DNA of 64,000 nucleotides. Source: Chrysophaeum taylorii. Taxonomy: Eukaryota; Sar; Pelagophyceae; Pelagomonadales; Pelagomonadaceae. Positions within the stretch are counted from its first letter, which is position 1, and each line of letters starts with the position of its first letter. Below, piece by piece: positions 1-64,000 of this stretch. The DNA is taken from NCBI GenBank assembly GCA_029834535.1, contig JAQMWT010000470.1:39915-103914 (forward strand). The letters are read 5' to 3'. The position numbers were made by a program, and so were the translations under genes. A model generated the notes under the pieces. The model ran no database searches. It had not been told where the DNA came from and saw only the letters and a program-made list of their open reading frames with translations.

Positions 1-3
1 TGG

Positions 4-261
4 TCACAGGGCCATGCGCCTGCTCTCGACATCCTGTTTTCGTGAGAAGCTTTTGAGAAACTTGGGGTGGTCGATTACAACGAGTGTCGCCGGCAGAATA
101 GCGGCCGAGTTGTCCACGACGACGACGGCCTGGCCACCAACCTTGCATCCGGCGACTTGGAGTGGGTCTTTGAAGTCGAGATCCGGACGCATAGCAAGTT
201 CGCAGAGACGCACCTGCACGCCGGGCCACCTGTTAGTGGCATTTTTGACGGGTTTGAACAA
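4..261 (-). other. Unrecognised short ORF at window edge
   Basis: An 85-codon frame with an ATG at 261 runs toward the window start. It holds a hydrophobic stretch (VGGQAVVVVDNSAAIL) but no domain I recognise. Opposite-strand frames of similar length exist, so coding status is uncertain. It may be a remnant of a mobile element, since repeat sequence follows at 330-505. Confidence 0.15.
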
Positions 262-329
262 CTAAACTATATTTACAAAGCTCCCTATGCCAGGCTATGG
301 GCCAGCACAGTGCGTGGGTTGTAGGCTGA

Positions 330-505
330 TCCCAGCGCCGTAGCGAGCAGGATCAGAATCACTGGGAAAGAGACGTGGGGTGCCGCAAGGAGCGTCGGGG
401 AGATTTGACGCCTGTCGCCGTTCGACGCGGAGACCGCGATTTGAATGACAACCATCTCGTCGTTAACGTTTCCTTCTGCGTCCCTCGGCCGCCATGAATG
501 GGACA
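330..505 (-). repeat. Diverged copy of the repeat at 59410-59585
   Basis: About 110-170 bp resemble 59410-59585 in the same orientation, most clearly around 'gagaccgcgat' and the segment after it. On the minus strand both copies read a similar peptide (DE.VV..IAVS.S.GD), so this may be the degraded end of a transposon-encoded protein. At 59357 the same segment is joined to a (CTAA)n double-hairpin repeat; here that part is too diverged to recognise. Confidence 0.5.
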
Positions 506-563
506 CCTACGGTACCTGGGGCAGGTAGAGGAATTTTACTCCCAAGGCGCAAGACGCGATTAG

Positions 564-1715
564 TTATAGGGAGCAGCCATGAAGATATGAAGGGCTGCCG
601 ACGTTGGCTCGGTGGATCTCGAAGTTCGGGGAGCTTGCGGGGCCAAAGTCCATGGTGGACGTCAGAAACTGGTCGAGATGGTTTGTGGTCCAGAAGAGAT
701 CCGTGTCGTTAAAGGCAAAAGTGTCTGCCCACCATTGGCGGCGGGCCAGGACATTGTTGGAATCGTCGTAGATGGGAAAATTATCGCGGCGCGAGATCCC
801 AAAGTCAAAAAAGTAGACGGTATCGTCGGGGTCGGTGATACCCCCGGTGAAGAGGCGACCATTGGCAGCGAAGGTCATGCCGTCCGCGGGCGAGGTCTTG
901 CGGGCAGCGATCGAAACGGAAGCGGCGGCGGTATCGACGTCGAAGGAAAAGAGCGCGGCGCGCGGGACTTTGAACAAGGTAAGACCCTGGAGGGCGCAGT
1001 AGTAGACGTGGTCGTCGCAGGGATTGTAGGCGATGCCATCCGTGGGCGTCGTGAACGTCTGGTTGCCGTAGTCCACGCCGCCGATGACGAAGGTGACGTC
1101 CGCCTCGGCGGAGGTCGATTTGTCGACGAAACGGAAGGTTGTACGAGCAGCGAGGTCGAGGACGACTAGCGCGCCGTCGCCGCCCGCGTCGGATATGACC
1201 GCCGTCTCGTTTCCCGTTAGGGCGATGTCGTTGAGGAACGACGAGTTGTACGGCACGACGCTGTCGGGGAACTCGAAGATGTCGACGACCGAGTCAGTGG
1301 AGAGGTCGAAGAGTACCAGGCGCGCGGGGCCGTTGACCGTGGGCACCGAATCGTCGTGAAAATATTTGCGTCCCACGTCCACGATCCACATTCGACCTTC
1401 GAGGTCAATCTCCATCGACTGCACGTACGACACGTTCACCGGCAAAGGCCGCAGCGCGCCGTCGACAACCTGATTCAACGTCGACGGCACGCCCGTCATC
1501 CACCGCGGGACCGTCACAAACACCCGATCTCGCCACACTTTGATCCCCGTCACCGCGTTGTGCGACGGAGTAAACACCCCGCTCGCCACCGCCGCCGCCC
1601 GCGTCGTATTCAAGGCCTCCCAGTCGTAATCGACCACCCTCCATGACTCAATAGTCCACGCGCGATGAGGCGCCGCCTGGGCGAAATGCGCAAGCGCAAG
1701 GCAATGCAGCCACAT
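564..1715 (-). CDS. Major royal jelly protein / yellow-like secreted protein
   Basis: Single-exon ORF of 383 aa. Residues 1-15 (MWLHCLALAHFAQAA) form a signal peptide, so the product is probably secreted or enters the endomembrane system. The rest fits the MRJP/yellow beta-propeller family: an early W-x-x-V-D-Y-x-W block, then a G-I-K-V-W-R-D-R-V-F-V-T-V-P-R-W segment followed by GVPSTLN, the family's best-known signature, and later repeated blade-like motifs with DG and GN turns. The length matches family members (roughly 380-450 aa). The start at 1715 is chosen because it gives the signal peptide directly. The molecular function in microbes is unknown; insect members act in pigmentation or bind small amines. 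The 3' end lies next to the repeat at 330-505. Confidence 0.88.
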   Translation of the reverse strand: MWLHCLALAHFAQAAPHRAWTIESWRVVDYDWEALNTTRAAAVASGVFTPSHNAVTGIKVWRDRVFVTVPRWMTGVPSTLNQVVDGALRPLPVNVSYVQSMEIDLEGRMWIVDVGRKYFHDDSVPTVNGPARLVLFDLSTDSVVDIFEFPDSVVPYNSSFLNDIALTGNETAVISDAGGDGALVVLDLAARTTFRFVDKSTSAEADVTFVIGGVDYGNQTFTTPTDGIAYNPCDDHVYYCALQGLTLFKVPRAALFSFDVDTAAASVSIAARKTSPADGMTFAANGRLFTGGITDPDDTVYFFDFGISRRDNFPIYDDSNNVLARRQWWADTFAFNDTDLFWTTNHLDQFLTSTMDFGPASSPNFEIHRANVGSPSYLHGCSL

Positions 1716-2124
1716 CGACCCAATCAGATTCTTCTCGTGTGCTAGCCCCTAATCCTTTGGTTGAAAGACTAACCTGCCTTGCGGGACCGCCTCGCCCGTG
1801 CTGGGGTTTGTAGTTGGTAATTTCGCGGAGGGTAGTGACAACCTACATGGCCTTCTCCACCGGGCTACCCGTCAAATTGGCATCAACACTGGCCTCGAGG
1901 AGGGTGCTCCTTCCCTCGCGGCAGCCACGTCGGCTCAGAAAACGCGCCTATATATATATATTATCCATCACGGTGCACCGTGAGCGTGACCGTCTCCTTT
2001 TAGCGGGCCTCCAGTATGTCGAAGACGGTGCAGCCACCGCCCACCTCCTGACTCCTACCCTTGTTCCGTCCGTTGAGAACGCGATCTCCTCCTAACCCTT
2101 CTTCTTCCCCTTTTACACAATCCC
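1716..2124. other. Intergenic stretch, no gene seen
   Basis: Upstream of the MRJP gene. It contains a short (TA)n run at about 1949-1962 that could serve as a TATA-like element or be simple sequence. I see no convincing coding frame; the minus-strand ORF spanning 2000-2491 overlaps the next repeat and has no recognisable domain. Confidence 0.4.
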
Positions 2125-2350
2125 AATAGTCCTCTGATCTGTGCTCATGCTTATCATCATGGTCTAGCGCGTCCCGTAGGTACGTAGGATTACATGTTAA
2201 CCTAGGTGTTGTCCTATGTGTCGTCTGTCGTGTGCTGAGGCTAGGGGAATTAGCCTGTTCCCTGGACTTAACCTGCCAGACTCTCACGGTGAGACGCGAT
2301 GGTTCTTCTGTGACTTTATACACTGCATCGCGGAATACTCTGCAGATTAT
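2125..2350 (+). repeat. Dispersed repeat, copy 1 (possible LTR fragment)
   Basis: About 220 bp match 19053-19275 in the same orientation with moderate divergence; shared blocks include 'gtcccgtaggtacgtag', 'gtgctgaggctaggggaatta' and 'aacctgccagactc'. It lies about 500 bp upstream of the gag start of retrotransposon A, so it could be part of that element's 5' LTR or leader. The second copy lies outside B. Confidence 0.65.
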
Positions 2351-2857
2351 GGGCCCAGCGGGTCCGGAAGAATCATGTGTTGCATGCACGTAACTGTTGG
2401 GTATTGGACTGTTACCGCGCCAGTCTAGCCTCGACGTGCAACACGCTAGTTTGTATATGCTTAATATGGGTTGTACATAGCTACACCGCACACGTTAAGG
2501 CTGCTTAACTTTGTGTGCTTGTTTATATGTCATCGTGTTGTCGTGAGAATGTTGGCGTGCGTGTATTCTGTTAGACTGTTGGTTGCACGCGCGCATATTT
2601 TGGGTATGTCCACTTCGACACTCCACGATGATGCACTAACAGCCCTTTCATTAGAAGAGCAAAAAATACCCACAACTGCCTGTCAGTGCTGACCTTCACA
2701 CTGACTGGAATCGCAGTTTGTACAGTTGCCATATATGCATCTTCCGTCGTGTAACCGATGAGTGTACATAGACTTCCGATAGACAGAGCCCCCTAGAATG
2801 TCTAGAGGTCGTCAACTCTGCTCTGGCAGAACCCACAGGTTCACGTCACTGTTCTCA
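2351..2857. other. Leader region upstream of retrotransposon A
   Basis: AT-richer, with several stops in all frames and no gene seen. By position it would be the 5' LTR/leader of element A, but I could not define LTR ends or a primer-binding site. Confidence 0.35.
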
Positions 2858-4644
2858 TGGCAGAACGAGCAGCAAGAGTCGCACCCAAAACAGTCACGGG
2901 TGCTGATATTCTCAAGCTTGAGGCACCCATCGTTGAATTTCATGAGGGGAATCGCAGATGTTAAGATCCCATCGTGCCGACGCCCTCTTCGAGTACGACT
3001 CGTATGAAGCCTACACAAGGTCCTGCGCTGACCATGAAGTCCTGCTCAATAGGATTCTTGGCCGGGTCTTCCTGGACTGGCAAAACGCCAGAGTGGCAGA
3101 ACTTAATCTCGGTTCAGTTGAAGATTTGCCTCCTGAATACCAGGTCTGGTATTTCACTGCTGAAGCGCTCCCACGTCTTCCTGATCCTGAAGTAGCACAG
3201 TTGGCCACTGTCTGCTATGAGAATGAAGTACGTACGGTTCGCCCAGAAATTAACGATCGCTTTAAGGAGGGTGAACGCAACCTTAACCTCACCCATCCTC
3301 GCGAACTTGCCTTGATGGCAGAATCAATGCGCGAGTGTCCATGTTTGCTTTAACACATGCCGACTGGCATACTTACCAAAATACGTATGCAACTTTCCTG
3401 TATACTTATTTCAATCACGAGAGTATTAACAAACCTACTCTCGCGGCCTGGCAAGCCACAACAAACGTGAATAACAAACACCATCTACCTAACGAAACGC
3501 GCGCTATCAAGCTTATAGCATTTGACTTCTATGAAACTTTTGCCTCTAACGATGTCGCGTACCTAAAACAGCAATTTAACGCTGTCGTTTACAATCCTAA
3601 CTGGCATGTACATGTCTTTATTGAATGTGTGCAGTCTTTCAGTCACCTTTCGTACCAACTCAACCAAGAAGAAACTAATCTCCACTTCTATGAAGCTACT
3701 CTTTGCAGGAAGGTGCACGATGAGGTATATAGACACTTCGCCAACTGCACCAGCAATAACAGATACGACAGAGGTTGGGTCGAATGGTGCGCTATCTACG
3801 AGACACGCACATCACCAAGAGCTCAACCTGTAGCTGACAGATTTTGCCACCCGCCTAACTCATCCCATGTCTTAGAATTCGCGCTCGATCTCTACAATTC
3901 CGTCTCCAATAACGCTGAAGACAAAAGCCGCATTGAAGCTCCTGTCTCCTGGATTCCTTATGTTGAGGTTTGTCAACACATCAAAAACCAAAGGCCCTAC
4001 TAACTCAGCTGCTGGATACCACTGACTCTGAGCTTGACCATGCTGCCCATGTGTTCGCTTCACTTACTGCCGCAGCCTCTGGACCTTCTAAACCTCGGTT
4101 CAATGCCAGACGCCTCCGAAACACTAAGGACGCCAGTCAACCCTTCTCTCGCAATGATCTGAGTTACTATCGCACTGGTGATTCGTATGTTACCAAACCA
4201 CGTGGTTCTGGTCAATCCAACGATCGACCTGTGTACGCACGAACCTTCGATCGCTCTGCTCGATCTGACATGAAACTGCTCGATCGCACGAAGCATACTA
4301 TGCATGCCCTTAAGGATCAATGCAGGAAACTCTCTCAGCATACTTTGCAGAACGCGACCACGGCGCAACTGCAAGAAAAAATTAATAAGCTGTTTGAGAC
4401 GTTACTACATTCTGCTGCCATGATCTTGACTACCGCTTCGGACGATAACACTGAAGTTCTTCGCATTAACGATCAGCTTCGGTATGCCGAAGACATTATA
4501 CGTGATGTCCACACACATCTGCTTTCGACCGAAACGTCGTTAAACTATGGGCCAGAACAACCTACTGCTTCTGAGCCACTTCTACTAAGTCTGCTGGCTT
4601 TGAAGGTCCCACTAACGCCACTTCTGCTCCAACTGAGTCGGTAA
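2858..4644 (+). pseudogene. gag: gag-like region of retrotransposon A
   Basis: The likely start is the ATG at 2858 (MAERAARVAPKTVTGADIL...), which reads about 30 codons before a stop and continues in other frames at 2958, 3335 and 3970. The translated pieces are rich in charged and aromatic residues with long predicted helices, for example YDSYEAYTRSCADHEVLL, consistent with a capsid-type protein. I see no CCHC knuckle. Its end near 4530 carries the first TETSLNYG octapeptide, a possible processing site before the protease. At least three frameshifts break it. The gag call rests mostly on position before the protease-like region. Confidence 0.6.
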
Positions 4645-4979
4645 ACTTCACTGAAGCAGCCATTGCCCAGCTTTCTCCGGAGCAGCTAAATCAGCTTTTG
4701 TCTCATGTGACAGCAGCTATGTGCCGTCACAGCACTGCTCAAGCTGCGGTGCAGTCGAACAGCCCTTCTCCAACTCAAGCTACGAACACTGGACTTTCGC
4801 CATTCGATATTGAGAACGGCTTAGGTGCTGACAATGGGGAACCGACTCCCCCGGTAGCCCCTGTCTCCTTCACCGGAGTAATTGTCACATCAAAGCTCAT
4901 GAGTCAATCTAGTTTGTTTGCAGCGAGCATTCCTTCTACCAGTGTCCATAGCGAGAATGCCTTTTTAACCAAGTATATG

Positions 4980-5363
4980 AGGGAGCTTAACCTCAAACTT
5001 CACTATGAATTCCTCGACCTAGACAGGTGCGCATCAATATCCTTGATGACAACATTTGATTTCGCGATTCCCAATCATGTTGTACCTATTGATCCTAAAA
5101 TCGCTCCCGTTGTCCAAACTGCTACAGGTCAACAACAGGACTCGCATATAATGCTAACCAAGAACATAGTCACGCCATTACCTGATCACCCTGGAATAGG
5201 CTATGTCAAAATTGACTACGCCTTTTTTTTACTACCAGTTAAAGCACGTCACCTCTTTATTCTCTCTGCCCCAGAGTGGAACAAGGCTAAACTGACAATT
5301 ACGCTTAATAGCAGCGATCAACCAAGTTTGTCACACCTCCTTGCACTAACCGCAATCTTCTGA
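4980..5363 (+). pseudogene. Retropepsin-like region of retrotransposon A
   Basis: The frame that includes TTFDFAIPNHVVPIDPK and later GYVKIDYAFFLLPV and LSAPEWNKAKLTI aligns by eye with the protease region of element B (FNFVPESIRRIPE..., GYALYLVFLVVP, VIATSQLKAL). Just before it, an alternative frame reads ILDD, probably the remains of the D-S/G-G-A active site shifted by an indel. It lies between gag and the methyltransferase-like region, as in B. Confidence 0.5.
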
Positions 5364-5374
5364 AGAACACCGAA

Positions 5375-6112
5375 ACTTCCGACTTGGTCAGCCTACTGGA
5401 CGATGCCCTATTTGATAGCATGCTTATGTCATCAAGCTGCTCAAGCCCCTCGTTCTTCTAGCGGAAATGACTCCCCCGCATAAACAGGTGCACCGTGATC
5501 ATGTTTTCGTGGCCAATCTATCCATGCCACCCTTGATTCCACGGTTGACGTTGTCGACCGATATCCCGCGTATCTCTGCGGAGATTACCAATCGCGAGAG
5601 AGCTGGATCTGTGTAGCTCGCAGGAAAAACACAGGCGACAATGATATGCTTTCCTGGCCTAATCAACACCAAAGACGGCTTCTGGACATCGCTGATGATA
5701 TCACCGCTGTTCCTAAATCTCTCTGGCTATCAAAAGACCTTGCTAAGAACTGGATCAGACTATACCCTGATCCTCCTCTGGTGTCTTCACCTCAAACATT
5801 TCCACCATACTCCCGCGCAGGCTCTGTTCGGTTAAATATGAGTGAACTGGAAAACTTAAATCTCTTGTTCCTCAGGCTTCATTCCCGACAAGCACTCGAA
5901 CAAAGCACCCATAAACCGCATCATAAATGCACATACCACAATTTGGGTGTCATGCGGACCTCCAATAAACCACTACAGGGATCAGCTAATCCCGTTCGCC
6001 TCCAGGCATTTGTTACTCTCTACAATGTGTTCGCTAGGCTCTTGCCTAACTCACCTACTCCTGTGTCCTCATACGTCACGATTTTCGAAACTAACCAACC
6101 TGCACACAGGCT
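5375..6112 (+). pseudogene. DNA cytosine-5 methyltransferase-like remnant in A
   Basis: The assignment comes from comparison with element B. Around 5540-5620 one frame reads PAYLCGDYQSRESWICVARR, which parallels B's motif VIII-like segment (APAFGDVISKTRYLAVYARR). From 5646 the frame contains ITAVPKSLWLSKDLAKNW, AGSVRLNMSELENLN and FVTLYNVFARLL, matching B's TIPDDLWIANPALRG, ASKLSISENARICQ and YISHLLVFTLL in the same order. The catalytic PCQ segment is not preserved: the equivalent position (about 5430) reads FDSMLMSSSCSS. The region is decayed and then interrupted by a short repeat at 6107. Confidence 0.5.
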
Positions 6113-6195
6113 AACTAACTAACAAACTTCGGACCTCTCCCGGGCATGGGAGCCAGGCTGGTCCGGCAGGAGCCGGTCCAGGATCACAGAGCAAA
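6107..6195 (-). repeat. (CTAA)n double-hairpin repeat, copy R1
   Basis: Plus-strand (CTAA)n is followed by a conserved core of about 75 bp containing two small hairpins: CTCCC/GGGAG around 6138-6153 and a CCGGC-AGGA-GCCGG stem-loop. Three other copies lie at 58806, 59222 and 59357. On the minus strand the unit ends in a (TTAG)n tail, as SINE 3' ends do. This copy is inserted in retrotransposon A, between its methyltransferase-like region and the next domain. Confidence 0.75.
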
Positions 6196-6199
6196 ACAG

Positions 6200-7160
6200 G
6201 TTATTCCTTACAAACTCATCATCCAACTACAACATCCATTTTGTCTCTGGTGGTAAACACTCTGAAGGTAACCTCCTAGTTGAGAACAAGGCCAATAAAT
6301 ACACGGCCTCTATTGATCCATTTGGATCCACGTACACGCTCACAGCCTCCGACAATCCAGCCGACAAGTCTATTCGTTTGTTCCAAGGCAACCTTCGGCT
6401 TGTTCAGGCCTTTCCCCAGGTCGACACTGCTCGCGGCAACCTTCTTGCCATTCGAAATCTTCTCACTCAATGTGACGTTGTTATGCCGCACCGTGTCGCC
6501 TACTATTCAACCCACAACCAATTTTCTTCTAAGGACAAGCATTTTGACCTAGAAGACTATCACCTGTCTCATAGTCGCTATCTTGGCTATTTGCGGAACA
6601 GTGATCGCAAGCTTGGCTCTAAAATCCACTCAGCGCATCCCGCTTTGCCCACCATACGTGGATATGCCAACATCATCTTACTCGATCCACGAAATGGAAA
6701 GCTCCGATATCCAACGCGCCCTGAGCTCATCAGAACCAATAACCATACTCGTCCTCGAGAATCTTTCTTGCTTTCCCTCAAGAGTGATCTTTGTTGCGAT
6801 CTTCTCAGCAATGCCCTGCCGGCTGGTACCTACCATACTCTTTATACACATCTCTGTCGTATAGTTTTCGACATGAAGCCCCTTATGTTGGAACCTAACT
6901 TTCGACATGATACTGCAATTCTGAAGAAGACATATATGTCTACCTTTCTCACTCGCGAACTGTCTCCCTTCAGTCACAGTCCTGATACCATTCTCAAGCA
7001 GGCGCATTCGTGAGCCATATCTCTAACCGAAGCTGGACCGAAATGTCGCTAAACTACCGCTCCTCAGGAAATGTACCTGAAGATGCACTTGCTTCGGCAG
7101 TCTCAGATGAAATGAGCATTTTGACGCGGACTCCACCGATGACGGAGATGTACCCTCCTT
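6200..7160 (+). pseudogene. Conserved post-methyltransferase domain (unknown) in A
   Basis: The frame open at 6378-7013 and its extensions encode about 300 aa of unknown function. Pieces align by eye with the matching region of B (12720-13777): GYANIILLDPRNGKLRYP with PGFAAIDSRGRITLDDP, and DLLSNALPAGTYHTLYTHLC with KALANAVPHHVLQAKYNAV, in the same order. I do not recognise the fold. The end carries the second octapeptide copy (TEMSLNYR, 7038-7061), followed by a short acidic linker and the integrase. Confidence 0.5.
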
Positions 7161-8340
7161 AGATCCACGTACTGAGCTTAAATTCAGCGTACGTTGGAAG
7201 AAGCACATACCCGTAATATCGATTCCTCGCAAGTCTCTACCGCATGGCACAGTGGAGCATCAAAATGCTAAAGAACGGGCCAATCGTTTCCATCAGACGC
7301 ATCATTGCCCTGACGACGTTGCAGCAAATGCCCCGGACGTATTTACACGTCCTGTTTTCACTGCCTCTGACATCCCATACAGGGATATCTGCATCGATTG
7401 CATCTGTCATAACAAACGTCACCGCCATGACCATCATAACCAAACCAAGCCCAATTTCGAGCAAACTCACCAACCAGGTGAAGTCTGGGCATGTGATGGA
7501 GGCTATGCCACTATTCCCTCTGAATGGAGTGGCTTCACTCATATCATCCTGTTCATCTCTCATACTTAGTCGCGCGGCTAGTTCCGCTGTCAAGAGTCAA
7601 GATAAACCAATGCCCATTACCTTCGCAGACTGCCTCGCCTTCAGCTTCACTGATTTCCAAAATGGTCTCCCTGTAATCGAGACCTTCCGTGTCCCAGTCA
7701 CTCAATTTCTTACATCCTTTACGCACGTGGACCTGCACGATGCCGTGGGTTCTATCTATGCTCCCGATGATCCTTTATCGTTCTTAGAGTTGTCCGCTTT
7801 ACTGTCCATGCGTGCTCCAATTGTGGCTTCCCTCGCTCTCTACCCCAGCAATTAAGGCTACCGTTTGCTCACGTGGATCAAAGAAAGAGAATGTACTAGT
7901 CAATCACTACTATTCAACCTGCTTCATCGATGGTGTCCCGAAACACTTAAGCACGGACATCTATCGGAAGAAGATATCTTCCGTACCACCGACTGCAGTC
8001 ACTGACCATTTGTCTAGCCAAGAGTATCTGGACAAAAGCTATTTGCCTGCGTCTGTGGTCGCTGCTCTCATCTGCTGTGCGTGCATAAATACCGATCACG
8101 CTAAGGGCAGTGTACTAATCATGGCGCGCAACTACACGTTATATCACCCACCGTGCGTAATATGGCCTGCTGGTCATCTTCGTGCAACAATTATCAGAAC
8201 GTATTACGTTCCCACAGACCTCAAGACTCTAATACTAAAACATATCTCGCCGCAATCCGATCTGCCCACGGATATCATACTGCATCACCAACGTCGAGTG
8301 ACTCAAACCAATCTACTCTGGCCCTTAACCTTAACCTAAC
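7160..8340 (+). pseudogene. Integrase remnant of retrotransposon A
   Basis: The frame through 7252-7569 contains an HHCC-type zinc-binding domain (RFHQTHH followed by CIDC) and then GEVWACDGG with THIILFISHT, the typical start of the rve catalytic core with its first Asp. After a stop near 7567 the core continues only as short shifted frames; I cannot identify the second Asp or the Glu. A C-terminal piece (NMACWSSSCNNYQNVL) reads to 8344. Known role of the family: insertion of element cDNA into the genome. This copy is inactive. Confidence 0.7.
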
Positions 8341-8573
8341 TTGATGCATTAAGAGCACCTATCCATACTGGTAACAATTGCTCGTGCCCATCTTACCCGC
8401 TACTCGCTGATTAAAGCTTCGCTATATCCGACAGTACTTGAAATCCTTGCGCAGGCCCTTATTCGTCACATCATAACCTATACTTCCATGCCTAGTGACG
8501 AACGGCCTCCGTCTATCATCGACGAAACGAGATCCTCTCATTTCTCAGATGATGATGCTCGTGATTTCTCAAG

Positions 8574-9465
8574 TTGTTGTCCAGCAAGTTTCCTCAGCTC
8601 TACGCTGAGATTACTGATGTGACCGAAATGTCGTTAAACTATCGGGACCAATCAACAGGTGGCTCATCCGCTGTTGTATCCCAACCCCCGTGTTCTCCTC
8701 CAACCACATCATTTACCCCACAAGCTTACTTTGATGCACGAACCGCTAAAGTCAGTGCACTCAAATGCACTCACTCAACGAATCGATGTGCTTCAGGCCC
8801 TGACCGAAAGGCAAGCCCAGAAGATCAAACAATTATCCCCAGACAACAACAAGGGATCAATTCCAGACGCCCAACTCCTTCAACTTCGGCATTATCATAT
8901 GCTCCCCTTCGGCTTCCCTCTCTGCAACCAGATGCTACTGAACTTCTACATGATCCCTTTGTCTCGTCCCTTTTCCGAGGTTCGACTAGATGACTTGCAG
9001 CTAGGCGACCTCATGTCCCAAGTTCTGGATCGCCTTCTAGCCCTTACTTACCGCTTGGTTCCCGACATTGCTCATCTCAGTATAACAACTCCTCTTCAAC
9101 ACTGGAAAATGATCCTCCGAGTGATGGCGACGACGTCCAACCCATCAACGAGTCCGATTAAATTATGTTGGACCAGCTTGAAGCTAAGCCTTCCTCGGCG
9201 ATATCTCCTATGTCCACACTTCTACCGAAATCTTTCCCTTCAGGTGCACTTGTCAATAATTTCAGAGGTGTAACATCTTTGACTCAACCTTCCAAGTCCC
9301 CGCGACAAGCTGCCTACTCCAACTCTCCATCCTAAGCCACACACACATCACCACCATTCTCCTTCCGCTGCTTTCTCTTGAGCCATTAGAGAACAGTAAT
9401 TTCAACTGTGTTACCCTTCAGCAGAGCGATGGGCAGTGGTAGTCTGCCCTCGAATCTGTCTTTAA
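8574..9465 (+). pseudogene. Linker and truncated RT start of retrotransposon A
   Basis: The third octapeptide (TEMSLNYR, 8622-8645) opens a Ser/Pro/Thr-rich linker typical of the region between copia integrase and reverse transcriptase. At 9380-9465 a frame reads EPLENSNFNCVTLQQS..W.SALESVFKC, similar to the conserved copia RT entry (W..A...E...L). The homology stops at about 9466, so the RT palm and RNase H are absent. Confidence 0.5.
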
Positions 9466-9570
9466 ATGTCGACTGCTAAGAGGGGTGTGTGTGTGGGGAG
9501 CATGAAGGATGTGGGTGGGTTTGTGGGGTATGAGGGATGTGCCTGACGGGCGGAGATAAGTCTCCTAAAA
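9466..9570 (+). repeat. Dispersed G-rich repeat, copy D1
   Basis: Sequence from 'ttaaatgtcgactgctaagagg' through a GT-rich tract and 'agcatgaaggatgtgggtgg' recurs as a 59-bp insert at 10334-10392 (opposite strand) and, more diverged, at about 63895-64000 (opposite strand). D1 and the window-end copy also share the next about 45 bp (to 'gacgggcggag'). It starts exactly where retrotransposon A is cut off. Confidence 0.8.
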
Positions 9571-9808
9571 CGAGGACAGCCGGTGTGAATAACACAGCGT
9601 TTTCTGAAATCAAAAGGTGCTAAAGTTAAGGGAACCAACCCTAGAATAGGGGGTACTAACTCTAATTCAAATTTTCTATCTCTACGCCCCTCACAGATTG
9701 AACTCGGTGAGCGAAATCTGGATCAAACTAAGCAGGAAGCGTCTTACCATCGACAAGAACATAGAGAGTGTTCTGGACAGAGTCGTACGGTGGAAGAGTA
9801 GTAACTAA
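9571..9808 (-). other. 3' non-coding region of retrotransposon B
   Basis: AT-rich sequence between the RNase H stop and the dispersed repeat D1. It may contain the 3' LTR, but no matching 5' copy is present in the window, so ends cannot be set. A (CTAA)3 run at 9806-9817 lies at the stop codon without the double-hairpin core. Confidence 0.4.
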
Positions 9809-10405
9809 CTAACTAAAAAAAGTAACTTGATGTGATGGGGGTGAAGATGATGTAGAGTGAACACCGTAGGCGTTTTTGAACTTGTGGAATAAATTGCGTG
9901 GAAGAAGCTTGGGAAAGTGATCAGCGACCTGGTAGTGAGTAGAACACCAGAGAGGACGAATGACCGAGTTGGCATGGTAGTCACGAATACGAAATTCTTG
10001 TAAGTTGATATGACGAGAGGGAGCACTGACTTTAGGGTGATCAGCGACATGCAATGCGCTAGCGTTATCAATAAGCAGGGGGATAGCGTGAGCTTGATCA
10101 CGTGAAAACAAATAAGGGTGAGAGGAGAAGAGTTTGTGGAACCAGTGACATTCATCGGCGGCTGCGCTGGCGGCGATGAGTTCAGCTTCCATGGTGCTTT
10201 TGGCAGTAAGAGTTTGGCGTTTGCTAGACCAGAATACGAGATTGCCAAAGACGAAAATACATGCACCAGAATGGGATCTTAAGCGAGGGTCAGGACGGTC
10301 AGCGAATCTGGCATCAGTAAAACAAATAATGGGCCCACCCACATCCTTCATGCTCCCCACACACACCCCCCTCTTAGCAGTCGACATTTAAGAACAAATA
10401 ATGGG
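9809..10405 (-). pseudogene. RNase H domain of retrotransposon B (interrupted)
   Basis: Copia-type RNase H: FTDARFADRPDPR...SHSGACIFVFGNLVFWSSKRQ, then STMEAELIAASAAADECHW, LLIDNASALHVA and PSRHINLQEF.IRD. The catalytic Asp of TDA, the Glu of EAE and the Asp of IDN are all visible, and the end (QVADHFPKLL) matches the family's AD..TK.L block. The frame is split from the upstream RT by a 59-bp insert at 10334-10392 that brings an in-frame TAA; the ATG inside the insert would restart the reading frame. Confidence 0.88.
10334..10392 (-). repeat. 59-bp dispersed-repeat insertion (D2) with 13-bp direct duplication
   Basis: The insert is flanked on both sides by the same 13 bp (plus strand 'aacaaataatggg', 10321-10333 and 10393-10405). 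Removing the insert and one duplicate rejoins the RNase H frame exactly (SPIIC-FTDAR). The insert matches 9466-9530 in inverted orientation. The net addition is 72 bp, a multiple of three, but it contains TAA on the coding strand. Confidence 0.85.
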
Positions 10406-11420
10406 CGAACGAAGATGATGCAGTTCAAAATAGGTGCCAATCAGATGATGAATAAAGGGCGTAATAGAGGGGCTGTCGGATGAATAGTCGAGTGAATCAT
10501 TAGGAGTACCCTTCAAGTAGCGAAGTAAAACATATAAGTGCAGAAGGTGGGTCTGAAGGTGGGTCTGCTCACGGATGTGCATACCCTGGCAGCATTTGTT
10601 GCACAAAGTAGTATATCGGGGCGACATGTGACAGACAAGTAAATACTAGTGCCACAGTAGTGAGGAAAAAGTTTGCGAAATACGTCTAAAGTAGGAGCCA
10701 AGTCAGAGAGAAGCTTAGCAGAAGGTTTTTGAATAAGAATGTCCGAGTAGGGGACGTCCATAGTATGGAGGTTGGGCTTATGCTCGGTGAGCATCTTGGT
10801 GATCTTCGCTGCTACATTCATAGTGAGGTGACCAGCGGAGACATTGTAGTGTACATCGATACCAAGGAAGGATCTGATGTTATCATGCCACGTACCTTTG
10901 CCATATTCCTTCTCCAGAGCGGTGCGAAGAGATGTAATTTTGGCAGTGTTGGTACCAGTGATCAATAGGTCATCGACTGAGACGGATAGTAGAACCCATC
11001 TGTTGATAGATCGACCCCAACTGATATAGAGGCAAGTGTCGACTTGTGAGCGTTCGAACTCAGGTTGTCGAAGAAGCGAGTCGAGCCCAATGTTCCACAA
11101 CAAAGCTGACTGTTTGAGGCCATAGAGAGCCTTGACGAGTCGGAGAGCGAGCTTTGACTCTGGGTGGTTCTTCTGTATATGCTGGATGGAATTTTTCGAG
11201 ACACGTATTCCTCGAGGTAAGTGAATCCATACCGGGCGATCGAGTGCCGATTGGATGAATGCCTGAGGAATGTCCGCGTAAAGGTTCAAGCTTAAATGCA
11301 CCATTGGAGCACAATCCTTCAATTTCTTTGCGAATCGAAGCGATATGCTTTAACTTATCTTCTTCGCTGAGTCCTTTGAGTTCGACAATCTTCTCAGGCT
11401 CATAGACAATATCTTCAGCA
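10406..11420 (-). pseudogene. Copia reverse transcriptase of retrotransposon B
   Basis: Conserved copia RT blocks appear in order: EDKLKHIASIRKEIEGL (family W..A...E...L entry), YADIPQAFIQSALDRPVWIHLP (D...AFL.G....V.M..P), LVKALYGLKQSALLWN, and LLSVSVDDLLITG with the catalytic VDD at about 10967-10980. LRYLKGT and the approach to RNase H follow in frames ending at 10388. At least two frameshifts (near 11330 and 10600) break it, so this copy is inactive although the active-site residues remain. Confidence 0.88.
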
Positions 11421-12830
11421 GTCACGAGTTGTAACACGACATGGTCGATGTGCTGCAAGTCATAGTCCATGACTTCATGGATAGTATCTTGATTCGGATC
11501 ACTTTGACTTAGGAAGAGGTGTCCGAGTTCGCCAGAATCATGCACGAAGGCATGTCTGTGACGAGAAGCTAAGTGGTAGTGCTGATGCGCTGAGATGTCC
11601 CATAAAAGGGAGGAGTTCATACAACATAATTCTTGGTTCCATTGACGCGCATAATACTCTGCCGGTGACAGTTCGTCGTGGCACACATAGTTCTCGAGAA
11701 CAGAATTGTCGTTGTCCAGGTGGTCGACCAATACAGATGAGTGGTGCGGCTTCCTTGGGAAGTCGACGCACAAGAGTTCTGCGTTGGTTTCTTTCTGCAG
11801 ATCCAGTGCAGTGCCGCCCATGATACCATAGTCTTGTGTGGTATTTGCTAGGAGACATCCTTTCGGGACATCATTTGGCGGCTTAGCATCCCTTCTAATG
11901 TTGAGATCAGATGCGATGCTGACGGCATGGCCCTGGTGCAGAGCGCTGACACTGATGATGAACATCAATGTGCTGGACATGTTGGCTGTGGCGCGAGTCG
12001 TGGATTGCTCCTGCTGGTATTTCCAGTTGCGACCATACTCTGAAGCGACAATGCGTCTGGTGAAAAGCTTTCCATCGTCGACACGTTTCACAATATAGAG
12101 AGGATCTTTGGGAATGCGGAATCCGCGCTCGTCCTTGAGATCTGCCTTGAGTTTGTCACTCTGGTTGCGATGCACGAGATCTGGGGTAAAACCTGAATCG
12201 TCGAGAACAACCTCTAGGCGATCCTTTCGTTTGGGCATCGGAATGCTACCATCCGGCGGAGGTGGCCGGTTGAGGAACGAAAAATCCTGTTCGGGTGTCT
12301 CGTCGCTGACGGGACTTGGATCAGCAGCGGAGGTTGGATCCGGTTCTTTGTGCTCGTCGTCATCGTCGGGTTTGTCATCCTGGTCGTCATCTTGAGTCTC
12401 GCCCTCATTTTTCGATTCCTGTCTAGCTTCCGGCATTTGCTGTTCGCTTATAGCTGGGAGCGGGTCCTCTTGCCGTGCCTCTGTTGGGATCTGCGTGAGT
12501 GCTTTGATCCGTTCGGTCTCCTTGTTGCGGCTGACTGGCAAGTCTGCATCAACGTGGAAGTCGTTCGAGGCGACGATTTTCCATATCGCCCCTGATGTAC
12601 AAGCAGGATAGAGCTATGAACATCACGGATAAATCGGTACGTGCCGGGGAGGTTTGGGACGTAATTGTTGCTGTTGAGGTAGGAGGCGGAGACGCTGGAG
12701 GGTTCCAGCTTGTGGCTTTTAGGGTAGACAAAGGTGACAGGTTCGCCAAAGGGAAGGAGCTTCAAGAGCGGTGCCATGGGTGACATGATGCGCCGGGGGA
12801 CTTTTGGCGTGCTGAATGGTGCCGGGCTTG
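11400..12830 (-). pseudogene. Integrase C-terminal/linker region of retrotransposon B
   Basis: The upstream part reads LLKLLPFGEPVTFVYPKSHK...NLPGTYRFI, similar to the copia segment after the integrase core (fG..v....p..k...........G.Y.v). Then comes a long acidic linker (DDDQDDKPDDDDEHKEPDP) and a poorly conserved region rich in His and Ser leading to RT. The integrase zinc finger and D-D-E core, expected just upstream, are not visible: the unknown domain runs directly into this segment. Confidence 0.55.
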
Positions 12831-13777
12831 TGCAAGGGGGGCAGAGCGGCAGTCGAAGCGCTGGGGGGGCTGGGTCGCTTGTCAACATGGACTTTAGCAA
12901 CGGTTGCCTCGGCAAGAAGCGTCTCGAGGTTTTTCGATTTGCTTGGCTTGCGGATCGCATCATGGTGAGCATCTGCTACGGCATTGAAGAGGGATGTGAG
13001 GTTGAGGTCCTCCTCTGCTAAGAGACGGCTGGAGATGTTCAGCAAGAATTCTGCAACCTGGTTGATGTCTCCGGGGCTGGGGATGCCATTGCGTATTGTT
13101 GCCCATTCGATGTGAAAGTTCACGTGGTGGTGCGATTCGTGGAGTGCGAGGACAGCGTTGTACTTGGCCTGCAGCACGTGGTGCGGGACGGCGTTGGCCA
13201 GTGCCTTAAACGCGAAGTACGGCGGGTGTTGTTGGAACAGGCAGAGCAGTTCCGGGTCCGAGTGGTGTCCGAACTTTGCGATTTCGTTGAGGGTCGCATA
13301 GCGGATGTGGTCTGGAGAGATCAGCAGCAAGGCGTTGGAGTAGCTCGTGTTGGTAGGGTACGAGCCAGTGACCGAGTAGCACTTGGTGCTTTTCTGAAGC
13401 GTGTCTCCGATGTGGCCGACATAGTCCGCGTAAGTGGGACGTGCTTTGGACATTAGGAGTCCCTTGGGGTCATCGAGAGTAATTCGCCCTCGCGAGTCGA
13501 TCGCGGCAAAGCCGGGATGAGAGCGATTCATGTAGTGGACCCAAGTGGACGGGCGCGAGCAGCTGTGAGTGACGGCCAAGGAGGTGGTGTAGGCGACGAC
13601 CAGAAAGGCGGTGCCCTTGGGAACATCCAGGGAAAAGGCGTGCGTTGGGGAGAAGACTGCGGGTTGGTGGGAACAGTCCAATATCTGAGGGGGCCTGGAG
13701 TGTAGGGTGAGGGAAGCGCGCGGGAAGTAGCCACAGGCGACCGCAGTAGCGACGGTGCCGGTGATGGCTCCATCCAA
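12719..13777 (-). pseudogene. Conserved post-methyltransferase domain (unknown) in B
   Basis: One open frame of about 350 aa between the methyltransferase and the pol part. The first two thirds parallel the same region of A (PGFAAIDSRGRITLDDPKG; KALANAVPHHVLQAKYNAVLAL; FLLNISSRLLAEEDLNLTSL). The last third is a Lys/Pro/Ser-rich tail. I do not recognise the fold; the helix-rich middle could be a capsid-like or nucleic-acid-binding module, but that is speculation. Confidence 0.55.
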
Positions 13778-13789
13778 ATGGTAAACACA

Positions 13790-14925
13790 TTAGGACTCTG
13801 AGGCATGAAAGCAGCGGAGGGTGTTCCAAGCGGCGGGAGTTGGATGTTGCGACAAGTGATTGTGCAGCAAAGTGAAAACCAGGAGATGGGAGATGTAAGT
13901 CATGGTAGCGTAGGGAGTGCCGTCGGCATCTAGACCGAGATCCGTGAAGGGCTTGGTGAAGCGTGTAAGCATTTGACAGATGCGGGCATTTTCGGAAATC
14001 GAGAGTTTAGAGGCGTTGGCGGGAGCGTAGGAAAAGGTGGCCTTGTGCTGGTAATAGGTCAAGGTGGAGCGGGACACGGTGCCACGAAGGGCGGGGTTGG
14101 CGATCCAGAGATCGTCAGGGATAGTCTGGCTGGGGTCCAGAAGTGGAACAATGCTCGGATCAGCGGAGGAGATGTTAACCAAGGAGAAGCGGTTTTCTCG
14201 AGGTTGTACTCGGTGAGCGGGCGTCGGGCATAGACAGCGAGGTAGCGGGTCTTGCTTATGACGTCGCCAAAAGCGGGGGCATTGTAGACACCGGAGTGTC
14301 GGAAGTAACCTAAGCGCTGATAGCATTTGGCGCGTTGGGTGTACTCGTGATGAGTTCGACGTTCTTGACAATGGCGTAGGTCGGGAGCGTGCAGGGAACA
14401 AAGCGGATTTGTTCTGTGACGAAAAGGTCGGCGGTCACCGGAGTGGCGTAGCCGTCGTATTCTTTCATTACACTCAAATGTTGACATGGCAGTGTGAAAA
14501 CTGCAAAGTCGAAATGAGGTAGTCGTATTTTGCCGGTTTGCAGAGCGGCATTGAGCTTTCTTAGATCCGCATAATGCTGAGCGCGCGGGAAGAGTTGTTG
14601 CGCGCGGGCGCGCATAATAGGGTGAATTCCACAGGTGACCACGACAGTAATACGTTTGTTGAAGCGTTTGCGAAAAGAGGTAAAGCCTTCTTGGTGGAGT
14701 CCACCTGCAATAATAGCTGTTTTTAGCGGAGGGGGTTGTGCTTGCACAGAGAGGTCCGCTGAGCCAGTGAATGCATATTGGACGACAGTACGCGGGAGGC
14801 TAATGAGTTCCGATAGGAATATGGAATGATGCCGTAACTTGGTAAAATCCAGCACGTGGGATTGCGAGCGTGTCTTTGCGACATCCTGCGTGATGTGTGC
14901 AAGTTCATCCTTGAGTGGCATTCGG
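13790..14925 (-). pseudogene. DNA cytosine-5 methyltransferase of retrotransposon B
   Basis: C5-methyltransferase motifs are readable in order over three frames. Motif I region: AIIAGGLHQEGF. Motif II: VVVTCGIHPIMRARAQQLFP. Motif III: YADLRKLNAAL. Motif IV: FDFAVFTLPCQHLSVM, with the catalytic Cys in PCQ at about 14481-14489. Motif VI: PTYAIVKNVELI, where the usual ENV reads KNV, so the catalytic Glu is replaced. Motif VIII: YNAPAFGDVISKTRYLAVYARRP, after a frameshift near 14340. The C-terminal part (ISENARICQ..., TYISHLLVFTLL), after another shift near 14200, fits motifs IX-X. The family methylates C5 of cytosine in DNA. Position directly after the element's protease argues that it belongs to the retrotransposon and was not a separate insertion. 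Confidence 0.75.
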
Positions 14926-15079
14926 GTTCCGGTGTGAAACTAAGCACAGCGCGGAATGTTTGCTTTGGATGAGACGGCAGGGACAACAGGCCATTGGTTT
15001 GGCGATTGGCGAGAACTATTGCTGTTTTTCCTAGAAGCGTCTTATAATCGTGGGGATCCGCGGTCGACGTGTTCATAAG

Positions 15080-15480
15080 CTCATAAAGGTATGGTTCGTG
15101 TGGCAATGGCGGGTCGGTTGCTTGGACGTTCAGAGCTTTGAGCTGAGATGTCGCGATAACCTGTAGACCTTTTCGGAATTGCGGGACGACCAGAAATACG
15201 AGATATAATGCGTAACCTGTTGATTCTTTTATATCCTTTGAGGAGAGACCTGCGGCCTGCAAGTACAACGGTTTGACACCGATGAAATGGCTGGTTAAGG
15301 TGCCTCTTCCCATACGTATGGTGTGTTCGGGAATCCGGCGTATGGACTCGGGAACAAAGTTGAATTGTGCGAGTGAAGCAAAAGGATGCGCCACCGTCAA
15401 TTAAAGAAGTTTCAGTGCCGGGTCCATTGCATCCGTGCAGCGAGTTAGTCTTCTTTGAGGTCTTTCCTGGAGTGTAAGTG
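15080..15480 (-). pseudogene. Retropepsin-like protease of retrotransposon B
   Basis: ETSLIDGGAS (about 15385-15412) is an aspartic-protease active site of the D-S/G-G-A type. A frameshift follows, then FNFVPESIRRIPEHTIRMG, GTLTSHFIGVKPLYLQ and YALYLVFLVVPQF, typical of retropepsin beta strands. It would cleave the element's polyprotein. It is followed, after about 50 codons, by the methyltransferase frame. Confidence 0.7.
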
Positions 15481-15601
15481 GCACAAAGAAAATCTGCGAC
15501 TCTGGGGGAGATTGTGGATGAGGTCGGGAAATTCGTCATCGTGAGGCTTGGTGCCTGATTGAGTAAGATGTGGTTGGCGGCACAGGCGTCGTCGGCAACC
15601 A

Positions 15602-15907
15602 TCAGCGAAAAAGCTGACTCTGGTGTAGAGCACGCCTGTAGTCACTGTGACGTTGTGCGTAGTCTTCGGCGGAATCATCTTCATCGTGGATTTCGGGGAT
15701 GGTGTCGTCGTAGAGGCCTAGCTGTCCGTGGTCATCATAGAAACCGAGATGGCCTTGGTCATCTTTTTCGTCAGTTTCGCCCTCATCAGGTGGATCAGCC
15801 TGAGGATCGGATGATAGCACCTGAAGAAACTCCGCGGCATCGCAATCTGCTTCGGAGAGAAGTATCTCATCAGAGATGGTGGTCATGAGGTTGATTAGCT
15901 TGCTCAT
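15602..15907 (-). pseudogene. Acidic linker ORF between gag and protease in B
   Basis: A 101-codon frame rich in Asp/Glu with a short internal repeat (GHLGFYDD / GQLGLYDD). It is probably part of the gag-pol polyprotein, shifted from its neighbours by indels. No domain recognised. Confidence 0.45.
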
Positions 15908-15945
15908 GCGCTCGGAGTTGGACGTATGTTGGCGACCGGCTTGGC

Positions 15946-16905
15946 TTAGATTCCGTATGGTTTGGAGCTTGCGACGGACTTCACGAAGGGGGACCTTGAA
16001 TCGTTGGTCAGGAGTAGACGGCTTTGGTGGATGCGGTTGGGTGGGAAAGGTGACCTTGCGAAGGTGCGGGTGCTCGCGTTTGTCGGGGGTGACAGGAGCA
16101 GCACGGGGATTTTGCTTGTGCTTCGTTGGGGTGACAGGGGGAGCCTTGGGCTTGGGGCTGTCATTGATGTCATAGTACGACGGAGAGCGAGGATCGGGAG
16201 GCTTTTTTTTTTTGGCTTTTTGGGGTGGCGGGTGAGCTGCTTCTTCCTATAGGCGTAAAGATGTTGGATGAGATCATTGTCGTCATCTTCATCGAGGTTG
16301 GCTTCAGTGAGAAAGACGGCAGCAGGGTCGGTGTCGTCATTGGAGGCTTCATTGGGATCCGGAGGGATGTCATCTTCAGAGGCGGTGTCTTCTTCCTCGG
16401 TGAAGTGGAGGCCATGACGGCGGGAGCGAAAACGTGGATTATCCTTGTCCTTAGTCGGTAGACGACCAAAGTCAGCGACGAATCGCAACGGCTTGAAATT
16501 GAGGGTGGGATGAGGCTTAAGGTGAGCCCAAAAGTTGCGCTCGAAGGTGGAGATAACTGTGATGCGGGCGATCAGCCTGGGAAGGTGATTAATGGCTTCC
16601 TTGTCTTCGTCGAGTAATAGCGAGTCGTTTGGAGTACGTAGACAATTGGCAAGACGCGCGAAGCCCTTGATGAGTGTTGGGGCGCGGGAGTCAAGCAAGC
16701 TTGGGGGGTACTTGAAGCGAAGGAGTTGGCGGATTTCCTCGAGGATCTTGTCGTTGGAAAGCAGGAGAGAGGTCGACCATAAACCGGGGTTGAGTCTGCG
16801 GACTCTCTCACCGAAAAACCCGCCGATTTCGACCCGGATTTCGATATTGTCGCCGAGAGGGTGGCCTGGGGGGTTGCGTGAAGGTACAAGTGGCTCCAGG
16901 CCGAC
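15946..16905 (-). pseudogene. gag: gag-like region of retrotransposon B
   Basis: The frame is open from at least 16905 (VGLEPLVPSRNPPGHPLGD...) to 15946, about 320 codons. The N-terminal half is helix-rich (ILEEIRQLLRFKYPP, LIKGFARLANCLRTP, LIARITVISTFERNFWAHL), as expected for a capsid protein. The C-terminal half is acidic, then basic and Pro/Ser-rich (KKPKKKS, RSPFPPNRIH). No CCHC knuckle is seen. The role is inferred from position upstream of the protease. Confidence 0.55.
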
Positions 16906-16939
16906 CCGCAGTCGCCCTATAGACTCTGCCTGAAGTCAA

Positions 16940-17430
16940 CGACCCTGTGGCGAGGTGCGGCTAGTACTAAAACTAGTCGAAATCACCGTGTTCGCGAGTC
17001 TCTGCGGAAAGAACAGACGCGTCGATGGTGCAGTGAAATGTGTACTTGCGCTTGAGGCGCTCGGCCTCGCGCTGGCGTTCGATTCTAGCGTGCTCGAAGT
17101 GCGTTCCGTCAATCTCCGTCTTCGACGCCGGTGTGTTCGTCTCGCGCTTATCATTCGGGTTTGGGCGATGCTGAGACTTCTGCAACCTAAGTCCACTAGG
17201 CGTGGCGTCTTCACTGGAGGCTGTGAGCCTCTGTCCTCGACATCGTCGCTCTCGACGTGATCTGCGTCGGATACCTTGGCCATCTGGCGTTCGTCCTCGG
17301 CTCGTAAGTCCTCCGAACTTTCTCCATGGTGGCGACGGCTTCTTCAAGCGTTGAGTGGTGCCCACTTTCCTCCTCGTCGACTTCCCGTCGCCGGCGCGCC
17401 TCTCCAGACGTCCAGACAGATATAATAGTA
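16940..17430 (-). other. 5' region of retrotransposon B, partly coding-like
   Basis: Minus-strand frames at 16973-17365 and 17211-17453 are charged (DGTHFEHARIERQREAERLKRK; EVDEEESGHHSTLEEAV) and could be the N terminus of gag or a leader ORF. No LTR end is identifiable because a Helitron copy starts at 17431. Confidence 0.35.
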
Positions 17431-18468
17431 CAAGTGCAGGCCAGTAAGTTCACCTATCTCTAACCCCAGTAAGTTCACCTGGTCCCAGTAAGTTCACATA
17501 GTCCCAATCTCTAACCCCAGTAAATTCGGCGTAAGCCCACTCGTGCTCACATCCACTCACCCCACTCTCCTTCGAGCTCGTCGCTCTCACCTCCGCCAAT
17601 CTAAGCTGCTTTGATCCGTACACGCCGCTCGCCTTTGCGTTCACTCTAAAAACCCCTGTAAGTTCACTTGGTCTCAGTAAGTTCACCTGGTCACTAAGTT
17701 CACCTAGTCCCAATCTCAAACCACAGTAAGTTCACCTGGTCCCAGTAAGTTCACCTACCGTGCGCGTGTAGACGCCGGGAGGGGGCTTATCGGTATTGCG
17801 CAGCACGTGTGGGGTAGGGTGGAGTCGTCGACTCAGAAGAGGATATCCTCGGGGTTGCCAATCGACAGAGAGCCACGTAGAGCTGGACGTGGCAGAAGAC
17901 GGGCTTGGGCAAGAGGACGCCGACCTCGCGGGGCGTCTGGCCCTGGCTCTTGGTGATCGTTTGGCGTCGGTGGGGCTTGAGGGATACAGGTTGGAGGAGC
18001 CTCGGTGACACGACACGATCGATCATGTATCTGGTACCGTTGCAGTGGCCGTGCGACGGGTCGAGGTTGCGAAGACTTTAAGCTCGCGATCAAAGTCAGC
18101 ATGCCGTTGGTTGTCAGGGAGTTGAAAACTCGACTGTAAAGAGCGAGGCGTCGGCTTCCGACCCAACCTAGTCGGCCGAAAAGAACTCCGACGCCTCGTC
18201 TTCGGGAAAAAAAGGCCGCGGTCATGCGCGCGTTGTCAGCATCGACAACATCGTTTCGACGGGGCGTGAGAATGGCGCGCTGAAAGAGCCGCCGCGGGTC
18301 GTGGAAATAGTCTGCGAGGTCGCCGTAGACGGCTTGGAGGATCACTGTCTGGCTCTCGCGCCTACCTGATCCTTACTCTCGCGCCTATCTGATCCTTACC
18401 CTAAATCGAGGGACAAACAAACAGACAGACAGACAGACAGACAAACATCTGTCGATTAGTAGTTAGGA
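17431..18468 (-). mobile_element. Helitron-like element, copy H1
   Basis: A unit of about 1.04 kb on the minus strand, starting TCCTAACTACTAATCG at 18468 and ending GCACTTG at 17431. Two further copies lie at 61785-62850 and 62851-63840. Inside is a decayed Pif1/Helitron helicase C-terminus in several frames: AILTPRRNDVVDADNARM, FNSLTTNGM, RNLDPSHGHCNGTRYMI, ITKSQGQT and VGVLLPKPVFCHVQLYVALCR. The 3' 350 bp hold many copies of a 19-bp iteron (plus strand 'agtaagttcacctggtccc'). A (CAGA/CAAA)n tract lies near the 5' end. The copies share most of the same breaks, so this is a non-autonomous family. Confidence 0.85.
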
Positions 18469-19052
18469 CTTGCCGCGTTTCGACTGTTACGAGATGTCCG
18501 CTGGATACCGACTAATGCCAGGCACTGGATCGCCCCTTTTCGGCTGAAACGCGCCATGAAGGCGTGTTCGCACCCACTCTCCTGCGTCCCCAGAGGCCAT
18601 CGCCGACAGCAAGAGCGCGAAGCACGGCTTCCACACAGTTGTCGCGCTGCGAGAACAAGGTCACTAAACCCCAGTTTTCAAGGCTACAAGTATGTACAAA
18701 CTGTACAATCTTTCAGAAATTGGGGTAAGCCTTCGAAATGAACCCGAATTTCCGAAACCTGGGCGGAGCGAGCCCTGAATTTTGTGGCTCGGGAGGGCCA
18801 AAACTGCGCATCGGGGATCCAATGGGAACCTACGGGCTCCCGATATGGGACATGATGCGCGTAGCTCCGCAACCTGCTTGACGCCCTACGGCGACATCGT
18901 CTTTTTAGTACGTAGTATAAATGTCTGCCCGGGACGCGTCCAAGGAGCGTCCGCGCCGAATTCGACGCGTGTTTGACCCCCAACATCGACTTTGACAGGA
19001 AACGCTCCCGAAAATTCAGGTCGTGTTCCGCAGGCTCATAGTCGAATCTGCT
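18469..19052. other. Intergenic stretch, nothing recognised
   Basis: No convincing coding frame. The minus-strand ORF 18684-19088 (134 aa, Arg/Ser-rich) has no recognisable domain and overlaps the next repeat. Confidence 0.35.
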
Positions 19053-19275
19053 TGTAGTCCTCTGATTTGCGCTCAAGCTCATGATCATGGTCTAGCTTGT
19101 CCCGTAGGTACGTAGACTTACATGTTAAATTAGGTGTAGTTCTACGTGTCGTCTGCCGTGTGCTGAGGCTAGGGGAATTAACCTGTTCCCGGAACTCTAA
19201 CCTGCCAGACTCGCACGGTGACGCGGGATGGTTCTTCAGTGACTTTACACAAATGCACTGTAGAATACTCTACAC
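19053..19275 (+). repeat. Dispersed repeat, copy 2 (matches 2125-2350)
   Basis: Same orientation as the copy at 2125-2350, with scattered substitutions and small indels. No retrotransposon gag follows it here, so it may be a solo LTR-type remnant. Confidence 0.65.
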
Positions 19276-19607
19276 CCAGGACACAGACATATGTCGTCGG
19301 TTGATGATGCACAAATGGACTGCGAACTTCAGCCTAGTGATCAGCATCGATTACAGGTCCCGGGACAAGAAGGTGAGAGGCGCTCTGCACCCAGATGGGC
19401 GGCTTAATGTTCGAGTCGGCGTCGTCGCATAAATGTCTTCCGGATTGAGGGTGGCTGGTGGGATATATGAAGTGTGGGTGGGAGTCAGGTAATAGCATAG
19501 GTGGACTACCCAGCGAAGCGCACGGGATTCTTCGTCGGGCATGCAAATGATGGTGCGACAATAAGACGCAAAGCAGGAAGGTGTGTCTATGTTTGACTAG
19601 TGGCGCA

Positions 19608-21038
19608 TCACGAGGTCCCTCCTTTCGGGCGCGATATCACAGGTCCTTGGAGTCGAGGTTTCTCGGAGCTTCCAAAGCGCTGGACGAAGGCGGATTTCGC
19701 TCGAGATAGTGGAACCGTCTGCGACGCAACTATGAGTTGTGATCCATACGCGAAGAATACACATACCTTGGGGATCTGTACGACGGCCGCGGTTTTTCCG
19801 GTGACGGCGTGGACGACGCTGACGGTGTATCGCGGGCCCGAGCCTTCAGTGGCCCAATGGTGAACAAAATCGTAGTTGTCGGCGGGGCCAAAACGCGCGG
19901 CGTATGCGGCTTGAACTTTGGCGATGGGCATGCCCCTGGGTGATTGGACGACGGCCGCGAGCTTGTTGGTGGCCTTTCGGATGACGTGAATGTCCTCCAG
20001 GTCGGCATCGTGCGGATTGAGAAGGGCGACGTCGCCTTCGCCCACGGTACGTTCGTGCTGGACGAGGCGGACGAGAGCCACATCGTCGTCGTCGTCGTCG
20101 TCGACATCGACGCTCGCGCGTTCGGTTTTCGGTGGTTCGTCTGTTCTAGACCAACCTTCCGGCAACCCTCCCGCGGCGCAGGCCTGCTCGAGCTCGCGGG
20201 AAAGCTTGACGAGCGCTTGTTGGCTACGTAGCTCCCTGGCGCGTGATTCCTCGAGCTGTTGCGATATGGTTTTGGCGTTGGCCTCGAGGTCGAGAAGTCT
20301 GTCTAGGCGGCCTTTGAGCGCGGCATTCGCTGCACGCTCGGCTAAGAGGGCCTCTTTATCGAGGTCGGCGCTCGATACGATTCTGCCAAGCCTCGCGACC
20401 TCTCTCTCGAGATTGTTGACCGTATCGCGCTCCGCGGCGAGCGAGTTCTCTAGACTCGAGACCTTCTCGTATCGGGTCGCGGCGATGGTCGAGTATCTCG
20501 CCGCTTTTGCCGTCGCGGTGTGCGTCGCCTGTTTTTGCTCGGCGAGTTCCTGGCGCAACTCTGTCTCGTAAGCGAGCGCTCGTTCGAGCTCGGCTTGCAA
20601 ATCGAGCACTTTCTGTCGAGGCGACCTGTCGGGGAAGTGCCCGAGCGGCATCTCGTCGAAGGAATCGATCGATACGTAGGATGTGCGTCGGCTGCGCGGC
20701 GTCGACCGTGGGTCCTCGTTGATGAACTCGTCGTGGAGTAAACAGAGCGTCTCCGAGAGCTGGGTCTTGCATTCGACGAGCGATGCCTCGAGCAAAGTGC
20801 GACTCGTCTCGCACTCGCCGAGCTGTGTCTTCAGATCGTCGACCGACTGTTGGAGCGCGACCGCCGTCGCCTTCGAAGCCGCGAGATCTTCTCGCGCACA
20901 ACGGAGCGCCTCGTCGTCACTCGAGGCGTCCGTCACCCGAGGCCTGTCGCTCAACAAGTCCTCCGCGTTGTCGCGGGGCAACGGCTGAGCGTTATCGAGA
21001 CTTTCGAGTTCCACAAGGTCCGCCATTCTCTTTCGCAT
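19608..21038 (-). CDS. Coiled-coil protein with C-terminal repeated module
   Basis: The ORF is open for 476 codons. Residues about 45-300 are strongly coiled coil (many Leu/Ala/Glu heptads such as KVLDLQAELERALAYETELRQ), with a Ser/Arg-rich break (STPRSRRTSYVS). The C-terminal part holds two copies of a module: AAVVQSPRGMPIAKVQAAYAARFG and AAVVQIPK...VPLSRAKSAFVQRFG. The second copy is split by a 48-nt GT-AG segment at 19719-19766 (GTATGT donor, CAG acceptor) that stays in frame; removing it restores the match, so it is most likely an intron, giving about 460 aa. No known enzyme domain; probably cytoskeletal or scaffold. It is divergently arranged with the gene at 21268. Confidence 0.75.
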   Translation of the reverse strand: MRKRMADLVELESLDNAQPLPRDNAEDLLSDRPRVTDASSDDEALRCAREDLAASKATAVALQQSVDDLKTQLGECETSRTLLEASLVECKTQLSETLCLLHDEFINEDPRSTPRSRRTSYVSIDSFDEMPLGHFPDRSPRQKVLDLQAELERALAYETELRQELAEQKQATHTATAKAARYSTIAATRYEKVSSLENSLAAERDTVNNLEREVARLGRIVSSADLDKEALLAERAANAALKGRLDRLLDLEANAKTISQQLEESRARELRSQQALVKLSRELEQACAAGGLPEGWSRTDEPPKTERASVDVDDDDDDDVALVRLVQHERTVGEGDVALLNPHDADLEDIHVIRKATNKLAAVVQSPRGMPIAKVQAAYAARFGPADNYDFVHHWATEGSGPRYTVSVVHAVTGKTAAVVQIPKVCVFFAYGSQLIVASQTVPLSRAKSAFVQRFGSSEKPRLQGPVISRPKGGTS

Positions 21039-21267
21039 CGAAAGGCAAAAAATTGGTGGTGATTGCGGTCGCAGCAGCCGGCCTCAGACTGACCCGTTGT
21101 GGACGACCTACTTCGCCATGCTTCGTGTATCTTGGAAGACCGTTACATGACGTCACAAATTGCACATTTGACCTGCCGACATCTGCTGAATTCATTCATT
21201 CATTCATTCATTTATTCATTCGAAAATAAACCGGGGTCGCAAATCGATACCCTCTTTCCGAGTCGTC
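21039..21267. promoter_or_regulatory. Shared upstream region of two divergent genes
   Basis: About 230 bp between the start codons at 21038 (-) and 21268 (+), so both promoters must lie here. It contains an (ATTC)n run at 21189-21221. No TATA box or other element could be defined. Confidence 0.4.
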
Positions 21268-21977
21268 ATGGGTCGCGTCCGAAGGTACAAAAAGATCAAG
21301 GCGTGCGATCCGTTTGCGAAGAAGCGGGCTCCGACAAAGAAGAGGCGGGAGATGGATCTCGCCCCCGAGGAGTCCGAGGTGAGCGGACGGAAGAGGCGGC
21401 GGCAGGAGCGGCGGTGGGCTCGGGAGGCGCTGGGTCTCGACGAGAATGGCGACTTGGACGAGGAGGCGCCCAAGGAGAGGGTGGTCATCGCGCCGCGACA
21501 GAGCAACGAGTCGGAGCGGCAGTTTCGGGCGCGCGTCAAGCTCGAAGGGCGGAAGATCATGAAGGAGATGGTGAATTTTTTTATTCGTTTCGCGCGATAA
21601 TGATTGGGGTATAGGTCGAGTCGCATTCGGTGTCCAAGCAGCGGAGGAAAGCGGCGATGAAACGGCGCGCCGAGGCGAAGAAGGCGAAGAAAAGGCGGCA
21701 GGAGGAGGACGAGGTGCCCAGCAGCGACATCAAGTTCGGCGACCGCGTACACGCGCCGCCAAAGCTCGGGGGAACGTACGTCCGCAACCACATCTCATAT
21801 GAGAAAAAGGAGCACGAAATCGCGCGCAGGCAGAATATCGGGCCGCCGGGGAGAGATGCCTCCTCCTCCGGCTCCGGCTCCGCGGAGAGGAAGAGGCGCA
21901 CGACGTCGGGCGTGGACGAGGCAGTCCGCCAGCACTACGCCTCTCGGGGGCGCCTAGCGCCTTCCGACATGTGGTAA
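21268..21977 (+). CDS. CCDC137-like basic nuclear protein
   Basis: Two exons, 21268-21570 and 21615-21977, around a 44-nt GT-AG intron (21571-21614, phase 0) give 221 aa. The protein is very basic (MGRVRRYKKIKACDPFAKKR..., KRRRQERRW, KQRRKAAMKRRAEAKKAKKRR). It has the ESE..F..RV block followed by a long Lys/Arg helix and FGDRVHAPPKL near the C terminus, which resembles the CCDC137 family of nucleolar/nuclear coiled-coil proteins. Location in the nucleus or nucleolus is inferred from the many basic clusters. The first exon alone would end at an in-frame TAA inside the intron, which supports splicing. Family assignment is tentative; that the gene is real is well supported. Confidence 0.7.
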
Positions 21978-21985
21978 AACTCCGT

Positions 21986-22245
21986 AGGGTCGGATAAGAA
22001 AGTTCGTACGAGCCGTTAACTATGTTTCAGTTTGTACTAAGACATACTCAACGGATCGCTGAGCTATGTTCATTTGTACTCAAGCAGTATGTGCCGCCAC
22101 GCCGCGAGATCGTCGCGATGGAACTAGTCCCCATAGTGAAGTCGGCATCCTTTTTTCGTCCCCTCACGCAAAAAAAGGAAAAAGCCCACGCGTTGTAGGA
22201 CCCGTCGTTGCGGTGCGGGCTAGTCTCGTTTTCTTATCCGACCCT
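21986..22245. mobile_element. Candidate MITE with 16-bp terminal inverted repeats
   Basis: 'agggtcggataagaaa' at 21986-22001 recurs as its reverse complement at 22230-22245, enclosing about 230 bp with no ORF. Just inside, both arms also share 'acgag' at slightly different spacing. No clear target duplication is visible. Alternatively, it is a long inverted repeat in the 3' UTR region of the gene at 21268. Confidence 0.5.
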
Positions 22246-22377
22246 TAGGCGGAGGTTTGGGGGGAGTGTTCGGGGATACTGTGAATGACGTCATCCATCC
22301 TCGGACCCTAGTGAAAGAAATTCATTCATTGGTCAATAACTAAAATCTTCGAGTAGTGTTATTAAAACAAAGAAGTA

Positions 22378-24606
22378 ATGGCGGCGGCGCCCCCTCGATT
22401 GCCAGATCGCGGTCGACCAAGCACGATGCGCGGGACCGGCAGCAGCAGCCTTAGCACGGGTGGAGACTCGGTGCGGAACAGCGACATCGAGGAGTTGATC
22501 CCGATGGTGAACCGTCTCCAGGACGCGTTGTCTCTGACGGATTCCAAGGAGGAGATCTCTTTACCGCAGATCGCGGTGGTCGGGGGCCAGTCGAGCGGGA
22601 AGAGCTCGGTGCTGGAGAATATCGTGGGTAAGTCGTTTTTGCCGCGGGGGTCGGGGATCGTGACGCGGCGGCCGCTCGTGCTGCAGCTCGTGAACGGTCG
22701 GGAAGAGTACGGCGAATTTCTGCACGCGTCGAAGCGCTTCTACGATTTCGAGGAGATTCGGTCCGAGATCGAAGCCGACACGGCGCGCGTGTGCGGGACG
22801 AACAAGGGGCTGGATTCGCGCGCGATCCACCTCAAGGTTTCGAGCCCGCGCGCGCTCAACCTGACGTTGATCGACCTGCCCGGCGCGACCAAGGTGCCGG
22901 TCGGCGACCAGCCCGAGGATATCGGGGATCAGATCCGCGAGATGATTTTGAGCTACATATCCAAACCGACGTGCATAATTCTGGCCGTGACGGCCGCGAA
23001 CACGGACTTGGCGAACTCGGACGCGCTTCAGCTCGCTCGCGCCGTCGACCCTCGAGGAGACCGGACGTTGGGCGTGTTGACCAAGCTGGACCTCATGGAC
23101 AGGGGGACCGACGCGCGGTCGATATTTACGGGCGAGTCGACGGACCTTCCGCGGCTGAAGTTGGGGTACGTTGGCGTCGTGAACCGGTCGCAGGCCGACA
23201 TAAACGAGCGCAAGACAATTTCGGACGCGCGCCGGTACGAAGACGATTTTTTTCGGAGCACCCCCGCCTACGCCGACCTGTCCCTCGGGACCGCGCACCT
23301 GGTCCGCCAGTGCTCCCAGCTGCTTGCTTCCCACATCCGCGCGACCCTCCCGACCCTCGAGCGCGAGATCTCGACGACGCTCGCGAAGAAGAAGAAGGAC
23401 TTGGAGGATTTGGGAGATCAAGGCCCCGACGCCAAGCGCCGACGCCTGACGGAGAGTTTGCTGTTGTTCTGCGAACGGTACCAGGCGTTGGTGACGGGCT
23501 CGGCATTGCCCTGGTCGATGCCGGGCCACGCGACCCGAGAGCTCGCCGGCGGCGCGCGCGTCGAGCGAGTCTTCAGAGACGTCTTCGAGACCGAGATCAG
23601 AAACCTTCGGGTCCTCGAGGATCTCTCTCCCACGGAAGTCCAGACCCTCGTGCGGAACTGCCACGGCCTCGGCGGCGGCCTCTTCACTCCGGACCAGGCC
23701 TTTTTGCAGCTCGTTCGCCGCAACGTCCGTCGCCTCTCCGGTCCCGCCGCGAAATGCGTCGAGCTGGTCCACGCCGAGTTGCACGCGCTCATCAAGGACG
23801 CGGCGGACTTTCCCGCGCTCCAGGCCTTCCCCGACCTCTCTAAGGCCCTCGAAGTCTTCGTGGCTAAATTGTTGCGCGAAAACCTCGATTCTGCCGCGAT
23901 CGCGCTCGCGATGCTGCTCGACATGGAGTTGTCTCGCGTCAACATCACGCACCCGGATTTTGTGGGAGCCAACGGGATCACCTCCTTCATGGCCTCCATC
24001 GAAGATCGCATCACCAAAGAATCCCAGCCAGTTCAGCCCGCTTCGGCCGCTTCTGCTTCTGCCGCGTCTGGCGGCGGTGCTCCCAACAACAACAACAACA
24101 ACAACAACAACCACCACCACCACCACAGAGGCTTGTTGTTCAAGGGCAAGGGCCCGCCCGACCCCGCGGGAAAAAAAGTGATGACCCCCCAAGAGGCTGC
24201 CGCCTTCCGGGAGCGCATGATCGCCGAGGCGGGACCCCCCGTGCCCAAAATACAACGCGAGACGGACCCGACCGACCGCGCGCGCTTCAGCGCCTTCACC
24301 CAGGGCCTCCTCAGCACCAAGGAAAAGGTCGAAGTCACCCTCATCTGCGAACTCTGCGCCTCCTACTTTGCCATCGTCCGAAAGACCTTCGCCGATCTCG
24401 TCCCAAAGGCCATCACCCTCAAGCTTGTCGACGCCTCCACGTCAAACATGACGCCCAAGGTCCTCGGCGAGCTCAACACGGAGGAGACCGTCGAATCCCT
24501 CATGTCGGCCTCCCCCCAAGTCAAAGAGCTTGCGGCCTCCCTCAAAACCTCCATCCAAGCCCTCCAAATCGCCTCCAAAACCCTCGCCGAGATGCAATTC
24601 AACTAG
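22378..24606 (+). CDS. Dynamin-related GTPase (DRP1/Dnm1 type)
   Basis: Intron-free, 742 aa. GTPase motifs: G1 GGQSSGKSS (about residue 69), G2 Thr in the VTRRP segment (about 96), G3 DLPG (about 167), G4 TKLD (about 236), and the VNRSQ block after it. The middle/stalk domain follows (LPTLEREI...) and the GTPase effector domain is at about 640-740 (LICELCASYFAIVRKTFADLVPKAI). The variable B-insert region at about 555-600 is low complexity with runs of nine Asn and five His. There is no PH or Pro-rich domain, so it belongs to the DRP1/Dnm1/Vps1 group acting in mitochondrial, peroxisomal or plastid division or in trafficking. The ATG at 22378 is the first in frame. Confidence 0.95.
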   Translation: MAAAPPRLPDRGRPSTMRGTGSSSLSTGGDSVRNSDIEELIPMVNRLQDALSLTDSKEEISLPQIAVVGGQSSGKSSVLENIVGKSFLPRGSGIVTRRPLVLQLVNGREEYGEFLHASKRFYDFEEIRSEIEADTARVCGTNKGLDSRAIHLKVSSPRALNLTLIDLPGATKVPVGDQPEDIGDQIREMILSYISKPTCIILAVTAANTDLANSDALQLARAVDPRGDRTLGVLTKLDLMDRGTDARSIFTGESTDLPRLKLGYVGVVNRSQADINERKTISDARRYEDDFFRSTPAYADLSLGTAHLVRQCSQLLASHIRATLPTLEREISTTLAKKKKDLEDLGDQGPDAKRRRLTESLLLFCERYQALVTGSALPWSMPGHATRELAGGARVERVFRDVFETEIRNLRVLEDLSPTEVQTLVRNCHGLGGGLFTPDQAFLQLVRRNVRRLSGPAAKCVELVHAELHALIKDAADFPALQAFPDLSKALEVFVAKLLRENLDSAAIALAMLLDMELSRVNITHPDFVGANGITSFMASIEDRITKESQPVQPASAASASAASGGGAPNNNNNNNNNHHHHHRGLLFKGKGPPDPAGKKVMTPQEAAAFRERMIAEAGPPVPKIQRETDPTDRARFSAFTQGLLSTKEKVEVTLICELCASYFAIVRKTFADLVPKAITLKLVDASTSNMTPKVLGELNTEETVESLMSASPQVKELAASLKTSIQALQIASKTLAEMQFN

Positions 24607-24832
24607 TATAGCGTCTAGTAGTAGTAGTAGTATCCGTGTGGTGTTCCAAAAGTCGTCGTCAATCCCGTTGAGTACCACACCATAGTGGCCGTTATGACGA
24701 AGTCTTTCAAATGTAAATAAAGTCTCGTGTACACATATATATCCGTTGCATATATGGAATCGTAAGAATGACAAACGGTCGCGTCAACGACTCGTGACGT
24801 GTTTGAGCGACAAGCAGGCCCAGGGAACGATC

Positions 24833-25951
24833 ATGGCGACAGCAGTCCTCGATTTGGACCACACGATCCTCCACATGACCAAGTCGTCCGAGATGCCGGC
24901 GAACGATGCCGGATTCGCGGAGGACGTGGCCGTCTTCGAGCACCTAGGGGTCGAGTACGCCGTCGCGCTCCGCGTCGGGACGACCTCCCTCGTCCGGGCC
25001 TTAAAAACGGCGAGCGTCCGGGTTGTCATCGTCACCTGTAACCTCGTCGCCGACAAGGTGTTGGCCGCCTTGTCGGCGCGGTGCGACGTCTTCGCGGATC
25101 TCGAGTGCCACATCGTTGAGTCGCGGGAGCGCGGCGCCAAGAGCCTCGACGCCTTGGGGTTTCCCCGTTCAGATAACTCGCGCCGGATAATGATCGTCGA
25201 CGACAGCCCCTCGGCCTGGACCCCCGCCGATCAGCCCCTTATCCTCGAAGCGAAACGCTACGACGTTCGCGAGCTCGCGGCGGCGTTCGAGCGCGACGAC
25301 GACGAGGCCGACGAGCTCCTCGACGCCGAGCTCGGCTACCTCGCCCAAATAAGAGAAGACCTCTGCCGTTTCTTTGATGGGTGGAACGACGACGCCGGCA
25401 AAATAACGAACACCCTTTTCTCGCCCCCCGAGGCGCGAAGTGATAAAGGGGCGACGGGGTTCAGCGATGTTCTCAACAACAAGCCTACGTCCTCTGATGG
25501 TGCTGACCTCCGTCTCCGCAGCAACAACGGGGACACCACTTCTGGCTTTGGCCCCATCGTCGTCGACCGCGACGAAAGCGAATTGTTGGATAAACCATCA
25601 CAAAAAACTCTCCCTACCTCCTCCTCCACTACCGGCTCCTCAGGTGGGCTGGTCTCGCGCAAGAGAGCGCCGAGCCCCCCACCTCCTCCTCGAGTTGACC
25701 TCGCGTCTCTTCCAGACGCGGGTCCTAGCCTGTTGTCAGACCACGACGCAAAGCGTCGCGCGCTTGATACTTCGGCCTCGGTGAACCTTCTCGATCGCAG
25801 TCCAATTCTTGATGTCCATGGGAGCAGCAGCGGCTTCTCCGAGACCGCGGCCGTCCGGTCCGCCAAAAAAGTGGCTACTTCCTCTACCCGCGGCTTCCAT
25901 CCGCTCCTAGGCGGGGGTGCGTCGACGTCCAATGGGGCGGTCGTTGCGTGA
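24833..25951 (+). CDS. FCP1-like HAD phosphatase
   Basis: About 372 aa from the ATG at 24833 (MATAVLDLDHTIL); an in-frame ATG at 24746 would add 29 residues with no domain content. Motif I of HAD phosphatases is DLDHT, the DxDxT form used by FCP1/SCP enzymes that dephosphorylate the RNA polymerase II CTD. Motif II is VVIVTCN, and motif III/IV is RIMIVDDSPSAW near residue 120. The C-terminal 170 residues are Ser/Pro/Asp-rich and probably disordered; no BRCT domain is visible. A nuclear role on phospho-Ser/Thr substrates is inferred from the motif. It lies only 226 bp after the dynamin gene, same strand. Confidence 0.8.
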   Translation: MATAVLDLDHTILHMTKSSEMPANDAGFAEDVAVFEHLGVEYAVALRVGTTSLVRALKTASVRVVIVTCNLVADKVLAALSARCDVFADLECHIVESRERGAKSLDALGFPRSDNSRRIMIVDDSPSAWTPADQPLILEAKRYDVRELAAAFERDDDEADELLDAELGYLAQIREDLCRFFDGWNDDAGKITNTLFSPPEARSDKGATGFSDVLNNKPTSSDGADLRLRSNNGDTTSGFGPIVVDRDESELLDKPSQKTLPTSSSTTGSSGGLVSRKRAPSPPPPPRVDLASLPDAGPSLLSDHDAKRRALDTSASVNLLDRSPILDVHGSSSGFSETAAVRSAKKVATSSTRGFHPLLGGGASTSNGAVVA

Positions 25952-27277
25952 TGAGGCCAGGTCGCCCTCGTGATGTTGTCTACAGCCCCCCACCGCTGCC
26001 GCAACCACGCCCCGCTCAACGGATATCATCAAAAATTTGAGCGCAAACAAAAAATTCGTCCACCTCTTTTTTTTTTTTTCCTGGGACCCCAATTCTCCAA
26101 TGCTCTCTCCGACTTTTTTTTTTTCCTTCCATTATTATTAGACCACAACAACAGATTACCAAATCATTCCACGAACATCTTTTCTTCTTCTTCTTCTTCT
26201 TTAAAAGGATACGTAACTCGTGATTTTCTTCTTTCGCGACGAGATCAAATGCGGCGGACTTTTCTTCTTCGGGTGCCATCCCGAGGTGGGGTCTGGCGGC
26301 GCGCGGAAGGAAGGGAGCGCGAACCATCCGGTCTCGCGCACAGTCCCCAAAGCTACTCTTGTTGCGCGATCAACCTACACGCAGAGCACCCGCTTTCAAA
26401 TGGCAGACTGACTGACTGACTGACTGACTGACAGACAGCACTATGGTTTGTCCAGCCATTCAGGACTCGCGACACCAGTCCCTCGGTCGTACGTAGTCTT
26501 TTGTCTATGATCGAAACCAAGGCGAGGAGGATCACCATTCGCGCATTTTTAATTCGCGCGCTGCAATGTAGAATTCAAGACAGCCGCCGAGTTTTTCTTT
26601 GCTATAGTCCACAAACATGGCCCGAGAGCATATAATGCGATCAGCTCATCGCCAAGGAGGCGAGCGATCGCGGGAGAGTGGCCACGATCTTGTCGACCCT
26701 CCGTCTGAAACGAACGTTTGTCGCTTCGGTCGTCACATCACTCCAGCAAGGCCGTGCCTGTCCACGTCCTTTTTGCACGCGAGATAGCAACAAACAACAA
26801 CGTGCGCATTCCAAGATTCGAGCGAGCAAACGGGAAAAGAGCAAGGTCAACGTTCGGTTATCTGCGTACCTCCCCTCTGGCGCATGATCGTCGAGCTCGC
26901 AGAGGTCTGCCGACCTCACAACAATCGCGCGACGAGTTCGACGACGCACAGCATGACGTCTCAAATTGCGACGATGACAATTCCTTTTAACCATGATGTC
27001 TCGATCGACTCGATGATGCCCATTGTGCCCAGCGCCGATGGACATTGATTTCTTGAGTGCCTCCGCGAGGGGAAGAAGGAAGGAAGGAAGGAACTAACTC
27101 TGACGGTCGGTCCCCAGGCTAAGGGTTCTGACGCCCATTCTTCATATGCGCGTCGCTCAGTTGTTTTATATACATAATTTTAGCTCCGTCCAAGGAGGTA
27201 TATAGAGACCGGTCGTGAAAGAAAGAAAGAAAGAAAAAAAAAAAAAAAAGTGTCGCGCAGTAGTTAGGCGGCCGGCA
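25952..27277. other. Gene-poor stretch with simple repeats
   Basis: Contains T-rich tracts (about 26066-26080 and 26116-26124), a (CTT)n run near 26182-26199, (ACTG)n at about 26406-26435, (GGAA)n near 27071-27091 and an A-rich run at 27219-27249. A minus-strand ORF at 26641-27045 (134 aa, Arg/His/Cys-rich) has no recognisable domain, and overlapping plus-strand frames are as long. I see no supported gene. Confidence 0.4.
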
Positions 27278-28186
27278 TCAAGGTGAGGAAAAGCCGAAGT
27301 ATGGGGCCCTCAGGTCCTTTTCGTCGATGGCTGTGAGGTGGTCGAGGACTTCCGGGGCGGAGAGGCGGGAGGATGCGCGGGGGTGCCACATGAAATCGAC
27401 GATCGTTCGTAGGGGCTTGGGCGTTTTGTGGAAGGCGGGTCTCAAGCCCCGGAGCATCGCGTCGACGTGAGCGGCCGGCGTCGTGTGTTTGGGGATGGTC
27501 GGCAACAAGCGCTCCCAGACGAAGTAAAATACCAGGGCGAGGGAGAAGATGTCGGCCTTGGTCGAGTAGGTGGACTTGTCTTTGTTGGAGGAGGCGACCT
27601 CGGGGGCCATGAAACGTACCGTCCCGCAGTTGGCCGTCATTTCCTCGCTGGATCTTGTTCTGATGAGACTAGGGACACGGTTGAGAGGGGGCACGGCAAG
27701 GCGGGCGTCGCCGGCGCGGGTTCGAGCTATCCCAAAGTCGCCCAACTTGACGCGGAGGCTCCTCGTGAGTAAAAAGTTTGCGGGTTTGACATCGCGGTGG
27801 ATGACGATCGACGGGCGGCGCGAGTGCAAGTATTCGATCGCGAGAGCCATGTCGATGCAAAACCGCAGCGCGAGTTTCGGGGGAAGTCGATGGCGATTTA
27901 CGTAGGCCTCGAGCGACCCCTCGGCGAAGAGCTCGATGACCAGCGTTAGCCCTGGGGTTCTCGTGTACCCCAGAAACTGCACAATGTTTGGATGGTGCAA
28001 CGTCGACATCGTCGCGACCTCCTTCTCAAACAGTTCTTGGTCCTCGGCTTGGGCATCGAGGTATAAAATCTTAATGGCAACGGGCGTGTGCCGCCAGGTC
28101 GCGGATCGGACGACGCCAAACGACCCGCGTCCGAGCTCCTCGCCAGCGACGATCGTCGACGCCTCGATCGCCCAGCTGTCGGCCAT
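27278..28186 (-). CDS. TKL-type protein kinase
   Basis: 302 aa, almost all kinase domain. Gly-rich loop GRGSFG (residues about 19-24), VAIK lysine (about 39), alpha-C Glu in LFEKEVATM, catalytic loop HRDVKPANFLL (about 128), DFG at about 150, APE in RFMAPEV, and the subdomain IX Asp in KADIFSLALV. The PNIV-F-GY block and overall spacing resemble the RAF/TNNI3K branch of the tyrosine-kinase-like group, which despite the name phosphorylates Ser/Thr. There is no extra regulatory domain and no signal peptide, so it is a small soluble kinase. Intron-free. All catalytic residues are present. Confidence 0.92.
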   Translation of the reverse strand: MADSWAIEASTIVAGEELGRGSFGVVRSATWRHTPVAIKILYLDAQAEDQELFEKEVATMSTLHHPNIVQFLGYTRTPGLTLVIELFAEGSLEAYVNRHRLPPKLALRFCIDMALAIEYLHSRRPSIVIHRDVKPANFLLTRSLRVKLGDFGIARTRAGDARLAVPPLNRVPSLIRTRSSEEMTANCGTVRFMAPEVASSNKDKSTYSTKADIFSLALVFYFVWERLLPTIPKHTTPAAHVDAMLRGLRPAFHKTPKPLRTIVDFMWHPRASSRLSAPEVLDHLTAIDEKDLRAPYFGFSSP

Positions 28187-28698
28187 GCTTTCTTCTTTCT
28201 GCGACCCAGCCGTGGTGACGCAATCGGTGCTGGTGCGTCAAGATTCAAACGAAGCTTGCTTACTTACACTGGTAGGGTTTCCTCTCTCTCTTCCAGATAC
28301 TTCAATTCGAACTCGGGGGCGCGGCTCTGAGCGCGGGCGATTTGTTGACGATGTTGTTGTGAAGACGAACGACGGCTAATAATTAATTATACAGCGTCGT
28401 TGTCGTCGTCGCATGGAGATACTAGGTTCGATTCGATTCGATACAGTCGTAGGCGCACGAGTAAGGAGGCGAAAGTCGAAGCGGGGTGTGAAGAAGAGTG
28501 AAGAATCGGCGCGAAGACGACGGAGGAGTCAATAGCAGAAGCAGTGCGGTCCCGTTGAAGAAGAGGAAGAAGACGACCAAGGAAGAAGCCGTTCGTTGTG
28601 GATCGACGGGAGGCCCACCACTACTGTGGAATGTCTGACAGAAAGAAAGACAGACTTTGAAGAATGAGAAGAAGAAGAAGAAGAAGAAGAAGGCGGAC
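28187..28698. other. Intergenic region with (GAA)n tract
   Basis: Between the 3' end of the MFS gene and the kinase start. Purine-rich on the plus strand with a (GAA)n run at about 28663-28692. ORFs through it are low complexity (Phe/Ser-rich on the minus strand). No gene seen; it must contain the kinase promoter. Confidence 0.4.
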
Positions 28699-30261
28699 TC
28701 AGAGAAGGAGGGAGGCAAGGAAGGCGAGGGCCGAGGTGACGATGAAGACCTGGTAGGGGAGGAGGGCGGAAATTTGCTGTAGCCTGGTGCACACGGGCGC
28801 GACGAGAATGGTGCAGACGCGGCCCACGGTGCCGGCGATGGCGGTGCCGGTGGCGCGGGTAGTGGTTGGGTAGGATTCGCCGGTGAGGGGGTAGAGCATC
28901 ATGAAGACGCCGTTGTAGAAGAACTTGGCAAAGGCGAGGCAGGCGACGAGGTGTCCCGGGAGGGGGGCGGCCGCGGCAAAGTTCGTGGAGAGCATGGCCG
29001 AAAAGAGAGCGAGAAAGCCGCCGGCGAAGGCGAGGGGAAAGAGGAAGGAGTACTTGACCCCGAGGGCGACGAGGGGCATAAAGAAGAGGAAGGCGAGGGA
29101 CTGGTAGGCAGAGACTTGGGATATGCCGCGGGCGACGTCGAAGTTTACGTCGTTGGCGGCCGTCTTCGAGAAACGGAGGGCCTCGGGCAAGGAGAAAATT
29201 GAACCGTAGAAGGCCGCGTTGGCCGCCATCCAGAGGACCCACAAGACGAGGGTGCGGAGGCGGAGTTCTTTGACGAAGAGGCCACCGAACTTGTCGGCCA
29301 CGAGCGCGACGGGCGACCTGATTTGCGGTTTGGGTTCTGTCTTCTTCGCGCGCTTTGGCGGTTTGCCTACGGCGCAGAGAGCCGCGGCCGTCTCGTCGGG
29401 TTCGGGTCCGAGGATCGTCTGGAGATTTTTGCCGTTGATGCGCGCGGCGCGGACGAACCATCGTCGGACGCCTCTTACGTTGCCGTTGTTCGCGAGAAAC
29501 CTCGGCGATTCCGGAACGATAAGCGAGACGACGAAGGTCGCGATCGCGGGGAGGGCCGCGACGAGGAAAAGCCAGGTCGAGGGATCGGCGCGGTTAAAGG
29601 CGAGGACCCCGGCCTTTGCGGCAAAGAGTTCGCCGAGGTTGAAGCCCGAGAAGACGAGGCACGCGAGGCCGCCTTTCCACGCTTTGGGTACCGTCTCTTG
29701 GAGGAGGCTCGAGGAAACGGGGAGGGAGGCGCCCATGCCGACGCCGGCAATAAAACGCGCCAAGCACAGGAGTTCGAGGTTGGGCGCGTAGGCCGAGAGC
29801 ACGCCGAATAACGCGATCATCGCCGTCGCGGTGATGAGCGTGAACGAGCGACCTTTGCCGTCGGCGACCGGACCGCACGTGAGGCCCCCCGTGAACATCC
29901 CCGAGTACACCGACATCCCCAGCAGCCCCTGCTTCCAGTCGGCGAGCGCCCACTTCTCGACCAAGGTCCGCGACACGAGCGACATGACCATGACCTCGGC
30001 TCCGTCGGCCGCGTACACCATCGCGACGAAGATTGCCATCAGCGCCTGGTACCGGCTCACTCCCAGCAGTGCGAGCTTGTCGTCCATCAATGCCTCGCGC
30101 GACTGGATGCTCAAGGGGCCGGCGGTTGACGTTTCCTCGACTTGCGCGACGGCTGCTCGCCCGCGCCCGCGCAACCCGTTAAACTTGGGGGTGGTTACGG
30201 TCTTCGCCGTCTCGGGCTGGAACGCCGAGGCCGCCGCCAGCACGAACAACACCGCGCGCAT
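28699..30261 (-). CDS. Plastid-targeted major facilitator superfamily transporter
   Basis: 520 aa, intron-free. Residues 1-15 (MRAVLFVLAAASAFQ) form a signal peptide ending in ASA-F, the ASAFAP-type import motif of red secondary plastids, followed by a Ser/Thr/Arg-rich transit-like stretch; plastid envelope location is inferred. The rest is an MFS fold with about 12 membrane segments. MFS signature A is GPVADGKGRS in the loop between TM2 and TM3, and the sugar-transporter/SV2-like PESPRFLANNG follows TM6. The central loop is basic (PPKRAKKTEPKPQ). Late segments include YPLTGESYPTTTRATGTAIAG, typical of the organic-ion/SV2 branch. The substrate cannot be told. The lumenal cyclophilin gene lies 139 bp upstream on the same strand. 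Confidence 0.88.
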   Translation of the reverse strand: MRAVLFVLAAASAFQPETAKTVTTPKFNGLRGRGRAAVAQVEETSTAGPLSIQSREALMDDKLALLGVSRYQALMAIFVAMVYAADGAEVMVMSLVSRTLVEKWALADWKQGLLGMSVYSGMFTGGLTCGPVADGKGRSFTLITATAMIALFGVLSAYAPNLELLCLARFIAGVGMGASLPVSSSLLQETVPKAWKGGLACLVFSGFNLGELFAAKAGVLAFNRADPSTWLFLVAALPAIATFVVSLIVPESPRFLANNGNVRGVRRWFVRAARINGKNLQTILGPEPDETAAALCAVGKPPKRAKKTEPKPQIRSPVALVADKFGGLFVKELRLRTLVLWVLWMAANAAFYGSIFSLPEALRFSKTAANDVNFDVARGISQVSAYQSLAFLFFMPLVALGVKYSFLFPLAFAGGFLALFSAMLSTNFAAAAPLPGHLVACLAFAKFFYNGVFMMLYPLTGESYPTTTRATGTAIAGTVGRVCTILVAPVCTRLQQISALLPYQVFIVTSALAFLASLLL

Positions 30262-30400
30262 CTTTCTTGTTATCCGTCGCCGGCGTGAACGAATGTGTGG
30301 TTGGTTGAAAAAAACTTCCAGCGATGGATGGATGCGACGTTAAAAAACTGCAACTTTAGACTTCAACTCGAGTTCCGTTTTAATAACTACAATTAATACA

Positions 30401-31309
30401 CTAGAAGGGGGGCTCGTCGTAGACCCGGGCATCTGTGATCAGGAGCTTGACGATGGGCTTGCCGGCCTTGCCGCCGAGTGCGGCGCGATCCGCCACGACG
30501 GGGACCGTCGCCAGTCTGCGCAGGACGCGCATGCTGTCTGCATCGAGGAGGGCCCCGACGACCAACCTCTTTTGGGTATTTATCACCGGCGCGGTCTGGA
30601 GGGCAAACTCGAGGCGGGGTCCGGGTCCGGATTGCTTGACCGTGAGGAGGCCCGGCTGGTCGGAGGCCCCCCATAGAGGGTCGGCGTAGGCGCCGGGGTT
30701 TGGCCTCGAGGGTGCAAAGTCCTCGGGGGTCTTGCGGAGACCCTCGCGACGTCGGTAGGCGAGCTCCTGCGTCTCTGGAGCGGCGGCTAGAGTGAGAAAC
30801 GGAGATCGAATAATAAAATCGGTGCCGCCGTCCGTGAACCCCGCCGGGGTCGCGTCGCCGTGGGAAAAGGTCCCTTCGGCGAGGGCGGCGAAGACGCCCG
30901 ACGACAGGGGGGCCGCCTCGCCAAAGAGACCGATTCGAAGCGTACCCTCGTCTCGGTTCGCGACGCTCACGTCGAGCTCGGCGACGGTCGTCACTCGTGC
31001 GCGCACCTCGGGGGGCGGCGCCAGAGCCGCGCCGGAGACAACGGCTCCGTTCGTGCCGCAGGACACTTCGGCCGCGTCGCACCGCTCGCTGCCGCCCCAC
31101 GCGATGCCCAGCGCGGCGTCGATGTCGACGCCCTCGGTGTTTGGGGTGCCGACGGCGCGCATCCCGCGGCCGATCCGCGTCGTTTCGGGGGCCGCGACGG
31201 CCACAGCCGGCAACGCCACCGCAGCTGCCGACCCCGAAATCGCGGCGCGACGCGACATCGAGACGGCCGAGGCCCCCGAGGCGAGGATTCCGACGAGGAG
31301 TACGAGCAT
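30401..31309 (-). CDS. Thylakoid-lumen cyclophilin-like protein
   Basis: 302 aa. The N terminus has three parts: an ER signal peptide (MLVLLVGILASGASA), a short transit segment, and a twin-arginine lumen signal (SRRAAISGSAAAVALPAVAVAA, RR at 20-21). This predicts import into a complex plastid and Tat export to the thylakoid lumen. The body is a cyclophilin domain: EGTLRIGLFGEAAPLSSGVFAAL, later LEFALQTAPVINTQKRLVVGALLDADSMRVLRRL. The usual FHR...QGGD active-site block is not preserved (GFTDGGTDFIIRSPF in its place), so peptidyl-prolyl isomerase activity is doubtful; many lumenal cyclophilins are structural. Intron-free. Confidence 0.82.
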   Translation of the reverse strand: MLVLLVGILASGASAVSMSRRAAISGSAAAVALPAVAVAAPETTRIGRGMRAVGTPNTEGVDIDAALGIAWGGSERCDAAEVSCGTNGAVVSGAALAPPPEVRARVTTVAELDVSVANRDEGTLRIGLFGEAAPLSSGVFAALAEGTFSHGDATPAGFTDGGTDFIIRSPFLTLAAAPETQELAYRRREGLRKTPEDFAPSRPNPGAYADPLWGASDQPGLLTVKQSGPGPRLEFALQTAPVINTQKRLVVGALLDADSMRVLRRLATVPVVADRAALGGKAGKPIVKLLITDARVYDEPPF

Positions 31310-31398
31310 AATAAATAAGGATTATTAAAAAGAAAAAACCCTCGATATCAACACAACCCGCAGCAGAGGATCCGTGTGATAAATCAGCACGTCCGTCC

Positions 31399-34300
31399 TT
31401 AGACGTCGTCGTCCTCTTCCTCGGCCTCTCTGAGCCACTTGAGGAAGGGTTCGCAGCGGCGCGCGGCCTCCTGGGCGATGGCGTCCTCGGCGGGGTTGTT
31501 GGTGGTTGTCAACATCCCGACGACCTTGTCAGACCAGGCAAAAATCGTGTCCTCGTCGAGGCAATCGTCGTCGTAGAGGGCCTTGAGGGCGAGGGGGAGC
31601 TTTGCGACGAGGGCGGGGGCGTCGAGGGCGCAGTACCTGACAAGGCCCTGGATGAGCGCGGGTTGGCCGTGTCGCGCGGCGACGAGGGCGAGGCAGGGCG
31701 AGATGTTTGCCGGCGACTTGAGGATGCTATCTAGCGTGGTCGCGGCCACGATGGCCGAGACGAGAACGCGGACGATCTCGACGGCGTCTTGGGCGGCCGT
31801 CCAGCGGGTCGCGTTGTTGACGATAACCTGGGGCTTCTCGCGGCAGAGTGCTGGATTTCGCGCGATGACGGCGCGCAATCGCTCGTGCGGTGGTTCGACG
31901 AGGGGCGATTTCGTGGCGGTGGTTGGGTTTTCGTTTTCCAGCGGCAGGGCGCGACGATCGTCGTTGGCGGCCGGCGCCGAGGCGCTTCGCTCGAGGATCC
32001 ACTTCTTGAGGCGCTCCCGTTCGTCTTCTTCGTCCTCGCGCGCGTTACGAGGTCCGTCGTCCTCCGTAAAAGAGCGCGCGAGATGGTGCGGCACCACCAA
32101 AGGTGGCACCATAGGCGGCGGCACTTTTGGCGGAGGCGTGCGGGGTCTCGACGGCACGACGACGACCGGCGAGAGAGTCTGTTGTTGCTGTTGCTTTTTG
32201 GGGAGAGGCTTGGAGGGGGTGGGCGGGGGAACGACCCCTCGTCGCGACGCGAGCTTGATGGCTCCAGGCTGCGCGTAGCAGGTCGCCGACCAGGCTGCCA
32301 TATCAACCACGTAGGTGCCGTCGCCGCGCGAGCCCTTGACGACGCCGCGGCCCCAGGGGGTGGAGACGTCGTCGCCGCGTTGGGGGGTTCCGAGGCGTCG
32401 CGCGAGGTCTGAAAGGATGCGCGCCGCCTTCGACCCGCCGCCGCCCTCCGAAGAGGAGGGCACTCCTCCGTCTTCTCCTCGTTTGTCGTCGTCGTCGTCT
32501 TCTCCTTCTTCTTCTTCTTCGGGCTCGCGGAAGCCGTCGTTGTCGTAGAGGTCCTCGAGGCGGGCGCGGAGGGCCGCGGACCTTTCCGGATCGGCGAGGG
32601 CCGTACCAGAATCGACGAGGTCGTGGAGGTCGGCGGCAATCGCGTCGGCTTTGTCGAGGAGGCCCGGCGGAAGGTGGGCGAGGTTCGAACTGGCACGACA
32701 GAGGCCGGCCGCGCGGAGCGCGAGGGCCAACCACTCGCGCGACTTGAGGACCGAGACGGCGTCGAGGCGCGCGCGCGTCTGTTCTTCGGGGACTGCCTCG
32801 TCCTGGCGCGACGACGACGACGACGACGCCGCCGCCGCCGCCGCCTCGGAGGCGAAGAGGGTCATCGAGGCGGCGACCGCGACGGTCGGGCGCGCGGGAC
32901 AGTAGGCCGCTTCTAGTCCCTGCGTCGCGAAGACCGCGGGCGCGTCGATGCCCGCGACGGACGCGACGAGGTGCCACTCGGGTCTGCGGACGACTCTCCC
33001 CCTCGCGACGGCGACCTCGACCGCACCCGAGCGGTCTTTGGTCGGGAGCCGGAGGACGCGCTTTCCCTTGGTCTTGGCGCCCGAGGACACGAGGATCGCG
33101 CTCGCGACGAGTTGCTCGCCGAGCGAGTAGACGTTGGGGGGTGGCGCCGACTCGCCCCTCGCGACGACGCGGTCACCCGCGGCGAAGGCAAGGGTCTGCT
33201 CGGGCGCGGCCGCCAGCGTGGTGGCCGTCCACGTCGCCTCGGGGCCGAAGAGGGCGTCGACTCGCGAGTCCGGGACGTCCCGGTCGGCGATCACCGAGAC
33301 GGTCGCCCAGCCGACGCCCGTTTCCATGCGGCACCCGACCCCGAGGGCGTCGACGCGGTGCTTGAGCTGCGAGTCGCGGCGCGGCGCCGGTCCGTCGAAG
33401 ACGAGGTTTCCGGCGTACCGGAGGGCGAGGCGCTCGTCGGCGAAGATCGCGACGAGCGACGACGACGACGACGTCGTCGTCGTCAGAAGCGATTCGGCAA
33501 AGACCTCGAAGCGCCGCAGAAGTTCGTCCTGGGCCTCGGGGGCGAGGGCGCGGCCGCCCACGCACTCCATAACGCCGGTCGCGCGGTACTCGAGGCGTCG
33601 CGTCTCGACGAGATTCCACTCGACGACGGGCGGAAAGAGCGGCGCGAGCTGGGGCCTCGAGACGCGCGGGGCCTTGGCGCTCATCACGACCTCCCTGCCG
33701 GACTGGAGTAGGTGCTCCTTCGAGAGGTCTTCGACGGCCGCGACCTGGTCCCAAAAAGTCCACGCGAGAATCAGTCGAAGGACGAGCGCGTCGTTTTTTT
33801 TGTTTTTATTCTCGTCCGCCAGGTCTTCGCTTTTCCTCGGAGGAGGGGGATGCTTGGCGCCGCCGCGGCGGACGCGGGCGGCGAGGGCGTCGGCGTAGGC
33901 CGCGAGCTGGCGCATCCTCGAGGCCGAGAGGGAATAGGTCGCGCAGAAGGCCGTGCGGTCCGAGACCGACCTGAGGGCGCGCCAGGCCTTGAGGGCGCGG
34001 AGGCGGGCGATGGGGTCCGAGTAGTCGCCCGAATCGAAGTGCTGGCGGCCGAGCAAGGCCTGGCGCGCGAGGACGAGGAAGTCGGCCACGTCGGAATAGA
34101 GCTGGGGGAGGGGGAGCGGGGAAATCCAGGGCGGGCTGGGCTGCGAGAGCGCGGCGGCCATGACGATCGCGTCGTCGATCGCGCCCACGGCCGCGCCGTA
34201 CATGATGAGGCGCGAGAGGCGGAGGTCGACGGGGAGGGCGGCGGCGAGGGCGCCCGCGGGGGTGAGGGGCGCGGCGTCGAGGGCGTCGAGGATCTCGGCG

Positions 34301-37131
34301 CAGGTCATCGAGGGCCGGTATTCGTCGGCCTCGACGAGGCCGCGACGGGCGAGAAGGACCATCGCGTCGGCTATCTGGCGGGGCGCGGGGGGCGAGGGGA
34401 ACTCGAGCATGAGGGGCGCGACGGCGCGACCCGGGAGCGAGGCGCGGAGGCCGAGGACTACCTGGTCGAGGGGCTGGGCGCGGACCTGCGGGGGATCGCG
34501 CGCCACCATCCTGGTCGCGAGCGGCTTGGAGACCAGGTGGTAGGCGACGCCGAGCGCGACGCGGCCCGTTCTGCCCGCGCGCTGCTGCATCGTGGCGCGC
34601 GAGGACCACGCGTGGCGCAGCACGATGCGGTCGGCTTTTGGGTCGTAGGCGGGAAGCTTGCGCGAGCAGAGGTCGACGACGGCGTCGACGTCCGGGAGCG
34701 TCAGCGAGCTCTCGGCGGCGTTGGTCGCGACGACGACGCGGACGACGCGACGCGACGAGGACGACGGAGAGCGTCTCGCGTCGAGCGCCGCACGCTGGGC
34801 TTCGAAGGGCAATTCCGAGTGGATCGGCACGATCTCGTAGAGGATGGTCGTCGTCGAGACCTTTTCGAAGCGCTCGGCCACGGTCGCGACGTCGGCCCAG
34901 CCCGCGACGAAGACCATGATCGCGCGCGCGACAAAGCCGGTCGCCGTCCCGGCGGCGAGCGCGCGCACGAGCCACTCGAGGACGTCGAGCTGAGCGGCCG
35001 CGACGGCGCGCGGGACGGCCGCGTCGCGGTCGATCTTCCGCGTGAGCCGGCACACCTCGTCGCGGGCCTGAGACACTTTGGGCGGGAGCCAGGCCCCCGC
35101 GAGCGCGACGTCCGATTGGGACGCGAGATCCTCGATAAAGTATCTCTCGAGATCGTAGCGGCGGCCGGGGATCTCGACGACGGGGGGGTCCCACTGCGCG
35201 AAGTACGTCTTGAGCAGATGGACGTCGAGGGTCGCCGACAGCAGCACGACGTTGATCGCGTTGTTATGGCTCCGCGAACGGAGGCGTTCTCGCGCGAGCG
35301 CGAGGACGACGTCCGTGTCGGCGTCGCGCTCGTGGACCTCGTCGACGAGGAGGTGGGTCGCGTCGTCGAAGAACCGCGGCTTGTAGGCGAGGAGTTTGGC
35401 CGCGACGCCGGCCGTCACGTACCAGAGGCCCGGATTCGAATCGCCCGCCGGCGTGTGGACCTCGCCCGACATCCCAAGCCGAAGCGCGGCCGGGAGGCCT
35501 CGGCTCAGCGCGCGCTCGTAAAGCTGGACGGCCGCGAGGCGCCGGGGTTGCGTGACGATCACTTTGGCGCGCGCGCTGCTCTCGAGGAAAAACCGCGGGA
35601 CGGCGCTCGACTTGCCCGATCCCGTCTCGCCCCTCACGATCAGGACCCGGGATTGCCGCGCCCGCGTCACGATCTCGGCGCGGAAGTCGTCCACCGGGAG
35701 CCGCTGCTCGCCTCGCGCGAGCGGTCGCGGCAGCGGCGCCTGTCCTAACGCGACCAGCATCTCCTCGAGCCGCGTCACGTGGCTCTCCAGAGCCTCGACG
35801 GCACACTGGAGCTCGGGGACGCTGTTTCCCACGACCAACGGCAACGGCGGCGGCGGCGGTCGGTGGTGGTACAGCGCGAGGAGGTTGCCCGAGCTCGCGG
35901 GTTGTTGGTGGTGCCGGGGAGGCGGCGGCGGCGTCCGCGAGGCGGGCTCGAGGAGGTCGGGCTCCGAGGCCGAGGGGCGGAAGACGGGGGCCGTCGCGCT
36001 GAGCTCCGACGCGGCGGGAAACGGCGCGCCGCAGCAGAGCGCGAAAAAAGACCCGGCGTGGAAGAGCGTGCGCGGGCTCAACGCGAGCTCCGAGGCGCGG
36101 TTGTGCTCGCGAAGGAGGTCGCGGCACCTCAGCTCGAATTCGCGCGCGGCGTCGCGGTCCGCGAAGGTGGTCTCGTCGGCGGTCGTCAGGGTGGTCCGCT
36201 CGCCCCGCAGAACCCGCTCGAGGGCGGCCTTCCGCGCGGCCGAGGACGTGCACGCCTCGAGCGCCGCCAGCCCCAACGACGCTTCGTCGGGAAAGATACG
36301 GAACGACCCAACCTCCTCCTCCTCCTCGGCGGGTACGGGCGGTTCGTCCGCGCAGCCCTCGTACCTTGCTCGCTCCGCGGAAAGCGCGAGGCGCGCGGCC
36401 TCGTCGTCGTCGTCGGCCGAGGTGACCTCGAAAAGCGGATCGGCCTCGAGGCGTCGCACGAGCCACGCGAGCGCGTCGTCGGCGCGCGTCGCTTCCGGAA
36501 CGGGCGGAACGACGTCGGTGCCGAGCGCGAGCGCGAGTTCGACGCAGGCGCGCTCGCGGGACGCGTCGCCGAAGAGGACCGCCGCGATCTTGGGGCGACT
36601 CCACACAACCCCAAAGGGAGGCCGGAAGGTCGAACGCCGCAGAAGTTCGACCCCAAAACAAACCGCCAAGTCGGTGTCGTCCGAGAGCGCGAGAGCGCCG
36701 CCGTCGCGCGCCATCCTCGCAATCTCCTGATCGGCTTCCCCGCGCGCGAGGACGACCCGGATCCCCGCCAACCGCAGGGTCGCCACCACCTGCTCGACGA
36801 CCATCGGCCCGGCGGTCGCCGAGCCCTCGTAAGCGAAGGCGGCGGCCGCGACGCCTTTCGAAACCGCTCGCGAAGCGAGCGTCGCCCCTTTGGCCCGGCG
36901 CTGGTCAGCCGTGAGACGCCCGTCGAACACAAAGGTCAGGGGGTTCGGGACCGAGGCCAGCCATTGCCTCGTCAGCGCGTCGACATCCTCGTACTCGAAC
37001 CGACCGAGGTCGGCGCAGGCGCCGGCGATCCCGTGCGCGAAGTTGTTCCCGTCGACGACTACCTTTCTGTCGGGGGGGATGCGCGACGCCGGGAACGCCG
37101 ACCCAAAGTGCTCCTCCAACAACCGCGTCAA
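31399..37131 (-). CDS. PIN/FEN1-like nuclease fused to DExH helicase and W2 domain
   Basis: One uninterrupted ORF of 1910 aa. Residues 1-265: FEN1/asteroid-like PIN domain with VVVDGNNF (Asp27), RGEADQEIA and LSDDTDLAVCFG, the expected acidic residues. About 480-950: DEAH/RHA-type helicase with GETGSGKS (about 502), QPRRLAA, DEVHERDADTD (about 595), LLSATL (about 632), TNAAESSLTLP (about 800) and QQRAGRTGR (about 853), then HA2/OB-like sequence. About 1585: a small STPWGRGVV..GTYVVD beta module. About 1755-1910: a W2 (eIF5C) domain ending LKALYDDDCLDEDTIFAW...FLKWLREAEEEDDDV, with the acidic tail of eIF5/eIF2B-epsilon. Low-complexity linkers join the parts. A role in RNA unwinding/cleavage linked to translation is inference. 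The start at 37131 precedes the PIN domain directly. Confidence 0.88.
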   Translation of the reverse strand: MTRLLEEHFGSAFPASRIPPDRKVVVDGNNFAHGIAGACADLGRFEYEDVDALTRQWLASVPNPLTFVFDGRLTADQRRAKGATLASRAVSKGVAAAAFAYEGSATAGPMVVEQVVATLRLAGIRVVLARGEADQEIARMARDGGALALSDDTDLAVCFGVELLRRSTFRPPFGVVWSRPKIAAVLFGDASRERACVELALALGTDVVPPVPEATRADDALAWLVRRLEADPLFEVTSADDDDEAARLALSAERARYEGCADEPPVPAEEEEEVGSFRIFPDEASLGLAALEACTSSAARKAALERVLRGERTTLTTADETTFADRDAAREFELRCRDLLREHNRASELALSPRTLFHAGSFFALCCGAPFPAASELSATAPVFRPSASEPDLLEPASRTPPPPPRHHQQPASSGNLLALYHHRPPPPPLPLVVGNSVPELQCAVEALESHVTRLEEMLVALGQAPLPRPLARGEQRLPVDDFRAEIVTRARQSRVLIVRGETGSGKSSAVPRFFLESSARAKVIVTQPRRLAAVQLYERALSRGLPAALRLGMSGEVHTPAGDSNPGLWYVTAGVAAKLLAYKPRFFDDATHLLVDEVHERDADTDVVLALARERLRSRSHNNAINVVLLSATLDVHLLKTYFAQWDPPVVEIPGRRYDLERYFIEDLASQSDVALAGAWLPPKVSQARDEVCRLTRKIDRDAAVPRAVAAAQLDVLEWLVRALAAGTATGFVARAIMVFVAGWADVATVAERFEKVSTTTILYEIVPIHSELPFEAQRAALDARRSPSSSSRRVVRVVVATNAAESSLTLPDVDAVVDLCSRKLPAYDPKADRIVLRHAWSSRATMQQRAGRTGRVALGVAYHLVSKPLATRMVARDPPQVRAQPLDQVVLGLRASLPGRAVAPLMLEFPSPPAPRQIADAMVLLARRGLVEADEYRPSMTCAEILDALDAAPLTPAGALAAALPVDLRLSRLIMYGAAVGAIDDAIVMAAALSQPSPPWISPLPLPQLYSDVADFLVLARQALLGRQHFDSGDYSDPIARLRALKAWRALRSVSDRTAFCATYSLSASRMRQLAAYADALAARVRRGGAKHPPPPRKSEDLADENKNKKNDALVLRLILAWTFWDQVAAVEDLSKEHLLQSGREVVMSAKAPRVSRPQLAPLFPPVVEWNLVETRRLEYRATGVMECVGGRALAPEAQDELLRRFEVFAESLLTTTTSSSSSLVAIFADERLALRYAGNLVFDGPAPRRDSQLKHRVDALGVGCRMETGVGWATVSVIADRDVPDSRVDALFGPEATWTATTLAAAPEQTLAFAAGDRVVARGESAPPPNVYSLGEQLVASAILVSSGAKTKGKRVLRLPTKDRSGAVEVAVARGRVVRRPEWHLVASVAGIDAPAVFATQGLEAAYCPARPTVAVAASMTLFASEAAAAAASSSSSSRQDEAVPEEQTRARLDAVSVLKSREWLALALRAAGLCRASSNLAHLPPGLLDKADAIAADLHDLVDSGTALADPERSAALRARLEDLYDNDGFREPEEEEEGEDDDDDKRGEDGGVPSSSEGGGGSKAARILSDLARRLGTPQRGDDVSTPWGRGVVKGSRGDGTYVVDMAAWSATCYAQPGAIKLASRRGVVPPPTPSKPLPKKQQQQQTLSPVVVVPSRPRTPPPKVPPPMVPPLVVPHHLARSFTEDDGPRNAREDEEDERERLKKWILERSASAPAANDDRRALPLENENPTTATKSPLVEPPHERLRAVIARNPALCREKPQVIVNNATRWTAAQDAVEIVRVLVSAIVAATTLDSILKSPANISPCLALVAARHGQPALIQGLVRYCALDAPALVAKLPLALKALYDDDCLDEDTIFAWSDKVVGMLTTTNNPAEDAIAQEAARRCEPFLKWLREAEEEDDDV

Positions 37132-37248
37132 CCCACGGACGCCCGTGGTTCCGACTGCCCGCTCGGGCGCAAAACGTCACACCATAGCGCCTCCTCCCGG
37201 CGACGACAACAAGGACTACTCTTAATTATTCAAGCGACAATACTAAGC

Positions 37249-40200
37249 CTAACCCGCGCGCTTGTTGTTGTTTCTACCACCACCACCACCACCACCACAA
37301 GAAGAAGGGACGTCCTCGTCGAAGCGCCGGCGCTTCGAAGAAGAAGAAGAAGACGACGACGACGACGACGCGTCCTCCCAGTTGGTCGCGTCGTTCCGGA
37401 GATCCTCGAGGGTTTCGTAAATCTCCTCCTCATCCTCGTCGCGCCGGCCGGCACTATGCGGTCTCACGAGTGCCACGAGCGCGTCGACGCCCTCGTCCAA
37501 AGAGTCGAAGATGTCCGTTACGATCCAACGCCGCCGCCGCCGCCGCTTTTCGTTGTTGTTGGTGTTGTCGTCGTCGTCGGTCCACTCGAACGACTTGCCG
37601 ACGAGCGCCTCGTCCTGCTTGGTGACCTTTGGCCGGGGCGGCGCGTCGCGAGGGATAGCGACGGCGTCGGGGCTCGGCCACGCGATCTCGTCCGCGCCGT
37701 CGCCCTCGTCGTAGGTGATCGCGTACGTTCGCGGCGCGGTCCCCGGTCCCGTCACCGTCGCGTAAAACCACTGGGCCGAGTTCGAGTCCTCGTCCACCCA
37801 CCTCACGCGGACGCGAGCGCCTTTGAACGATGCTGCGTCCGACGACGACGGCGGTGGCGAAACCGCCGCCCGTAGATCGTCGAAGTCGGGGGGGGATTTG
37901 TGGCCGCGGACGTCGCGGCACGCGCGCGTGCCGCGTTCGCCCGCGACCACGCAGGCCGCGCAGGCCTTGCGCCGCCGGACGGCCTTCGGGTCACCACCCG
38001 TCGTCGTCGTCGGTACGAAGAGCACGGTCCACTTTGCGAGCTGCGACCGGCTCGTTAGGGCGCGGAGAGGGCGCCGGTGGCGATTCGCCGCGACGATTTC
38101 GTGCGCCTCGCAGCTCCCCAGCGTCCTGGCGACCGCCTCGCACGTCTCATCCTCGGCGCACGCGTACCACGCGCCTCCCCTTTCCGCGACGGCCTCGCCC
38201 GCCGCGAGGGCCGTCTCGCCCTCGACGGCTCCCACCGGGGGAACGCGCCGCGCGTGGACGAGCGGCGTCGCCGCGATGCGCGCGACGTCCCGAGCGCAAA
38301 ACGCGACGTCTTCTTCGACACACGTCGTCGCCGGCGCCGGCGCGAGGCGCCGCGGCGCGCGCCGCTGTCGCTTGCGGGAAGATCCTTCTCCTCCTCCTCC
38401 TCCCGACTGATGGAACGCCGACGACGACCGACGCCGCTTTCCCCCGACGGGGCCGGGGCCGGGGCTCGGCGGGGAGTGCTGCCGCCGGGGCGCGGCCTCC
38501 TCCTCCTCCTCGTCTTCGGTCTCCTCCTTTCGCGAAGCAAGAAGGTTCTGCTTGGCCGCCTTTCGCTTGGCGGCGACGATCTTCGCGTTTGCGCGACGGA
38601 GCTGCGACGCCTCGGCGCCCGTCCACTCGGCGAGAAACGACAGCGTCTCGCCGCCGCGACACACGAAGTAATGGTGCGCCTCGTCGAGCTCGATCGCCTC
38701 GCCCGGGTCGCGGCGCTTGGCCTCGGTCGCGGCGCGCGCGTCGTTCAGCTGCTTATCGTCTCCGTCGTCGTCGACGGTCAACGGGTGCCACGGGAGCGAG
38801 GCTCCGAGGGCATCGGCGGCGACCATCGCGTCGGTCCACGCGTCGCATCGCACCACCGCGGCCTCGGCCTTGCAGACGCGGAGCGAGGCTCCGCGCTTGG
38901 TGGCGGGCACGTGCGCCACGCACGCGCCGTCGAGGCCCTCGGCGAAACTCTCGAAGCAGTCGGTCACGAGTCGGAGCCGCGCCTCGCCCTTGGCCGCGTC
39001 GTTCCGCGAGATCGCCGTCCGGAGCTTGGTGAAATCGTCGCTTTTCTGGCGCCAGAACCGGCCGACCCACGCGCGCTGCTCGGCCGTCGTCCCGCCCGAC
39101 GGCTGCCTCGCCGCCTGTTTGGAGGCAGCCTTGGGGAGCGACACGGCGTGCCGCGGCTTGGGCCAGGCCAGCGCGACCACGACGTCGCCGCCGCAGCTAC
39201 TGTCCCGTCCGGCGGCGGCGAGGATCTTATCGCGCGAGTCGGGGTCGCTCACGCGCACGGCGATCTCGAGGAAAGACGACGGCCGCGAGTTTTCCCTCTT
39301 ATTATCGTCCTCGTCGTCGTCGTCGTCGTCAGGAAAGAGGTCGCGCACGACGGTCGCGTCGGGCGCGAGCGCGGGCGTCCAGTCGTCGTTTTTAGAAAAG
39401 CGAGTCGCGCGCGCGGCGATCGCCGAGCCGTAGAGCCACTCGAAAAAACTGGGTCCGCGCGGGACGCGGAGCCTGACGGCGTCGCCGAGCGCCGGGACCG
39501 CGTCCGAGTCGGGGTCGTCGTGCCGCAGCGCGCGGCGGCACCGCCGCACGTCGCAGGCGCCGTCGACGACGCACGCCGCGCAGGCGCGCCAACCGGATCC
39601 GCTCGCGACGAGCCGCGTCGCCGAGTACCGCACGTACCCTCTCTTCGTCTTCTGGTCGACGACGACGACGCCGCCGCCGCCGCCGCTTCCCCCTCCTCCT
39701 CCTCCTCCTCCTCCGTAGAGTCGGGGGACGCAGGTCTCGAGGTCGCGCGCGGCTGGCTCGAGGAGCGCGACGAGGTCGTCGTCGCCCGAGAGACGGAGGC
39801 GCTCGTCGACGGTGCGGTAGACGGCGACGACTCGCCAGCGCGGGAGCGAGACCGCGGCGACCGCCTGGAGCGCGGGGCCGTCGCCCCAGGCGTCGAGGGT
39901 ACGGCCGACGAGAAACTTCCTGGTCTTTTCGAGGAGAGAGGCGGATCCGCGCGTCTGCTGGTGCGTCGGCTGGCTCCCGGCGGGACACGCGACGACGTGC
40001 GCGCTCGGCCAGTGTACGGCGAACCGGGACTTCCCGATGAAGTGCGAGCCCTGGATCTCGCCGTCGAGCGCGTCGAAGGGCTGGCTCTCGACGACCAGGA
40101 GTTTGCGCGCCTCGGGCGCCTCGCCGTGCGTCTCGAGACCGAGACCGTCGACGTCGTCGAGCGCCCGGTCGACCCTCGCCTCGATCCAGACGCGGCCAAC

Positions 40201-41584
40201 CTCCTCGACCTCGGTCTCGGCGAGGCCGTCGGCTTGGAGGACCACGCGGACGCGCTTGGTCTTGGCGAGCACGCGGACGCGCGCTCCGCAACTCCACCCG
40301 CCCTGGGGCGCCTTGTCGCACGGCTGAGCCGCGTGCTTGAGCTCGCTCCGGCACCGCCAGGCCGAGATCCGCGACGCGCGGCACGCCGCGCACGCCGACC
40401 GCAGGGGCTCGGGGAGCAGGAGCATCGACACCTTGCAGCACTCCTCGGGGCTCGACGAGACCAGCCCGAGCGCCGCGTTGAGCCGCCGGAGCTCGCCCTC
40501 CTCGACCCCGAGCGCCTTGGCCGCCGACCGGAGCGTCCGCGGGAGGCCCCGCCGCGGAACTTCCTCCTCCTTGTCGGTGGTGGGGCGCGCGACGATCCCC
40601 TCCTCCTTGTTGACCACCGCCTCGCCGCCCGCGAACGCCGCCCAGCGTCGTTTCGTCTCGCGTTCGACGACGATCTCGCCGCGCATGAGGGCCTCGGCGT
40701 CCTCGCCGTCGAGCACTGGGGGCGCGACCCCGAGCACCGTCGTCTCCTCCTCCTCGCCACTCTCGACGGCCTCGGGTCGCCGCGGCCACGGGTCGGCGTC
40801 GGGCAGCAGGACGGGCGTCTTGTCGCGGAGCGACGTCCCGACGAGCGTCTTGGCTTCGTCGTACGCGAGCCACTTGAGTTGCTCCCGGAATAGAGCGTCG
40901 ACCAGGTGCTGCCGGCCCGCCTCGTCGACCTCGAACCGGCTCCCGAGCCGCGGCGACGGCAGCTTCTTTTTTCCCTTGGGCGCCTTCTCGAGGCTCCCGG
41001 GCGAGACGCGCGCGCCCGCGAGAAACAACGAAATTGCCGCGAGCGACTCGCCCGCCCTCGCGACGTACCAGAGGGGCGCGCTACGCGACCTTCGAACCAC
41101 CTCGCCGCCCGACAGCTTGGGGGTCGTCGGGGGTACGGGCGCGGCGGGATCTTTCGGGACCGTGGGGAGCAGGAGCGCGACGCCCGCCCCGAGGTCGTTT
41201 TCCAGCGCCGCCTCGATCGACGGACCGCGAACGAGGCTCGCGTTCACGAACCGCAGCTGCTTTGGGCACAGCGATCGCGCGGCCGCGACGCTCTGCATCG
41301 TGTCCCCGGGCTTGGACACGTACCACAACGCCCCGCCGAGCCCCTGGAACGTGTGCCCGCTCAGCCGTAGCGCCGCGTCGTCCGACGGCGGCGGCCGCTC
41401 GAGCGGCGCCTCTTCGCGCCGCCGCTGCTTGAGCGCCGCGTGAGCGTCCAAAGCCTCGCTCCGAAACGCTCGCGTCTTCGCCACGCGTTCCACCACCGGG
41501 GGTGCCACCTTTTTTTTCGTCGTCGTCAAACACGGCGGCGGCGGCGGCGACGACGACACCTCTTCCTCGTGGTCCTCTTCTAGA

Positions 41585-41618
<34 letters not shown>

Positions 41619-42564
41619 GAAGGTCGAGGTGCGCCGCCGCCGACGACCGCGGAGTCGGCGCCCAGCCGCGCGGCTGCAGCTTCATCGACCGCGGCGAGGC
41701 GCAGAGCAAGTACCGGTTGTTGCCGTTCGACATCCGCGGGCTCTCGGCCGCCGCCGCCACCGATGTGTCGATCCGCAGGGCCTTGGGCGACTCCTCAATC
41801 GGCTCGGCCGGCGGCGCCTCGAGCGCCGCGCGTCGCTTGCGCTTGGTCGCCTCGTAGCCCGTCTTGGCCGGCCAGCGGGCCTTGCGCCGCGACCAGTAGG
41901 CCTTGTACTCGCGGTAGTACCAGGCAAGCACCTCCCCCAAAGGCCGCCGGAGCCTCGCGGCGACGGCCCCGAGGTCCTTGGACAGGCTGTCGACGAGCCG
42001 AGCCGCCTCTACGGCCTCGCCGTCGCTCCAGCTTCGTTCGGCCGCGCGACGCTCGCGGGCGCGCGATCGCACGGCCGCCGCGGCGCGCGAGGCGTCGAAA
42101 GAGCTCGCGTACAAACACTCCAGCGCGGCCTCGAGCCGCTCGCCGCGCCGCCAGCACCCGAGGAGCGTCGACCGCCGCTTGAGCAGCTCGGCGTCGAGCG
42201 CTCGGAGGCATCCGCCGGGCGCGAACACCTGCTCGCACTCCGCCGCGCTCTCGACGGGCTCACCGAGCCGCGGCAAAATCGCCACGCACTCGGCGTAATC
42301 GCTCGCGCACGACTTGGTTTTGCCGGCGAGGGACGCCGCGAGGGACGGGGCCGCGGGCGCGGGGGGCACCCCTTCGGCCAAGGCCCGCGCGGCCTGCCGC
42401 GCGGCGTTGATCGAGGTGAACCTTTCCCCCGCCGGCGAGTACACCACGTAGTGCCCCCCGCTCCGCCTCTCGGCGAGCCATCCCTGCGGCAACCCCTGCT
42501 CCTTGGCGACCTGGGCTGCCGCGCTGCTCGTGCCCGGCGCGCGTCGAGAACTCCCGCGCCGCAT
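37249..42564 (-). CDS. MBD/SANT/LysM/Tudor-like multidomain protein
   Basis: 1771 aa from the ATG at 42564. The frame stays open upstream to 43680, but that part is antisense to the hydrolase gene and low complexity, so the later start is preferred. Residues about 22-65: methyl-CpG-binding-like domain (GLPQGWLAERRSGGHYVVYSPAGERFTS). About 180-235: SANT/Myb-like (WSDGEAVEAARLV...VLAWYYREYK). LysM-like modules at about 408 (WYVSKPGDTMQSVA), 495 (WYVARAGESLAAIS), 1291 (HYFVCRGGETLSFLA) and 1461 (WYACAEDETCEAVA). Cys motifs of the form CAAC-x7-9-CR lie between modules. A Tudor/PWWP-like segment is at about 1580 (ARVRVRWVDEDSNSAQWFYATVTG). The domains suggest a nuclear chromatin reader. A poly-Asp run and poly-Ser/Gly tails are low complexity. 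Confidence 0.75.
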
Positions 42565-42642
42565 TTTTTGTTTGAGTCCGTTACACTTCGTCGAACCGTT
42601 TTTAATATCATTTCCGTTAGATGACGGAACCAACATCCTTTC
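42565..42642. promoter_or_regulatory. 78-bp bidirectional start region
   Basis: Separates the start codons of the LysM/MBD protein (minus, 42564) and the hydrolase (plus, 42643). It is AT-richer than both flanks ('cgtttttaatatcatttcc'). Both promoters or 5' UTRs must overlap here or extend into the neighbouring gene. Confidence 0.45.
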
Positions 42643-43770
42643 ATGGTGGTGGTGGTCCGGAGGAGGAGGAGCTTGTTGAGCGTCGCGGAGACCGCGCTCC
42701 AACGCCGCGCCGAGGAGTTGTGGCGGCCGCTCGCCCCCGAGGTCCGGTGCCGGGTCGACGACTGCGTGGGCATCCACAGCGTCTCGTACGACAGAGAGGG
42801 AGGAGGGGGGCCTGTTGTCGTGTGCCTCCACGGCTACGGAAGCGGCTCGGGCATATATTGCAGCTCGTTGCCCCTGGTCGCGGCCAAGGGACCAAAAGTC
42901 CACGCCATCGACATGCCCGGGTGCGGGCTCTCGGAGCGTCGACGCGAATGGTCGAGACTTTCGCGCGAAGAAGCCCGAGATCTCGTGACGCTTCGCCTCG
43001 AGAAATGGCGCGAGAAAATGGCCTACGAGACCATCTCGCTCGTCGGCCACTCGGTCGGGGCCGTCCTCGCGACGGCCTACGCCGAACGCTTCCCGGACCG
43101 CGTCGATCGCCTCGTCCTCGCATCGCCCGCGGGACTCCCCGCGCCCTCGACGCCCGCGTCGCTCGCTTGGCGACTCTTGTGGCGACACGTTTCCCCCTTT
43201 GACGTCGTCCGCCTTTTTCCGGAACGGGGTCGTCGGTGGCTCGCGATGTATGTCGACCGGAGGTTCCGGGTGAATTTTAAGCCGGAGCTCGCCGACTACT
43301 TTTACCACAACGTCCTCCACTCCCACGCCTCCCTCGGATCGGTCCTCCACGCGCTCTTCCTCGAACCCCCGGGTCCCTGGGGCCCCCAATTCTCCAAGAC
43401 TCCCCTCGAGCCCCGCCTCGCTAACCTGCCCTCTCGCCTTTCCTTTATCTACGGGACGAGGGACTGGATGATCGACGCTCCCGCCTTCCGGATCGCCGCG
43501 CGCCGGCCCGCGACCGTCGCTTTCGTCGCCCGCGCCAGCCACAACCTCCAGCTCGACAACCCGACCGCCTTCGCCGACGCCCTCCTCGCCGCCCTCGACC
43601 TCCGCCCGACCATCCCCCCAATCTTTGTCAACCATGGGAATTCGAGTGCCCGTCGCACCGTCTTTCCCGGCAGTGGGCAATTAACACCCTCTTCCCACCC
43701 CACGGCCCCGGCGGCGGGTCCCCAGGCGGTCCCCGTCTTGTCGCCATCGTCCTCCTCCTCTTCCGCCTAA
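42643..43770 (+). CDS. CGI-58/ABHD4-5-like alpha/beta hydrolase
   Basis: 375 aa, intron-free. Oxyanion-hole segment VCLHGYGSGSG (about residue 62), nucleophile elbow GHSVGA (Ser about 136), then LVLASPAGLP as in ABHD4/5, an acid residue in GTRDWM (about 272) and a His in RASHNLQLDNP (about 299); the last resembles the H..LDNP end of ABHD5-type proteins. Unlike animal CGI-58 the nucleophile Ser is present, so it can be a catalytic acyl hydrolase, probably acting on lysophospholipids or N-acyl phospholipids (family inference). The C-terminal 50 residues are Ser/Pro-rich. It is divergent from the LysM/MBD gene with only 78 bp between starts. Confidence 0.88.
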   Translation: MVVVVRRRRSLLSVAETALQRRAEELWRPLAPEVRCRVDDCVGIHSVSYDREGGGGPVVVCLHGYGSGSGIYCSSLPLVAAKGPKVHAIDMPGCGLSERRREWSRLSREEARDLVTLRLEKWREKMAYETISLVGHSVGAVLATAYAERFPDRVDRLVLASPAGLPAPSTPASLAWRLLWRHVSPFDVVRLFPERGRRWLAMYVDRRFRVNFKPELADYFYHNVLHSHASLGSVLHALFLEPPGPWGPQFSKTPLEPRLANLPSRLSFIYGTRDWMIDAPAFRIAARRPATVAFVARASHNLQLDNPTAFADALLAALDLRPTIPPIFVNHGNSSARRTVFPGSGQLTPSSHPTAPAAGPQAVPVLSPSSSSSSA

Positions 43771-43920
43771 AGATGATGATGATGATGATGATGATGATGA
43801 AAGGGTAACCACGTTATGCCATGCCAGGGTATGATGATCTTTTTTATGAGAGGGGCGCCGTGCATAAATCAAATCAACATCCGCCTCGAATCAGATCGAT
43901 CGCCGGTGGAATCGCAATAA

Positions 43921-43951
<31 letters not shown>

Positions 43952-44084
43952 TGCGGCCGACTAGGAGGGGCATCACGACGCGAGCGCGAGCTATTCGCGC
44001 GCGCTCTCGCGTTCTTCAAAAAGTCATAACATAAAAAAAAATCCCGGGAAACAATGCTCCCCAGTCAGTCAGTCAGTCAGTCAG
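43771..44084. repeat. Microsatellite-rich convergent intergenic region
   Basis: Between two 3' ends: (GAT)n at 43772-43800, (GTC)n at 43921-43951 and (AGTC)n at 44062-44088. The last run contains the stop codon of the SulP gene (44085-44087), so slippage there would change that protein's C terminus. No gene seen. Confidence 0.7.
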
Positions 44085-46667
44085 TCAGGCGTTGAGGAGT
44101 TCGCGGGATGCCTGGTGCAGGAGGGCGCGGTGGATAGCCGCGAGGACCTCGGGGCTGTGGAGGAATATGGCGTCGAGGTCTGAAACCAAAAACATCGCGA
44201 CGGCCGAGGACTCCCTCGCGACCGCGGAGAGCGTGCGGGTGGGGGGTCGTCCGACGTCGGCAAATGCATCGACGAAGCCAAAGAAAGAGCCGGGTCTGGC
44301 GGCGCCCTCGGTGTCTCTGGAGCTGGTGGCGGCGGTCCCCGTCTCGAGGTCGATGCGGGCTTGAACGAGGGACACGGATCCCGTGAGGACGACGAAAAAA
44401 GAGGTCGCGTCGTCGCCGGCGTCGAAGAGTCGCTGGGTCCTTTCGGCGCGGACCTCGCGAGGGCAGAAGCGACGCAGCGTCGAGACGGCGAGCGCTTCGA
44501 ACTTGTGGTCGACGCGGAGGACGGATCGCGCGACGAATCTCGCCGCGCCGAGCGAGAGGCAGTCGTCCTCGAGCCAGCTCGTTGCTTGGGGGGGTCTCGG
44601 GAGGCCGCCGACGGGGACCGAGGACGAGAGGTTTGTCGCGGCGGGGAGCAGCTTCTTCTGCTCTGGCGGGGGCGGCGGCTCGTAGGTCCTCTTTATTTCC
44701 CGAAAAGAGGCGGGGCGGAGATTATCGGACGATTTCGGGCGCGCGAGGCCGGCCATCGCGAGCTGGCGGCTCTGGGCCCACTCGAGGGCGTCGTCGAGCG
44801 CGAGGAAGGAGGCGACCCTGTCGAAGTCGTCCGCGTCGGCGACCGCGCCGTGACGCCGGAGGAGACGCGCGTGCGACGGCGCGAGGGCCGCGAGCGCGAG
44901 ACTGCATTTTCCGGCGCGCGCGAGCTGGAAGAGCGGGAGGAAGAGGGACCGCGCGGCGGAGGCGTCGATACCGTCGACGCGCCGCAGGTCAAGAACGAGA
45001 TGCCACGACTCTCTCCTCGCGTCGCGCCGGCGCCGGCTACTTTTCCGCAGGAGCGACGACGACTCGGACGACGACCGACTCTCTCTGCTCGAGAAGCGCC
45101 GGCGCAGCCAGCTCTGATTTTCGTCTTGGTAGTGGTGGTCGTCGTCGTCGTCGTCGAGTTGGAGGGCCGTGCGGATGCGCGAAAACATGGAGGCCGCCGT
45201 GCCCCACCAGAGCTGGCCGCGGAGCTCGAGGACGACGAGGCGGTCCTTGAGGCGCTCGAGCGCCCGCGCCTCGCTCGGCTTCTTCCTCGAGGTCGTGACG
45301 GGGGCCACCCTCGTTAGGGGTTGGAGGTTTTCGCCGATGTCGGCGGCGGCGGCCAGAAAGACGAGGGCCGAGGAGACGAGCCCCAGAAGCAGGCCCGTGT
45401 CGAGGCCAAAGGCCTGGACGGCGCAAAAAGTGAAGAGCGAGGACGCGTACTCCGATGTTGACGCGTAGCGGTCCCGGACCTCCCAGAGCCACTCGACCAG
45501 GAGGTCGATGCCGACCAAGAACAAGGTCGCCGCGAAGAAGTACAAGGGGAGCTGCGCGGAGAGGTCGGTCGGCGCGCAGACGACGGCGAGCTCGGCGACG
45601 ACGACGCACCATCCGGCCACCCTCGACCGGCAGCCGGCCCGGCACGTGAATATCGTCTGGGAGAATATGTAGGATCCCGTGAAGCCGCCCGCGAGGCCCG
45701 CGACGACATTCGAAGCCCCGACCGTCGTGAGTTCCTGGTCCATGTTGAGGGCCTTGCCGAGGTCGACCTCGACGGCGGCTACGTCGAGACAGCTAGAGAA
45801 CGCGACGACGAGGACCATGCCGAGCCACGAGGCGGCGACGGAACGCAGGGCGACACTCCAGACCACGCGGCCCCTCGCGTACAGGGAGAGGGCCTCGCCG
45901 ACGCCGACGCCGGGCTGGGGCTCGGAGAGCCAGCCGTCGCGGCGCGCGTCGCCGAGCGCGTACGAGGGAGTCGCCGCGACGACGCCGTAAAAGACGAGAA
46001 CGATCGCGATCATCGCGAGAGGGAGGGCGAGGTCGTTCGAGCCGTAGCGCCGACTCACTTGCTGGAGGAAGAGGCCGCTCGCGACGGCGGGGAAGGAGAG
46101 CAACAGGTTCCGGCGCGGAGACCAGAGCCGGTGCCAGGTCGCCGGTCCTTCTATCGGCGCGCCGACGCACAACGTCAACCCCGCCTCGCAGCAGAAGAGG
46201 CCGATAAACGCGAGGTAGCCCGCGAGGACGGGGGTGGGGAGGTACGAGACGCAGAAGGTCAGCCGCGTGCGGCCGAAGACCACCAGGGCCCCCCCGAGGG
46301 TCGCCGTCGCCGCCGCGAGCGCGAAGAGCGCCGTCGAGAGAGCGTCCGCTTCCGACCCTCCGCGCGCCTCGACCTCGTCGGCGACGCGGGTTGCGATCTT
46401 GGAGAGAAAAATCAACCCCGCGTCCTGGACCTGGCCGATCGCGAACGGCAGGGACGACCAGAGGCTGAAGCACACTTGGTGGACGGCCGACGACAACACA
46501 ACCAGCTTGGCGAGGGCCGACGACATCTGCCGGAAGGCGGGGGCCTTGAAGATGATCGACGAGTACCCGTAGAGCGAGGGCACCGAGAGCACGGCGTTCA
46601 CCACGCCGTAGACGGCGGCGACCCCCTCGGTCCGGACCACCCCGAAGAAGAAACCGGCGCTTCCCAT
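44085..46667 (-). CDS. SulP/SLC26 anion transporter with STAS and cNMP-binding domains
   Basis: 860 aa, intron-free. About 1-440: SulP transporter core with roughly ten to twelve membrane segments; it opens with YGVVNAVLSVPSLYGYSSIIF and includes LPTPVLAGYLAFIGL and the LTTVGASNVVAGLAGGFTGSYIFSQT block. About 460-660: STAS domain (LVVLELRGQLWWGTA...LVLDLRRVDGIDASAARSL), split by an acidic/Ser-rich insert. About 720-860: cyclic-nucleotide-binding-like domain (RLFDAGDDATSFFVVLTGSVSLV, then PGSFFGFVDAF). This SulP-STAS-cNMP order is known from fungal and protist vacuolar/plasma-membrane transporters. Substrate probably sulfate or another anion; regulation by a nucleotide is possible, but the phosphate-binding cassette looks degenerate. 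Confidence 0.92.
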   Translation of the reverse strand: MGSAGFFFGVVRTEGVAAVYGVVNAVLSVPSLYGYSSIIFKAPAFRQMSSALAKLVVLSSAVHQVCFSLWSSLPFAIGQVQDAGLIFLSKIATRVADEVEARGGSEADALSTALFALAAATATLGGALVVFGRTRLTFCVSYLPTPVLAGYLAFIGLFCCEAGLTLCVGAPIEGPATWHRLWSPRRNLLLSFPAVASGLFLQQVSRRYGSNDLALPLAMIAIVLVFYGVVAATPSYALGDARRDGWLSEPQPGVGVGEALSLYARGRVVWSVALRSVAASWLGMVLVVAFSSCLDVAAVEVDLGKALNMDQELTTVGASNVVAGLAGGFTGSYIFSQTIFTCRAGCRSRVAGWCVVVAELAVVCAPTDLSAQLPLYFFAATLFLVGIDLLVEWLWEVRDRYASTSEYASSLFTFCAVQAFGLDTGLLLGLVSSALVFLAAAADIGENLQPLTRVAPVTTSRKKPSEARALERLKDRLVVLELRGQLWWGTAASMFSRIRTALQLDDDDDDHHYQDENQSWLRRRFSSRESRSSSESSSLLRKSSRRRRDARRESWHLVLDLRRVDGIDASAARSLFLPLFQLARAGKCSLALAALAPSHARLLRRHGAVADADDFDRVASFLALDDALEWAQSRQLAMAGLARPKSSDNLRPASFREIKRTYEPPPPPEQKKLLPAATNLSSSVPVGGLPRPPQATSWLEDDCLSLGAARFVARSVLRVDHKFEALAVSTLRRFCPREVRAERTQRLFDAGDDATSFFVVLTGSVSLVQARIDLETGTAATSSRDTEGAARPGSFFGFVDAFADVGRPPTRTLSAVARESSAVAMFLVSDLDAIFLHSPEVLAAIHRALLHQASRELLNA

Positions 46668-46690
46668 ATCGCTGTCGTCGGTATCGTATA
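46668..46690. promoter_or_regulatory. 23-bp gap between divergent start codons
   Basis: Only 23 bp separate the SulP ATG (minus, 46667) from the cupin ATG (plus, 46691). One of the annotated starts may be internal to a longer 5' exon, or the transcripts overlap. Confidence 0.35.
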
Positions 46691-47956
46691 ATGGGGGGGG
46701 GGCTTTTTCTGGTCGTGCCTTGGTGGTACCTCGTCTGCGAGGACCCCGGATCGTTCGAGGCCCTATTCGAGCGCGCCTGGCGCGAGCGCAAGCCTCTTCT
46801 CGCGCGGCAGTGCGTCGACGTGGGATGGTGGCGCGACGACTGGGCCGACGAGATCGCGGGGTTGACCTTCGAAGACGACGTTTGCGCGCGGATCTACGTC
46901 GACGCCTCGCTGCGGGACAAGACCCTCCTCGACGATCTCGATCTCCCCCCCACCAACTGGACGATCCTCGTGAACGACATGGAACGCCTCCATCCAGAGA
47001 TAGGCCGTCGCGTCGCGAGCCTCTGGCCGCGGAGAGCTCGGTGGGCTCGAGACGACGCTATGGTTTCGATCGCTGCGGAGGGCGGCGGCGTCGGCCCGCA
47101 CGTCGACAGCTCGGACGTCGTGCTGCTGCAAACGAACGGCCGCCGCCGGTGGTCCCTCGATCGCGTTCCGGTCGCCGACGACGCGTTCGAGTTTGGCGCC
47201 GACGCGACGTTCGACCTCGACGCGGGCGATCTCCTCTACGTCCCGGCGCGGCTCCCGCACGACGGCGTCTCGCTCTCTTCGGACTGCGCGACGCTCTCCC
47301 TCGGTTTCCGATCCTGGAGCGCCGCGGACGTCGCCACGAGATGGATAGAAAATCACGCGTTCTTCGACGACGACGAAGACGACCGAGAAAAGACGAAAAA
47401 TATATTTGCCGGTCTCCTGGGGGATGACCACCTGCCGGAGGTCGTTCTCGAGACCGCGAAACGAGAGATCTTGGGACTTGTGGAGCGAAAGCTCGACGCC
47501 ACGATCGCCGAATGTCTGGGAGAAATATTTACGGAACCCAGGGACGCGTCTCTAAATAACGACGACCGCTGCTGGGACCGACTCCTCGCGGACCGCCTCT
47601 TCGACGCCGAACTCCTCGACGCGGCGACGACGCCGCCGCCGCCGCCGCCGAACGGACAATTGAGGTGGTTGGTCCATCGCGCGGCCGGCGCGAGATTCGC
47701 GTGGACCCAAAGGGACGACCGAACCATCCTCTTGTTTACCGACGGCCTTTCCACGACGCTTCCGCCCGACCTCAAGCCCCTGGCCCTCCTCCTCGCGGAC
47801 CCCACCCCGCGCCTCCTCGACCTCAGCCCCTTTCTCCCGGAAGCCACCAACCTCCTCACAACCCTCCTCGAACGAAGACACCTCATCGCCCTCGACGACG
47901 ACGACGACGACCCGGGGACGGACGCGTCTGCCCCTTCCATGATGTATAGGGATTAG
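46691..47956 (+). CDS. RoxA/YcfD-like cupin (JmjC-type) oxygenase
   Basis: 421 aa, intron-free. The core matches the ribosomal-oxygenase group of 2-oxoglutarate/Fe(II) enzymes: VSIAAEGGGVGPHVDSSDVVLLQTNGRRRW gives the HxD iron ligands (His about 137, Asp about 139), and DLLYVPARLPHDGVS gives the distal His (about 189). The C-terminal region (helical, then a winged-helix-like part with WLVHRAAGARFAW) fits the dimer/WH region of RoxA. Bacterial RoxA hydroxylates an arginine of ribosomal protein L16; here the target could be an organellar or cytosolic ribosomal protein (inference). The Met chosen is the first in frame; no clear transit peptide, so the location is open. Confidence 0.88.
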   Translation: MGGGLFLVVPWWYLVCEDPGSFEALFERAWRERKPLLARQCVDVGWWRDDWADEIAGLTFEDDVCARIYVDASLRDKTLLDDLDLPPTNWTILVNDMERLHPEIGRRVASLWPRRARWARDDAMVSIAAEGGGVGPHVDSSDVVLLQTNGRRRWSLDRVPVADDAFEFGADATFDLDAGDLLYVPARLPHDGVSLSSDCATLSLGFRSWSAADVATRWIENHAFFDDDEDDREKTKNIFAGLLGDDHLPEVVLETAKREILGLVERKLDATIAECLGEIFTEPRDASLNNDDRCWDRLLADRLFDAELLDAATTPPPPPPNGQLRWLVHRAAGARFAWTQRDDRTILLFTDGLSTTLPPDLKPLALLLADPTPRLLDLSPFLPEATNLLTTLLERRHLIALDDDDDDPGTDASAPSMMYRD

Positions 47957-48719
47957 CCGAACATGCTGTGTTGAAATCGGCCCGCTTTGGACGCGCCGAA
48001 GGAGTAGGCCGGCCCGGTTCGGAAATCGTACTTCTGCGTGTCGTAGATCTGCGCGGGTATTCGTTTTAACTCAATTCGAAGAAAAAAAGTCGCGCAAAAT
48101 CAATAGCACTCACGGGGCCTGGGCTCCTCTTGCCAGCACCCTCGCAGGGGCCGCCGCTCTTGAGCTTGAGGCCGATTTTCGGGGCGTTCCCCTTGGGCAT
48201 CTGGGGGTAGTAGAGCGCGTCGGTCGCGTGGATCAGCAATGGCCTCCGATTATCTTTGTTGAACCCGTAGCCAATCGTCCTGTCGCGGCCGTCCTTCCAG
48301 ATGCCCCCAATGTTGTACGCCTACAGGATGGGGTGTTTTTTTCATTCCATTGGTCTCCTCCTCACGGGACCTGGCGAGCTCGTCTCGCTCGACGGCGCGC
48401 GCCGCGCGCACTGGAATATCGTCTTCGGCGACGAGGCGCACGTCGAAAGCACGGCGATGTCCCTCGTGTTGTAGTTTCCCGGCCCCGCGTACGGATTCAC
48501 GCCGTCGCTCCGCGTCTGCTTTTCCCAGTCCGCGCGCGTCGAGCTCCCGAAATTCGGCGCAAGCTGTCCCAGCGTGCTCGGGAGACTGTAAAACGCGTCC
48601 ACGTCGTTGGGGGGACGCTGCCATTGAAATCTCTCCTCCCCAGAGTTCAGAAACACGAGGGACGAACTCCTCGCGGGCATCCGCGAGTCTTGCTTATTCT
48701 TATGAGCCGCCGCTGACAT
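47953..48719 (-). CDS. SHIPPO/STPGR-repeat flagellar protein
   Basis: Three exons: 48719-48366, 48320-48114 and 48048-47953, with GT-AG introns of 45 and 65 nt, both phase 0, give 217 aa. The joins create the sperm-tail PG-rich repeat: SSPGP/AYNIGG at the first junction, and KRSPGP/IYDTQKYDFRTGPAYSFGASKAGRF at the second. An additional AGPGNYNT motif lies in exon 1. Such proteins (ODF3/CFAP/STPG type) bind microtubules of flagella and cilia. The spliced product is much more coherent than any single ORF. It is divergent from the coiled-coil/WD40 gene at 48806, with 86 bp between starts. Confidence 0.82.
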
Positions 48720-48805
48720 TGGCCGCCTGCAAGTCATCGATCGCACTTCTTCCTCCTAATAAAAATCAAGGATATCGTAGGATATCTTCTTATATACATA
48801 TTTGA

Positions 48806-51800
48806 GTGACGACGACGACGATGGCGGGGGAATGCGCCGAAGAACGCCGCGCCGCGCTTCAGAGGCAGCTGCGGTCCCTCGACGACGCCGCGGAACGCGA
48901 ACTCGACGAGCAGCGCCGACTCCAAGCCGAGCTCCGCGACATCAAGAACGATAACACGATGTGTGACCGCGCACGCTGTGAGGCCGAACGCGAACTGCGC
49001 TGCGCCGAGATCGCCGCGCGTCGCTTCCAACTCGATCGCCTCAAACAGCAAATCGAATCGGTGGCCCGTGAGAAACACGACGCCGAGGTCGTCTTGGACG
49101 TCGTCCGTACGCCTTCGGACGCGTGGCTCTGGACGCTCGACTGGGAAGACCGGCAACGGGTGGAGGAAGAACGGCGACGAAAGCGAGACGACGACATTCG
49201 AACCCTAGTCCTCGACCAAGAATCACTTCGAAAGAAACTCGACGACCTTGATGCGCAACGCGCCATCTTGAACGTCAGGCGCGGCGAGCACCTCGAACTT
49301 TCTGATAGATCGTGCGTCGTTCAAATAATGAATGTGTCTCGACATCATGTGCGTATGCAGCAAGTCCACGAAAATCGAGCTCGAGCTCGTCTCGGCGTTG
49401 AGGGAGCGTGGGCGACGTGTTGAGATGGAAACGAGGCGAGCGCTCGCCGCTGGACCCGTGTCGTCCCCACGTGTTCCAACGGTTCCTTCGCCGCGAACGC
49501 GAGACGTCGAGGGCGGCGACATTGAACGAGCCATGTCAGTTCGCAACCTCCATTCTCCTTGATGTGACGTTAAGTGTTGTACAGGTTTGCTGAAGTGAGT
49601 CCCGGCGACCTCGTGACGCCTCGGGTGGACACGGCACGGACGGAAGACGCCCCGGCGCCGGCGGTACCGTCGCGCACCGCGATCGAATTGGCAGCCGAAG
49701 CACAGAAGCTGCTCGCCACCGACGAGCAGACTGTCGCCAAGCTCAAAGCTGAATTGGCATCGGTAAATGGGGCTTCGACCATCAAAAGTATGGCACTTGC
49801 TGACGACGGCGAGGACTTACTTCGCAAGTGTCTCGAATTAGAGCGCCTTTCCAAGGAGCGTGAGGCCGACATCGAGCGAGAACAATACGAAACGAGTATA
49901 CTATCTGTGATCCGAGATATTGTGCTGAGCATTATCGAGTCCGAAGCGAAGTTGATCGCCAAGGAGCATCTTCGTACTCGCGACAACTTTGCGAGCTTCA
50001 TTCGCGACGCTTTGATGGCTGGGTGTGCGCAGTCGCTCGATGAAGATGCCAAGACCGAGCTAGCGCTCGAGTTGCTACCAGTGCCCTGTATCATCAAAAA
50101 TCCTCCGCAACGGCTGCTGGTTCCTCTAATAGGTTTGATGCTGCGAACGCTGCGTGGTCCAAACTCGTTGATGAAGGAATGAACCCGCATGTCTCCGTTT
50201 CGTGCAGCGCTGCCATGGCCGCTGTTGACCGAGATCATTATCGGCCACCGCTGCTGAATCCTACTTCGCTTATGGTGGGCACGCCAATGAAAACATCTGA
50301 TGAAGAGGACGCACGCATCAAACAAGCGTGGCGAAGTTGGCGCCCTCTACGAACGCGCCTCGCCTTTCCACAACAAGCCGACGGCGAAGCAACAACCGCC
50401 ATAGGGACCGCAGTTGTCGATGCCACGATAACGCTGGTCGCCGTAGGCACGACATCGGGATCCATGATTGTGTGGACGTATAAGCTTGCTCCTGCAAGTA
50501 GGAAGTGGATGCTCCCCGTCGCCTCATCGAGCGATAGTGATGACGACATCGACGAAGTCGACGATGAGACCAACGCTATAGATGGCCATCGAGTGGCAAC
50601 AACGACGAGGGGCGCAGCGGTGCTTAGACTCGAATTTACAACGTTGCGTCTTTGTGCGCTCGACGATGCAGGGATGGTCACAGTGTGGGACATCAAACTC
50701 ACTGCCAACATGTCGATCGAAGGAGCTTCTCTTGTTATTCGCGTCAACGCGAGCACTCTAGGACCCCAGGTCAAAGGCACGCATGGCCATGACTGTTTAT
50801 TAAAAATTGTGCGTGCATATTCCGTGGAAGACGTCGACGAGTCGCTTGGTAGACTAATGTTGGCTACCACAAATGGTACAGTGCTGAGATTGACGTATGC
50901 AAAGTCGCCAAGTCCAGCACCAGTTTTGTTGAAAGCGCAAGGGAGCATTGCGAAAAATCGCAGAAAAAGCCGGGCTGCTACTGAGGCTCCCATCGCCACC
51001 CATCAGGAGGAGCCACCAGCTGCTTTGATCGGTGTTCAGCAGCTGCTCGAGCACCATGTGGTAAGGGTGGTGCTCGTGATGTCGAGACGAGTCGGTAGTC
51101 ACTCGTACTCGTGCACCGTTGACCAATCTGGTGTCTGCGCCGTTTGGGAACTTCCTGCCTTTGCGTCTAAAAAGGCCCAAAATTTATCGTGGCATCGTCG
51201 CGCCCCGCTTGCGAGTGCTCGGTTGAATGTGCCTGTTGCTTACAAACAACAAGACGATGAGAGCACGACGCGGCGCGGGGAGCTGCTATTTAATCGTCGG
51301 TTGCTGGAGCTCTCGGGCACGAGCTCCGCTCACCAGGATGCCGTCATCAAGGCACTCAACCACGTTCTCGCGTCCCAGGAATACGCGGAGATCAATCCCT
51401 CGCACTCAGCGATGCGGTCCTCCCAGCGCGCGTTCTTGCCGCGATCGCAGGAGGAGAACGAAACGTGCACGATACTTGAGGCCTCGTTCGACGAGATTGG
51501 TGGGCTCGCGAGCCTGGTTTCAAAGCGATGTCGGAGAGGCGGCTCGCAAAGCACAATACTGAGCGTCGTGCCGGCATCGATTGAGGGCCCAGAGTTCTGC
51601 GTCCTCGAGTTCCGGAGGAGTAGCAGCAGCGGTGACGGTTTTTTGAGTTATGCGTCCTCCTCGCAACAGCAAAAAGTGCTCGCGATCGGGGACGCGCTGG
51701 TCGTGCACGCCGTGACGGTCACACCGAAAGGAGAGCCGAGACTCGAATGGACTGCGACGCACACCGTTGTGGCTTCGAAGGACGTGGGCACGAGACTGCG

Positions 51801-52134
51801 AGACTGCGGGATTGCAGTGATGGGCGCCTCGGGCAAACAGCACACTTGGATCGTGCTGCGCGTCGGGGCCACCCTGTACATATACGGCCACCCCACCTAC
51901 AGACGGCCGTTTCGGAGACTCGCGGTGCCCTCCCCGGCGAGGGGTCGGTGTCTCATTGAGGCGACAGACCTGGGGGTCGTCGTGTGCAACACGGACCATG
52001 GCGTCTTCACGGTCGACGCCCACGACGTGCTCGGCGTCGTCCGCATGGACTCGGAGGCGGCTACGCTCCCGACAGCCCCGGCACGCACACGCGCCACCAC
52101 CGCGTCGGAGGCTACGACTACCTCTCTGACCTGA
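48806..52134 (+). CDS. Coiled-coil plus WD40-type protein, four exons
   Basis: Predicted exons 48806-49311, 49361-49534, 49585-50132 and 50177-52134; introns of 49, 50 and 44 nt with GT-AG ends restore one frame of 1061 aa. The third donor (GTTTGA) is weak, so the last exon could be a separate gene. Exon 1-3 product: long coiled coil (AALQRQLRSLDDAAERELDEQRRLQAEL; LEMETRR-type heptads), then a helical block IIESEAKLIAKEHLRTRDNF. Exon 4: blades of a WD40-like propeller (LCALDDAGMVTVWDIKL; AVGTTSGSMIVWTY; CTVDQSGVCAVWELP) with an acidic insert. An alternative start at 48821 (MAGECAEE) is equally good. The neighbouring SHIPPO gene hints at an axonemal or intraflagellar role, which is inference only. 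Confidence 0.7.
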
Positions 52135-52429
52135 GAACGGGGTTTGGAGCATATGTTTAACACTGCCCGTCCCGAGAGCGTGGGCCTGTACCGCGAGTTC
52201 TACGGGCCCAAGCCCACACGGAACACTGAGCACCCTTGTTGGGTGCAGCTCCCGCTGTCGTCCGAAGAGCGCCAGCCGCCAGCCCCCCACCCGAGGTCAG
52301 CCTCGCGACGACCCTTGACCCTTGACTGATTCGCTACGTCAGTTTCTGCCTGTAGGGTTCAGCTTCAGAGTTACGTTTCAGAGTTACGACGTCGTAAGAA
52401 CCGAAGGACGTCGTTCGCAAGGGTAAGGT
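52135..52429. other. Intergenic, no gene seen
   Basis: Short spacer between two plus-strand genes. A small direct repeat 'ttcagagttacg' occurs near 52362-52390. Presumed 3' UTR and promoter. Confidence 0.35.
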
Positions 52430-55400
52430 GTGATAACAATGTTCAAATTTTTGCTTATCACTGGCGGCTTATCGCTCGATTGCTACGAAGGGGACGACCG
52501 CGTGGGGTGGGCGAAGCAAAGCTGCCAAGATGGGACCTGCTTCGCGCGACGCTGGGTTAATGAAAGTGGCTGCTTCAGGGAAGGCGGCTGCAACGGGAGT
52601 TGCGTGTCCGGCTTCGAATGCGTGACGTGCGACTCGGAGGACTTGTGCAATGCCATCGCTTGCGACGGACCGTTGCAGACGTCGTCGGCGTCCTCCCGCG
52701 CATTTCGCGTAGGACGCCGCGTCGGGAGTATCATCGGCTGGACGACCAACGCCGCGCTAATTTCGAGGTCGTTCGTTGCCATCCTCTCGAGCATGGGAAT
52801 AATCAAAAGAAGCATAAGCCCGACCTTCCCTGCCTTCGGCATCGGAGTCCGCGCGACTTACGGAACCGTGTACGCGGCGAGAACCGCCGTCGTCGTCAGA
52901 GACACGTCCTTCGCCGCTGCGGTGCTTCGCGGCATCTCGTCGTCCACGACGTGGGCCAGCGCGCAGCTGGGGCCCGTTGTTGAGGATACCCATTACTCAA
53001 GCAGCAGCAGCATCAACACGACGACCAGTGTGCGGGAGTTTGACGAGATCGATTGGCTCTTCGAGGCGTTCCCTGGGACAGTTGTCGGCAGCCTGGAGCC
53101 GGGCATGACGGTCCACGGCAACACGGCCAATGCGACCGATGTTCTAGGGTGGACGGGCGTCCTCGATCACTACTACACAATGGCACTGAGCAACGACAAC
53201 GCCACACTGTGGTTCAATCCATGCAACGCCCGAAATTTCGTTCGTCTTGGGCTCTACCGACGCCTAGACACTGACGAGTGCAGCAATTGCGCGTACGGTC
53301 TCGACTCGGTTCGGGAAAGCACCTCTTCGCAGTGTCCGGAAGGATCCCAGAGCTCGATAGACGAGTATTTGGGTCTTGATGCTGGCTCCTACGTGCTCCT
53401 TGTCGAGGTTGCGGTTTTGCACAACGGTTCTTTAACTGAAGTAGAACGAATCAACGCGACGAATACGACGACGTTCCAATTATTTTTTTCGTTCGGAGAA
53501 TACGAGTTCGTCGTGACGGCTGCACGTCCTACGGCAGCACCGACAGTGCCGCCGACGTCGGCCGCGCCGACGCGCTTCCTCGAGTTATTTCCCGGTGAGG
53601 TTCTAGGGAACATCGAAGCTTCTGCCGGCTCCTTCTCGCGCATCAACGGTGATACGTTCAACTCGACAAGCGTGCTCGCGACCGTGGCTTTAGACAACTA
53701 CTACACCATTGACATCGACAAACAGGACGTCTCGCTTCGATTTTCGTGCGGTTCGACCAAAGACAACATCGCCCTCTCTCTTACGTTGTACGAGCGACTG
53801 AACTCTCAGAGTACTAACACCTGCGATGATCACGACTGTTCGCTTGCCTGCGAACTCGTCGACTGCGAAGCTGGTTGCATCAGCGGCTGCGAATACAGCC
53901 TTCACACGGTCACCCAGCACGTTTTTTCGGCGTACTGCACAGTCATATCCGATTCTTTCGACGACTACTATTACGACGACGACGACGACGACGACAGTGG
54001 TAATACCTTTGTTGTTGACGGCCTTGACGCGGGCTCCTATCTCCTGCTGGTCGAGGCTTATCAGAATGGACAAACAACCATCAACAACGAAGAAGCTGGA
54101 GAGGAACCGTCCTATGGCGACTACGTGCTCGTCGTAACGGTCCCCACGCCCGCACCGACGCTGTCACCGACGTCGGCCCCGCCATCGGCTGGTTTTACGA
54201 TGTCACCAGCACTCACGCTCACCGCGCCGACGCAGCTACCGACGTCGGCCTCGAGCCCGTTGACTTCCCCCACGTCTCCGCCGACGACAGTACCAACAAC
54301 TTCAAATATTCCCGCGCCGACGCAGCCACCGACGTCGGCCCCGCCATCGGCTGGTTTTACGACCACGCCGACGCCTGCACCGATGTCACCAGCACTCACG
54401 CTCACCGCGCCGACGCAGCTACCGACGTCGGCCTCGAGCCCGTTGACTTCCCCCACGCCTCCGCCGACGACAGTACCAACAACTTCAAATATTCCCGCGC
54501 CGACGCAGCCACCGACGTCGGCCCCGCCATCGGCTGGTTTTACGACCACGCCGACGCCTGCACCGATGTCACCAGCACTCACGCTCACCACGCCGACGCA
54601 GCTACCGACGTCGGCCTCGAGCCCGTTGACTTCCCCCACGCCTCCGCCGACGACAGTACCAACAACTTCAAATATTCCCGCGCCGACGCAGCCACCGACG
54701 TCGTCCCCGCCGTCGGCTTCCCCCATACCCTATCCGAAACTGCTCCCAATGTCAAATGCTCCCACGCCAGCGCCGACGATGCCACCCACGTCGGCTTCCC
54801 CCTCGCCCTCGCCGACACTACTGCCAACGTCAACTGCACCCACGCCAGCGCCGATGTCTGCCCCGCCATCGGCTCTCCCCACGCCCTCGCCGACACTGCT
54901 CCCTACGTCAAATGCTCCCACACTCAAGCCGACGATGCCACCGACGTCGGCTTCTCCCACGCTCTTGCCGACATTGCTGCCAACGTCAACTGCTCCCACC
55001 CCAGCGCCAACGCTGCCACCGACGTCGGTTGCACCGTCATCAGCTGCTCCGACGCGTTTCCTCGACTATTTTCCCGGCGAAGTGCTTGGTAGCATCGAAG
55101 CGGGCTCGAGCGTTGTCAGTGGCGACACGTTCAACTCAACGAGCGTGCTTGGGACGGTGGCGCTCGACAACTACTTCACGATGGAAATCGAAACGCAGGA
55201 CACCTGGCTTGAATTCTCGTGCGAATCGACTAGCGACAACATCGTTCTCTCCCTGACATTGTACGAGCGAGTGAGCTTTCAGAGCACGTGCAACGACACT
55301 GACTGTTCAAGTGCGTGCGACGCCGTGGATTGCGAAGACGGCTGCACAAGCGGCTGCAAGTATAGCCTTCAAACGATTGCTCAGAACGTTTTCGCAGACT

Positions 55401-57466
55401 ACTGCGAACTAACATCCAATTCGTACTACTACTACGAAGAAGGCTCATCGCACGATTATGGTTATTACGACAACGCAGCCGAGACATTCTTAGTGGAGCG
55501 CCTCGACGTAGGCTCATATTTCTTATTGGTCGAAGTCTACCAGGACGGCCAGACAATCACTGAAGTCGGAGAGCCGTCGTATGGAGAGTACGAGCTCGTC
55601 GTGACGGATGCTCCCAGACCCAGGACGGTACCCCCGTCGCCAGCCGTACCAATAGCAACAGCAACGCCCGGCCCAACGGCGTCTGAGCCAACATCGAATA
55701 AGACACAAGTCACGTCCACCGCTCCACCATCGTTTGAGCGAGAATCATCAGAACCGATATCACAGCGACATCGGCACCTGCTTAGCTCTGAATTCGCCGC
55801 ACATGACCGAAGATCTTTAAGGCAACGATCGAGCGCGAGGCGAGCGTCGATTTCGGGTTCGAAGTGCGTGCGGCGAGCTTGGAATGCTCTTGCGACTGCC
55901 GCTCTCGTGTTGGTGATCATCTTGGTGCTCCATCTCTTGCTCTCGTCTCTCGCCGCCGCTGGTGCGGTGACTTCCAAGCCGCTCGTGCAGAACAAAACAA
56001 CAACAATCTGGACACAGAGTCAAAGTTTCAAACTTTCGAGTGCGACAGTCTGGCACCATGCGCGTTCCTCGATGGACCAAGCATTGCTTTGGCCTCGGAG
56101 CGTGTGGCCTCTGTTGTCTTGGCTCACCCTTTCAGTCGTGCTCGCGGCCGCGGATCCCGCATTCGCTCGAAGCGAGTGTTGGGCGAACCGCAATATCGCA
56201 AATTCGGCGTGGGGGACGGCTCTCGCAGCGACGATTGCACTGACACTGTACTGGCGCGCGTTCCGGGGCATCGTATGCCGCGTTGGCGGGAACGCCAAGT
56301 TCCACGCGGTAAAGAGGGATCTCCTCGATCGTCGACTTCCGAGACCTTGGGTGCAACCGCGCGAGTGCCTCAAGGCGGTCTCCGACTCGCTCCGCCGGGC
56401 GTTCTTTGAAGGGGAGCCTCTGTTTGATACATTCAAGCTCGGCGAATGGCGGGATAATACACTTAGTGGTTGTGGTAGCAGATTCGTCGCCACCAACGGA
56501 GCCACGTTCGAAGCAATGCACGAAAACTGGATCTACGGCGACGGCATACTCTTTGGCTTTCAGGTGCTCCAGGCCGTGACTCTTGGCGCGACAGGGGCAG
56601 TGGCCCAAGTCCAGGCGATTCTCCTCACTGTCATCGCCGGCTTCGACCTCGGGTTCGTGTGGTACGCTCGCCCGTTTGCCAACATAGCTTCCAACGCTAT
56701 CGAACTCTTCAAGGCGATGGCAAACGCGGTTGTCTTCGTCCTCCTTTCAGTTGTCTCGTTCCGAGTTTATGGGCGTATGGACACCGTCGTCTTCCTAGCT
56801 GTCGTTGTCTTGGAGGTCCTCGTGCTCGCACTCACCGTGCTCCTTCCCGCTTTGGCGTCGGTCGCTTTGATGATCCACTACGCGAAGGTGCGGTCCAACG
56901 GCGGCCAGCTTCACGAGGTGGGCATCGATCATGACTCGAACGAGGCAAAATATGGCGTGTCATTTGTCCAAGCTCTTAGGGCAGTCTTCAACGATGCGGC
57001 GTACGAGCGCTCTTCGTTTTGGCCGGCCTTCAAATTACTCGCACGCCACGAAGCCAAGCACGTCGCCAATTGGTGGACGGGCGGAACCTTCCGCCCCTGC
57101 TTGGCTGATGACGCTACTACCAGTGTGGACAACACAGACGCTTCCACCGACGCTGATGGGATCATTCCCCGTCCACCGCGTGACGTGAGCCAGCAGATTG
57201 GCAGCGCAAAGAGCGTCGCGAATGAGAGCACCAACCTTTCAACCTGCGTCGAAGAGGCGACTCTGGACCCGAGCCTCAATTCTCCTGATGCCGACGAAGG
57301 TCCCCTGCTCGCCCCCTTTGGCGGGTACGTTCCTATCTTTCGCCAGTTCTCGTCGTTTGATCTCAGCGATCCCGTCGAAATCGAACGAGCAAACTCGGAC
57401 ATCGTGCACCTGAGTATCGACACTGCATCCCCAGTCCGAGAGCGTCGATCAACCGCACCACCATAA
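52430..57466 (+). CDS. Large membrane-anchored surface protein with PT-rich spacers
   Basis: 1678 aa, intron-free. A hydrophobic start (MITMFKFLLITGGLSL) suggests a signal peptide. Residues about 17-80: Cys-rich module with ten cysteines ending CDSEDLCNAI, similar to Ly6/uPAR three-finger folds. Three homologous beta-rich modules of about 150 aa follow, at about 205-365, 382-570 and 875-1060 (each FPG.V.G.IE...T.NSTSVL....LDNY.T...., ending SYLLLVE...YGDY.LVV), resembling PPC-type domains. Between the second and third lies a long Pro/Thr-rich spacer with a 183-bp minisatellite. About 1145-1480: a segment and roughly seven more membrane helices, including FVWYARPFANIASNAIELF, reminiscent of fungal TRP-like/Pkd2 proteins. 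Cytosolic tail to the end. Function unknown; adhesion or mechanosensing is possible. Confidence 0.75.
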   Translation: MITMFKFLLITGGLSLDCYEGDDRVGWAKQSCQDGTCFARRWVNESGCFREGGCNGSCVSGFECVTCDSEDLCNAIACDGPLQTSSASSRAFRVGRRVGSIIGWTTNAALISRSFVAILSSMGIIKRSISPTFPAFGIGVRATYGTVYAARTAVVVRDTSFAAAVLRGISSSTTWASAQLGPVVEDTHYSSSSSINTTTSVREFDEIDWLFEAFPGTVVGSLEPGMTVHGNTANATDVLGWTGVLDHYYTMALSNDNATLWFNPCNARNFVRLGLYRRLDTDECSNCAYGLDSVRESTSSQCPEGSQSSIDEYLGLDAGSYVLLVEVAVLHNGSLTEVERINATNTTTFQLFFSFGEYEFVVTAARPTAAPTVPPTSAAPTRFLELFPGEVLGNIEASAGSFSRINGDTFNSTSVLATVALDNYYTIDIDKQDVSLRFSCGSTKDNIALSLTLYERLNSQSTNTCDDHDCSLACELVDCEAGCISGCEYSLHTVTQHVFSAYCTVISDSFDDYYYDDDDDDDSGNTFVVDGLDAGSYLLLVEAYQNGQTTINNEEAGEEPSYGDYVLVVTVPTPAPTLSPTSAPPSAGFTMSPALTLTAPTQLPTSASSPLTSPTSPPTTVPTTSNIPAPTQPPTSAPPSAGFTTTPTPAPMSPALTLTAPTQLPTSASSPLTSPTPPPTTVPTTSNIPAPTQPPTSAPPSAGFTTTPTPAPMSPALTLTTPTQLPTSASSPLTSPTPPPTTVPTTSNIPAPTQPPTSSPPSASPIPYPKLLPMSNAPTPAPTMPPTSASPSPSPTLLPTSTAPTPAPMSAPPSALPTPSPTLLPTSNAPTLKPTMPPTSASPTLLPTLLPTSTAPTPAPTLPPTSVAPSSAAPTRFLDYFPGEVLGSIEAGSSVVSGDTFNSTSVLGTVALDNYFTMEIETQDTWLEFSCESTSDNIVLSLTLYERVSFQSTCNDTDCSSACDAVDCEDGCTSGCKYSLQTIAQNVFADYCELTSNSYYYYEEGSSHDYGYYDNAAETFLVERLDVGSYFLLVEVYQDGQTITEVGEPSYGEYELVVTDAPRPRTVPPSPAVPIATATPGPTASEPTSNKTQVTSTAPPSFERESSEPISQRHRHLLSSEFAAHDRRSLRQRSSARRASISGSKCVRRAWNALATAALVLVIILVLHLLLSSLAAAGAVTSKPLVQNKTTTIWTQSQSFKLSSATVWHHARSSMDQALLWPRSVWPLLSWLTLSVVLAAADPAFARSECWANRNIANSAWGTALAATIALTLYWRAFRGIVCRVGGNAKFHAVKRDLLDRRLPRPWVQPRECLKAVSDSLRRAFFEGEPLFDTFKLGEWRDNTLSGCGSRFVATNGATFEAMHENWIYGDGILFGFQVLQAVTLGATGAVAQVQAILLTVIAGFDLGFVWYARPFANIASNAIELFKAMANAVVFVLLSVVSFRVYGRMDTVVFLAVVVLEVLVLALTVLLPALASVALMIHYAKVRSNGGQLHEVGIDHDSNEAKYGVSFVQALRAVFNDAAYERSSFWPAFKLLARHEAKHVANWWTGGTFRPCLADDATTSVDNTDASTDADGIIPRPPRDVSQQIGSAKSVANESTNLSTCVEEATLDPSLNSPDADEGPLLAPFGGYVPIFRQFSSFDLSDPVEIERANSDIVHLSIDTASPVRERRSTAPP
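54194..54721 (+). repeat. 183-bp coding minisatellite (2.9 copies)
   Basis: Units at 54194-54355 (162 bp, seven codons shorter), 54356-54538 and 54539-54721 encode a 61-aa Pro/Thr/Ser repeat (TSPTPPPTTVPTTSNIPAPT core). They are almost identical at the DNA level, so duplication is recent, and all unit lengths are multiples of three. Confidence 0.93.
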
Positions 57467-58148
57467 AAAACATCTGCCTACCACGACAATCAGACATGTG
57501 GTGGCGAAGCGATGCTCAAATCTAACTTCCCATTTACCTCAAAGCACCAATCACCATCCCAAGCTATCTCCAATGGCACGCCTATGCTCAGACCTTGAAC
57601 CGTTTTCCCCCATAATAATGCGTCTTAAACTTCGAGAGAAACTCCCGCGAAATCTAAAGGCGTAGGTGAAAGGTCAACAATCATCAAAGTTCCAGGCTGG
57701 CAAATTTCTTGTTCCGATCGCCACTCTCGCTCACCTGAAGAGCAAGCGAGGCACGCGACGCGCGTCAAAGTTGACTTCTCATCCAGGAAAACAAATAAAT
57801 TGCCGCGGTAGAGTGAAGGATCGAGAACGAAAGACTTAGAAGGAGCTAGAAATACCACCAAGGACGGCGAAGAAGCACGCAGGAAAAGATCGAAGGGGAA
57901 GGCAGCAGCAGGGAGCAAATGGATAGGAGAAAGTGCGAGGACGGCGAAGAAAGTAGAAGAGCAAATGAAGCGGCAGGAGAAGAACGGAGATGAAATGGCG
58001 CAAGCAAAAGAAGCAGAAAGCTCGACTGAAGCAGTGCACAGAGGTCGGCGAAAATGCGTATCGACGAAGGAGCCGAAGATGAGGAAGCAGACGAAGAGAG
58101 AAGCACGGAAACGGACGACGCCATGAAGAGCGACATGGGGAGGCGGCG
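57467..58148. other. Low-information stretch
   Basis: Plus strand is purine-rich from about 57840. Minus-strand ORFs (57625-58215, 57846-58136) are Ser/Leu/Phe-rich, as expected from reading the complement of purine-rich sequence, and have no recognisable domain. No supported gene. Confidence 0.3.
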
Positions 58149-58802
58149 TCAGAATGAAGTGGTCACGGCAAGATGCCGGACATCCCAGACATGCCGGACA
58201 ACTTCCTCTGAGCAAGGCGGCCAGATGTCGTGAGAACGCTGGGAACCAACGGTATACGCGGGGGAAACTAGGATGGCAAGAACCTCCGCAGGAAACTTAC
58301 TGCGTACAAAGTTGTAAACAGCGTCAGTGCCATCGGCAAGTGGGAGAGCAGAAGAACGTCGCGTCATGCACAAACCAAGTCCGGCGACGAGCAGACGGGA
58401 ATTCAACAAGTCCGGAAAAGCTGAAGTTATGAGTACAAGATGATGAAGGAGCCAAGCAGCCACGAAGCTGTGTCGCGTCATCATCAATGATTGATGTGGG
58501 CTGGCAATAGAATGCTCGATGGTGGATAATAATTGCGTGTCACGAGGAACCTTAAATGGTGCGTGCCATGAGAAGGACTCGGACTTACACCACAGGCCTT
58601 CAAGGGATGTTAGGACAAGCGAAGGGTCTACATCCTCGCGATCATGTGCACGAAAACGCGCAACGCAGCAAAACATGAGCAAAGTCGAACAAATTCGATC
58701 AAATAGACGACGCTGGTGGAATGTGACAGCACACGAGGGAAATGCGTGCAAGATGGGTCGCATCCACGCCTCCCCCGCACCGACCAAGCGCCGCGAGGCC
58801 AT
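58149..58802 (-). other. Hypothetical ORF of 217 codons
   Basis: The ATG at 58802 follows directly after the (TTAG)n tail of repeat R2 (TTAG-CCG-ATG). The middle reads like a real but unrecognised protein (ADGTDAVYNFVRSKFPAEVLAILVSPAYTV), with possible hydrophobic segments (AAWLLHHLVLITSAF). It could be a decayed transposon gene. Low confidence that it is expressed. Confidence 0.3.
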
Positions 58803-58805
58803 CGG

Positions 58806-58890
58806 CTAACTAACTAACTAACTAACTTCAGACCTCTCCCGAGCATGGGAGCCAGGCCGGACCGGCAGGAGCCGGTACGGTATCACAGAG
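58806..58890 (-). repeat. (CTAA)n double-hairpin repeat, copy R2
   Basis: (CTAA)n followed by the conserved core; stem ACCGGC-AGGA-GCCGGT is perfect here. Lies between the ORFs at 58149-58802 and 58883-59218, same orientation as R1, R3 and R4. Confidence 0.8.
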
Positions 58891-59221
58891 GAAAATCACG
58901 CAGTTGGGGCAGAGGCGAGGGACGAGGACGGACTTGTTGATGGTGGACCGCCACTGCGCGCGGTCTTGTGCGAGGTCGTGCGAAAGCGTCGCAGGCCGCG
59001 GACGTGTTGGTCCACGAACAATCGACCTGTCCGTCGCGTTCTGCCCAACCGAGCGAACCCCATCCCAGCGCGGACTTTCCGGGTGCTAACCGGCCAGTCC
59101 GGGAGGCGAGCAGGCACCGTCTCACTCCGGGACGGCCGGGGCCGCCGCAGGGAGCAAGCGTGTTAGGCGCCGTCCTCCATCGCAACCGCCGGTTAGCGAT
59201 CGCAGGGTGAGGGTACATCGG

Positions 59222-59300
59222 CTAACTAACTAACTAACTTCGGACCTCTCCAGGGCATGGGAGCCAGGCTGGGCCGGCAGTAGCCGGTCAAAGATGGGCG
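59222..59300 (-). repeat. (CTAA)n double-hairpin repeat, copy R3
   Basis: Same unit as R2; the second loop reads AGTA instead of AGGA. On the minus strand the tail is followed by CCG-ATG, as in R2, and a 111-codon ORF (59218-58883) without a recognisable domain. Confidence 0.8.
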
Positions 59301-59356
59301 AAGAGTTGCGACTTTCGGGGCGACCACGCACCGTCATACAATGAGCCACGCGGCGT

Positions 59357-59590
59357 ACTAACTAACTAACTAACTTCAGACCTCTCCCGAGCATGGGAGC
59401 CAGGCCGGACCGACAGGAGCCAGTCCGGAATCACGGGCCTGTAGACGAGGGGCGCCGAAAGGTGGGTCGGCGGAGAGTGATCATCAAGCTTGTCGCCATG
59501 CGACGAGGAGACCGCGATGTGACTGACAACCAACTCGTCGATAACCTTCCGTCTGCGCCCCCCGGCCATACCCCGTCCCACTGCGTACAA
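59357..59590 (-). repeat. (CTAA)n double-hairpin repeat, long copy R4
   Basis: The core (59357-59440) continues on its 5' side (minus strand) for another about 150 bp that also matches 330-505. It suggests that R4 is a longer copy of an element of which R1-R3 are 5'-truncated versions, as with LINE/SINE copies. Minus-strand frame: KVIDELVVSHIAVSSSHGD. Confidence 0.7.
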
Positions 59591-60117
59591 CAGAGTTGAA
59601 CAAAGGCGTTATCTTACGATCCAAAAAACCGCCGGGTGTGCAGTCAACGAAAGTCAATATGCGAGGAGCCCTTGTATAATAAGTGCCAAAAAACTGAAGG
59701 GAAACCCGTTTGATAAAACCCCCCATTAGTAATGACATTAGGCTGTGCTCTAATGTGGTACGAGACAGGTTTGAATTCCCCCTCTACCCGTTTGGCTGCG
59801 CCGGGACGGAGGAAATAATGAAGCGGGTGCTTCCAGGCTGCGCCTCCATCGGAACTTTTAATATGACTTCTTGCTGGAGGTCTGGCGTGGTGACGAGAAT
59901 CGTGGATCCAGGGGGCGGTACCACGACTTGGAAAGCCGCCGCCGTCTGGAGGCGGCACTCCGGCTCGGAGGACAGCGGGACGTGTGCTGCGGGACCGCCT
60001 GTGGCCGGCCGACAGGATGATTTCTCGGCAAGTCACGCGCCGGACAACCAGCGCATTAGAAGAAGCGCCCGAGTATTATTGCCGCGCGAGCCGCGGCACG
60101 AATCGTTGTCCCTCTTG
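59591..60117 (-). other. Decayed coding-like stretch
   Basis: A minus-strand frame reads LEHSLMSLLMGGFIKRVSLQFFGTYYTRAPRILTFVDCTPGGFLD in pieces around 59590-59760, looking like protein-coding sequence without a recognisable family. The rest, to 60117, shows only short frames. Confidence 0.3.
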
Positions 60118-60308
60118 TCATAGCCGATGTTGTGGATCGCGGCTCGTTGCGCGAGCGTGAGGTTGGCGTAGTCCTGCACAACGGTGTTCGCGGAGGACCA
60201 CATTTCGGGCGAATAGCCGAGTGCGCCCAGCGGACCCCGCAGTAGCAAGCGACGGTGTCCGTCTCGTCGCCGTGCGTTGGCGTCTGATAGCGCGTACCCG
60301 CCCTTCAA
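60118..60308 (-). pseudogene. Fragment with two LGY-x-W-type repeats
   Basis: The minus frame reads LGALGYSPEMWSSAN and then YANLTLAQRAAIHNIGYDKRDND, two units resembling the short 'LT..QR.AA..LGY....WD' motif seen in many algal proteins. It looks like a gene fragment, cut off on both sides. Confidence 0.35.
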
Positions 60309-60335
60309 GTTGATGTTCTCTCTGAACGTCTGCTT

Positions 60336-60416
60336 GCGTCTTCATGGTCGACGCCCACGAGGCGCTCGGCGTCTTGGACTCGGAGGCGGACGCGCTCCCG
60401 ACGGCTACGACTACCT
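60336..60416 (+). repeat. Duplicate fragment of the WD40 gene 3' end
   Basis: 'gcgtcttca.ggtcgacgcccacga' and 'ctcggaggcgg...cgctcccgac...ggctacgactacct' match 52001-52123, the last coding codons of the coiled-coil/WD40 gene, with internal gaps. It lies just upstream of the SET/MYND gene. Confidence 0.75.
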
Positions 60417-60477
60417 GGAATATCACGACCGTTCGAGCATACCCGGTATTTGTATTTTCTGATGAGGGTTTTTGAAA

Positions 60478-61824
60478 ATGAGTCGCGACGAGGTGCTCGC
60501 ATCACAAAATCGGCGGCTTCGGGCCTTGGGCGTGCGAGTGGAGGAAGGGCCTGCTGGGCGGCGCGTCGTCGCAGAGCGCGACTTTGAGGCGGGAAGCGTT
60601 GTCCTTTCGACCACCCCTCTCGAGGGGGTGCTGCTGCCTCGCCACGCGCTAAGCCGATGCGCGCACTGCTGGCGCCGGCGCGAAAAGCTGTCGCGGTGCG
60701 GGGCGTGCCAGCGAGCGCTATACTGCGACCGCGCGTGCCAGCGCCGCGGCTTCGTCGCGGGCCATCGCTTCGAGTGTAAGGCGATGGCAGAGCTCTTCTC
60801 GCTCGACGACGGCGTCGCCGTCGACGTCCTCGTCGCTAGCCGAGTTGGCCGGCGGCTGCTGCACACCGAGCGGCAGACGTCGTGCTACTCGGTAGTCGCC
60901 GCGACTGCCCTCGACGCGCGCGGCATGCTGCTGTGGCACGACGGCGACGCGCCCGCGGTACCCGAGAGTTGGGCGGCGTTAGGGTGCGACGGTCGCGCGC
61001 TCGCCGCGGGCCGGCGCAACAACTTTTGCGTTGCCGACGAGATGCTCGAGGGTATCGCAGCCGTATCGTCGCCCATCGGCGCGCTCTTGAATCACAGTTG
61101 CGCGCCGACGTGCGTGGTCTCGTACTCTCCGGCAGCGCCGGACAAACCGCCGGTACAGCACTTCGTTGCCATCCGCCGCGTGCGGTGCGGCGAGGAGCTC
61201 ACGCACGCCTACGTGGACGTCGGCGCCCCGACGCGCGAGCGCCGCGCCATCCTCGAGACGAATTACGGCTTTCGCTGCGAGTGCGCAAGGTGCGCGGCCT
61301 CGTGGACCGAGAGAGACGCGCGCCTCGAGGGCACGGCGACCCTCAACGCCGTTGCCGCCGAGACCGAGGCGGCCACCGCGCTCCGGACAAACGCTGACCT
61401 GCTTGAGCGCGCGCTCCTCTGCGATGACGACGACGAGGAAGCGCACATCCTCGAGGCCGCCGCCGAGGCGCTGGATGGCGTCGTGTCTCCCGACCATTGT
61501 GCCGTTATCGCGACCCTCGATGCGCGAGCGCGCGTCGACTTGGCGCGAGGACACTTGGAATCCGCGGTCGCCTTTTTTGAGACCCTAGCTCGAACAAGGG
61601 ACCGTCAACACGCCCCGCTCCCGCACCCCCGCGTCGCCCTCGACTTCGTCATCCTCCACGACGTCGCCTCCCTCGCCGGCGACCGTGCCCTCGCAGACCG
61701 AGCTCGCTGCCGGGCGCGGGACCTCCTGGCTCTAACGACGCCGCCGGACTCCTCATTGCGTGCGCGTTTTGTTAATAATAATAACAAGTGCAGGCCAGTA
61801 AGTTCACCTAGTCCCAATCTCTAA
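60478..61824 (+). CDS. SET and MYND domain (SMYD-like) methyltransferase
   Basis: 448 aa from the ATG at 60478 (MSRDEVLASQNRRLRALGV). N-terminal split SET strand (VRVEEGPAGRRVVAERDFEAGSVVL), MYND zinc finger CAHCWRRREKLSRCGACQRALYCDRACQ...HRFEC at about 60-102, SET core with GALLNHSCAPTCV (NHSC motif) and GEELTHAYVD, then the Cys-rich post-SET YGFRCECARC. This is the SMYD order; the family methylates lysines on histones or other proteins using S-adenosylmethionine. All key residues are present. The C-terminal TPR-like region is shorter than in animal SMYDs: the last about 12 residues (after NNNN) and the TAA come from Helitron copy H2, which begins at 61785. Confidence 0.9.
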   Translation: MSRDEVLASQNRRLRALGVRVEEGPAGRRVVAERDFEAGSVVLSTTPLEGVLLPRHALSRCAHCWRRREKLSRCGACQRALYCDRACQRRGFVAGHRFECKAMAELFSLDDGVAVDVLVASRVGRRLLHTERQTSCYSVVAATALDARGMLLWHDGDAPAVPESWAALGCDGRALAAGRRNNFCVADEMLEGIAAVSSPIGALLNHSCAPTCVVSYSPAAPDKPPVQHFVAIRRVRCGEELTHAYVDVGAPTRERRAILETNYGFRCECARCAASWTERDARLEGTATLNAVAAETEAATALRTNADLLERALLCDDDDEEAHILEAAAEALDGVVSPDHCAVIATLDARARVDLARGHLESAVAFFETLARTRDRQHAPLPHPRVALDFVILHDVASLAGDRALADRARCRARDLLALTTPPDSSLRARFVNNNNKCRPVSSPSPNL

Positions 61825-62850
61825 CCCTAGTAAGTTCAGGTCTGGTCCCAGTAAGTTCACCTGGTCAGTTAGTTCACTTAGTCCCAATCTCTATCCCGGC
61901 GTAAACCCACTCGTGCTCACGCCCACTCACCCCACTCTCCTTTGAGCTCGTCGCTCTCACCTCCGCTAATCTAAGCTGCTTTGATCCGCACGCGCCGCCA
62001 ACCTTTGAGTTTGAGTTGTCAAAAAACTCCAGTAAGCTCACCTGGTCCCAGTAAGTTCACCTGGTCACTCACTTCACCTAGTCCCAATGTCTAGATCCAG
62101 TAAGTTCACCTGGTCCCAGTAAGTTCACCTACAGTGCGCGTGTAGACGCCGGGAGGGGGCTTATCGGTATTGCGCAGCACGTGTGGGGTAGGGTGGAGTC
62201 GTCGACTCAGAAGAGCATACCCTCGGGGTTGCCGATCGACAGAGAGCCACGTAGAGCTGGACGTGACAGAAGACGGGCTTGGGCGAGAGGACGCCGACCT
62301 CGCGGGGCGTCTGGCCCTGGCTCTTGTTGATCGTTTGGCGTAGGCGGGCCTTAAGGGATACAGGTTGGAGGAGCCTCGGTGACACGACACGATCGATCAT
62401 GTATCTGGTACCGTTGCAGTGGCCGTGCGACGGGTCGAGGTTGCGAAGACTTTAAGCTCGCGATCAAAGTCAGCATGCCGTTGGTTGTCAGGGAGTTGAA
62501 AACTCGACTGTAAAGAGCGAGGCGTCGGCTTCCGACCCAACCTAGTCGGCCGAAAAGAACTCCGACGCCTCGTCTCCGGGAAAAAAAGGCCGCGGTCATG
62601 CGCGCGTTGTCAGCATCGACAACATCGTTTCGACGGGGCGTGAGAATGGCGCGCTGAAAGAGCCGCCGCGGGTCGTGGAAATAGTCTGCGAGGTCGCCGT
62701 AGACGGCTTGGAGGATCACTGTCTGGCTCTCGCGCCTACCTGATCCTTACTCTCGCGCCTACCTGATCCTTACCCTAAATCGAGGGACAAACAGACAAAC
62801 AGACAAACAGACAAACAGACAGACAAACATCTGTCGATTAGTAGTTAGGA
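61785..62850 (-). mobile_element. Helitron-like element, copy H2
   Basis: Nearly identical to H1 and H3. 3' end (CTTG) at 61785 abuts AT-rich 'gttaataataata' of the SET/MYND gene; 5' end (TCCTAAC) at 62850 abuts the 3' end of H3 with no base between. It carries the same decayed Pif1-type helicase (ILTPRRNDV, INKSQGQT, VGVLSPKPVFCHVQLYVALCR) and iteron-rich 3' region. Confidence 0.88.
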
Positions 62851-63840
62851 CAAGTGCAGGCCAGTAAGTTCACCTAGTCCCAATCTCTAACCCCAGTAAG
62901 TTCACCTGGTCCCAGTAAGTTTCATATAAGTTCACCTGGTCAGTAAGTTCACCTAGCTCACACCAACTCCTTTGAGCTCGTCGCTCTCGCCTCCGCCAAT
63001 CTAAGCTGCTTTGATCCGCACGCGCCGCCAACCTTTGAGTTTACTCTAAAACCCTTTACTCTAAAGACCCCAGTGTGCTCACCTGGTCCCAGTTCCACCT
63101 GGTCACTCAGTTCACCTAGTCCCAATCTCCAACCCCAGTAAGTTCACGTGGTCCCAGTAAGTTCACCTACAGTGCGCGTGTAGACGCCGGGAGGGGGCTT
63201 ATCGGTATTGCGCAGCACGTGTGGGGTAGGGTGGAGTCGTCGACTCAGAAGAGTATATCCTCGGGGTTGCCGATCGACAGAGAGCCACGTAGAGCTGGAC
63301 GTGGCAGAAGACGGGCTTGGGAAAGAGGACGCCGACCTCGCGGGGCGTCTGGCCCTGGCTCTTGTTGATCGTTTGGCGTCGGCGGGCCTTAAGGGATACA
63401 GGTTGGAGGAGCCTCGGTGACAACGACACGATCGATCATGTATCTGGTACCGTTGCAGTGGCCGTGCGACGGGTCGAGGTTGCGAAGACTTTAAGCTCGC
63501 GATCAAAGTCAGCATGCCGTTGGTTGTCAGGGAGTTGAAAACTCTACTGTAAAGAGCGAGGCGTCGTCTTCCGACCCAGCCTAGTCAGCCGAAAAGAACT
63601 CCGACGCCTCGTCTCCGGGAAAAAAGGCCGCGGTCATGCGCGCGTTGTCAGCATCGACAACATCGTTTCGACGGGGCGTGAGAATGGCGCGCTGAAAGAG
63701 CCGCCGCGGGTCGTGGAAATAGTCTGCGAGGTCGCCGTAGACGGCTTGGAGGATCACTGTCTGGCTCTCGCGCCTACCTGATCCTTACCTCTCGTGCCTA
63801 CTGATCCTTCCCTAAATCGAGGGACAGACAGACAGACAAA
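62851..63840 (-). mobile_element. Helitron-like element, copy H3 (5' truncated)
   Basis: Same family; begins with CAAG (3' CTTG) at 62851 directly after H2. At its 5' side the match ends in the (CAGA)n tract at about 63840, lacking the final 25-30 bp present in H1 and H2; a dispersed repeat-containing segment follows. Confidence 0.85.
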
Positions 63841-64000
63841 CCGGGCCCGTCCTCTCTTCGCCTCCCCTACCCTCGGCGATTGACCCGAGCTAGGTCCCGC
63901 GTACTTTACTCCGCCCGTCATGCCCACCCTCATACCCCACAACCCACCCACATCCTTCATGCTCCCCACACACACCCCCCCCTCTTTGATAGCAGGCCAC
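63841..64000 (-). repeat. Dispersed G-rich repeat, copy D3 and flank
   Basis: About 63895-64000 match D1 (9466-9570) in inverted orientation: a GT-rich tract, 'agcatgaaggatgtgggtggg' and 'tgacgggcggag'. The remaining 50 bp next to H3 are unique. Cut by the window end. Confidence 0.7.

Follow-up and report, generated by a model that had tools for sequence, protein, structure and literature searches.

The window, i.e., the whole stretch of 64,000 nucleotides of Chrysophaeum taylorii DNA that was analyzed, contains a dead copy of a Ty1/Copia LTR retrotransposon, in whose pol a C5-cytosine DNA methyltransferase (DNMT) is located between the protease and the integrase. For the explanation as a whole, in which a dead Copia copy goes back to an ancient single capture and the captured methyltransferase acts on new cDNA, we estimate a probability of about 0.6. 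Transposons are normal targets of cytosine methylation; therefore, an element that keeps a methyltransferase of its own contradicts the usual picture.

The decayed elements of the window

Loci of the same genome are labeled L0xx, public-database proteins P00xx, and contigs of this genome are given by C numbers. The window contains the following features of two elements, B and A.

9387..16773, minus strand: element B, decayed Ty1/Copia copy (blastn against other copies; tblastn of open-frame copies; 3' LTR match)
16243..16773, minus strand: remnant of a gag-like ORF upstream of pol (tblastn, 82% identity, 2e-82; residues 363-537 of the L022 ORF)
14879..15641, minus strand: protease region (tblastn with L021 pol residues 1-243; frame change near 15361)
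15384-15401, minus strand: protease motif IDGGAS (motif and position)
13118..14732, minus strand: C5-cytosine methyltransferase domain (tblastn with L021 pol residues 305-844; Pfam)
14682..14717, minus strand: methyltransferase motif I (AIIAGGLHQEGF, AdoMet site; tblastn and alignments)
14472..14492, minus strand: motif IV with the catalytic Cys (LPCQHLS; tblastn; Cys invariant in 30/30 rows)
14355..14375, minus strand: motif VI, degenerate, KNV instead of ENV (tblastn and own-genome alignment)
14233..14268, minus strand: motif VIII (GDVISKTRYLAV; tblastn; Arg invariant in 30/30 rows)
13172..13309, minus strand: true motifs IX (HIRYATLNEIAKF) and X (FKALANAVPHHVL) (tblastn and alignments)
10561..11280, minus strand: remnant of the Copia RT (Pfam RVT_2, E 9.8e-20 on 10516-11349; tblastn with L031)
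10259..10621, minus strand: stretch following the RT, assigned to RNase H by its position (63% identity to L031 residues 422-514, tblastn)
9387..9685, minus strand: element B, 3' LTR (match with 5' LTRs of L021, L022 and L036)
5431..6869, plus strand: element A, methyltransferase from the clade of element B, diverged (tblastn)
7123..7767, plus strand: element A, remnant of the integrase region, 3' of the methyltransferase (tblastn)

Element B retains part of the gag-like ORF, the protease, the methyltransferase, the RT and the 3' LTR, and is without its 5' end and integrase (blastn and tblastn). Comparison with other copies places the missing integrase at a gap of ~700 bp at 12801. The RT region is short by ~213 bp at 11279, with 64 residues gone from its N-terminal part (tblastn with L031), and everything 5' of 16773 is missing, including most of the gag-like ORF. 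The single remaining LTR contains an additional stretch of ~95 bp. Besides the frame change near 15361, others are found near 14900, 14358 and 14150, and the methyltransferase is split over three frame pieces (14939-14358, 14358-14146 and 14158-12803; tblastn). The limits of its domain come from the alignment of a structure model to M.HhaI (model residues 66-605), transferred arithmetically to the window.

Some of these names depend on position. The ORF upstream of pol has no Pfam gag match, and "gag-like" is a name by position only. The retropepsin claimed in the earlier note is present as the IDGGAS motif; Pfam detected no protease in the window piece or in the open-frame copies scanned, so that the name of the protease depends on motif and position. 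As to the copia RT/RNase H of that note, the RT is confirmed by Pfam RVT_2, while the RNase H is assigned by position, the region after the RT having no match to a Pfam model.

The earlier note had also described methyltransferase motifs in order on the minus strand between the protease motif and the Copia RT, and motifs I, IV, VI and VIII are indeed located within the interval that it gave. Its extent for the enzyme (13790..14925) was too short, since the domain reaches ~13118, and its C-terminal IX/X-like part was misplaced: true motif IX is at 13271-13309 and true motif X at 13172-13210 (minus strand; alignments and tblastn), both outside that interval, and what had been read as IX/X therefore falls in the insert between motifs VIII and IX. 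This insert is long, with ~300 residues separating the two motifs in the Copia copy (alignment).

Several repeats were observed around element B. Its 3' part contains an inverted repeat with arms of 66 bp (9454-9519 and 10334-10399; 94% complementarity), one arm being mostly inside the extra stretch of the LTR. Direct repeats of ~220 bp, 85% alike (2127-2344 and 19055-19274), bracket the region with elements A and B; they may have formed the two ends of an earlier insertion, or belong to a dispersed repeat. A sequence of ~1 kb located 5' of the window copy (17430-18402) recurs near the copies in L022, L026, L032 and L035, and adjoins the 5' LTR in L022 and L026; insertion into a favoured repeat may account for this recurrence.

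Element A (plus strand, 5431-7767) is more decayed than element B. Its catalytic part (5431-5741) matches P0034, P0037 and P0038 best (tblastn, 1.6e-9 to 2.9e-12), whereas the IX-X part (6513-6869) matches P0036 best (P0029, P0031, P0032, P0036 and P0045, tblastn 3e-4 to 4e-6). In the integrase region, 7219-7566 matches P0002, P0030, P0034 and P0037 (tblastn, 1e-7 to 5e-6), with weaker tblastn matches to P0008, P0043, P0046 and P0050. Pfam produced nothing convincing on five pieces of element A, and the integrase piece (7111-7566) had no match. Element A matches another branch of the clade than element B does, and two distant branches thus seem to be present in one genome.

Mobility and ancestry of the methyltransferase-bearing elements

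The genome searched comprises 70.8 Mb in 697 contigs. The 209-aa methyltransferase piece of the window has at least 154 matches in it (150 of the 267 candidates were scored), some in frames of over 1000 aa. Among 18 stretches of ~10 kb, selected chiefly for long frames, element sequence is present at the protease side of the methyltransferase in all 18 and at the integrase/RT side in 17, the exception being L035 (blastn). The earlier note had proposed to seek intact copies. In L021 and L022, a single frame open to the end of the stretch includes the protease motif, the DNA_methylase domain and the integrase region. DNA_methylase falls below the Pfam cut-off of 22 bits on the window piece (E 0.0045, 16.9 bits) and exceeds it in both copies (L021, 8.5e-8, 32.4 bits; L022, 4.6e-7, 30 bits). 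The Pfam integrase model rve is below its cut-off in L021 (0.0048) and has no match in L022, where integrase motifs are visible in the alignment; the L022 frame also includes the start of the RT (RVT_2, 1.7e-12). The integrase motifs are located between the methylase and the RT (alignment), and the integrase matches the solved structure 7z0h (4e-8). Thus, copies other than that of the window have the RVT_2-type RT and the integrase upstream of the RT that define Ty1/Copia.

Both ends were compared for three insertions (C96, C3 and C314). In C96 and C3 (9625 and 9440 bp; LTR identity 89% and 96.5%), the LTRs start with TAGAGA and end with TCTCTA, and the insertions are flanked by identical 5-bp target duplications, CTCAC and AGGAG, respectively. 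The C314 ends produced partial repeat matches only. LTRs and 5-bp duplications around the copies indicate that the methyltransferase travels with the element. The broken state of the window copy is the one observation compatible with a host methyltransferase gene hit by an inserting element, a reading to which we assign next to no probability. It conflicts with the element sequence on both sides (18/18 protease, 17/18 integrase/RT), with the single open frame, with LTRs and target duplications that lie outside the methyltransferase, and with public-database elements that keep the same order. A host-gene insertion is rejected on these grounds, and the methyltransferase belongs to the element, as the earlier note had held.

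The relatives of the methyltransferase that protein searches recovered are other Copia polyproteins. A search with the own-genome domain alone found none at E <=0.01 among 7994 candidates. The L022 integrase-RT query retrieved seven proteins, the best of which, P0001 (2428 aa), contains DNA_methylase and RVT_2, and the RT of P0001 in turn retrieved 414 proteins at E <=1e-40, of which the best 120 were examined. The closest of these come from ENA, JGI and other sources and are taken as mostly metagenomic. We scanned 126 public proteins with a local profile (its seed included P0001, P0008 and P0009), and four of these plus P0001 with Pfam. The domain was detected in 34 of the 126: 29 have a profile match of over 200 residues, two have the C-terminal part (P0032 and P0033), and three were found by Pfam alone (P0040, P0041 and P0048). 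All 34 are within the best 45 of the 414 RT relatives; the remaining 11 are three plant Copia rows and eight others without the domain. These eight, among the best 42 non-plant relatives, may reflect loss, truncation or a separate ORF. IMG/VR scans yielded nothing with P0001 and nine pattern matches, none confirmed, with the methyltransferase domain of the Gypsy family described below.

In the RT tree (63 rows; outgroup rows hand-picked), a branch with support 100/99 splits off 12 ordinary Copia rows; on its other side are all 41 rows with a DNMT, nine that have none, and P0082, an outgroup row at the base of that side. On this tree, the DNMT label requires five changes, and the starred branches force three; hence, some losses, truncations or swaps are likely. 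The RT and DNMT trees share the subgroups {P0001,8,9}, {P0013,15}, {P0018,19,42,45}, {P0020,21,22,29,31}, {P0036,43,46,50} and {P0027,30,34,35,37,38}. P0010 and P0051 are placed differently in the two trees, and the deeper order in the DNMT tree lacks resolution. When host and Gypsy DNMTs are included, the canonical-looking domains of P0040, P0041 and P0048 are separate from the other Copia rows. A single origin of the Copia domains is not rejected (AU p 0.056) in a tree that is dominated by long branches, so that the domain may have been replaced in this branch, and those of P0040, P0041 and P0048 may be a swap. Taken together, these trees suggest that there was probably one old capture in a deep Copia clade, kept since, with later losses.

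A large Ty3/Gypsy family of the same genome has a different C5 methyltransferase in pol, upstream of the RT. In L044 and L047, a methyltransferase (FSGAGGSTLGL, SPPC) precedes RVT_1, RNase H and H2C2 integrase domains, all in one frame in L047; L045 has the methyltransferase and an RT recognized by eye. DNA_methylase is above the cut-off in L044 (4.4e-5) and L045 (2.3e-5) and below it in L047 (0.0014), and no protease was identified in these three loci, which are located on C235, C491 and C5, respectively. The Gypsy domain matches at least 119 places in the genome (119 of the 1058 first-look candidates were scored), and some copies are open and 98-99% alike. A genome-wide Pfam scan gave 121 matches, many with motif I only.

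Host methyltransferases were observed as well. L040 (C621) has a 2086-aa frame with DNA_methylase at 7.9e-18 over nearly the whole profile, followed by a weak RING match (0.23); by our own reading it would be DNMT5-like. L039 is a stand-alone host DNMT frame of 360 aa. The best solved matches of the host Rubisco large subunit are 7yk5 and others, which we take to be diatom form-ID enzymes. These matches are consistent with an ochrophyte alga, and hence a stramenopile, as the host, although they are not proof of one.

Active site, selection and substrate

The domain belongs to the C5-cytosine DNA methyltransferase family PF00145, by the scores of L021 and L022, whose frames are open (the piece from the window does not reach the cut-off by itself), and is predicted to transfer methyl groups. 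In alignment A4 (four own-genome rows and 26 of the 34 domain-bearing public proteins), the catalytic Cys (IV), Glu (VI) and Arg (VIII) are invariant in 30/30 rows, and Gly76 of motif I is present in at least 90% of rows. The predicted fold is M.HhaI-like, including motifs IX-X, and M.HhaI and M.HaeIII are both the closest solved folds (16-19% identity in structural alignments) and the closest methylase sequence matches. Unlike these stand-alone bacterial enzymes, the Copia domain is placed inside pol and has the ~300-residue insert between VIII and IX. A first model, from the poorer alignment A1, had a pLDDT of 43.8; alignment A3 was discarded because motifs IX/X were misplaced. The window piece alone found weak, unrelated matches only among solved structures. 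Chance similarity is rejected by the predicted fold and the motif conservation.

Among 41 rows of own-genome loci (including the window copy, with two places counted twice), the Cys is kept in 40 and the motif VI Glu in 36; two of the five non-Glu rows have an otherwise open frame. L013 and L018 have another residue in place of the motif VIII Arg, and L010 can be read in two ways at this position. Summed dN/dS of the methyltransferase in 12 open-frame copies is 0.20 for motifs I-VIII, 0.19 for the insert and 0.24 for the C-terminal part, compared to 0.08 for the integrase (nine copies), 0.10 for the protease (six), 0.32 for the stretch between methylase and integrase (10) and 0.18 for the stretch after the integrase (five); it should be noted that the choice of open-frame copies biases these values low. 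The methyltransferase domain is under purifying selection, weaker than that of the integrase and protease. In addition, dS varies among regions of the element, a hint of recombination.

The conserved active site, the predicted fold and the selection favor a functional enzyme. In our view, a relic with a structural or nucleic-acid-binding role, which binds DNA or AdoMet while catalysis is irrelevant now, is quite improbable. The modest Pfam match, the own-genome copies that lost the motif VI Glu and the selection weaker than that on the integrase are in line with such a relic, but the three catalytic residues (Cys, Glu, Arg) do not vary across 30 rows, even though the identity of the 26 public rows to the first row is only 18-28%.

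The CpG scar expected of methylation is slight and weak in Copia: in 11 copies, CpG transitions are 1.18 times the non-CpG ones (transversion control, 0.98). In Gypsy, where the ratio is 0.93 and the control 1.44 in three copies, the scar is absent. Five Copia copies have CpG observed/expected ratios of 1.01-1.07, versus 1.29-1.41 in three host stretches, which also differ in base composition. The weak scar may mean that the mark is in another context, rare, or absent from old copies. It would also fit a domain that methylates RNA (genomic RNA or the tRNA primer) rather than DNA, a reading that we consider improbable, if a little less so than a relic. DNMT2-type enzymes are known to methylate RNA. 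An RNA substrate has been proposed for LINE-borne enzymes, one of which produced no DNA methylation in yeast, according to the available text of de Mendoza et al. 2018 (PMC5890265).

Since the active site is kept by same-genome and public relatives, DNA marking is probably part of the life of these elements. The methyltransferase would be made within Gag-Pol, packed in the virus-like particle and released by the protease of the element, and would then methylate cytosines of the new cDNA, either ahead of integration or in the course of it. A copy inserted in this way would already be marked on entering chromatin; the mark may protect it from a host that responds to unmarked DNA, or may establish its chromatin state. 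The same sequence evidence is compatible with an active methyltransferase whose benefit lies elsewhere, i.e., in marking target or neighbouring chromatin after integration, or in damping the activity of the element and limiting host damage. The domain adjoins the integrase in pol and would sit at the integration site, and slower retrotransposition is also named as an option in the available text of PMC5890265. However, no feature observed here separates chromatin marking from cDNA methylation, and we regard a benefit elsewhere as unlikely, less so than an RNA substrate. Methylation of the cDNA is preferred because an enzyme encoded in pol between protease and integrase would be found together with the cDNA. 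We infer self-methylation by the element.

Known systems and significance

Retrotransposon-borne C5 methyltransferases are known from dinoflagellates and a charophyte, as the earlier note had stated; the available text of PMC5890265 describes them in Symbiodinium and Klebsormidium nitens. SymbioLINE-Dnmt and SymbioDIRS-Dnmt3 of Symbiodinium are similar to the window element in a retrotransposon-encoded C5 methyltransferase, many copies and purifying selection (on most of them in Symbiodinium, with Ka/Ks <0.2 there). They are LINE and DIRS elements, whereas the window element is a Copia with LTRs, protease and integrase, and the Symbiodinium Copia superfamily is described in that text as being without any DNMT domain. 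KnitGypsy-Dnmt3 of K. nitens is an LTR retrotransposon with the DNMT in its Pol polyprotein; the window element shares the DNMT in pol but has a Copia RT and the integrase before the RT. It is the second family found here (L044 and L047) that resembles KnitGypsy-Dnmt3, as a Gypsy with DNMT in pol. The backbone of the window element is thus Copia, and not LINE, DIRS or Gypsy.

One line in the available text of PMC12344493 places DNMT3 members in "LTR Copia and DIRS" elements, citing the 2018 paper; it names LTR Copia with DNMT but no specific element, and the cited paper, as available, describes LINE, DIRS and Gypsy. Cytosine methylases as accessory domains are attributed to Gypsy and DIRS in the available part of an opinion paper (PMC6338049). 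DIRS-borne Dam-like adenine methylases and the transposon Sola1-1_Ec32 of the brown alga Ectocarpus, with ParB and N4C/N6A methyltransferase domains (PMC12477816, available text), are likewise accessory methyltransferases in mobile elements, but they are amino-methyltransferases, not C5 enzymes, and their carriers are DIRS or a DNA transposon rather than Copia. The available text of PMC5890265, PMC12344493, PMC6338049, PMC12477816, PMC9998398 and PMC13076208 contains no description of the present DNMT-bearing Copia clade, and literature searches (subscription papers, preprints and supplements aside) listed no other recognised account of it. Within the literature searched, two findings appear to be new: the deep Copia DNMT clade, known to date from this alga and from public-database sequences, and the coexistence of Copia and Gypsy DNMT families in a single genome.

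The 2018 work left doubt as to whether retrotransposon DNMTs are more than an oddity of dinoflagellates and a single charophyte. In the present case, the DNMT occurs commonly in a deep Copia clade and retains its active site, and a second family with a DNMT, of Gypsy type, is present in the same genome. We tentatively propose, at slightly short of even odds, that self-encoded cytosine methylation is an ancient standing step in the life cycle of the whole deep Copia clade, and that Copia and Ty3/Gypsy elements of one genome captured their enzymes separately. If true, this would suggest that LTR retrotransposons have repeatedly been under strong selection to methylate cDNA. The many open-frame copies in this genome make the gain of retrotransposons from DNA methylation directly testable.
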